Shown piece by piece: positions 1-42,774 of a DNA stretch of 42,774 bases. The stretch's first letter is position 1; the number at the start of each line of letters is the position of its first letter. Origin of the DNA: Nitrospirota bacterium (GTDB taxonomy: Bacteria; Nitrospirota; Thermodesulfovibrionia; Thermodesulfovibrionales; SM23-35); the NCBI GenBank assembly GCA_013388605.1, contig JACAEY010000091.1, positions 1 through 42,774 of the forward strand, read 5' to 3'. Below the pieces are notes generated by a model, which searched no databases, had not been told where the DNA came from, and saw only the letters and a program-made list of their open reading frames with translations. Both the position numbers and the translations under genes were made by a program.

Positions 1-583
1 AATGTGAAGTTTGGGGTCTGACTTGATTATTGATTTTACAGGGGGATGAGGTATCCATGCTTGTTATTTATTTATCGAGACAATGAGGACAGTGACAGGG
101 CCAGCGACTATTTATTTCATAGGTTTTGTCAGTGTAAACACTAGAATTTCACTAGAATTTTGCTTAACAGGCGGAATTTCTGATACTGTTAGCTGTTTCT
201 GAATCAAGCCAGTCCCTGAAATAAAATCAGGTCGAGCACTATCGTCAGGCCAGGGTTCAGGACAATTTTGAAACTAATTTTGAGCTTATACAGGGTTTGA
301 CGAAAAGACCGCTGTTTCAAAAGCTATGGATTTTGCACCGTATTTCTGGAATGGCCGTAATGGTAAGCAAATTTCCACACAGGTTAAGCCCATATATCTG
401 CAAACAAAGTCCGATGCTATTGTTGTAACGGTTATATTCATTAGTTCTCTTTTTTACCGCTGTATTTTGAAGGTTTGACACTTATTCTTATTCTACAGGT
501 TCTAAAAGTAAACGATTTATTGCTGATAGTGTCTTGGTGGCTTCATACAACTCGCTTATAAGGGTGATATGTCTGTTGTATGG

Positions 584-623
584 TTGACATATCACATTAA
601 TATGTGATACACATAATTATGTG
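584..623 (+). promoter_or_regulatory. Putative vapBC promoter/operator: TTGACA plus two adjacent palindromes
   Basis: TTGACA at 584-589; ATCACAT-TAAT-ATGTGAT at about 591-608; perfect 14-bp palindrome CACATAATTATGTG at 610-623; antitoxin ATG at 644. Confidence 0.6.
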
Positions 624-643
624 ATATGTGAAAGGGGGTTTGT

Positions 644-889
644 ATGGAACGGCAGAATGTAACATTGTCCCTTCCCAAGGCAATGCTGAAAAAAGCTAAG
701 ATGCTCGCGATGAAGAAAGAGAAATCTTTAAGCGCCTTGATACGGGAATCCCTTGAGGAGAAGATCAGAAAGGATACAGGGTATAAGAAAGCTATGGAGC
801 GAGAAATAAGCCTTATGGAAAAAGGCTTCAGTCTGGGTACAGGTGGCCGTATGCCCTGCTCGCGAGAGGAATTGCATGAAAGGCGATAA
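644..889 (+). CDS. Ribbon-helix-helix type antitoxin (VapB-like)
   Basis: 81 aa; N-terminal 'NVTLSLPKAMLKKAKMLAMKKEKSLSALIRESLEEKI' resembles RHH antitoxins; overlaps a PIN-domain gene downstream. Confidence 0.8.
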   Translation: MERQNVTLSLPKAMLKKAKMLAMKKEKSLSALIRESLEEKIRKDTGYKKAMEREISLMEKGFSLGTGGRMPCSREELHERR

Positions 890-1298
890 GGTGTTTGTGG
901 ACACAAATGTGATTGTATATGCATATGATAAAGATGCAGGTGAAAAACACAAGTCTGCCTTGAATATTATGAAAGACCTTTGGCACTCAGGGCTTGGGAT
1001 TATAAGCACTCAGGTTCTACAGGAGTTTTTCATTACATTGACTAAGAAAATCTCAGTGCCTCTGAAAATACCGGTTGTACGGGGAACGATCAGAAGACTT
1101 TCCAGTTGGGATGTAGTGCTGATTGATGTAGACATAATAATAAGCGCGACTGAAATACAAGAGAGATACAAATATTCATTCTGGGACTCTCTTATCATTG
1201 CTTCTGCAATCGGAGGTGGAGCAAAAATTATTTTTTCGGAAGATTTTGCCGATGGTCAGACAATACAGGGCGTTACAATAAAGAACCCCTTTAAATAA
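876..1298 (+). CDS. PIN-domain toxin (VapC-like)
   Basis: 'KVFVDTNVIVYAYD' start, 'FWDSLIIASAI' and 'IIFSEDFADGQ' PIN motifs. The ORF track starts at 843 (GTG); internal ATG at 876 is the better start and overlaps the antitoxin by 14 nt. Confidence 0.85.
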   Translation: MKGDKVFVDTNVIVYAYDKDAGEKHKSALNIMKDLWHSGLGIISTQVLQEFFITLTKKISVPLKIPVVRGTIRRLSSWDVVLIDVDIIISATEIQERYKYSFWDSLIIASAIGGGAKIIFSEDFADGQTIQGVTIKNPFK

Positions 1299-1378
1299 AC
1301 ATTTTCAACTTAAGAGATGAAAGCCATAACTTCAGAAATCCCTTCTCAAATCGGTGGGAAAACTTCTTTACACTTATA

Positions 1379-1663
1379 ATGGATTACATAACTAAAGGGA
1401 GGGAAAGACCCTATATACTATTTCTTACTGCAACGCCAATTAACAATACCATCTGGGACCTCTACTGGCAGGTAATGCTCTTTACTCTCATAGACCAGAG
1501 GGTTTTTCTTAAAGAAGGAATTTCCGATATATTAAGATTTTTCAAGGATATAGATAAAGTAGGAGACCCTGCACTCTTAAATGATCTCATGAATGAGATA
1601 TCCATAAACTATCTCTTGATGGGGCATATCAGAGGCTTTATCTTCTTTTATACAAACCTATAA
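1379..1663 (+). pseudogene. SNF2/DEAD-like helicase fragment
   Basis: 'ILFLTATPINNTIWDLYWQVMLFT' resembles helicase motif III of SNF2-type proteins; only 94 aa, no Walker A or C-terminal helicase domain. Confidence 0.6.
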
Positions 1664-2186
1664 TTTGAGTCTGTTCAATGATGTGTCCTTTCATTGCCTT
1701 TTCCAGATCAGCCTTTTTTGCGTTGGAACTCAAATTGAGAGTAGTATCCAGGGCATAAAGCTTGAAGAAGTATCTATGTGTTCCAGAAGGAGGACAGGGA
1801 CCACCATAATCATGTTTTCTAAAATCATTCAGACCCTGGCTTGCACCTTTAGGAACAGAGTCTTCTTTTATATCTTTTGTTTTTGGATCAATATTCCATA
1901 AGACCCAATGAACCCATATACCCACCGGGGCGTCAGGATCATCAATTATTAATGCAAGAGATTTTGCCTTTTCTGAAACATTCTCAATCAAAAGAGGTGG
2001 GTTGATATCCATCCCATCACATGTATATTTTTGAGGTATGTAGCCATTATTTTCAAAAACAGGGCTTGATATTTTTAAACCAGTCATTTTAGTCACCTCC
2101 TTGCCCATGACATTTGAAATCAAAAGTAATAAAGATAACATTAAAGAAAAATAAATAAATCTTTTTTTCATCTTTCCTCCTCTCAA
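1638..2186 (-). CDS. YbhB/YbcL family (PEBP/Raf kinase inhibitor-like) secreted protein
   Basis: Signal peptide followed by 'YTCDGMDINPPLLIENV...SLALIIDDPDAPVGIWVHWVLWNI' and 'GPCPPSGTHRYFFKLYALD'. Confidence 0.92.
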   Translation of the reverse strand: MRGGKMKKRFIYFSLMLSLLLLISNVMGKEVTKMTGLKISSPVFENNGYIPQKYTCDGMDINPPLLIENVSEKAKSLALIIDDPDAPVGIWVHWVLWNIDPKTKDIKEDSVPKGASQGLNDFRKHDYGGPCPPSGTHRYFFKLYALDTTLNLSSNAKKADLEKAMKGHIIEQTQIIGLYKRR

Positions 2187-2327
2187 ATTCTTATTTTAGA
2201 GTACAAGGATAAAAATCAGCGTTACAGCAATTATCCCTCTAAATTGATGACATTTAGACATTAAAAGCTCTTATGCTGTGGTAGCATCTTCCTTGGCATT
2301 CGAATTGAGTGAAAGCAGAGGCTTTTG

Positions 2328-2606
2328 CTAACCAACCAATTTGTCAAATTCCTCAACAGTTACCGCTGGGAAAGTTGTAAAGGAAATCCCTGTCAATTTC
2401 GTAAGGGCAACCGATGCCTTCATTACTTCAGAAATCCCTGGGAAATCAACTATAAAAGCTAAGTCATAAATTCCTAATAGCGAATACATTGAGTTTACCT
2501 TCCCTCCATTTTTCTCAATAAGACTGACTACCTCTTTTGTGCGTTTTGCGGTAATTCCTTTTATCCCTTCCAATGAATATTTCCCAAGCATCAAGAATCT
2601 TGACAT
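2328..2606 (-). CDS. GYD-domain family protein
   Basis: 92 aa, 'MSRFLMLGKYSLEGIKGITAKRTKEVVSLIEKNGGKVNSMYSLLGIYDLAFIVDFP' matches GYD family layout. Confidence 0.8.
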   Translation of the reverse strand: MSRFLMLGKYSLEGIKGITAKRTKEVVSLIEKNGGKVNSMYSLLGIYDLAFIVDFPGISEVMKASVALTKLTGISFTTFPAVTVEEFDKLVG

Positions 2607-2668
2607 CTTAGCTCACCCCCTTTCGTTTAAATTTTTAATATATTTTACATCTTACCCATTTTGAATTA

Positions 2669-2962
2669 CTATCTCTTTTCAGGTGCAGGAGGGACAGGCT
2701 CTTTTGGTTCTTTTATTACATTCAGGGCCTTCCTGTACGCCTCAAGCAGGTCTTCATAGTATTTAATCCTGAATGTCATACTTGGGATGTTCTTTACAGA
2801 ATACATGACTATATCCCAGGCAATCTCCTCTTCTGTTTTATATACAAAAAAGCATTGCGGTTCAGCAGGATATCTTCTAAATTCAAAACCCTTATCCTGA
2901 GCCTCTGTTATATCAACGATGAAAAGAATAGTTATCGTCAAAGCTATTAACCATCTACCCAT
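2669..2962 (-). CDS. Small secreted hypothetical protein
   Basis: 97 aa with N-terminal hydrophobic signal; no recognised family. Confidence 0.5.
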   Translation of the reverse strand: MGRWLIALTITILFIVDITEAQDKGFEFRRYPAEPQCFFVYKTEEEIAWDIVMYSVKNIPSMTFRIKYYEDLLEAYRKALNVIKEPKEPVPPAPEKR

Positions 2963-3118
2963 AACAGACCTCCTTTAAAATCTTATTATCTCAACTTCTA
3001 TCTCTTTACCGTTTTCCAGATTGATAATGAGCATGGATTCGGGAAAAGTAACTCTGTCGAAAGCATGATCTCTGTATTCTATTTATCAACATAATTCGCT
3101 AAAAAAGTTGAGCTTTTT

Positions 3119-3631
3119 TTAAACCACTTTTAAAATAGCCTCTTTTGAACTTTTTACCTTTTTTGGTAATGGTTTTTCATCGGGATAGCCTATGCCTATA
3201 TTGGCAATTACTCGATACCTCTTATCTATATTAAGAATTTTTCTGACATATTCTTCCCTTTCTTGTGTCTCTGGATGATAAACTGCATTCCAGCAGGCAC
3301 CTAATCCCAGAGAATGGGTCTCAAGTAGAAGTAACATTATGGCACAGGAGCAGTCCTCTAACCAGTGATTACTTTTGCATTCATCTGCAAGGGCGACTAT
3401 GACAATAGGGGAGTTTTCTAAGAATTTAGAATAGGGCTGGGTCTTACTGAGATATTTTATCTTCTCTTTATCTTTCACTAAGATAAATGACCACGGCTGA
3501 GAATCTTTCGCAGAGGGTGCATAGCAGGCAGCCTCTATACATCTTCTGATCAGCACTTCATCGGGTATCCCCTTCTTGTACTTCCTTATACTTCTTCTGG
3601 TCTTTATTATTTCAAAAATATCTCTTTGCAC
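3119..3631 (-). CDS. Nitroreductase family protein
   Basis: 'DIFEIIKTRRSIRKYKKGIPDE...CIEAACYAPSAKDSQPWSFILVKD' and 'GLGACWNAVYHP'. Confidence 0.93.
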   Translation of the reverse strand: MQRDIFEIIKTRRSIRKYKKGIPDEVLIRRCIEAACYAPSAKDSQPWSFILVKDKEKIKYLSKTQPYSKFLENSPIVIVALADECKSNHWLEDCSCAIMLLLLETHSLGLGACWNAVYHPETQEREEYVRKILNIDKRYRVIANIGIGYPDEKPLPKKVKSSKEAILKVV

Positions 3632-3881
3632 GATCCTATCTACATCCCCCTTTTACCAATTTTTTTAATGAAATTGCCAATTCCAGATAGAGATCACATG
3701 AGCTCCTAAATGTCTTCCATTACCTCCTGGCCTTTCAATCTCCATAAAACCTTGAAGGACTGAAGCGATAATATTTCCTGAGGTCATTTTTGCATAAAAA
3801 CATAAATATTTCTTGCAACTACTGACATCTCAATGAGGTTAAAAATGAGAAATTATATCATGCAGAAAAGTAACAAAAAGG

Positions 3882-4262
3882 TTATTGAACTTTCTTGTTT
3901 CGCCTGGTAATTCCCTTTTTTTCTTTGTATTTTTCCACTGCATATATCACTCTGTGTGCGCGTCGTATTTCTTCTGTATTGTTGAACATCAGAAGAATTA
4001 CCCTATTGAAAATCTCAATTATTTTAGTTCCCTCTTCATCTTCAATTGTCATCAAGTCATATTGAATTGGGTCTCCCCATGATGGATCGCCATATCTTAA
4101 CTTTAATGATTTATAATTATCTTTTGCCAGTGTTTCAAGTACATCCTTAGGAATAGCTTCCCCCTCAAAACAAATAGTAGTGCATTTGGATTTATCATCC
4201 AGTGTTTTAAGCATTCCACTTTGAAGAGTAATCTTTTTAATACTATGTGTAGAGTCAGCCAT
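3882..4262 (-). CDS. Hypothetical protein
   Basis: 126-aa ORF with plausible composition; no recognised domain. Confidence 0.45.
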   Translation of the reverse strand: MADSTHSIKKITLQSGMLKTLDDKSKCTTICFEGEAIPKDVLETLAKDNYKSLKLRYGDPSWGDPIQYDLMTIEDEEGTKIIEIFNRVILLMFNNTEEIRRAHRVIYAVEKYKEKKGITRRNKKVQ

Positions 4263-4777
4263 TTTTAATTTTATGCTTAGCGTTTACTTTTGAATCATAA
4301 TCCGCCGATTCAGGTAATGTCAAGGCTGTTTCTGTCTGATACGCCATGACCTTCTTGCAGCCTGCCTGAGGCTAAATATGTTATTACCAACTTGATAGAA
4401 ACTACATTTGGAAAATTTAATAATTCAACCCTGTCTTTACCATCTTTGCATTTACTACAAGCGCATCCATATCTTTTGTAGTTTGTTGATCCATGTCTCT
4501 CTTTTTAAACTCAACTGATGCATCAAGAATCACAACTCTGAATCCTCTCTTCTTGAGCACATTTTTATGTCAGAGAAAAAACATCAGAAATCTCTCAAAC
4601 CATTTGCTTCACGTGCATATGATTCTGTTGATAAGATAATAAAAAATGCAAAAGAAATTGTTTTTGGATAACAGGTTCTAATTTTCAAAAGTGTTTGATA
4701 GAATATGTCTGGTATTTTCAAGCCTTTTAGTCCCTTATCTAAAACAGAACCAGGGTAAGAAAGGAGGATAGTATTTT

Positions 4778-4825
4778 ATGGGACTATACAGGCGACCGGA
4801 TTCAAAGGACTGGTCTAAACCATGA
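4778..4825 (+). pseudogene. Possible integrase N-terminal remnant
   Basis: AAGGAGG-preceded ATG encodes MGLYRRPDSKDWSKP* (15 codons), resembling the start of some tyrosine integrases ('MGLYKR...'), about 90 nt upstream of tRNA-Ser. Confidence 0.35.
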
Positions 4826-4917
4826 CAAAGCTCAAAGAACATCATGTGGATTTTCACATTTTTTTCACGTTCAGGAAACTATTCCCACAAAACCGTTATT
4901 CTATTGAAATAAAAATC

Positions 4918-5006
4918 GGAGGGGTGCCAGAGTGGTTGAATGGGGCGGTCTCGAAAACCGTTGTGGAGTCACTCCACCCAGGGTTCGAATCCCTGCCCCT
5001 CCGCCA
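4918..5006 (+). tRNA. tRNA-Ser (CGA anticodon), CCA encoded
   Basis: Acceptor arms GGAGGGG/CCCCTCC, anticodon loop CTCGAAA, variable arm GTGGAGTCACTCCAC, T-arm CAGGGTTCGAATCCCTG, terminal GCCA. Confidence 0.95.
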
Positions 5007-5007
5007 A

Positions 5008-5907
5008 CTAAGAAAATATCTCTTTCAATGCATCTCTCAAATGTGGATAATAAAATTGAAATCCTTTCCTTAGTAATCTCTCAGGAATTACCTTCTGGCT
5101 CATAAGAATAACATCTGCTGTTTCTTTAAATAAAAATCTAAGAATAAAAGCAGGAAAAGGAATAACAATAGCTCTTTTGAACTTTCTTATAGAATTTATG
5201 AAATCCTTAAATTGTACCGGAAAAGGCGAACTTGCATTTACCGGTCCTGACAATGTTTCATCTTCAATAGTTAAATGATATATATGTATGAGATCATCCA
5301 TATGAATCCATGGAAACCACTGATTGCCTGAACCAAAGATAACAGCGAAACCGAACCGAAAAGATTTCAATACTTGCTGGATAAAGCCTCCGCCCTTACC
5401 AATTACAGGAGCTGTCCTCACCTGAACTGAACGAATACCAAATTCCTCTGCTCTCCTTGCTTCTTTTTCCCACTGTATACAAAGCTCGGCTAAGAACCCT
5501 TGTCCATTTCTTGACTCTTCATTTATTTCTTCTCCTTTTCTATTACCATAATAACCCACAGCAGAGGCAGAAACAAATACTTTCGGTTTCTGAGGTAATT
5601 TTGAAATAAAATTTATGAGATTTTTATTGGCGGACACCCTGCTGTTCCATATATCCCTTTTATTCTTTTCATTCCAGAATGTAAAAATACTTTTACCGCT
5701 AAGATTTATGAGAGCATCTACACCTTCGAACCATTCCTGCTTAAACAATTCCGGTTTTAACAAGTCAGCCACGATAAACTCCATACCATGGAGAATCTTT
5801 TTTGGTTTGTGTCCTGCAAGAACGACTACCTGTAAACCCTGATTCAATAGATAGCCAGAAAGGTATGAGCCTATAAACCCAGTTCCCCCACAAATAAGAA
5901 CTTTCAT
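5008..5907 (-). CDS. TIGR01777 family NAD(P)-binding epimerase-like protein
   Basis: 'MKVLICGGTGFIGSYLSGYLL', 'FVSASAVGYYGNRKGEEINEES', 'RTAPVIGKGGGFIQQVL', C-terminal 'PERLLRKGFQFYYPHLRDALKEI'. Confidence 0.93.
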   Translation of the reverse strand: MKVLICGGTGFIGSYLSGYLLNQGLQVVVLAGHKPKKILHGMEFIVADLLKPELFKQEWFEGVDALINLSGKSIFTFWNEKNKRDIWNSRVSANKNLINFISKLPQKPKVFVSASAVGYYGNRKGEEINEESRNGQGFLAELCIQWEKEARRAEEFGIRSVQVRTAPVIGKGGGFIQQVLKSFRFGFAVIFGSGNQWFPWIHMDDLIHIYHLTIEDETLSGPVNASSPFPVQFKDFINSIRKFKRAIVIPFPAFILRFLFKETADVILMSQKVIPERLLRKGFQFYYPHLRDALKEIFS

Positions 5908-5952
5908 ATTTAAATTATACCCTTAACCATCCTTTATCAAAATGATAAGGTA

Positions 5953-6123
5953 ATAAGTCTGTATACCTCATAAACTCAATGAATCGACAGGATAATTGTA
6001 TCGCAGACCCTTTCTGTTAAAGATGATATCTGGTTAACGTTCATATATCCTTCTTTGGAATCAGGATGTGGATGAATTTTCTAAGATGCCGTCATTGTAT
6101 TTCTCATATTTTAGTGTATATGG
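5953..6123 (+). repeat. Dispersed MITE-like repeat, copy A
   Basis: Aligns along most of its length with 31651-31834, e.g. ATACCTCATAAAC.CAATGAAT.GACAGGATAATTGTAT and CTTTCTGTTAAAG..TGATATC; right end degraded. Confidence 0.85.
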
Positions 6124-6409
6124 ATAATAATGATCATAAAACATGTATGAAAACCTAAATATCAGGCTTACTCCAATTTACTTAGTAAAATTGATCCAAA
6201 ATTAAATTGCATAATCTTACCAAATTTTTTTTAAAAGTAACAGATAAAATATTCTAAAATAGCAAGTAAAAAGTCTTTAAATTTTGGTATAAGATTTGAT
6301 CTTTAAATAGAAATTTATAATCGTAAATTTTAAAAATTTAATAACTAAAAATTTCTCAGTTCATTATAATACCATTATTCATTCGCGGGTTCTCCTTTAT
6401 AAGGTTATT

Positions 6410-6676
6410 ATGGAAAAAAAAGAATTGCTTTCAGAAGCAATAAATTCTTGTTCAATATATGAATTCCTTGAAGAAAAGCTCAAGCGGTATCTAAAAAAAC
6501 TCACAAAGCTTGAACACTCAAACCTCTATGAGTCAGTCATATCCGAGGTTGAAAAATCATTGATCTCAATAGTTCTTAAAGAAACTGAAGGGAACCAGCT
6601 CAAGGCAGCAAAAACACTTGGAATAAATCGTAATACATTAAGATCAAAGATTAAAGCATATAAAATTAAAATATAA
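6410..6676 (+). CDS. Fis-family helix-turn-helix protein
   Basis: C-terminal 'LISIVLKETEGNQLKAAKTLGINRNTLRSKIKAYKI' is a Fis/NtrC-type HTH. Confidence 0.85.
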   Translation: MEKKELLSEAINSCSIYEFLEEKLKRYLKKLTKLEHSNLYESVISEVEKSLISIVLKETEGNQLKAAKTLGINRNTLRSKIKAYKIKI

Positions 6677-8762
<2,086 letters not shown>

Positions 8763-8766
<4 letters not shown>

Positions 8767-10091
8767 AGAATCGGCAGATACCTCTCAATCTCATAAGGGA
8801 ATACCTTTATACGGTATTCATCCCACTCCACCTTCTTACTTATTATAAGTTGTTCAAAGATGTGTTCTCCAAGTGTATCTCTTAGAAGCTCACTTTCTTC
8901 TGCATGCTCTATTGCCTCAATAAGGCTCCCAGGTAACTGCTCTATCCCCATCTCCTCCTTCTCCCCCTCGGTTAAATGGTAAACATCCATCTCTACAGGC
9001 TCTGAAAGTTTGTAACCCTTATCTATTCCCCTCAAACCTGCATTCAACATACATGCAAAGGCAAGATATGGGTTACACGCTGGATCAGGTGAACGGAGCT
9101 CTACCCTCGTCGCCTTCTCCTTGCCCGGTTTATAAAGTGGTACCCTCACAAGGGTCGACCTGTTCCTCCTCGCCCAGCAGATATACACTGGTGCCTCATA
9201 TCCAGGCACAAGCCTCTTGTATGAGTTTACCCATTGGTTAAGTACAAGGGTTATCTCCTTGATATGGGTTAGTATCCCAGCTATATACTTCTTCGCTATA
9301 TCCGATAGATAATACTCATCCTTGGGATCAAAAAAGGCATTCCTATCCCCCTTAAATAGAGATTGGTGTGTGTGCATCCCGCTTCCATTCTGTCCAAATA
9401 TCGGCTTCGGCATAAATGTGGCATACACATTGTATTGCTTTGCCACTTCCTTCACTATTACCCTGTGTGTCATAACTATGTCAGCCATCGTTAGAGCATC
9501 CTCATACCTTAGGTCTATCTCATGCTGTGAATGCGCTACCTCATGATGGGAATACTCTACCTTTATCCCCATTGATTCAAGGGCAAGGATGGTGTCCCTC
9601 CTTAAATCCTCTGCAGCATCAAGTGGATAATCAAAATAACCACCCTCATCAAGGATATCTGTGTTTCTGTCTGTCTTGAAATAAAAATATTCAAGCTCTG
9701 GACCAAGATAAAATGTGAACCCCCTCTCCCTTGCCTTCTCAAGATTTAACTTCAGAATATACCTCGGATCCCCTTTGTAGGGTGAACCATCAGGTTCATA
9801 TATGTCACAGAACATCCTCGCTACCGCCCTCTCCTTTGGCCTCCATGGAAGTATCGCAAAGGTCGCAGGATCAGGCCTCGCTATCATGTCAGATTCATCT
9901 ATCCTCGCAAATCCTTTGATGGATGAACCATCAAATCCAATCCCTTCATCAAAAGCATAGTTGAGTTCCTCTACAGGTATCGCAAAACTCTTCAGTTGCC
10001 CATGTATGTCACTGAACCATAGCCGAACAAACTTTACTCCATGCTCCTTTACCAGCTCCATTACTTCTTTCTTGTCTTTCGGTTTCTCCAT
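8763..10091 (-). CDS. glnA: Glutamine synthetase type I (GSI-alpha-like)
   Basis: 'GIGFDGSSIKGFARIDESDM', 'GPELEYFYF', 'KPIFGQNGSGMHTHQSL', 'RNRSTLVRVP'; C-terminal region resembles Gram-positive GSI-alpha. Confidence 0.97.
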
Positions 10092-10276
10092 ATATCCTCC
10101 TTGAACTACTTCAATCTATTTTTATTATTGATCTAATAAAAATAATAATATCATTCTTATTAAAAAAATTCCTTATGAATATTCTTTTCTGGCCACAGTT
10201 TAAAAATTAATATTTTCTATTGACATATTAACCCTTTTATCTATAAATTTTTATAATTCTTTCAGTTGGGGTATCT

Positions 10277-10741
10277 ATGATACTTTATCTTGTTCAACAT
10301 GGGGATGCAAAAAAAGAAGAGGAAGATCCTTCAAGACCTCTTTCTGAGAAGGGTCTTAAAGATGTTAAAGCTGTTGCATCCTATATATCAAGACTAAATA
10401 TTGAACTTGAAGAAATCCTTCATAGTGGAAAATTGAGAGCAAAGCAGACCGCAGAAATATTCGCCGAGAAAATGAAGATTTCTAAGGGTATTTCAGAAAC
10501 AGACGGACTTGCCCCTCTTGATGATCCTGTTATATGGGCAGAAAGACTAATTAATAAAACAGACTCCACTATGCTTGTTGGACATCTTCCTCATCTCGGA
10601 AAGCTCACATCTTTACTCCTCTGTAATGATAAAGAAAAAAATCCTGTAGCCTTTAAAATGGGAGGCATTGTTTGTTTGAAAAGGTATGATAAAGGGTGGT
10701 CATTGCAATGGATGATAACACCCGAAATTTTAATTCCGTAA
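10277..10741 (+). CDS. sixA: Phosphohistidine phosphatase SixA-like
   Basis: 'LYLVQHGDAKKEEEDPSRPLSEKGLKDV' and 'MLVGHLPHLGKLTSLLL'. Confidence 0.9.
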   Translation: MILYLVQHGDAKKEEEDPSRPLSEKGLKDVKAVASYISRLNIELEEILHSGKLRAKQTAEIFAEKMKISKGISETDGLAPLDDPVIWAERLINKTDSTMLVGHLPHLGKLTSLLLCNDKEKNPVAFKMGGIVCLKRYDKGWSLQWMITPEILIP

Positions 10742-10742
10742 C

Positions 10743-11741
10743 TTATTTCTTAGCCATCACTTTCTCTTCAAGTACCTTTAACTTTGATACCTCTCCGAGT
10801 ACTATCAGTGTGTCCCCAGATTTAATAGTAGTTCGAAAAGTAGGATTGAATTTCATTTCACCGGTAGCTCTCTTTATGGCAACTATTATAATACCTAACT
10901 CTCTTCCTATACCACATTGATCCAGTGTAAGTCCTATAAGCCCGGAACCTTCTAAAATAGGTATCTCTTCTATCTGGAGATCTATATTGCCTGTTTTTGT
11001 AGCAAACTCTATAAAATCTACTACAGCGGGCTTGAGAACTGTATGGGCAATCCTTAATCCACCAATATGATATGGTGAAACAACCCTATCAGCACCAGCT
11101 CTTAGTAATTTTTGTTCTGAGCCTTCTTCCCCTGCTCTTGCAACTATGAATAGATTCGGGTTTAATTCTCTTGAACTTAAGACCACATAAAGGTTTTCTG
11201 CATCAGTAGGTAGAACCGTTATTAAACCTTTTGCCCTTTCTATTCCACACTCTTTCAGAGTTTCATCCTGAGTTGCATCACCTTCAAGGATTAGTAAATC
11301 TTCCTTTTCGCGCATAATAGGATTTTTCTCAATAGCAATAAAATTAATACCCTTGTTTTTCAATTCTTTTGCTATTATCTTTCCCATCCTACCAAAACCA
11401 CAGATTATGTAGTGCTCTTTCAATTCTTTAATTCTCTTTTCCAATCTACTCCTCCCAAATAATTCTTGAAGTTCACCTTCTAAGATAAAACGAGCACCTG
11501 CACTGAGCGAATAAAGAACAGTGCCAACACCGCCTATTATAAGGAAAATAGTAAATATCCTTCCAGAAGAAGATAATCCGCTCAACTCACTATAACCAAC
11601 TGTGCTGAGGGTTATTATAGTCATATATAAAGAGTCAAAAAAACTCCATCCCTCAATTAACATGTAACCTGATGTGCCTGCTAAAACAATAATAGTTACA
11701 AGTAATATAACAGGTAAAAATCTTTTCCAGAGTTTTCCCAG
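10743..11741 (-). CDS. Two-TM potassium channel with TrkA-N/TrkA-C (RCK) domains; likely CTG start
   Basis: 'SLYMTIITLSTVGYSEL' pore/filter, 'HYIICGFGRMGKIIAKELK' TrkA-N. ORF track begins at 11663; the frame stays open to a CTG at 11741 with GGTGAGG 5 nt upstream, adding TM1. Confidence 0.88.
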   Translation of the reverse strand: MGKLWKRFLPVILLVTIIVLAGTSGYMLIEGWSFFDSLYMTIITLSTVGYSELSGLSSSGRIFTIFLIIGGVGTVLYSLSAGARFILEGELQELFGRSRLEKRIKELKEHYIICGFGRMGKIIAKELKNKGINFIAIEKNPIMREKEDLLILEGDATQDETLKECGIERAKGLITVLPTDAENLYVVLSSRELNPNLFIVARAGEEGSEQKLLRAGADRVVSPYHIGGLRIAHTVLKPAVVDFIEFATKTGNIDLQIEEIPILEGSGLIGLTLDQCGIGRELGIIIVAIKRATGEMKFNPTFRTTIKSGDTLIVLGEVSKLKVLEEKVMAKK

Positions 11742-12046
11742 ATATCCCTCACCTTCTTTTTATTCAAATGAATTTTATATACATTTTATCACCAGATACA
11801 TTTTCCTATCCATTTTTTAACCCTTACAAAGCATTTAAGATCTAAAATAAATATGGACTTAATATTACAAAAAATTAAAGATTATATCCAAAAGGTTAAA
11901 AAAAGTAATAAAGTCCTCACGATGGGATGTTTTTATGTATATGATAGTTTTATATTATTATATTTAAGATTATGTAATCCTTGATTCCTTTTTACAAACT
12001 AAATTGGAGGAGAGCCTTTCATTACTAACACAAAAAAGGAGGCGTT

Positions 12047-12517
12047 ATGGATAGGGAGAAGATAGATGAGGTTTTTAAAAAGGTAACAAATGGTGTTTAT
12101 ATAGTCACTACAAAATACGATAATAAAATAAATGGAATGACAGCTGCCTGGGTAACCAGGGTATCTTTTGTGCCCCCATTAGTTCTAATATCTATAGGGA
12201 AGACTCGTTTCAGTCATGACCTTATCAAAAATAGTGGTGTATTTGCAGTAAACATACTGAAAGAAGGACAGATAGAGATTGGAAAACACTTCGGTTTTCA
12301 ATCAGGAAGAAAGGTAGATAAATTTGCTAATATCCCCTATGATACAAAAACTACAGGTTCACCTATTCTCAAGGACCTCGCAGGGTACCTGGATTGTAAG
12401 GTTGTCTCCGCCTTTGAAGCAGGCGACCACACTGTATTTTTAGGAGAAGTTCTTGATGCCTCTTTAGATAAAGGAGCAAAGCCCCTTATTTATCGGAAAG
12501 AGGAATTTTTTGGTTAA
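12047..12517 (+). CDS. Flavin reductase-like domain protein
   Basis: 'VTNGVYIVTTKYDNKINGMTAAWVTRVSFVPPLVLISIGK' matches flavin reductase/FMN-binding split barrel; GGAGG 5' of ATG. Confidence 0.93.
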   Translation: MDREKIDEVFKKVTNGVYIVTTKYDNKINGMTAAWVTRVSFVPPLVLISIGKTRFSHDLIKNSGVFAVNILKEGQIEIGKHFGFQSGRKVDKFANIPYDTKTTGSPILKDLAGYLDCKVVSAFEAGDHTVFLGEVLDASLDKGAKPLIYRKEEFFG

Positions 12518-12523
12518 CCTCTC

Positions 12524-13057
12524 TTAGAAACCATTTCCAAGTCCACTTGGCTGATCGGTTAAAAATGGTATTTTAAAAAAATCTGGAGTAAGTCTAATTT
12601 CAATAATAACCTTTTTACCTTTAGTCCTGTAATATATTTCGATAAGGTCATCCCTACCATACACAAAAGGACGGTATAGAGGTCTTATTTCATAACCAAT
12701 GACATTTCCATTTTCATCAATGATTTTACTAAACTGTGAACGCCAGTAAGCATTGTGAAAACTAACAAACTTTTTTGCTTCTTCCAAAGCATCTTTAGCA
12801 GAAATATCTTTTTTTATCCTATAATCAAACTCTGGTGCATATGGTTCAAATTCATAATAGTCTCCTCCAACATCAAGAAAGGCGACAGTTTCAAGGTCAT
12901 TAATATGCCGTCCTCCATACAGGATGAGAGAAAAAGTCCCTTTTGCTTCATTTTCAATTGCCTCTTTAGTTCTTAAAAATTTTGCGGATACCCCCTTTGC
13001 CTCAAATAAAAAAACTATTGAAATCATAATAATTAAAAGATACATACTTTTCTTCAT
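12524..13057 (-). CDS. Secreted hypothetical protein
   Basis: 177 aa with N-terminal signal peptide; no recognised family. Confidence 0.6.
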   Translation of the reverse strand: MKKSMYLLIIMISIVFLFEAKGVSAKFLRTKEAIENEAKGTFSLILYGGRHINDLETVAFLDVGGDYYEFEPYAPEFDYRIKKDISAKDALEEAKKFVSFHNAYWRSQFSKIIDENGNVIGYEIRPLYRPFVYGRDDLIEIYYRTKGKKVIIEIRLTPDFFKIPFLTDQPSGLGNGF

Positions 13058-13147
13058 GTAAACTACCTCTCTGATAGGTTTATCATATCTTCTAAAATAT
13101 CATATTTTATTTAATAATGCATCTCATCTATAATTTTTGTTATATAA

Positions 13148-13774
13148 ATGGCTTCATCTGACCTTTATCTAAACAAAATAGATTTTTTAAAATATCTTGA
13201 TAATACTGATTGTACCCAATGTGGTGTTACTTCATGTCAGGAATTCATACTTGCCCTTAAACAAGGCTTCAGAAAACCTCGGGATTGTCCCTTTCTCAAC
13301 GAAAATAAGGTATATGCCTTTGAAGTGGCACTTAATATCTCAAATTCATTACCCGAAGTACCTCTTCTCGTCCATCCGAGACCAAGTACAGTTGGAATTG
13401 TGGAATTAAATGGACCCAACCCTGACTCTTTAGTTCTTATTACCGGCAATAATGAATATACTGAAGAGATTTTGATGGCTGTCCTTGGAACAACAATATG
13501 CCCTTTTTATATTATATTTGTAGATACTGATGGAAACACTGTCGATATGGCAATGGTCTATAAGACTCTGACAGCAGAAAGAATATACAGGTCACTAAAA
13601 AATACAAGTATCAATGAAAAATCAGATAGAAAGGAATTAATTATCCCTGGTTTTGCCTCACCAATAAGAGAGGAGATTGAAATATGGACAGGTTGGAAAG
13701 TTCTAACAGGACCAATTTGCGCTGCTGAACTTCCACTCTTCCTCTCAGAAATATGGTTTCCACATAATGAGTAA
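13148..13774 (+). CDS. Compact Fe-S/corrinoid-like protein related to CODH/ACS gamma subunit (CdhE/AcsC)
   Basis: N-terminal 'DNTDCTQCGVTSCQEFILALKQGFRKPRDCPFL' 4Fe-4S motif plus C-terminal 'LIIPGFASPIREEIEIWTGWKVLTGPICAAELPLFLSEIW' resembling the CdhE corrinoid domain. Confidence 0.7.
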   Translation: MASSDLYLNKIDFLKYLDNTDCTQCGVTSCQEFILALKQGFRKPRDCPFLNENKVYAFEVALNISNSLPEVPLLVHPRPSTVGIVELNGPNPDSLVLITGNNEYTEEILMAVLGTTICPFYIIFVDTDGNTVDMAMVYKTLTAERIYRSLKNTSINEKSDRKELIIPGFASPIREEIEIWTGWKVLTGPICAAELPLFLSEIWFPHNE

Positions 13775-14020
13775 AAATAATAAATGAGGTCTTATTATTT
13801 CTTTAAGATAATTACACACCTACATCCCTTATTTATTAAATCCTCAAGATCCTTGTTATTTAAATTATAATTTGACTAAGTTTCCTTCTGTCATTAAAGT
13901 AATAACGAAATTTACCCCATTAAAATCATATATTGAAGAGGAAATATATTCTCGAGTGCAAGAGAAGCTGCTGGGGTTTTATTTTATCTGGATTGAGCAG
14001 AAGAATTTTTTTATGCATCC

Positions 14021-14455
14021 TTATATCTCAAGTAATGAAAGTCCCGAGTTTGAGTCAAATCTCCTTTGAGCACTTATACCTTCTATCTCTATGATAATAA
14101 CTTCGAGGATAAGAAATGTTTCTGAAATGTCTCTAAGACATCCTACTTTAACAATATCCCTTTTTCCAAAGGCACCATGAAAATGCACCTTAGGAACATC
14201 ACCTTCCCAGAATATCGTCCCTATTCCAAGAACTTCATGACTCTCCTTTAGTTCCCTCAATATAGGTATCGGGGGTATCTCATCTCTTTCTGGACCAACA
14301 ACTATCCTGCCCTCTCTAATTCCTCCAAGGAGAAAGAATATTGCATTCTCTATATCTTCTTTTTTTACAAGCTCGCTTATACTCTTGAGAATCTCTTCCC
14401 TGTCTCCGAATTTAGCAACTACTATCCTTCCTGCTTTGCCTATCTGATATTTCAT
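14021..14455 (-). CDS. PPC/DUF296 domain protein
   Basis: 'GRIVVAKFGDREEILKSISELVKKEDIENAIFFLLGGIREGRIVVGP', 'PKVHFHGAFGKRD'. Confidence 0.87.
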   Translation of the reverse strand: MKYQIGKAGRIVVAKFGDREEILKSISELVKKEDIENAIFFLLGGIREGRIVVGPERDEIPPIPILRELKESHEVLGIGTIFWEGDVPKVHFHGAFGKRDIVKVGCLRDISETFLILEVIIIEIEGISAQRRFDSNSGLSLLEI

Positions 14456-15243
14456 AATTCCTCCATAAATCTCTTTTTAACATATTTATTTAAAACTGAA
14501 GACATCTTTTTTATATTTTCATCCTGTGGTAAGTAAGAGATTATTCTGTCTATGTATTCACGTTCTGAAAGCAACCTATAAGAAGTTTTAAAATTTAGGT
14601 CATATACCCATGACAGATGCATGATCTTGAAATCATTCATGCTTTTTAATTTAGACTGGGGAACAACCTGCCCTTTATAAATATAAGAAAGTATATCTAC
14701 TGAATAATCTGATCTCTCAGGAAGTCCCAGACCTGCTGCAGATGCCCTTTCCTCTTCAGAAGAATTATAATAGTCAATAAAAACCCTCCAGATATCAAGT
14801 TTATCCGCATCACGTATCAATTCAATAAAGAATTCCATCCGTTCTTTCTCTTTTGGGGGAATTGAAAAGACATTATGGAATCTAACTGCCTTAATAATAA
14901 TTTTCTTTTCATCTTCTGTAAGATTTTTGAGAATGTTTTCTTTAATTATGGTTTGAGCTCCAAGGTAACCATGATTGACGGAGAATTGATCCTTAAAGGT
15001 TTTATATTTTGCATACTGTGGGAATCTCCCTATATCATGAAAAAGGGCAATCGTTTCAGCTAATATAATTTCTTCATCGGTGAGTCCAAGATCTTTTGAT
15101 ATCTCAACTATATTTTCGCATACCTTAAAGGTATGTACTTCCTTAAGATAAATATTCCTTTGGTCATCAGGGTTTGTTGAATAGTAGGACCTTACAAAAT
15201 TGACAAACCAATTTTTTAAAAAATCTAAATCAAATTTGGTCAT
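14452..15243 (-). CDS. HD-domain phosphohydrolase
   Basis: 'AETIALFHDIGRFPQY', 'AVRFHN', 'LIRDADKLDIWRVF'; ATGA-type 4-nt overlap with the PPC gene. Confidence 0.9.
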   Translation of the reverse strand: MTKFDLDFLKNWFVNFVRSYYSTNPDDQRNIYLKEVHTFKVCENIVEISKDLGLTDEEIILAETIALFHDIGRFPQYAKYKTFKDQFSVNHGYLGAQTIIKENILKNLTEDEKKIIIKAVRFHNVFSIPPKEKERMEFFIELIRDADKLDIWRVFIDYYNSSEEERASAAGLGLPERSDYSVDILSYIYKGQVVPQSKLKSMNDFKIMHLSWVYDLNFKTSYRLLSEREYIDRIISYLPQDENIKKMSSVLNKYVKKRFMEEL

Positions 15244-15315
15244 ATAATGTTAATTTGTATTTACTCATAATAGTCAAGATATTCTGAAATATGAGTGGTA
15301 ATTTTGTCACAAAAA

Positions 15316-16194
15316 TTAAAGCAGCCCGTCAGGTAGTTTGGTTATTTCTTTATAGGCAAAAACAGGACCATCTTTGCATACAAACTTACTGCCATGTTGA
15401 CAATGACCACACTGGGCTATCCCACATTTCATCCTTCTCTCCAGGGAAACATATACTCTTGATGGGAGAAATCCTCTAAAAAAAAGACCCTTTGATACAA
15501 ATAGCATCATTATTTCAGGACCACATATAAAAGCATAGGCATTTAAAGGATTTACAGTAGATTTATCTATAAATTTTGTAACCATTCCAACATCATAATT
15601 CCATTTCATATTAAGGGGAATTTCATCAACGGTCAGAAATACCTCGATATCTTTTCTCCATGTCTCAATTTCATCCATGAAAATAATATTATCAGGTGAC
15701 CTTGAACCATAAATAACTGTTACTTTTCCAAAGAAATTCCTCATTTTAACTATCTCATGTATTACTGGTCTTAAGGGGGCAAGTCCAACCCCTCCTGCAA
15801 CTATAAGGACATCGTTACCACTTTGCATATCTAATGGCCAATGAGTACCATATGGTCCACGAAAATGTATCTCATCACCTATCTTAAATCTTTCCAGAAA
15901 CTTTGTTACCCTTCCAACTCCCTTGATTGTATGCTGGAAAATGCCATCAGTTACAGAAGAACTGAGAGATATTGGTGCTTCTCCAACACCTGGATAACCA
16001 ACCATGTTGAACTGACCGGGCTTGGCTGTGTATGCAGCGTCCTTTGAAAGGAGTGTGTAAGTTTTCGTATCTGCCGTTTCTATTTTTATATCTATAATTT
16101 GTGCTTTAAAAGGGAAAAGTGGTGTTTTCAATGTAGAGGGTTCCTTTGAATCTCTTTTACCATCTCTGTTAGATCTATCTTTGTAGGACACCAT
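15316..16194 (-). CDS. FAD/NAD(P)-binding Fe-S oxidoreductase subunit (hydrogenase/sulfur reductase gamma, HydG-like)
   Basis: 'GQFNMVGYPGVGEAPISLSS', 'FRGPYGTHWPLD', 'VLIVAGGVGLAPLRPVI', C-terminal 'MKCGIAQCGHCQHGSKFVCKDGPVF' [2Fe-2S]. ORF track start 16212; internal ATG at 16194 also possible. Confidence 0.92.
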   Translation of the reverse strand: MVSYKDRSNRDGKRDSKEPSTLKTPLFPFKAQIIDIKIETADTKTYTLLSKDAAYTAKPGQFNMVGYPGVGEAPISLSSSVTDGIFQHTIKGVGRVTKFLERFKIGDEIHFRGPYGTHWPLDMQSGNDVLIVAGGVGLAPLRPVIHEIVKMRNFFGKVTVIYGSRSPDNIIFMDEIETWRKDIEVFLTVDEIPLNMKWNYDVGMVTKFIDKSTVNPLNAYAFICGPEIMMLFVSKGLFFRGFLPSRVYVSLERRMKCGIAQCGHCQHGSKFVCKDGPVFAYKEITKLPDGLL

Positions 16195-17198
16195 GTTATA
16201 CACCTGCCACATCCAACAGTCTTAATCAGACCATACTGAGATGTATAATTTAAATTATGTATTACAAACTGTCTCAGACGTGATGCCCTTCTCTGCCTGT
16301 AATTTCCTCCATGTACTTCAGCGAACTTAAAATCCTGGCAAGCATCTAACTGTCTGAACCTTCTTATTTCTTTCAGATTGATACTCATTTCATCAACAAT
16401 GTCATAACAGAAACATGTGGGACAGACCATAACACAATTGGAACAAGAAAGGCATTTTTCGTCAGCAGTTAAAATCCATACTGGATGATTAAGGTTTTTA
16501 AAGAAGAGTTCATCAAGACCATTTATATCAATAGATTTTCTAAAACTCTTCAGGAGTGCTTCTTCTTTATCAGACTTAAGTTTAAATATATCAGGATATG
16601 CTTCTTTTCCCTTTATATTAAAAATCTGAGATGCTTTTAAACTTTTAAGCTCTACGAGATATTCATCACCAAGATCAGTTAAAACTATGTCATACCCTGA
16701 CTGAACCTTAAGATAGGGACCTGTGCCAACAGACGAGCAGAAACAATTCTCTAATACCTTTGTGCAATTAAGTGCAATCAGAAGAGTATTTTCCCTTCTT
16801 ATCTTATAGTAAGGGTCTATAAAGTCACCGAGAAAAACCCTGTCAAGATAGAGTATTGAATGTATATCACAGGGATGGATACCAACAATTATCTGTTTTT
16901 CAACTCCATATCTGATCTCCTCTATAGAGATACCTGATTCTATCCTGAATCTTAAAACATCCTCTTTTGGTTTGTAAATAAACATCTTTCCAGGAGACAA
17001 CATCGTTGTAGAATAATCCATGTAGAGATCTGAAGCAGAAGATATTTCTCTGAAGGCATAATGATTCTTTTCTTTTACAGGTCCAAAAACCCTGTATTCA
17101 CGCCTCAGGGTATCTATAAATTCGAAGAAAATATCTTTTTTGATTAAAAAATCAGAATTTTGGAAAGTGTTTTCCCCAGTCATACCACTTCCAGACAT
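16128..17198 (-). CDS. 4Fe-4S dicluster protein (hydrogenase/sulfur reductase beta, HydB-like)
   Basis: 'CLSCSNCVMVCPTCFCYDIVDE' and 'TVGCGRCITWCPTKIDLTEMVKEI'; precedes the gamma-like gene. Confidence 0.9.
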   Translation of the reverse strand: MSGSGMTGENTFQNSDFLIKKDIFFEFIDTLRREYRVFGPVKEKNHYAFREISSASDLYMDYSTTMLSPGKMFIYKPKEDVLRFRIESGISIEEIRYGVEKQIIVGIHPCDIHSILYLDRVFLGDFIDPYYKIRRENTLLIALNCTKVLENCFCSSVGTGPYLKVQSGYDIVLTDLGDEYLVELKSLKASQIFNIKGKEAYPDIFKLKSDKEEALLKSFRKSIDINGLDELFFKNLNHPVWILTADEKCLSCSNCVMVCPTCFCYDIVDEMSINLKEIRRFRQLDACQDFKFAEVHGGNYRQRRASRLRQFVIHNLNYTSQYGLIKTVGCGRCITWCPTKIDLTEMVKEIQRNPLH

Positions 17199-18213
17199 CT
17201 TTTGTTAACTCTTCATATTCCTGCTTGATATGTTCAAAAAGGCGTGCATTTTCTATTGCTACAGCTCCATTGCTTGCAAGTGCAGAAGTGAAATCTATCT
17301 CCATTGAAGTGAAAGAATAGGGATTGGAAGCATAAACCCTGAGAACACCTATCACTGTTCCTCTGATACTTAACGGCACTGAAAGTATTGCCATAATACC
17401 TTCTCTGGTAATTTCCTCAGGATACTGAAGTCTTCCATCCTTAGAGACGTCTGAAACAATCACAGGCTTTCCTTCCATGCATTCTTTGTCTATGGAACTT
17501 TTCTCTACTTCGACAGGACCTTTCTTTAAATATGCCTCGCTCAGACCATAAGTGGCTTTAACATCAAGATATTTTCGTTCAGTATCAAGGAGCCGTATAG
17601 ACGCAGCTTTAAAACCAAAAGACTTTGCTGCATTCTCAACAATTCCTGAGAGTACCTCATTTAGAGAAAGTGTGGAGCTTATAGAACGTGACACTTCTAT
17701 AAGTGTCTGCATGTGCTTCCATATCTGAGCCCTATCGACCATTATGCCACCAAGAGAAGCAAGAACCCGCAGTCTCTGAATCTCATTCTCTGTAAACTCG
17801 CGAATTTCCGAAGTATAAATCCTTATAACCCCAATAGATTTTTCCCTCACAGTAAGGGGGCAGCTCATAACAGACTTTATCCCTTCTTTTTTTGCTTCAT
17901 CAAGATAAAGAACATGGGGTTCTTTCATAATATCCTTTGTGCTGATACATTCTCCTGATATTACCTTCTTATCAATTGGGTGTTCCTCTAAAGGTACAGG
18001 TCCTTTCTCAAGATATGTTTTAGGCATCCCATAAGCAGCAACTATTTGAAGAGTTCTCGTCTTCTCATCGAAAAGTCTTATTGTGCAACCTTTTACTCCC
18101 ATCTGTTCTGTTACATTTTTTGCAAGAATATTGAGAGTTTTTTCAAGTTCATAAGAAGAAACAAGTTCTTCCATAAGCATACATATATCCAATAGTGGTT
18201 CCCCTTTTTTCAT
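17152..18213 (-). CDS. Tandem GAF-domain sensor protein
   Basis: Two homologous halves, e.g. 'GIKSVMSCPLTVREKSIGVIRIYTS' and 'GIMAILSVPLSIRGTVIGVLRVYAS'. Confidence 0.92.
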   Translation of the reverse strand: MKKGEPLLDICMLMEELVSSYELEKTLNILAKNVTEQMGVKGCTIRLFDEKTRTLQIVAAYGMPKTYLEKGPVPLEEHPIDKKVISGECISTKDIMKEPHVLYLDEAKKEGIKSVMSCPLTVREKSIGVIRIYTSEIREFTENEIQRLRVLASLGGIMVDRAQIWKHMQTLIEVSRSISSTLSLNEVLSGIVENAAKSFGFKAASIRLLDTERKYLDVKATYGLSEAYLKKGPVEVEKSSIDKECMEGKPVIVSDVSKDGRLQYPEEITREGIMAILSVPLSIRGTVIGVLRVYASNPYSFTSMEIDFTSALASNGAVAIENARLFEHIKQEYEELTKDVWKWYDWGKHFPKF

Positions 18214-18283
18214 GTCTAAAAATTATCAGAGTGTAATAGTGATTGTCAAATTTCCTTTATATTAACTTTCATCATTCTAAGGA

Positions 18284-19516
18284 TTATGTGTCTTTTGATT
18301 CATGAAATCTCAAAAAGATTCTTTGAATATATGCAACTGAAAATAGGAGAGAGGCAATAATGCATATAATTGATGAGAGTGAAACTGCCTTCGTTACGCC
18401 AAATGTGTCTGCCAGGATGCCGATTAGATAATTCCCAATTGGAGCAAAACCAAGGAAAACAAACGCATATACACTTACGACTCTTCCCCTTAATTCATCT
18501 GTGACAGAAAGCTGGACAAAGCTGTTTGCTGTTGCAAAAAAACTTACACTACCCCATCCTATAAATAAAAGTGCAATAATTGAAAGATAAAAGGACTTGG
18601 ATATAGAGAAAATTAAAAGGAATAATGAAAAACAAATGCCTGATATAGACATTAATTGTAATTTGTTTTCGACATTACCTCTATAAGATAGGAACAATCC
18701 TGCCAGAAAAGCTCCCCCGCCTGTTGCACCAACAAGAAAACCAAATCCCTGTGGGCCCGCCTTTAGTACTTCAACAGCAAAGACAGGGAGAAGTGCAACA
18801 TAAGGAAGACCAACAAGACTGAATACTGCAATCAAAAGTATTATCCTGTAAATGTCACTTTTACTAATAACAAATTTTATACCTTCAATTAGATCCTTTA
18901 TAAACCCCTTTGTTTTCTCTCTTACATTACTCTTTACCTTTATCTTACTCAGGGCAAATAATATTGCAGTAAAACTCATTGCATTCAGGTAGAAGCATGC
19001 TGGGAGACCGAGATAGGCAATCGCAATTCCTGCTATTACAGGTCCGATTAAACGAGCTCCATGAAAGACAGTAGAATTTAAGGCTATTGCATTCATGAGA
19101 TTTTTTTCACCTACGAGCTCAATAATGAACGATTGTCTTGCAGGTATATCAAATGCATTAACTGTCCCTAAAAAAGTTGCAAAAAAAGCAACATGCCAGA
19201 CCTTAATCAGATTCATATCTGTCAATATACCAAGAAAAAAGGCTGGAATAATTGATAATGACTGTGTTAACAACAAAAGGTTTCTTTTAATGATTCTATC
19301 AGCAACAATACCACCAAAAAGAGAAAACAAAAGTATTGGCAATGATCCGAATGCAGCAATAAGACCGAGATAGAAAGGAGATTTTGTAAGGCTATATACT
19401 AGCCATCCCTGTGCAACAGATTGCATCCATGTCCCGGAGAGGGAAATTATTTGACCAAAAAAGAAAAGCCTGTATTCTCGTGACCTTAAGGCTGGAAATT
19501 TACCTGAATCTGCCAT
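18284..19516 (-). CDS. MFS transporter
   Basis: 'LFFFGQIISLSGTWMQSVAQGWLVYSLTKSPFYLGLIAAFGSLPILLFSLFGGIVADR'; 12-TM pattern. Confidence 0.95.
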   Translation of the reverse strand: MADSGKFPALRSREYRLFFFGQIISLSGTWMQSVAQGWLVYSLTKSPFYLGLIAAFGSLPILLFSLFGGIVADRIIKRNLLLLTQSLSIIPAFFLGILTDMNLIKVWHVAFFATFLGTVNAFDIPARQSFIIELVGEKNLMNAIALNSTVFHGARLIGPVIAGIAIAYLGLPACFYLNAMSFTAILFALSKIKVKSNVREKTKGFIKDLIEGIKFVISKSDIYRIILLIAVFSLVGLPYVALLPVFAVEVLKAGPQGFGFLVGATGGGAFLAGLFLSYRGNVENKLQLMSISGICFSLFLLIFSISKSFYLSIIALLFIGWGSVSFFATANSFVQLSVTDELRGRVVSVYAFVFLGFAPIGNYLIGILADTFGVTKAVSLSSIICIIASLLFSVAYIQRIFLRFHESKDT

Positions 19517-19596
19517 GGTCTTTATATGTTATTCTATCATTAGTTTTTATGTTAAATTTATATATGACTCACACTTATCCAAAATAATAAAGGCAA

Positions 19597-19676
19597 TTTG
19601 GAAGGATGTGGATTAATTTTATAAGTTGTCGTCATTGTGTTTCTTCGGCATCCATCCATATTTCAGAGTATTTTGG
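19597..19676 (+). repeat. Dispersed MITE-like repeat, copy B (5'-truncated)
   Basis: GGATGTGGATTAATTTTAT.AG.T.GTCGTCATTGTGTTTCTTCG.CATCCA.CCATATTTCAGA.TAT.TTGGA shared with 31762-31834. Confidence 0.85.
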
Positions 19677-19688
19677 ACTGCAATAATT

Positions 19689-20141
19689 ATGACAAAAAAA
19701 ATAATAGCAGTTATTGGAGCTGGCATAGCAGATAAAACAACGTTTAAAATTGCTGAAGATGCAGGAAGACTTATTGCCAAAAAGGGAGCTCTTTTAATCT
19801 GTGGGGGTCTTGGTGGTGTTATGGAAGGTGCTTCAAAGGGTGCTCACATGGAAGGAGGAATTACTATAGGGATATTACCTCACAATCATGTAAAAGATGC
19901 GAACCCCTTTATCGATATCCCTATTGCTACAGGCTTAGGAGAAGGAAGAAATGTGGTTATAGCCAGGTCTGCAGATGCCATTATTGCGATCGGTGGAGAA
20001 TATGGAACACTTTCTGAAATAGCCTTTGGTCTGAAAATGAAAAAACCAGTAATAGGAATAGATACATGGGATATAAAAGGTATTATAAAGGCAGAAAGTG
20101 CTGAAGATGCAGTAAAAAAAGCCTTTGAAATTATTTCATAG
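19689..20141 (+). CDS. TIGR00725 family LOG-like protein
   Basis: 'GALLICGGLGGVMEGASKGAHMEGGITIGILP', 'GEYGTLSEIAFGLK'. ORF track start at 19626 lies in repeat copy B; ATG at 19689 is more likely. Confidence 0.9.
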   Translation: MTKKIIAVIGAGIADKTTFKIAEDAGRLIAKKGALLICGGLGGVMEGASKGAHMEGGITIGILPHNHVKDANPFIDIPIATGLGEGRNVVIARSADAIIAIGGEYGTLSEIAFGLKMKKPVIGIDTWDIKGIIKAESAEDAVKKAFEIIS

Positions 20142-20160
20142 GTTTAGGGTATTAATTTTT

Positions 20161-20655
20161 ATGAAGTCTTTTGTTTCCTTATTAATATTATTGACAATCA
20201 TTACCCTTTTTGGTTGTGCACATATTGTTTCTGATGAGCTAAGACAAAAAGCTTATGGAGAACCACCAGCGTATGCATTATTCAAAGACCCTGATTCATA
20301 TAAAGGAAGGATTGTCATTCTTGGAGGAGTAATTATAAGCTCAACTAACACAAAGGAAGGGACTTATATTGAAGTACTTCAGAAACCCCTTGACTATCGT
20401 GGAAGACCTGAAGATACAGATATCTCCTTTGGGAGATTCATAGTCTTATATGAAGGTTATCTCGACACCGCTGTCTATTCACAAGGACGTGAAATAACAG
20501 TAGCTGGTGAGGTTATAGGTAAAACATTTCGACCACTCAATGAGATCCAATATCCATACCTGCTTATAAAAAGCAAAGAAATTCATCTTCTGGAAGCACG
20601 CTACAATTTACCTTTACACTTTGGGATAGGTATAGGTGTATGGCATGCCTTCTGA
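20161..20655 (+). CDS. Slp-family-like outer membrane lipoprotein
   Basis: Lipobox 'TLFGC' after signal peptide; 'FKDPDSYKGRIVILGGVIISSTNTKEGTYIEVLQKPLDYRGRPE' and 'GREITVAGEVIG'. Confidence 0.88.
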   Translation: MKSFVSLLILLTIITLFGCAHIVSDELRQKAYGEPPAYALFKDPDSYKGRIVILGGVIISSTNTKEGTYIEVLQKPLDYRGRPEDTDISFGRFIVLYEGYLDTAVYSQGREITVAGEVIGKTFRPLNEIQYPYLLIKSKEIHLLEARYNLPLHFGIGIGVWHAF

Positions 20656-20776
20656 TTATTTTTCAACTATCTAACCTTGACCTATGCCTATTTAACCCTA
20701 CTATCCTTATTATTGTAATCTCAGGCTTTAGCCTGCGTAAGACTAATATAATCTCATGGTCATTAGATTTCCCTTC

Positions 20777-20812
20777 TTGACAAAGCATATATATTTAGTG
20801 TACATATGTATA
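20777..20812 (+). promoter_or_regulatory. Putative lexA promoter with palindromic operator
   Basis: TTGACA at 20777-20782; near-palindrome GTACATATGTAT at 20800-20811, immediately before the lexA ATG at 20814. Confidence 0.5.
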
Positions 20813-20813
20813 T

Positions 20814-21413
20814 ATGAAAGAGCTGACCCGGAAACAAAGAAAGGTCCTGGAATTCCTTACATCATATACCAAGAAATATGGTTATCCTCCTACCATAAGA
20901 GAAATAGGTAAACATTTTGGTTTTTTCTGGACTGCTGCAAGGGGATTTCTTAAATCCCTTGAAAAGAAAGGTTTTATAAAAGTAAATCCTACAAAATCAA
21001 GGGGAATAGAAATTATTGGCTTAAAACCAGCAGAAGCCATAAAAGCCCCTCTTTTAGGAAAAATAAGAGCAGGAAAACCGATTGTAGCAATAGAGGAGAT
21101 CGAGGCACATATATTTATTGACAAATCACTATTCCCTGTAGAAAACGCCTTTGCTTTAAAGGTAACAGGGGATAGTATGATAGAGGCCGGAATAATTGAA
21201 GGAGACTTTGTAGTAGTAAAGCCGCAGAAGGTCATTGAAAACGGAGAGATAGGGGTTGTGCTCATTGGAGATGAAGCAACAGTAAAAAGGATCTTCAAGG
21301 AGAGGGAAAAGATCATACTCAAACCTGAAAACAAAATTATGAAAGCTGAAACCTATAATCCTGATGAAGTAACTATTATCGGAAAGGTAGTAGGTGTCAT
21401 AAGAAAAATATAA
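20814..21413 (+). CDS. lexA: LexA repressor
   Basis: wHTH 'YPPTIREIGKHFGF', cleavage-type 'KIRAGKPI', Ser 'GDSMIEAGIIEGDFVVV', Lys 'EATVKRIF'. Confidence 0.97.
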   Translation: MKELTRKQRKVLEFLTSYTKKYGYPPTIREIGKHFGFFWTAARGFLKSLEKKGFIKVNPTKSRGIEIIGLKPAEAIKAPLLGKIRAGKPIVAIEEIEAHIFIDKSLFPVENAFALKVTGDSMIEAGIIEGDFVVVKPQKVIENGEIGVVLIGDEATVKRIFKEREKIILKPENKIMKAETYNPDEVTIIGKVVGVIRKI

Positions 21414-21416
21414 TAA

Positions 21417-21656
21417 ATGTATGTCGGAGAAACGATAAACGTCATCGCATCTTTTGGTCTTCCTTACAAGATAAGACCTGTAAGATTCAAGTGGTCCGGA
21501 AGGCTCTTTGATGTAAAGGAAATTACCTACACGTGGAAGACAAAAGAGGGTAAGAGGAATATCTATCACTTCTCTGTAACTGATGGAAAATCTCTATACG
21601 AATTAGTTTTCGATACGGATTCACTCATCTGGAGACTCGAAAATCTTGAGGCGTAG
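21417..21656 (+). CDS. Small DUF6504-like protein in SOS operon
   Basis: 79 aa, 'GLPYKIRPVRFKWSGRLFDVKEITYTWKTKEGKRNIYHFSVTDGKSLYELVFDTDSLIWRLENLEA', between lexA and dinB. Confidence 0.65.
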   Translation: MYVGETINVIASFGLPYKIRPVRFKWSGRLFDVKEITYTWKTKEGKRNIYHFSVTDGKSLYELVFDTDSLIWRLENLEA

Positions 21657-21684
21657 GTATTGAAGACTATAAAGGAAGTAGGGC

Positions 21685-22902
21685 ATGTCAAAGATAATCC
21701 TCTGTGCAGATATGGATGCATTTTTTGCCTCTGTAGAGCAGCAGACGAATCCACGTCTGAGGGGAAAACCAATAGGGGTCATTGGCTCAGGAGGAAGAAC
21801 AGTCATTACAACTGCTTCATATGAAGCAAGAAAATTCGGTATCAAAACAGGCATGAACATCTATGAGGCAAAAAAGACATTTCCCTCCTTAATCTTTGTA
21901 GTAGGAGACAATGAAAAATACACCCACACCTGTAAAGAGCTTGAAGATATATATGCTCAGTTCACCCCTGATGTAGAGATTTATTCCATTGATGAGGCAT
22001 TTCTCGATATAACAACTACCTACCACCTCTTTGGAGGTCCTGAAGCTATAGGTGTTGCTATCAAAAAAATGATAAAGGAAAGATTCGGTATAAATTGCAC
22101 AATAGGAATTGGACATAACATTCTCATTGCAAAACTTGCCAGTGACCTCTCAAAACCTGATGGACTAAGATGGATAAAACCTGAAGAGGTAGCAGATGTA
22201 TTGAAAGATCTGCCTGTAAAGGAACTATGGGGGATAGGTTCGAAGATATCAGAGAAACTTTCTATTCTGGACATAAAGACATGTGGTGAGCTCGCCAGAG
22301 CACCTGCGAGTCTTCTCAGGAACAAATTCGGTATCTATGGCGAGACACTAAAAGCAATGAGTATGGGGATATGTAACAGATCTGTTCAGATGAAACCTGA
22401 AGACGCAAAATCTATAGGCCACAGCATGACCCTACCTGAGGATATCTGGGAAAGGGAAAAGATAGAGGCTTACTTACTGATGCTCAGTGAGATGGTTGGA
22501 AGGCGGGCAAGGAAATATGGATATATGGGGAAAACAGTCTCCTTTATTATCAGGTATACTGACTTTGAAACACTCGTAAAACAGACTACCCTTTCAGATT
22601 TTACAAATAATACACATGTGATACTCCATGGGGCTTTAAAAATAATTGATAAGATAAAGTTAAAGGACAGGATAAGACTCCTCGGTGTATCCCTTTCAAG
22701 CCTTATTAAAGATCCGAAACAGATACCACTCTTGGAAGAAGAGAGAAAACGCAAATATATTCTTCAGGCTGTTGATTATATCAATGATAAATACGGCGAT
22801 TTCAAGATCACATGGGGCTCCTACATAGTACAAAAAAGGAATTCCTGCGTAATCTCTCCAGCATGGAGACCATCAGGAGTCAAAAACATAAATGTAAAAT
22901 GA
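21685..22902 (+). CDS. dinB: DNA polymerase IV
   Basis: 'ILCADMDAFFASVEQQTNPRLRGKPIGV', 'YSIDEAFLDIT', 'IGIGHNILIAKLASDLSKPDG'. Confidence 0.97.
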   Translation: MSKIILCADMDAFFASVEQQTNPRLRGKPIGVIGSGGRTVITTASYEARKFGIKTGMNIYEAKKTFPSLIFVVGDNEKYTHTCKELEDIYAQFTPDVEIYSIDEAFLDITTTYHLFGGPEAIGVAIKKMIKERFGINCTIGIGHNILIAKLASDLSKPDGLRWIKPEEVADVLKDLPVKELWGIGSKISEKLSILDIKTCGELARAPASLLRNKFGIYGETLKAMSMGICNRSVQMKPEDAKSIGHSMTLPEDIWEREKIEAYLLMLSEMVGRRARKYGYMGKTVSFIIRYTDFETLVKQTTLSDFTNNTHVILHGALKIIDKIKLKDRIRLLGVSLSSLIKDPKQIPLLEEERKRKYILQAVDYINDKYGDFKITWGSYIVQKRNSCVISPAWRPSGVKNINVK

Positions 22903-22938
22903 GGTAAGTATGAGAGAATTTTTTATATTTTGTTAAAA

Positions 22939-22970
22939 TATAAAATAAAATATAAAAGTTTTATTTTATA
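22939..22970. repeat. Perfect 12-bp inverted repeat upstream of cysC
   Basis: TATAAAATAAAA-tataaaag-TTTTATTTTATA. Confidence 0.8.
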
Positions 22971-22984
22971 CATAAGGAATTTCA

Positions 22985-23593
22985 ATGGAAAATCATATAA
23001 AATGGCATAATGGGTTTGTCAACAGGGAAGATAGAAACAGATTGAATAATCACAAGAGTGGTCTTGTGTGGCTTACAGGTCTTCCATCATCTGGAAAGTC
23101 AACTATTGCACACACAGTTGAAAAAAGGCTTTTTGATAAAAGAATTAGAATATATGTACTCGATGGAGATAATATAAGACATGGATTGAATAGCAATCTT
23201 GGGTTCAGCCGTGATGATAGATATGAAAACCTCCGAAGAATCGTAGAACTCTCAAAACTAATGGTAGATGCTGGTTTAATAGTCCTTGCATCATTCGTCT
23301 CACCTTATAGAGAAGATAGAAGATATGTTAAGGAAAGATTTCACAACGATAATTTTTTAGAGATATATGTAAAATGTTCTATTGAAGAATGTGAAAAAAG
23401 AGATCCAAAAGGTAATTACAAAAAAGCAAAAGCTGGAATTATAAAGAACTATACAGGTGTTTCAGCACCCTATGAAGAACCAGAAAACCCTGATCTCATT
23501 ATAGATACAGAGGAACTTGACCTTGAAAAATCGGTGCAGAAAGTTTTGAAGTTGCTTCAGGACAAAAACTTCATATTTTTGAATGATTCATAA
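22985..23593 (+). CDS. cysC: Adenylyl-sulfate kinase
   Basis: 'LVWLTGLPSSGKSTIAHTVEKRL', 'YVLDGDNIRHGLNSNLGFSRDDR', 'FVSPYREDRRYVKE'. Confidence 0.96.
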   Translation: MENHIKWHNGFVNREDRNRLNNHKSGLVWLTGLPSSGKSTIAHTVEKRLFDKRIRIYVLDGDNIRHGLNSNLGFSRDDRYENLRRIVELSKLMVDAGLIVLASFVSPYREDRRYVKERFHNDNFLEIYVKCSIEECEKRDPKGNYKKAKAGIIKNYTGVSAPYEEPENPDLIIDTEELDLEKSVQKVLKLLQDKNFIFLNDS

Positions 23594-23604
23594 AAAATTT
23601 CATC

Positions 23605-23822
23605 CCTAGGTTCGATTTTTTTGCCAGAGATGTAAAGAAGATATATATCCTTTAGATGAGACAGTAGATATAACAGTAGCCCGTAGATTTAAGAAGCGAG
23701 GGATGAGTTGGTTCAAAAAGGGTGCTAATCCTCTTTTAAGGTTGAGACTCTTAAAGCTTAACAGGGAATGGGATACATACTGGCAAGAGCGTCGAAGAGA
23801 GTTCGTTAAATGTGCTGCATGA
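23605..23822 (+). pseudogene. Transposase C-terminal remnant
   Basis: Frame reading RFFCQRCKEDIYPLDETVDITVARRFKKRGMSWFKKGANPLLRLRLLKLNREWDTYWQERRREFVKCAA*; 'KKRGMSW..KGA..LLRLR.L.LN.EWD.YW' resembles ISLre2/ISKra4-type transposase C-termini; no upstream start. Confidence 0.6.
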
Positions 23823-23908
23823 GTGTTATCACGGAAAAGGTGATACTTACCTCAAACAGAGAAATGGTATAATTCTTAAAGAATACAACAGGTAGGAAAC
23901 ACGTAGTT

Positions 23909-25165
23909 TTGAACAAACTTATAATTCACGGTGGGAAAAGACTCAAAGGTGAGGTTGAGATAAGTGGAGCTAAGAATGCAGCACTTCCTATTATAGCAGC
24001 AACGCTCCTTACAAAAGGTTCGAGTGTTATAGTTAAAGTTCCAAATCTCAGGGATGTGATAACCATGGGGAAACTTCTTAACCATCTTGGTGCGGAGTTC
24101 TACTACGAAGACAGAAAGGCTTTTATCAATACTGAGAAGGTCAAAATATTTGAGGCGCCTTATGATTTGGTGAGAACGATGCGTGCATCGGTACTCGTTT
24201 TAGGTCCCTTGCTTGCAAAGTTCGGAAAGGCAAAGGTTTCTCTTCCAGGAGGATGTGCTATTGGCGCAAGACCCATCAACCTTCATCTGATGGGTTTAGA
24301 AAAAATGGGTGCAAAGATAGAACTTCAGTCAGGATATGTTGTTGCAAATGCAAGGAGGTTGAAAGGAACATCAATATACTTTGATATTCCTACTGTCACA
24401 GGCACCGAAAACCTTATGATGGCTGCAACACTTGCAAAAGGCACTACTCTACTCGAGAATGCTGCAAGAGAACCTGAGGTAGTAGATCTTGCAAATGCAC
24501 TTATTTCAATGGGTGCAAAAATAAGAGGTGCAGGAAATAGTATTATAGAGATTGAAGGAGTGGATGGATTAAAACCCGTGGAATATTCTGTAATTCCTGA
24601 TAGAATTGAAGCAGGAACCTTTATGACATTTGCTGGTGTTACTGGAGGTGATATTTTTATTAAGGGGTGCAGACCTGATCATCTTGATGCCCTGATTATA
24701 AAATTGAAAGAGGCAGGACTTATTTTTGAACAGAAACCAGAAGGAATAAAAGTAATTGGTCCCTCAAGACCAAAGGCTACAGATGTAAAGACAATGCCTT
24801 ATCCTGGTTTTCCGACAGACATGCAAGCCCAATTTATGACTTTAATGAGTATTGCTGAAGGAACAAGTGTGATTAAGGAGACAGTTTTTGAAAATAGATT
24901 TATGCATGTTGCAGAGCTTAGAAGGATGGGAGCTGATATTATAGTAGAAGGAAGCACTGCAACAGTAAAAGGGATTTCAAGGCTCAGGGGAGCACCATTA
25001 ATGGCAACTGATTTAAGGGCAAGTGCCTCTCTTATTGTAGCAGCTCTTGCTGCTGAAGGGGAGACCGTTATTCACAGGATTTATCATCTTGAGAGAGGAT
25101 ATGAAAGAATAGAAGAAAAGTTGCTTGGAATCGGAGCTAATATCAAAAAGGTTAAGGAGCAATAG
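23909..25165 (+). CDS. murA: UDP-N-acetylglucosamine 1-carboxyvinyltransferase
   Basis: TTG start; 'GEVEISGAKNAALPIIAATLL', 'LPGGCAIGARPINLHL', 'GFPTDMQAQFMTL'. Confidence 0.97.
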   Translation: MNKLIIHGGKRLKGEVEISGAKNAALPIIAATLLTKGSSVIVKVPNLRDVITMGKLLNHLGAEFYYEDRKAFINTEKVKIFEAPYDLVRTMRASVLVLGPLLAKFGKAKVSLPGGCAIGARPINLHLMGLEKMGAKIELQSGYVVANARRLKGTSIYFDIPTVTGTENLMMAATLAKGTTLLENAAREPEVVDLANALISMGAKIRGAGNSIIEIEGVDGLKPVEYSVIPDRIEAGTFMTFAGVTGGDIFIKGCRPDHLDALIIKLKEAGLIFEQKPEGIKVIGPSRPKATDVKTMPYPGFPTDMQAQFMTLMSIAEGTSVIKETVFENRFMHVAELRRMGADIIVEGSTATVKGISRLRGAPLMATDLRASASLIVAALAAEGETVIHRIYHLERGYERIEEKLLGIGANIKKVKEQ

Positions 25166-26060
25166 CAGATTTAAGCCCATATACAAGAAGTGCCATCTTT
25201 TTAAAATCAAGTGTATCCGCTTCATCTCCTGGGGTATGGTAATGGGGGTTTCTATAAAAAGCGGTATCCGTTATCATAAAAGCCCGATAGCCAAAATCCC
25301 AGAATGAAGAATGGTCAGAGAAATCTACTCCGGGGACGAGTGAGATAGTATTAAGTGACTCTACAGGCAAACTGTTTGTCTTTTGAAATGCATTTTTTAC
25401 CTTCATCGTAAATGGCTTAGATGATAGATTTCCAACAAAGGCTATAAAATCACCTTTGTCTGGATAAAACCATTTAAATATATGAAGAGGATAATATTGA
25501 CAACCTTTTTTATTGCAATAATAGCCGATCATCTCGAGTGATATCATTCCTTCGATCTTTATTTTTTCTTTCGAGAGGCTGTCAGCATAGATATAACTGC
25601 CCATATGTCGTGTTTTAAACAAAGGAGGTTCTTCAAGTGTAAAAGCCACAAAATATATAGTCTTTGAAGATGGTTCAAGTATATTAAGTCTTGCAAGTTC
25701 AAGTAGTCCTGCTACCCCACTTGCATTATCATCAGCACCCGGTGTTTTAGGTACTGTATCATAATGAGCTCCTATAACAAGGATTTCTGAGTCTTTGTGG
25801 CCTCTCAATTCTCCGATTATGTTATGATATGAGCTCCCCATGTATTTAAATGATTGCCTCTTAACATTACAGCCAATAGAAAACATTTTTTCTTCTATAT
25901 GGTCGGCAGTTCTATCAAGTTCATTTAAATCTCTATAACTTCTTGGACCTATTTCTTCTGAGAGAAAACGGACTTCTTCTTCAAGATTTACTTCAATCTC
26001 TTTTAAGATATCTATTTTGTGATTAAATTGAGAATCGAATTGCATTGTATCCTCAATCAT
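25152..26060 (-). CDS. M28 family metallopeptidase
   Basis: 'ILVIGAHYDTVPKTPGADDNASGVAGLLELARL', 'FVAFTLEEPP', 'DFSDHSSFWDFGYRAFMITDTAFYRNPHYHTPGDEADTLD'. Confidence 0.95.
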   Translation of the reverse strand: MIEDTMQFDSQFNHKIDILKEIEVNLEEEVRFLSEEIGPRSYRDLNELDRTADHIEEKMFSIGCNVKRQSFKYMGSSYHNIIGELRGHKDSEILVIGAHYDTVPKTPGADDNASGVAGLLELARLNILEPSSKTIYFVAFTLEEPPLFKTRHMGSYIYADSLSKEKIKIEGMISLEMIGYYCNKKGCQYYPLHIFKWFYPDKGDFIAFVGNLSSKPFTMKVKNAFQKTNSLPVESLNTISLVPGVDFSDHSSFWDFGYRAFMITDTAFYRNPHYHTPGDEADTLDFKKMALLVYGLKSAIAP

Positions 26061-26094
26061 GATTTTCTACTTCATTCAGGAATAGACAAGCAGG

Positions 26095-27819
26095 TTATCT
26101 TATGTATGCCTCTGTAACATACCTTCTCATCATCCTGTGGCTATTAAAATAGTATGCATTTTTCCCAATAGCATTCTGCATCATCCTTATCCAGGCAAAC
26201 CTATCATTATAAAAAAGAGGTATTATGATATATTCAAGTTTATTGTAAAGGTCATCGGCATCTCTTGTATCCATATTTTCTATAAGTTTTGTTTCTGTCG
26301 GAGGAGGACCTATAGACCAGCCAGTAAAGCCCTCTATATGCCCTTCTATCCACCAGCCATCAAGAACACTGAAGTTCAATACTCCATTATGAGCTGCCTT
26401 CATACCGCTGGTTCCTGATGCCTCCCTCGGTCTTAACGGAGTGTTAAGCCATATGTCAACACCTGAGACAAGTTTCAAAGCAATTTCCATATCATAGTTT
26501 TTCAAGTATGCCATCTTAATCTTATCCTTGAGTATCTCTTTAAAAGAAAATATAAGCTCTATCAACTTTTTCCCCTGTAAATCTTTTGGATGTGCCTTAC
26601 CTGCATAGACTATCTGGAGTTTTCCGGTTCCTATTCTCTCAAGTCTTTCGATATTGCTGAAAAGGAGGTCAAGTCTCTTATAGGCAGTTGCCCTCCTTGC
26701 AAATCCTATTGTGAGGATTTCAGGATTAAACCGGACACCTGTTTCATCTTTTATATAATCGCAGAGTTTTCTTTTTGCTTCCATGTGTGCATTCCATATC
26801 TCTTCATCAGGAATACGTCCGACCCTGACGAACAATTCCGGTTCATTTGCCCATCCAGGAAGATATTTATCATAGATTCTTTTAAAACTGTCACAGGTCC
26901 ATGTATAAGAATGAACACCATTTGTAATTGCAGCAATCTCATATCCTGGGAACATATTACGTGAGACCTCCATATGTTTCTTAGCAACTCCGTTTATATA
27001 TTCACTGAGATTAAGTCCGAGAAGGGTCATATTGAGGTACTCACTCCCCCCAAGTTCTTTCAAGACGTCAAATGGTATCAACTCTCCCATAATACTTTTT
27101 ATCAAATCATAAGGAAATTTATCATGACCTGCTTCTATAGGTGTGTGTGTTGTGAATACACAGAGGTCCTTTATTCTCTCTTTATCCCAGACAAGTTTCT
27201 CGTCCCAGACATCTTCAATAGGACGTTTATATATATTCAAAAGTTCTATCGTTAGGAGACTCGAGTGTCCTTCATTCATATGATATTTTTTAATCTCAAA
27301 ACCAAGTTCATGGAGCATTCTCACACCACCAATTCCAAGGACGATCTCCTGTTTAAGTCTGTATGCAAGGTCCCCTCCATAAAGGTAAGAGGTTATTTCC
27401 CTATCCTCATAAGTATTTTCTTCTACGTCTGTATCGAGAAATAATACAGGTATAATTCCTCCTGTAAGACTTATTACTTTATTAAGCCATGCCTTTACAG
27501 CGACATCTCTACCCTCTATCTGGACAAATATCTTTGTAGGAAGTAATGTCATGTATTGTGATGGATCCCAGTAATCAGGCAATTCTATCTGTCCTCCTTT
27601 TTTATCGAGTTCCTGTCTGAAATAACCCTTTTTACTGACGAGTGTAACAGCTATCATAGGTAATTTTAGGTCAGCACCTGACCTTATTGTGTCACCTGCA
27701 AGTACACCAAGTCCTCCGCTGTAAGTAGGGATATTATTCTGAATCCCAATCTCCATGGAAAAATAGGCAATCCTTGGTTCTTTTGTAAGTTTAAAAATCT
27801 CAGAACATATTGGTTCCAT
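26095..27819 (-). CDS. glgP: Alpha-glucan phosphorylase (short GT35 form)
   Basis: 'RIAYFSMEIGIQNNIPTYSGGLGVLAGDTIRSGADL', 'KYHMNEGHSSLLTIELL', 'EASGTSGMKAAHNGVLNFSVLDGWW'. Confidence 0.95.
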   Translation of the reverse strand: MEPICSEIFKLTKEPRIAYFSMEIGIQNNIPTYSGGLGVLAGDTIRSGADLKLPMIAVTLVSKKGYFRQELDKKGGQIELPDYWDPSQYMTLLPTKIFVQIEGRDVAVKAWLNKVISLTGGIIPVLFLDTDVEENTYEDREITSYLYGGDLAYRLKQEIVLGIGGVRMLHELGFEIKKYHMNEGHSSLLTIELLNIYKRPIEDVWDEKLVWDKERIKDLCVFTTHTPIEAGHDKFPYDLIKSIMGELIPFDVLKELGGSEYLNMTLLGLNLSEYINGVAKKHMEVSRNMFPGYEIAAITNGVHSYTWTCDSFKRIYDKYLPGWANEPELFVRVGRIPDEEIWNAHMEAKRKLCDYIKDETGVRFNPEILTIGFARRATAYKRLDLLFSNIERLERIGTGKLQIVYAGKAHPKDLQGKKLIELIFSFKEILKDKIKMAYLKNYDMEIALKLVSGVDIWLNTPLRPREASGTSGMKAAHNGVLNFSVLDGWWIEGHIEGFTGWSIGPPPTETKLIENMDTRDADDLYNKLEYIIIPLFYNDRFAWIRMMQNAIGKNAYYFNSHRMMRRYVTEAYIR

Positions 27820-27906
27820 AAATAACTATTTTAACTTAAATCGAGATGGTAGCAACAAATTTTTTAATGTTACTCATATTCCCCTGAATGAGGTATAATA
27901 TGAACC

Positions 27907-28728
27907 GTGATAAGGAATACCTTCATAATTCTTGAGGGTATAGGCAACAAGTTGGAAAAAAGGTTGTGGAGAGAAGGTATTCTCACTTGGAACCATTTCC
28001 TTGATTCAAACCACCTCACTTTTATAAGTCCTCAGAGAAAAGGAGTTTTTGATAGGATATTATTTTCAGCCTATACAGAACTTAATGAAGGGAACTCAAC
28101 CTATTTTGTTAATACTCTTAAAAGGAATGAACACTGGAGGCTTTATGATGTATTCAAAGGTAATGCTGTATGTCTCGATATAGAGACAAATGGTCTTCCT
28201 CCTGAAAGAGGTGGTTATGTTACAGTTGTTGGTATGTATGATGGAAACACATATAGATGTTTTATAAGAGGTGAAAACCTCAATGTAGGTGCAATAAATA
28301 AAGAGCTATCAAAATATAAATATTTGATTACCTTTTATGGCTCTGTTTTTGATTTACCTTTTCTTAAGACTTGCTTCCGGAATTTAATGATTGATATACC
28401 ACATTTTGATCTTTGTTTTGGAGCAAGGAGAACAGGTTTAAAAGGTGGCTTAAAAAAACTTGAGCAACACTTTGATATACAAAGAGAAGATAAGGTTAAC
28501 GGAATGGACGGTTATGATGCTGTTCTTTTATGGCAGGAGGCAGAAAAAGGAAACAGTAAAGCACTTGATTTGCTAATTCTTTACAATAAAGAAGATACAG
28601 TGAATCTTTTCAGAATTGCAGAAAGTATTTACACAAGGCTCAAGAAGCTAACAGGAATAGAGGCGTATGAAAAAATTTGCTATAACGATGGGAGACCCCG
28701 GGGGGGTTGGACCAGAGATAATTGTTAA
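27907..28728 (+). CDS. RNase H-like (YprB-type) DEDD exonuclease-fold protein
   Basis: 'AVCLDIETNGLPPERGGYVTVVGMYDG', 'LITFYGSVFDLPFLKTCF', 'LLILYNKEDTVNLFRIAE'. Confidence 0.88.
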   Translation: MIRNTFIILEGIGNKLEKRLWREGILTWNHFLDSNHLTFISPQRKGVFDRILFSAYTELNEGNSTYFVNTLKRNEHWRLYDVFKGNAVCLDIETNGLPPERGGYVTVVGMYDGNTYRCFIRGENLNVGAINKELSKYKYLITFYGSVFDLPFLKTCFRNLMIDIPHFDLCFGARRTGLKGGLKKLEQHFDIQREDKVNGMDGYDAVLLWQEAEKGNSKALDLLILYNKEDTVNLFRIAESIYTRLKKLTGIEAYEKICYNDGRPRGGWTRDNC

Positions 28729-29665
28729 AGCCCTCAACTCTTTTTTAGATAAAGAGTTCAATTCTTCGATTGTTGTCGTTGGAGACAGTATCTTTCTTGA
28801 AGAGTCCATGCAGTTTCTTAAAAGACCTTTAAATTTTGAGATTTTTAAATCATCAGAAAGACCTGATTTAAACTCTGATAGTAAAACCGTCAAATTGATT
28901 GATGTTGGGGTGATTAAAAAATTCAAAAAGTCTGCATTGGGCAAACCTACTGTGGAGGGGGGTAAAGCGTCTGTTTTTTATATCAAGAAGGCTGTAGAGC
29001 TGGCATTAAAAAGAATGGTTGATGGTATTATCACAGCACCTATATCAAAGAAATCATGGAAGATGGCAGGTTTTAAATGGCCTGGGCATACTGAAATGCT
29101 TGTTGAATTAACACGTACAAAAGAATATGCCATGATGCTTGTAAGCGATTCTATTAAGATTATTCTTGTCACAATCCATTCGCCATTAAAAAAAGTTCCT
29201 TCATTAATTAAAAAAGACAGGATTTTGAGAACTATTCGTCTTTCAAAGAAGGCATCTTACATGCTCGGGATTGAGAAGCCTAAAATTGCAGTTGCAGGAC
29301 TTAACCCACATGCAGGGGAGGAGGGATTATTTGGCGATGAAGAGATAAAGGAGATAATCCCATCTGTTAAGAAGGCACAGAAAGAAGGTATTCCTGTGTC
29401 AGGTCCTTATCCACCTGATTCTCTTTTCCATAAGGCATATAATGGTGAATTTGATATAGTTGTATGTATGTATCATGACCAAGGCTTGATTCCTTTAAAG
29501 ATGGTTTCTTTTGACAGAGGTGTGAATGTAACAGTAGGACTCCCATTTGTCCGAACATCTCCGGATCATGGAACGGCATATGATATTGCGTGGAAAGGGA
29601 TTGCAGATCCATCGAGCATGATAGAGGCAATAAAATTGGCATCAATTATTAAGGTTCATAATTGA
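28667..29665 (+). CDS. pdxA: 4-hydroxythreonine-4-phosphate dehydrogenase
   Basis: 'MKKFAITMGDPGGVGPEIIVKAL', 'GIITAPISKKSW', 'GLNPHAGEEGLFGDEE', 'DIVVCMYHDQGLIPLKM'. Confidence 0.96.
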   Translation: MKKFAITMGDPGGVGPEIIVKALNSFLDKEFNSSIVVVGDSIFLEESMQFLKRPLNFEIFKSSERPDLNSDSKTVKLIDVGVIKKFKKSALGKPTVEGGKASVFYIKKAVELALKRMVDGIITAPISKKSWKMAGFKWPGHTEMLVELTRTKEYAMMLVSDSIKIILVTIHSPLKKVPSLIKKDRILRTIRLSKKASYMLGIEKPKIAVAGLNPHAGEEGLFGDEEIKEIIPSVKKAQKEGIPVSGPYPPDSLFHKAYNGEFDIVVCMYHDQGLIPLKMVSFDRGVNVTVGLPFVRTSPDHGTAYDIAWKGIADPSSMIEAIKLASIIKVHN

Positions 29666-29758
29666 CATAAAAATTTTATTGCGTTACCCTATAAAAAGTT
29701 TAGGGCGGCATAGATTAGGAAACATGAGTCTTCAACTCGTTGAAGCCTTTTATCATAT

Positions 29759-30343
29759 ATGAGAGAAAAAGTACTTAAGGCATTTGAGGAAAGTATAGAG
29801 GTAAAAAAGAAATTTGCAGAAGGCAATGTTGATGCTATTATTGAAGCTGCTAAAGTTATTGCTGATGCCTTTAATAAAGGCAAAAAGTTGATTCTTTTTG
29901 GTAATGGAGGTAGCGCAGCCGATGCATCCCACATCGCAGCAGAATTTGTTAATAAATTTCAGAAAGAGCGTCCAAGTCTTCCAGCAATATCACTCAATAC
30001 AGATATGGCAGTGATCACATCTATTGCAAATGATTATGACTTTTCTGAAGTCTTTGCCAAGCAACTAAAATCGCTTTCAAATGAAGGAGATGTTGTTATT
30101 GCGATCAGTACGAGTGGGAATTCTCCTAATGTGTTGAAGGCAATGGATGTTGCAAAAAGGAAGAGATTGACAACCATTGCATTTACCGGATTAAAAGGGG
30201 ACAAGCTTGCATCAAAAGCCAATTTTTCATTTATTGTTCCGTCTGATAAAACCCCGCATATTCAGGAGACACATATAACTCTCGGTCATATCCTCTGCCG
30301 AATGGTGGAGGAAATAATTTTTGAAGTACCAAGGAAAAAATAG
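29759..30343 (+). CDS. gmhA: Sedoheptulose-7-phosphate isomerase
   Basis: 'LILFGNGGSAADASHIAAEFVNKF', 'AISTSGNSPNVLKAM', 'HIQETHITLGHILCRMVEE'. Confidence 0.94.
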   Translation: MREKVLKAFEESIEVKKKFAEGNVDAIIEAAKVIADAFNKGKKLILFGNGGSAADASHIAAEFVNKFQKERPSLPAISLNTDMAVITSIANDYDFSEVFAKQLKSLSNEGDVVIAISTSGNSPNVLKAMDVAKRKRLTTIAFTGLKGDKLASKANFSFIVPSDKTPHIQETHITLGHILCRMVEEIIFEVPRKK

Positions 30344-30983
30344 TATCCTTTCTAAAAGTAAGGCACCTGTCCTATGTGGTGAAGTTCGCATTCTCGGCAT
30401 AGACCCTGGAAGTATCACAGGTTATGGAATTATAGATACAAATTTTAATCAAAAACAAACTATTATTAAGACATCTGGATTAAAAGGTATACAAAACTCT
30501 AATAAGCTACAGCGTATGCCTAATGATTGTATTTATGTTGCATCTGGAAGTATAGACTTGTCTTTCAAGAAACCATTCCACTTGAGGTTAAAAAATCTTT
30601 ATAATTCACTTATAGATATCATTAAAGAGTATAGTCCTCATGAAGTTGTAGTGGAAAAGGTCTTTTTTTCTAAGAGTGTAAAATCAGCCTTGAATCTTGG
30701 ACAGATAAGAGGCGTAGTATTGCTTGCTGCTTCATCACAGAATCTCAATATATATGAATATAGTGCACTTGAGGTTAAAAAGGCTATCACGGGTTATGGA
30801 AGGGCTGAAAAAAGACAGGTTCAGGAGATGGTTAAGAGGATTTTGTTTCCCAATTTTAACACACATGTATTGAGTTTTGTTTTAAATGAAGATGCCTCTG
30901 ATGCCCTTGCCCTTACTATATGCCATATGAATACTATTAGATTAGAAAAAGCCTATAAGATGGCAAGCATGCAATATAAGTGA
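30321..30983 (+). CDS. ruvC: Crossover junction endodeoxyribonuclease RuvC with N-proximal insertion
   Basis: 'ILGIDPGSITGYGIID', 'VVVEKVFFSKSVKSALNLGQIRGV', 'GYGRAEKRQVQEMV', 'NEDASDALALTICH'. True start likely internal to this ORF. Confidence 0.93.
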   Translation: MKYQGKNSILSKSKAPVLCGEVRILGIDPGSITGYGIIDTNFNQKQTIIKTSGLKGIQNSNKLQRMPNDCIYVASGSIDLSFKKPFHLRLKNLYNSLIDIIKEYSPHEVVVEKVFFSKSVKSALNLGQIRGVVLLAASSQNLNIYEYSALEVKKAITGYGRAEKRQVQEMVKRILFPNFNTHVLSFVLNEDASDALALTICHMNTIRLEKAYKMASMQYK

Positions 30984-31031
30984 ATTAGAGATTAGTGAAG
31001 TGTGTCTAAATCACTCTATTGAGATGGGTTT

Positions 31032-31616
31032 ATGATCGGCTCATTGAGAGGAAAAATTATATTAAAAAAGCCTGATTCGGTGATTATCGAGGTTAATGGT
31101 GTAGGTTATCAGGTAAATGTTCCTTTCAGTATTCTTTCGAACCTTCCAGAAGAAGGTAAGGAAGTTTTCCTATATGTCTATACTCATATACGTGAAGATG
31201 TTCTCCAGCTTTATGGTTTTACAACCGAAGATGAGAAAAAGGTCTTCCTAACCCTTCTTGGCATTACAGGTATCGGACCTAAGATGGCTCTTAATATACT
31301 TTCGGGAATTTCTCACAATGACCTCCTTCATGCGATAGAGGAAGAAGATCTTGCAATGTTGTGCAGGATCCCAGGTCTTGGCAAGAAAACTGCCCATAGG
31401 TTGATTCTTGAACTTAGGGAAAAGCTCCCTGCAAGGATTATGAAAGACAGGGTGTTTGAAGATGCACTATCGGCTCTTATAAATCTTGGATATAAAAAAT
31501 CGATTGCTCAGGAGTCCCTTGAGAAAGCATATAGAAATCTGGAAGCAGGTGGACACAATGATATTGAGAAACTACTTAAGGAGTCATTAAAATATTTAAC
31601 AATCGATCAAGATTGA
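31032..31616 (+). CDS. ruvA: Holliday junction branch migration protein RuvA
   Basis: 'MIGSLRGKIILKKPDSVIIEVNGVGYQVNVP', 'LLGITGIGPKMALNIL', 'RIPGLGKKTAHRLILELREKL'. Confidence 0.97.
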   Translation: MIGSLRGKIILKKPDSVIIEVNGVGYQVNVPFSILSNLPEEGKEVFLYVYTHIREDVLQLYGFTTEDEKKVFLTLLGITGIGPKMALNILSGISHNDLLHAIEEEDLAMLCRIPGLGKKTAHRLILELREKLPARIMKDRVFEDALSALINLGYKKSIAQESLEKAYRNLEAGGHNDIEKLLKESLKYLTIDQD

Positions 31617-31650
31617 TAGGATATCAGACATGTCCATAATAAAAGATACA

Positions 31651-31834
31651 ATATGGCTGGATACCTCATAAACACAATGAATAGACAGGATAATTGTATG
31701 ACAGACCTCTTTCTGTTAAAGTATGATATCAGGATTACGCTTATATATCCTTTCTGGGAAGAGGATGTGGATTAATTTTATGAGGTCGTCATTGTGTTTC
31801 TTCGACATCCAGCCATATTTCAGAATATCTTGGA
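31651..31834 (+). repeat. Dispersed MITE-like repeat, copy C (reference copy)
   Basis: Core 31651-31818 bounded by ATATGGCTGGAT (31651-31662)/ATCCAGCCATAT (31807-31818); second arm pair AAACACAATGA (31670-31680)/TCATTGTGTTT (31789-31799). Confidence 0.9.
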
Positions 31835-31854
31835 AGAAATGATAGGTAATGTAA

Positions 31855-32907
31855 ATGAAGAAAACAGATAATCATACCAGACGATCAGAAAAAAGTTTTG
31901 TAGTAAATAGAACAATTAATCCAGTTGTTTCTCAGGAAGAGTTCGCTTATGAAATGACTTTAAGACCGAGGTCATTTGATGAGTTTATTGGACAGGATAA
32001 GATTAAGGATAATCTAAAGATATTTATAGAGGCTGCAGAGAAAAGAAAAGATCCTCTTGACCATGTGCTTTTCTGTGGACCACCAGGTCTTGGAAAGACA
32101 ACCCTTGCACATATAATAGCTACTGAGTTAAAGGTTAATATAAAGACGACGTCAGGACCGGTATTAGAAAGACCCGGTGACCTTGCTGCGATCCTTACAA
32201 ATCTTTCTGAACTCGATATCCTGTTTATAGATGAGATTCATAGGTTACCAAGAATAGTTGAAGAAATTCTTTATCCTGCAATGGAGGATTATCAACTTGA
32301 CATTATTATAGGACAAGGTCCAAGTGCAAGGACACTTAAGTTGAATCTACCTAAATTTACACTGATTGGTGCTACTACGAGGACAGGATTACTTACATCT
32401 CCTTTAAGAGAACGTTTTGGTGTGATAAGCAGGCTTGAATTCTATTCTCCTGAGGAGCTTAAAAATATTGTTTTGCGTTCATCCATGATACTCAAGACAG
32501 ATATTGATGATGATGCTGCCTTTGAAATAGCACGGCGTTCAAGAGGAACTCCAAGAATAGCAAACAGGCTTTTACGCCGAATAAGGGACTTTGCACAGGT
32601 CAAAGGTGATGGAAGGATTGACCTTAAAATAACAAAGAGCTCCCTCCTTTCACTCGATGTAGACGAGAAGGGTCTTGATGAGATGGATAGAAGACTCCTT
32701 CTTACAATAATCGAAAAATACAATGGTGGTCCTGTTGGAATTGAAACGTTAGCAGCCTCTTTGAGAGAAGATAAAGAGACTTTAGAAGATGTATATGAGC
32801 CCTTTTTATTACAGGAGGGTTTACTTGATAGAACACCTCGTGGCAGACTTGCAACAAAGATTGCCTATCAACACTTCAGAATGGATACTCCTAAGGGGCT
32901 GTTTTGA
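31855..32907 (+). CDS. ruvB: Holliday junction branch migration helicase RuvB
   Basis: '[26 protein letters not shown]', '[18 protein letters not shown]', 'LFIDEIHRL', '[20 protein letters not shown]'. Confidence 0.98.
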
Positions 32908-33470
32908 AGCTAAAAAATATGAAGCTCCTGATGCACATATGTTGTGCCAACTGTTATTTATATCCATTTCAGACACTGGTTTCAAAGGGCATTGATGCAA
33001 AGGGTCTGTGGTTCAATCCAAACATTCATCCATATACAGAATATCAGATACGTCTTGATGCTCTACATAAGCTTCAAAATTTATGGAATCTGGACATCGA
33101 GTATATTGACCATTATGGACTAAAGGAATTCATTAGGGCTGTTGTAAATAAAGAAAAATATGGTGAGAGATGTTATTTCTGCTATTTAATGAGGCTTGAG
33201 GAAACAGCTAAGATAGCAAAAAAGATGGGGCTTGATGGTTTCACAACAACTCTTCTTGCAAGCCCTCATCAGAATTTTGATATGATAGTAAAGTTAGGTA
33301 AAGAAATGGGAAGGAAATATTCAGTTCCTTTTTATTTAGAAGATTTCAGGGAAGGATGGAAAACAGGCATTAGCATGTCAAAAGAACTCAGACTTTACAG
33401 GCAGAAGTACTGCGGATGCATATATTCGGAGATGGAACGATATTTAAAAAAGCAAAAAGCAAAGGGCTAA
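32904..33470 (+). CDS. queH: Epoxyqueuosine reductase QueH
   Basis: '[18 protein letters not shown]', '[19 protein letters not shown]', '[16 protein letters not shown]', '[13 protein letters not shown]', '[12 protein letters not shown]'. Confidence 0.95.
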
Positions 33471-33481
33471 GAGCTTAGAGC
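33447..33481. repeat. Heptanucleotide repeat tract 1
   Basis: AAAAAGC AAAAAGC AAAGGGC TAAGAGC TTAGAGC; GC at 33452, 33459, 33466, 33473, 33480. Confidence 0.85.
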
Positions 33482-33487
33482 TTTATT

Positions 33488-33715
33488 ATGGCTGATGGAA
33501 TTCAATATATAGGCAAATTTCTTTTACTCCTTGGTCTTGTTGTTGCAGCAATAGGGGGATTACTTCTTCTCTCGGGTAAGATTCCATGGATAGGGAGGCT
33601 TCCCGGAGATATCCTGATACAGAAGAAAAATTTTACTTTCTATTTTCCACTGGCTACAAGTATCCTTTTAAGTTTGATACTGACTTTGCTTTTCTGGATC
33701 TTAGGAAGAAGATGA
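33488..33715 (+). CDS. DUF2905 family small membrane protein
   Basis: 75 aa, 'IGKFLLLLGLVVAAIGGLLLLSGKIPWIGRLPGDILIQKKNFTFYFPLATSILLSLILTLLFW'. Confidence 0.92.
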   Translation: MADGIQYIGKFLLLLGLVVAAIGGLLLLSGKIPWIGRLPGDILIQKKNFTFYFPLATSILLSLILTLLFWILGRR

Positions 33716-33716
33716 T

Positions 33717-34778
33717 ATGAGTAATGAGCAAAGAGCTAAGAGCAAAGAGTGTATAGTTAAGAACTCTATGTGCTATGCACTACGCTCTATGCTAATCGCC
33801 CTATGCTCTATGCTTTATGTTCTATGCTCCCTGCTCTATGCTTTGCCACTGTTTGCTTCAGAGACTATCAAGGTGCTTATTTTGAATGAGATATATTCTT
33901 CTATTCCTCAAAAAGATGAAAAGATTGAAAAGTTAGGAAATGTTAAAGGGGATCTTCTTGTTACAGGATCAAGATATAGCGGAAACATAGAAATATGGAA
34001 AGGAAAAGGGGGTTTGTATCTTATAAATGAGCTTCCCATCGAAGATTATGTTAAAGAGGTTGTGATGTCCGAAGTTGGTTCAAACTGGGAGATGGAAGCA
34101 CTTAAAGCCCAAGCAGTTTTATCTCGGACATATGCTATAAAACAGAAAAAATTAAATGGAAATTCACTTTTCCATATTACATCTTCAGTCATCCATCAAG
34201 CTTACAAGGGTAATAATTCGGATGCAAGAGTAGCTTATGCAGTAGAAGAGACTAAAGGTGAAATCCTTACATATAATGGTATTCCCATAGAACCTTTTTA
34301 TCACTCGACATGTGGAGGCGTTACAGAAGACCCTGAAGAGGTCTTTGGCAAAAGTTTTCCTTACTTGAGGTCTGTTGAATCGAATTGTGAGATATCTCCA
34401 TTCTGGGTATGGAGCAGAAAGATATCCGTATCTGAGATAGAAGACGCTCTTAATATCCCGAATATTAAAGAAATAGTAATAAAATCTTATACATCAACAA
34501 AGAGGGTTAAGGAGTTAAACATAATTCATGGCTCAGGGACAACAACAATTAAGGCAACTGATCTGAGAAAGGCTTTAGGCTGGAACCTTCTTCCAAGCAC
34601 ATTTTTCACTATTTTGCATGAAGGGGATTCAATTCTTTTTGAAGGCAGGGGTTATGGTCATGGAGTTGGTCTCTGCCAGTGGAGCGCACTTCAGATGGCT
34701 CGAGAAGGTAAAAATTATAGAGAAATACTCTCTTTTTTCTTTCCTCGCACAACCATTGAACTTTATGAGGGTCGCTGA
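33717..34778 (+). CDS. SpoIID/LytB domain protein
   Basis: 'LYLINELPIEDYVKEVVMSEVGSNWEMEALKAQAVLSRTYAIKQK', 'YHSTCGGVTEDPEEVFG', 'GRGYGHGVGLCQWSALQMA'. Confidence 0.95.
   Translation: MSNEQRAKSKECIVKNSMCYALRSMLIALCSMLYVLCSLLYALPLFASETIKVLILNEIYSSIPQKDEKIEKLGNVKGDLLVTGSRYSGNIEIWKGKGGLYLINELPIEDYVKEVVMSEVGSNWEMEALKAQAVLSRTYAIKQKKLNGNSLFHITSSVIHQAYKGNNSDARVAYAVEETKGEILTYNGIPIEPFYHSTCGGVTEDPEEVFGKSFPYLRSVESNCEISPFWVWSRKISVSEIEDALNIPNIKEIVIKSYTSTKRVKELNIIHGSGTTTIKATDLRKALGWNLLPSTFFTILHEGDSILFEGRGYGHGVGLCQWSALQMAREGKNYREILSFFFPRTTIELYEGR
33728..33846. repeat. Heptanucleotide repeat tract 2
   Basis: 17 units in 7-nt register from 33728 to 33840; left part ~(GAGCAAA)n, right part ~(CTATGCT)n, mutually near-complementary. 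Confidence 0.9.
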
Positions 34779-35784
34779 TTTCGATTTTTGTCTTCCACAA
34801 GGGCTAATAGCCAAAAGACCATTAAAAAAGCGGGATAGTTCCAGATTGCTTGTTCTTCACAGAGATGGTCAGATTGAGCACAAAAAGTTCTTTAACCTTC
34901 CTGAATACATTAATCCAGGCGACATGCTTCTCTTAAATAACACAAAGGTTTTCCCTGCAAGGCTTAAAGGGCTTAAAAAAACTGGTGGTAGCCTTGATAT
35001 ACTCCTTATAAAAGAGAATGAAGAAAATGTCTGGGAGATAATTTCTAAGGGTAAATATACAGGTGTTTTAGAAATTTCTGAAGAACTTAAAGCAGAAATA
35101 TATGTTGGGAGAGTTGCAAAGTTTATATGTTCAGGGAGTCTAAGGGATATTATTTGGAAATATGGAAATATGCCTCTTCCGCCTTATATCAAACGCTCTC
35201 CTGATGAAAAGGATAAAAAAAGTTACCAGACAGTGTATGCAAAGGAAGAGGGATCTATTGCTGCTCCCACTGCTGGTCTGCATTTCACAGAGGAATTGCT
35301 CAAAACCTTAAATTCAATGGGGGTACTGATAAGAGAGGTTACTCTCTCTGTGGGAATTGGAACGTTTATGCCTATCAGAACAACACATGTTGAAGAACAT
35401 GTTATGAAAGAGGAATCATTCAAGATAGAAAGGTCTCTAATTTCTGAAATAAGTGAGGTGAAAAACTCTGGTAAAAGCATTTTTTCAGTAGGGACTACTA
35501 CAACAAGGGCAATAGAAGGATACATGAGTGGGAACTGGTCATTAGGTATAGAAAAGGAGCCAGACAATGGTTCAATACACGGTTTTACCAACCTATTTAT
35601 CTATCCTGGGTACAAATTTAAGGCTGTTGACTCTCTTATAACAAATTTTCATCTTCCAAAATCAACACCCCTTATGTTAGTTGCAGCCTTTTGTGGATGG
35701 AAAAAGTTGAAAAAATCATATGAAGAGGCTATTTCTTCAAAATATAGATTTTTTTCTTATGGCGATGCTATGCTAATTTTATGA
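34765..35784 (+). CDS. queA: tRNA preQ1(34) S-adenosylmethionine ribosyltransferase-isomerase
   Basis: 'MRVADFDFCLPQGLIAKRPLKKRDSSRLLVLHRDG', 'MLLLNNTKVFPARL', 'GSIAAPTAGLHFTEELL', 'TNFHLPKSTPLMLVAAFCG'. ATG at 34765 preferred over ORF-track start 34618. Confidence 0.96.
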   Translation: MRVADFDFCLPQGLIAKRPLKKRDSSRLLVLHRDGQIEHKKFFNLPEYINPGDMLLLNNTKVFPARLKGLKKTGGSLDILLIKENEENVWEIISKGKYTGVLEISEELKAEIYVGRVAKFICSGSLRDIIWKYGNMPLPPYIKRSPDEKDKKSYQTVYAKEEGSIAAPTAGLHFTEELLKTLNSMGVLIREVTLSVGIGTFMPIRTTHVEEHVMKEESFKIERSLISEISEVKNSGKSIFSVGTTTTRAIEGYMSGNWSLGIEKEPDNGSIHGFTNLFIYPGYKFKAVDSLITNFHLPKSTPLMLVAAFCGWKKLKKSYEEAISSKYRFFSYGDAMLIL

Positions 35785-36368
35785 AAAAGATAGATTTAAG
35801 GGATAAACCTTCGGCTTTTGTCATTGGTAGAGGTCTAATAATTGCGGTCGTGCTTTTTACTTCCTCACTCAGTTTTATTCTCGGCTATTTTGTTGGCAGA
35901 ACAACTACAAAGGAAACTCAGACCATAAGATTTTTAGGTAAAGATTCAAAGGGTATTAGCAAATCACCCATACAAGTTGCACCTTTACGAAAAGATCAGT
36001 CACAAAATGTTGTCAGTTCTTCTGATAAAGAAGAGACCATGCAAGATAAGAACCTTTGGGACTCTAAAAAACCCTTGACAGTTGATCAACAGTCCTTAAA
36101 ATCAACCAAGATTGTATATACAGTCCAGTTAGGGGCATTTAAGAATCCTCTGGATGCAGAAACACTTAAAGTTAAATTTGATAAAAAGGGTTTTAAGGCT
36201 TTTGTAATTGATTCAAATTCAAAAAATGGTGAGAGACTTTATAAGGTGTGGGTAGGAGAATTTGCTACCAGAAAAGAAGCAGAGGAAGTATCTTTAAAAA
36301 TAAAAAAGACCGAGGGTTTACAGCCATTCGTTACATTTAAAAAGGAGAATGAAATACGGCAACCTTAG
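35781..36368 (+). CDS. SPOR-domain membrane protein
   Basis: One N-terminal TM, then 'YTVQLGAFKNPLDAETLKVKFDKKGFKAFVIDSNSKNGERLYKVWVGEFATRKEAEEVSLKIK'; ATGA overlap with queA. Confidence 0.9.
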   Translation: MKKIDLRDKPSAFVIGRGLIIAVVLFTSSLSFILGYFVGRTTTKETQTIRFLGKDSKGISKSPIQVAPLRKDQSQNVVSSSDKEETMQDKNLWDSKKPLTVDQQSLKSTKIVYTVQLGAFKNPLDAETLKVKFDKKGFKAFVIDSNSKNGERLYKVWVGEFATRKEAEEVSLKIKKTEGLQPFVTFKKENEIRQP

Positions 36369-37321
36369 AGATTGAGCTTGATAGTGAAAAAGAATACAGT
36401 CTGATTTACAGCGGTCTTGAAAAGAACCTTAAGGTATTAGAAGAGACACTTGGTATCTCAGCATCACACAGAGGCAACAAGATATTTCTTAAAGGAGATG
36501 AAAGTTCTGTTAGTAAGGCTGAAAGACTTATTCAGGATATTCGAAATATATGTTCAGATGGTTATATACTTACGCCTGATGAGATACGTTATGCAATAAA
36601 GTCTGCCCCAGAAGGCAAGCACATTTCATTGAAAGACCTTTTTCTGAACAGTATTCCTGTATCCTCAAAAAAAAGGTTTATCATACCGAAAACAGAAACC
36701 CAGAGGAGATATATTGATGCTATTAAAAACTTTGACATGGTCATTGGTATAGGACCAGCCGGTACAGGAAAGACATATCTTGCAATGGCAATGGCTATAA
36801 ATGCACTTTTGAAAAAACAGATAAGCAGAATTGTTCTTGCAAGACCTGCAGTTGAAGCTGGGGAAAAACTCGGCTATCTTCCCGGAGATATTTATGAAAA
36901 AGTCCATCCTTACCTCAGACCTTTATACGATGCGCTTTTTGATATGATGGAGGCAGAAAAGGTGAGTCGTCTTGTAGAGAGAGGTGTTATAGAAATAGCC
37001 CCTCTTGCTTATATGAGGGGAAGGACTCTAAATGATTCATTCATAATACTTGATGAGGCACAAAATACAACATCAGAACAGATGAAGATGTATCTTACAA
37101 GATTAGGATTCAATTCAAAGACTGTAATAACAGGGGATGTTACACAGATTGATCTTCCCATAGGGAGAGTATCAGGCTTAATAGAGGCAGAGAAAATATT
37201 GAAGGGTATCGAAGGAATTGAGATTATATATTTCTCTGAAAAAGATGTTGTAAGACATAAACTCGTTCAAGAGATTATCAAGGCATATGAAAGGTACGAA
37301 AAACGGGATCATCAAGAATAA
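36356..37321 (+). CDS. phoH: PhoH family ATPase; full-length frame apparently from ACG at 36356
   Basis: 'DMVIGIGPAGTGKTYLAMAMAINALL', 'YMRGRTLNDSFIILDEAQNTTSEQMKMYLTRLGFNSKTVITGDVTQIDLP'. ORF track starts at a TTG (36629), but the frame is open 91 codons further 5' and encodes a PhoH-like N-terminal region. Confidence 0.9.
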   Translation, partial: TATLEIELDSEKEYSLIYSGLEKNLKVLEETLGISASHRGNKIFLKGDESSVSKAERLIQDIRNICSDGYILTPDEIRYAIKSAPEGKHISLKDLFLNSIPVSSKKRFIIPKTETQRRYIDAIKNFDMVIGIGPAGTGKTYLAMAMAINALLKKQISRIVLARPAVEAGEKLGYLPGDIYEKVHPYLRPLYDALFDMMEAEKVSRLVERGVIEIAPLAYMRGRTLNDSFIILDEAQNTTSEQMKMYLTRLGFNSKTVITGDVTQIDLPIGRVSGLIEAEKILKGIEGIEIIYFSEKDVVRHKLVQEIIKAYERYEKRDHQE

Positions 37322-38867
37322 TATAAAGAGAAGACCCTCTTTATCTAAACCTCAGACTTTTTTAAGCTTGGGAAGACAGGATATATCCCGAGTGCCAATT
37401 CTCCTTTTAACCGCTTTTATTTCTGCACTTGCAATACAGAGCAGGATAAGTATTGAACAACTCTTTGGCGGATTTCTTATAACAAGTGTATTACTTTTTA
37501 TACTTTACAAGGATATCATGCGGTATAAGCCTGCTTATATAAATAATTACAATATGTTGATACTACTTTGCTTTTTGCTTGTTTTTAATCTCTTGATAGG
37601 AAGGCTTTTCAACTATCTACTTTATAGTCTTTCAAAAGGAACAGGATTTGTCTCACTTGAAGGTGCTATTTTTGGTATGCCTTTGCCTGCAGGAGCAATG
37701 CTTGTTACACTTCTTTTTGATTTTCATACTGCCATAACCTTTTCTTTTACAATGAGCTTACTGACCGGACTATGGCTTCAAGATGCATCCTATATTATCT
37801 ATGCATTTGTTGGAAGTTTAACTGCAGCCTTCAGTGTTATAAGATGTAAAAAGAGGTCAGCCCTTATCTGGGGTGGGCTTTATATAGTTTTAGTCAACAT
37901 TACTACTCTGATTATTATTTTATTATTTGAAGGGGATCTTTTTACTACCAAGACCTTATCATCTATGTCTTTTGCTATGATAGCAGGTGTAAGTGTTTCA
38001 GCCATTGTATCTCTTTTACTACCACTTTTAGAGTATACCTTTAAAATTACCACAGATATAAGTCTTCTGGAACTTCTTGATTTAAATCAACCTATAATTA
38101 GAAACCTTATGATTACAGTTCCTGGAACCTACCATCATAGTGTAATTGTAGGAAGTCTTGCAGAATCAGCAGCTGAAGCAGTTGGGGTGAATCCTTTACT
38201 TGCAAGAGTAAGCTCATATTACCATGATATCGGCAAAGTTAAAATGCCAGAATATTTCATAGAAAATCAGGTTGTTACAGAAAGCAAACATGACAGTTTA
38301 ACACCACATATGAGTAGTATGATAATAGTAAATCATATAAAGGAAGGTGTTGAAATCGCAAAAGAAAACAAAATTCCACAGCCAATAATTGATATAATAC
38401 AACAACATCATGGCACGTCCCTTATGTCATATTTCTATCAGAAGGCAAAAGAACAAAAAACAGATATCCTTCCTTCAGAAAGTGATTACAGATATCCAGG
38501 TCCCAAACCTCAAACCCGAGTAGCTGCACTTATAATGATGGCAGATGCTGTTGAAGCTGCATCAAGGGTTCTAACAGACCCCACACCTGCAAGGATCTCT
38601 TCTCTTGTTGACAGGATAATAAATCATATCTTTCTTGATGGTCAACTTGATGAATGTGAACTTACTCTTAAGGATATCCACGAAATAAAAAGGTGTTTCA
38701 CATATATACTTACAGGCATATTCCATAAAAGGATCGATTATCCGGGTTTTGATTTTACCGATGAAGGTATATATAGAGAACAGACAAAGGTCGATAAAGT
38801 TAAATCAGCAGAAAAAAATAAATCTCATAAAGAAGGCACTCAAGTTCCTCGGTCTCAAAGAAGCTGA
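37287..38867 (+). CDS. 7TM-HD (PgpH/YqfF-like) HDIG phosphohydrolase
   Basis: Multiple TM segments, then 'LMITVPGTYHHSVIVGSLAESAAEAVGVNPLLARVSSYYHDIGKVKMPEYFIENQ' and 'HHGTSLMSYFYQKA'. Confidence 0.92.
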   Translation: MKGTKNGIIKNNIKRRPSLSKPQTFLSLGRQDISRVPILLLTAFISALAIQSRISIEQLFGGFLITSVLLFILYKDIMRYKPAYINNYNMLILLCFLLVFNLLIGRLFNYLLYSLSKGTGFVSLEGAIFGMPLPAGAMLVTLLFDFHTAITFSFTMSLLTGLWLQDASYIIYAFVGSLTAAFSVIRCKKRSALIWGGLYIVLVNITTLIIILLFEGDLFTTKTLSSMSFAMIAGVSVSAIVSLLLPLLEYTFKITTDISLLELLDLNQPIIRNLMITVPGTYHHSVIVGSLAESAAEAVGVNPLLARVSSYYHDIGKVKMPEYFIENQVVTESKHDSLTPHMSSMIIVNHIKEGVEIAKENKIPQPIIDIIQQHHGTSLMSYFYQKAKEQKTDILPSESDYRYPGPKPQTRVAALIMMADAVEAASRVLTDPTPARISSLVDRIINHIFLDGQLDECELTLKDIHEIKRCFTYILTGIFHKRIDYPGFDFTDEGIYREQTKVDKVKSAEKNKSHKEGTQVPRSQRS

Positions 38868-39282
38868 AGTAAGTATATTATTTGTAAATGATAGTAGAAT
38901 GAAGAAGCTGAATAATACTTACCGAGGAATGGATATGGTAACAGATGTTCTCTCTTTTCCACAACTTGGTACAAAAGAGCTAAAGTACATCAGTAAAAAA
39001 GTAACTTCAAAGCCTTCAAATTTTCAGTCTTTATACCTCTCTCTTGGTGACATCGTTATCAATCTACAAAGTGCTAAGAGACAGGCAGTCGAGCATGGGT
39101 TGTCTCTTGATGAAGAAATTAATAGACTTATAATCCATGGACTTCTCCATCTTCTTGGATATGATCATGAAAAGAACAGTTATCAGAAAAAGAAAATGGA
39201 ATTGAAAGAGAAAGAGCTATTTGATGCTTTAACTTTTCTTTGTAGGAGGAAAGCCGGGACTTGTCATTTTTTTAGGGTCTAA
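38761..39282 (+). CDS. ybeY: rRNA maturation endoribonuclease YbeY
   Basis: 'MKKLNNTYRGMDMVTDVLSFPQ', 'LGDIVINLQSAKRQA', 'LIIHGLLHLLGYDHE'. ATG at 38761 preferred. Confidence 0.95.
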   Translation: MKVYIENRQRSIKLNQQKKINLIKKALKFLGLKEAEVSILFVNDSRMKKLNNTYRGMDMVTDVLSFPQLGTKELKYISKKVTSKPSNFQSLYLSLGDIVINLQSAKRQAVEHGLSLDEEINRLIIHGLLHLLGYDHEKNSYQKKKMELKEKELFDALTFLCRRKAGTCHFFRV

Positions 39283-40641
39283 AATCTTGTCTACTTCTTT
39301 TTTTGAAAGATAGCCCATTTCAACAACAATCTCCTTCATCGTCCTTTTTTCTTTTAGAGCTTTCTTTATAACCTCAGCCGTTTTATCATATCCGATTATT
39401 GGATTAAGGGCTGTAGCAATCATAGGATTCCTCTCGGTCAGCTCAGATATATGTTTTTCATTAACATCTAAGCCATCAATCACCTTTTTTGCCATCAAGT
39501 TAGCTCCATTGGAAAGAATAGTGATTGATTGAATAATGTTATGTGCTATTACAGGGAGCATCACATTTAGCTGAAATTCTCCCATTAAATTTGATATTGA
39601 AATAACAGTATCATTTCCGATTACCTGTACACACGCCATTCTTATAGCCTCGAGTATGACAGGATTCACTTTACCCGGCATTATTGATGAACCAGGCTGA
39701 ATGGAAGGTATAGTTATCTCAGAAAGACCTGCTATTGGGCCGCTGTTCATCCACCTTATATCATTGGCGATTTTTAAGAGGCTTGTTGCTAATGTCTTTA
39801 GATGTCCTGATAGTTCTGTGACTGTATCCATGGTCGACTGGGCTTGAAAATGATTTCTGGATTCCCTGAATTTTATATTGGTCATCTCTGACAAAACTCT
39901 TGATACCCTTTTGCCAAATTCAGGATGTGTTGTAAAACCTGTGCCTACCGCAGTTCCTCCAATGGCAAGTTCTGAAAGTCTTGAGAGAATATCCTGAATT
40001 CTTTCAATAGAAAGTTCTATTTGTGTTGCCCACCCTGACATTTCTTGTTTTATAGTTAGAGGCATCGCATCCATTAGATGGGTTCTTCCTGTCTTTACTA
40101 TAGATTTAAAATCAGATGACCTTTCTTCTATTTTTTTACGAAGTAATCTAAGCGATATAATAAGAGATTCTTTTATCAGTATATGTGCAGAGATATGTAT
40201 TGCAGATGGTATTACATCATTTGTAGATTGGCCTTTGTTTACATGGTCATTAGGATGGACAGGGTATTTGCTATCTTTATGCCCTTTTAATATCTCATTA
40301 GCACGTGTCGCTATTACCTCATTTACATTCATATTTGTAGATGTTCCTGATCCTGTCTGAAATATGTCGAGAGGGAATTGGTCAGAAAATCTTCCTTCTA
40401 TGATTTCACTGCATGATTGAATAATGGCGTCTGAAATATTTTTATCCAGTATATCAAGTTCGGAATTTACCTTTGCACAGGCGAGTTTAATATATGCGAT
40501 AGAGCGAATAAAAACATCTGGAAATCTTATTCCACTAATGGGAAAATTCTCAATTGCCCTCTGTGTTTGAGCACCCCAATAAGCATTAATTGGGACTTTT
40601 ACTTCTCCAAGAAAATCTTTCTCAATCCTGTATTTTTCCAT
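39229..40641 (-). CDS. fumC: Class II fumarate hydratase
   Basis: 'WGAQTQRAIENFPISG', 'QTGSGTSTNMNVNEVIATRANEIL', 'GRTHLMDAMPLTIKQEMSGW', 'GSSIMPGKVNPV'. Confidence 0.94.
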   Translation of the reverse strand: MEKYRIEKDFLGEVKVPINAYWGAQTQRAIENFPISGIRFPDVFIRSIAYIKLACAKVNSELDILDKNISDAIIQSCSEIIEGRFSDQFPLDIFQTGSGTSTNMNVNEVIATRANEILKGHKDSKYPVHPNDHVNKGQSTNDVIPSAIHISAHILIKESLIISLRLLRKKIEERSSDFKSIVKTGRTHLMDAMPLTIKQEMSGWATQIELSIERIQDILSRLSELAIGGTAVGTGFTTHPEFGKRVSRVLSEMTNIKFRESRNHFQAQSTMDTVTELSGHLKTLATSLLKIANDIRWMNSGPIAGLSEITIPSIQPGSSIMPGKVNPVILEAIRMACVQVIGNDTVISISNLMGEFQLNVMLPVIAHNIIQSITILSNGANLMAKKVIDGLDVNEKHISELTERNPMIATALNPIIGYDKTAEVIKKALKEKRTMKEIVVEMGYLSKKEVDKILDPKKMTSPGFPPTKKS

Positions 40642-40667
40642 GTTTTCTTCAAAATCCTAAAATTAAA

Positions 40668-41030
40668 TTAGGGCATTGTTACAGCAATCTCATATGTACC
40701 TATTGAAACTTTTCCCATCAGACCTTTTGCCCACAAAAGATCTGTTGTCTTTACCTTCATGTCTTTTGGAACCATAAGGATAAGCTTTACTCCGAGATCT
40801 GAGAATGTTTTCCATCTTTCAGCCCTTTTTTCAGTAATACTTTCTGCTGTTTCGACCTCAAGGATGGCGAGTATCATACCATGATTTCCGAGTACCATAT
40901 CAGGGTAATGACCTTTATATTCAACCTTTTTTTCTCCTGCTTTATTGATGCCAATTTCCTTATAATCCTTTGAGAGTTTTCTTCTCACATGCTCAAGAAT
41001 AATCTCATGGACAAGGTCAGCGTATTCCAT
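40668..41030 (-). CDS. Hypothetical small protein, possible PD-(D/E)xK nuclease fold
   Basis: 120 aa; 'GHYPDMVLGNHGMILAILEVETAESIT' has PD-x(n)-ExE spacing. Confidence 0.5.
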   Translation of the reverse strand: MEYADLVHEIILEHVRRKLSKDYKEIGINKAGEKKVEYKGHYPDMVLGNHGMILAILEVETAESITEKRAERWKTFSDLGVKLILMVPKDMKVKTTDLLWAKGLMGKVSIGTYEIAVTMP

Positions 41031-41543
41031 ACTTCAGAATTTTACGCCAAAATCCCTTGACAAAACAAGGTCTTTTAATAATAATTAAGCACATAATGCA
41101 AGTGTGTCTTGTTCAAAATAGGTTTTTCTTGGACAAGCAATGATGATGAATATACAGAGAAAACATTTTGGTAATAGTATTATTTTCTACCACCTGTTCA
41201 GGCCAGCATGTGACCAGAGAATCCGGATTCCTTATTCGTTTTTCCCAGCTTAACTGAGGAATCAATGATGTCTTTTATCTTTGAAAGTTGTTGATATGTT
41301 AGGACCAAAAAAATTCTATTATGCTTAATATTATCGATACTTTATGTATATGTGCCTTTTTCTTTCAGCAATGAATGTGAAGCATGCACTTATCAGTACT
41401 GGCTTGCTTGAAGAATTAAATTAGGCAAGAAAGTTTATGACGAATGAGGAAATGAACTTAGTTTAGATGAGAACTGTAAAAATGATCGAAGATTTACGTT
41501 AAACACAAAAATGCAATTTAATGTTTGAAAGGAAGATTTAAAG

Positions 41544-41726
41544 ATGAATAAGACAGTATGGGCAGTATGCGGCGTTTTTATAATATTAATCATTTCAACT
41601 CCACTTTTTGCAGAAGAGGATAAACCAGGTTGCAAGGACCATCCGATGTTTACAAGAATGCCGAATTTCTATATTGAGAATTGTAAGGAAAAGGACTTTG
41701 ATCAGGCTGATTTTGTGAGTTTTTAG
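41544..41726 (+). pseudogene. Truncated secreted protein N-terminus (possibly of an OmpA-family protein)
   Basis: Signal peptide then 'GCKDHPMFTRMPNFYIENCKEKDFDQADF', ending at TAG after 60 aa. Confidence 0.5.
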
Positions 41727-41824
41727 AAAACAAACAAGGAGGTGAGAAAATGGGACCTTAAAGATGCTTTAAATTTTTAAATAAATTTTATTTTGTAGTA
41801 ACCTTTTAAAAAAGGGGGAGTACA

Positions 41825-42271
41825 ATGGGCAAGATGGGAAAGATTATGATTACCGTTGGTTTAATCTGGCTTCTTGTAGGGTGCATATATGGATACAACT
41901 TAGCACAACTACAGAATTCTTTCTTAAATGAGATGAAGACGCTGACTGAAAAGGGGGACTTAGTAGGATTTTGGAAAACGTTTAGAGCTTGGAAGATAAA
42001 ATGTATTCTTGGCCATGACCACATCTTGTGTTTTTCGTATATATTAATATTAACAGGATTGGTTATGCCTTATATAAGGCTTGGAGAGGCTCTCAAAGCG
42101 GTCCTCGGGGTGCTTCTGATTATAGGTGCAGTAATGAGCCCTCTCTTTGTGTTGCTTTTTAAATATAAGCCAGGAATGTTAGTAGCAAATGTACTAATCA
42201 TGGCTATCATTCTGGTGTATGCCATAGGAGCTCTGATAGGTCTGGTGGTAAAAGAAGAGTCGAAGGGATAG
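41825..42271 (+). CDS. Small polytopic membrane protein, unknown function
   Basis: 148 aa, about four hydrophobic segments, central 'GHDHILCFSYILILTGLVMPY'; AGGGGGAG upstream. Confidence 0.7.
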   Translation: MGKMGKIMITVGLIWLLVGCIYGYNLAQLQNSFLNEMKTLTEKGDLVGFWKTFRAWKIKCILGHDHILCFSYILILTGLVMPYIRLGEALKAVLGVLLIIGAVMSPLFVLLFKYKPGMLVANVLIMAIILVYAIGALIGLVVKEESKG

Positions 42272-42320
42272 TAAGTCGTTATCCGAGTTTTGAAAACAGG
42301 TTCAAAATTCTAACAAAAAA

Positions 42321-42345
42321 GGCGGGTCGTTATGACCCGCCTTAG
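42321..42345. terminator. Putative intrinsic terminator
   Basis: GGCGGGTC-GTTAT-GACCCGCC perfect 8-bp stem, preceded by AAAAAA; weak T tract (TTAGGCTTT). Confidence 0.65.
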
Positions 42346-42511
42346 GCTTTATATAAAATTTAGTGTCGTGGATCATGGATCATGGGGTCACCTATGAAAA
42401 AAGCTGTCAACTATAAAATGCATCCTCCAATAAGACCATTCCTGAAGGGTCTCTTAAAGGACCATTTAATCAGTCACCTTTCCGTGCTCCTTATGGGCAC
42501 ACTAAATTATT

Positions 42512-42557
42512 GTTAAGTAATTAAGGGTCATTAAGTGATTAAGGGTCAGACTTGCCT
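42512..42557. repeat. RAYT-associated terminal-type repeats
   Basis: TTAAGTAATTAAGGGTCA and TTAAGTGATTAAGGGTCA in tandem, then GACTTGCCTATTGACATTTA; similar GGGTCTGACTTGATTATTGA at about 14-35. Confidence 0.55.
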
Positions 42558-42571
42558 ATTGACATTTATTA

Positions 42572-42774
42572 TTATTGATCCTTCAGAAATTTAAAAACCT
42601 TTTCTGCTTCTTTCTTTAATTCATTTCTTTCTTTTAAATATCTTGTAATAATTGAAGGATCTTTTCTGAGATATTTTGCCACTTCTCTTCCCTTATAACC
42701 ATACTCATTCGCTGCAATACTCATCAGCTTTCTTCCAAGAGATATTCTTCTATCCTTGCTCTTTTCTCTCATCT
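42572..42774 (-). mobile_element. C-terminal part of a RAYT/Y1-type transposase with DnaA-like HTH, cut by window edge
   Basis: 'SLGRKLMSIAANEYGYKGREVAKYLRKDPSIITRYLKERNELKKEAEKVFKFLKDQ' resembles the C-terminal HTH of REP-associated tyrosine transposases; catalytic HUH domain would lie beyond 42774. Confidence 0.6.

Follow-up and report, generated by a model that had tools for sequence, protein, structure and literature searches.

A probable non-autonomous IS4-type element of Thermodesulfovibrionales with a pairing-conserved subterminal inverted repeat

Three similar segments lie dispersed in a stretch of 42,774 nucleotides from a Nitrospirota bacterium (contig JACAEY010000091.1; here, the window), and the question they raise is whether they are copies of a small mobile element or of a structured RNA or regulatory repeat. 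The original prediction, made from the letters of the window, left room for both. The best explanation, to which we give a probability of about 0.87, is that this repeat, termed alpha, is a non-autonomous MITE of Thermodesulfovibrionales that is mobilised in trans by an IS4-type transposase and carries a subterminal inverted repeat whose pairing is conserved.

The three-copy observation proves to be real, and the copies are related. They align with one another, all on the plus strand of the window, and a 26-bp core has two matches in the window versus none in 100 shuffles. The boundaries first drawn for them do not stand. When full copies are aligned together with their flanks, the limits shift outward to ends of the form 5'-CA...TG-3', of the CATACTTGTCCAAAATA type; alpha starts with CATACTTGTCCAAAATAAKAGACACAC, runs to TATGGCTGGATACCTCATAAACACAATGA and finishes with TCATTGTGTTTCTTYGGCATCCAGCCATATTTYAGAATATCTTGGACAGCWATG, and full copies have terminal inverted repeats CATACTTGTCCAAAATA / TATYTTGGACAGCWATG. 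Copy C had been placed at 31651-31834, and position 31834 lies inside the element. Because copy C spans 31625-31841, the 12-bp pair ATATGGCTGGAT/ATCCAGCCATAT that was taken for its termini is present but subterminal, about 30 bp inside the true ends. Copy A, given as 5953-6123, is likewise extended, and copy B, described as truncated (19597-19676), has lost internal sequence but keeps both ends, since its left end CACACTTATCCAAAATAATAAAGGCA is present at 19570. The features are as follows.

5928..6132 (approximate), plus strand: degenerate copy A of the alpha MITE, with an ORF downstream at 6410
19570..19685, plus strand: copy B of the alpha MITE, with an internal deletion and both ends retained
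31032..31616, plus strand: ruvA, upstream neighbour of copy C (TIGR00084, E 1.7e-60)
31616..31624, no strand: left target-site duplication ATAGGATAT, 7/9 identical to 31842-31850
31625..31841, plus strand: complete copy C of the alpha MITE, 217 bp long, in the ruvA-ruvB interval (limits set by alignment to other copies)
31655..31665, plus strand: P1 left arm GGCTGGATACC, pairs with 31804-31814; 7 of 11 pairs changed on both sides
31670..31680, plus strand: P2 left arm AAACACAATGA, 99.5% paired in 21 sequences, both-side changes in four pairs
31789..31799, plus strand: P2 right arm TCATTGTGTTT, pairing and covariation with 31670-31680
31804..31814, plus strand: P1 right arm GACATCCAGCC, pairing and covariation with 31655-31665
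31842..31850, no strand: right target-site duplication ATAGGTAAT, just 5' of the ruvB ATG at 31855
31855..32907, plus strand: ruvB, downstream neighbour of copy C (NF000868, E 3.7e-157)

A covariance model matches copy C at 31655-31814 (E 1e-25) and copy A at 5957-6116 (E 6.4e-12). The description of all three copies as intergenic holds for C and A. The stop codon of ruvA ends on the first base of ATAGGATAT (31616); the right 9-bp flank of copy B (19686-19694) takes in the ATG of the next gene at 19689. The flanks of copy B, TATATGACT/ATTATGACA, are identical at 6 of 9 positions, with TATGAC common to both, and copy A has no clear duplication (5/9). Judged by these flanks and the 7/9 of copy C, the window copies are old. 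No coding capacity is seen in the repeat, as had been stated.

Evidence for mobility comes from copy number, target-site duplications and an empty site. The genome that contains the window is a MAG of 1,675,093 bases (1.68 Mb) in 156 contigs. A search of it with 31651-31834 returned at least 39 BLAST matches, with E down to 1.8e-92, a lower bound on the copy number of alpha, as 40 of the 55 first-look candidates were scored. Alpha is thus dispersed in its genome as a unit of about 220 bp that lacks a transposase gene; seven matches to copy C, the query itself excluded, are near full length at 86-92% identity, and several lie at contig ends. The common orientation reported for the three window copies does not extend to every copy in the genome.

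Once the ends are set at CA...TG, the 9-bp flanks of 29 copies from several genomes are 72.4% identical. Shuffling the right flanks among copies gives a mean of 34.9% and a maximum of 53.3% in 2000 shuffles, and flank lengths of 3-8, 10 and 11 give only 28-37%. In 15 of these 29 copies at least 8 of the 9 positions agree. An 8-bp register was rejected; it counts the same duplication one base short, because the end had been placed one base further out. The site of copy C, to which the empty-site comparison applies, is uninterrupted in relatives: the ruvA-ruvB junction is without an insertion in the 13 nearest relatives in which it is readable (L184-L196). Internal-deletion derivatives like copy B occur elsewhere in the genome (L012, L024, L027, L030), and two of them, L012 and L024, keep both ends and have duplications identical at 9/9.

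Alpha extends beyond this genome. BLAST finds homologues in 11 of 100 genomes, its own included, and their interiors can be aligned between genera and between families of the order. When 85,462 species genomes were scanned with a degenerate 25-mer from the right core, 24 contigs matched, 23 of them titled Nitrospirae, Nitrospiraceae or Thermodesulfovibrionales and the remaining one 'Bacterium BMS3Bbin05'. With covariance model R1 and a cut-off of E<=0.001, 45 of the 178 genomes sampled from the order gave matches, an upper figure for alpha that includes the gamma repeats discussed below. Four genomes (G046, G087, G036 and G163) hold lineage-specific sets of similar copies, which suggests repeated amplification.

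A transposase with matching termini, which the original prediction had proposed to look for, was found in related genomes of the same order; it is of the IS4 family, with DUF4372 and DDE_Tnp_1 domains. In one relative (G056, locus L041) the right end of alpha is found on an insertion sequence that has decayed and whose transposase is IS4-like; the alpha end CATAGCTGTCCAAGATATTCTAAAA and the insertion sequence end CACTGCTGTCCAAGATATTCTAAAA are identical at 22 of 25 positions. Another relative, G030, has two copies (L146 and L153) of an IS4-family transposase of 388-402 aa between CACATCTGTCCAAAATAAT and CACTGCTGTCCAAAATAAT. The L146 insertion sequence is 1.4 kb long, encodes a 388-aa transposase (NF033592, E 3.9e-83; PF14294 + PF01609) and is flanked on either side by the 9-bp repeat ATTTAAAAT. 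Its left end is the same over 19 bp as the right end of beta, a sister family to which 166 CTGTCCAARATA sites (at most one mismatch) in the window's genome led. Beta has the same IS4-type ends and duplications as alpha and a different interior; it is about 235 bp long, with at least about 40 copies, a lower bound from 40 of 115 candidates scored. Most of its copies share 92-97% identity, many sit at contig ends, and beta is younger than alpha.

In the IS4 subgroup IS4Sa the ends are CA------T and direct repeats measure 8-10 bp (PMC2266710, Table 1). Alpha has ends CA......T and a 9-bp duplication, within that range, and by ends and duplication IS4Sa would be its nearest subgroup. The Y(2)R(3)E(6)K motif of the IS4 family can be read in the candidate transposase. 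Unlike IS4 insertion sequences, alpha encodes no transposase. Family searches detected DUF4372 (PF14294) in 20 of 100 relatives and no IS4/DUF4372 transposase in the window's own genome, and we therefore infer from the relatives that an IS4-type enzyme is the mobiliser of alpha. Since the only DDE_Tnp_1 match in the own genome is an IS1634-family gene, that enzyme has probably been lost or is absent from the assembly. An autonomous copy between distant CTGTCCAAAATA ends was considered on two contigs and rejected: on C152 two beta MITEs surround a gene, and on C96 an IS1634 gene lies by beta.

Many copies, duplications, an empty site, IS4-matching ends in relatives and the lack of a matching Rfam family together support the reading of alpha as a non-autonomous element. 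An IS4-family DDE transposase (DUF4372 + DDE_Tnp_1) would recognise CATACTTGTCCAAAATA-type ends in trans, and cut-and-paste movement would leave the observed 9-bp duplication. Between the ends, the subterminal inverted repeat P1-(TCAT/MTTC loop)-P2-(AT bulge)-P3 surrounds a variable middle. Within operons such as ruvA-ruvB, alpha would be transcribed together with the genes, and its transcript would form a long hairpin that may alter the processing or stability of the message.

Transposase ends alone leave the conserved interior unexplained. Its plan is P1 (GGCTGGATGCC/GGCATCCAGCC), the TCAT/MTTC loop, P2 (AAACACAATGA/TCATTGTGTTT), a 2-nt AT bulge, P3 (CGACA/TGTCG) and the variable middle. All the arm pairs that had been listed for copy C, including ACCTCATAAA/TTTATGAGGT, are found in its sequence. 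The AAACACAATGA/TCATTGTGTTT arm is present as described, and the stem runs further inward past the bulge through CGACA/TGTCG; ACCTCATAAA/TTTATGAGGT crosses this stem, so that the two are mutually exclusive. The stems covary, and none of 500 shuffles equals the whole structure in pairing or in covariation. When 78 copies of alpha and gamma are taken together, 96.5% of P2 pairs are Watson-Crick, and the same positions hold A-T, T-A, C-G and sometimes G-C. Because pairing is kept while P2 and the outer arms change in sequence, symmetry or hairpin formation seems to be maintained, either by selection or by hairpin-templated correction in replication.

The cause of this covariation may be mechanical and lie in the DNA itself: where a long quasi-palindrome is replicated, template switching would copy one arm onto the other, with no need for selection on an RNA. 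This explanation is a serious one, at somewhat less than even odds, and it concerns the cause of covariation only, being compatible with the MITE reading. It accords with two-sided changes that almost always give Watson-Crick pairs, wobble intermediates being few, and with the outer arms of gamma, which vary by locus yet remain complementary (4.86 of 6 positions versus 3.08 when permuted). It also accords with two loci, L037 (G070) and L039 (G060), where an upstream gene supplies the left outer arm with its end, and the right arm repeats that end in inverted form; the palindrome looks as though it grew by copying its flank. Template switching fails to explain the strong conservation of unpaired parts, namely the TCAT/MTTC loop, the AT bulge, CGACAG and AAGGTGTCG.

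Those asymmetric unpaired parts, together with the covarying stems, are what a functional structured RNA would display, and the core might be a mobile 5' UTR or an sRNA-like module kept for its RNA function inside IS4-type ends. We consider this unlikely. The original prediction also allowed for a structured RNA or regulatory repeat; the stems do covary, but the wobble pairs show no sign of strand-specific selection on RNA. In P2, G.U and A.C are rare and equal (6 each of 751 cells in the 78 copies), and in P1, A.C (115) exceeds G.U (22), the opposite of what selection on a plus-strand RNA would leave; with G.U and A.C balanced in P2 and P1 rich in A.C, there is no sign of such selection. Wobble that is rare and strand-symmetric speaks for symmetry at the level of DNA or for templating by the hairpin, not for a proven RNA. 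Copies fold with z-scores of -3.3 to -7.2 against shuffles, which favours an RNA but is expected of any such palindrome, and the two strands fold about equally well. No known Rfam family matches: the window gives only a tRNA, ten related loci give tRNA and below-cut-off matches only (E up to 10), and a known Rfam RNA was rejected for want of a covariance-model match above the gathering score.

The orientation of alpha relative to genes also favours an RNA. In the own genome, 12 copies between co-directional genes run with the genes and 2 against, with 10 divergent and 0 convergent sites. Beta, as a control, has 3 with, 5 against and 2 convergent (Fisher p=0.052 for alpha versus beta). In relatives the alpha ratio is 17:8, and 7 insertions lie between convergent genes, which argues against an RNA role. 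Over all alpha copies the ratio is 29:10 (p=0.003), a bias that is suggestive only, because the gene calls came from a simple ORF rule and the copies are related, so that tests on them are non-independent. A conserved outward promoter was considered and rejected: there are 7 promoter-like sites versus 2.0 expected, but by eye the right-end hexamers are not kept across relatives. No intrinsic terminator was found in the region examined.

A further point in favour of an RNA is that gamma has the same core without IS4 ends. These repeats of about 140 nt, picked up by the alpha covariance model in several families of the order (loci L231-L266, e.g. L235:1501-1642 and L249:2049-2190), follow the plan of alpha, TCA-P2-AT-CGACAG...AAGGTGTCG-P2'-TTC, with a P2 wholly unlike that of alpha (AATTTTTATA/TATAAAAATT) and without the CTGTCCAAAATA ends. 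Target-site duplications give no convincing peak over the flank lengths compared, and palindromic target choice was considered for the immediate flanks, whose complementarity is specific to each locus. One gamma copy, at L233 (G100:C4), is bracketed by direct repeats AAGACCCCTTAAA. It is conceivable, though rather improbable, that what lasts is the core (P1/P2/P3, CGACAG and AAGGTGTCG) rather than the ends, and that the core is a structured SINE-like hairpin module with a function of its own. On the same doubtful reading, that module would have spread through the order on at least two sets of transposon ends, IS4-type in alpha and another, not of that type, in gamma.

That the copies are ordinary decayed remnants of insertion sequences, with no common interior and similar by chance, can be dismissed: their ends do match an IS4-type insertion sequence, but the interior is conserved across genera and families and was not seen in the insertion sequences read.

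Read as a MITE, alpha resembles the bacterial IS-derived MITEs reviewed in PMC10969869, among them QMITE2 of Coxiella (duplication 7-9 bp, inverted repeats 23-29 bp). It is shorter than 300 bp, AT-rich and intergenic, with terminal inverted repeats, short duplications, a transcript predicted to fold and, presumably, mobilisation in trans by an insertion sequence. It differs from typical MITEs in that its interior is conserved among many genera within a single order and its subterminal stems covary. The text of that review does not mention IS4 or Nitrospirota. BOX and RUP of Streptococcus pneumoniae are also interspersed, with IS-like inverted repeats, duplications, tight folds with paired termini and nesting in one another, but they are over-represented between convergent genes and alpha is not; BOX is modular, unlike alpha, and neither has a visible sequence relation to it (PMC3049150). 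ERIC and the Correia (NEMIS) elements are likewise small intergenic inverted-repeat elements (PMC2229807, PMC10969869), and Correia hairpins are cut by RNase III in mRNA (PMC2229807, PMC10969869). They occur in other hosts and are likened here by description. No earlier description of alpha was found among the open-access papers searched, with only part of the search aimed at Nitrospirota.

Alpha is thus a new IS4-type MITE family of a familiar kind, unusual for an inner hairpin that keeps its shape, not its letters, across an order. It documents such a family with homologues across an order of Nitrospirota, and its copies form a series over many genomes that lends itself to measuring the concerted evolution of inverted-repeat arms. 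If the core is selected for structure, alpha would be a non-autonomous element that outlives and swaps its transposon ends.

On three contigs of the window's genome (C32, C128 and C2) a REP-like repeat, with CCCGTATTACGCAAGG...CCTTGCGTAATTCGGG and GCAGGCTRAAGCCTGC cores, is nested in alpha, each time at the same GTTAAA (loci L016/L028, L018/L022 and L023, respectively). On C32 the composite is flanked by a duplication of its own, CATATTCAT/CATATTTAT (8/9, by eye), and so seems to have moved as a single unit. An apparently intact 606-aa IS1634-family transposase lies at C96:2300-4120 (L131:1291-3111), with a beta MITE about 59 bp 5' of its start. Examples of beta occur on contigs C13, C145, C50, C39, C112 and others of this genome and at L093:1488-1738, and many contigs of the assembly end in beta.
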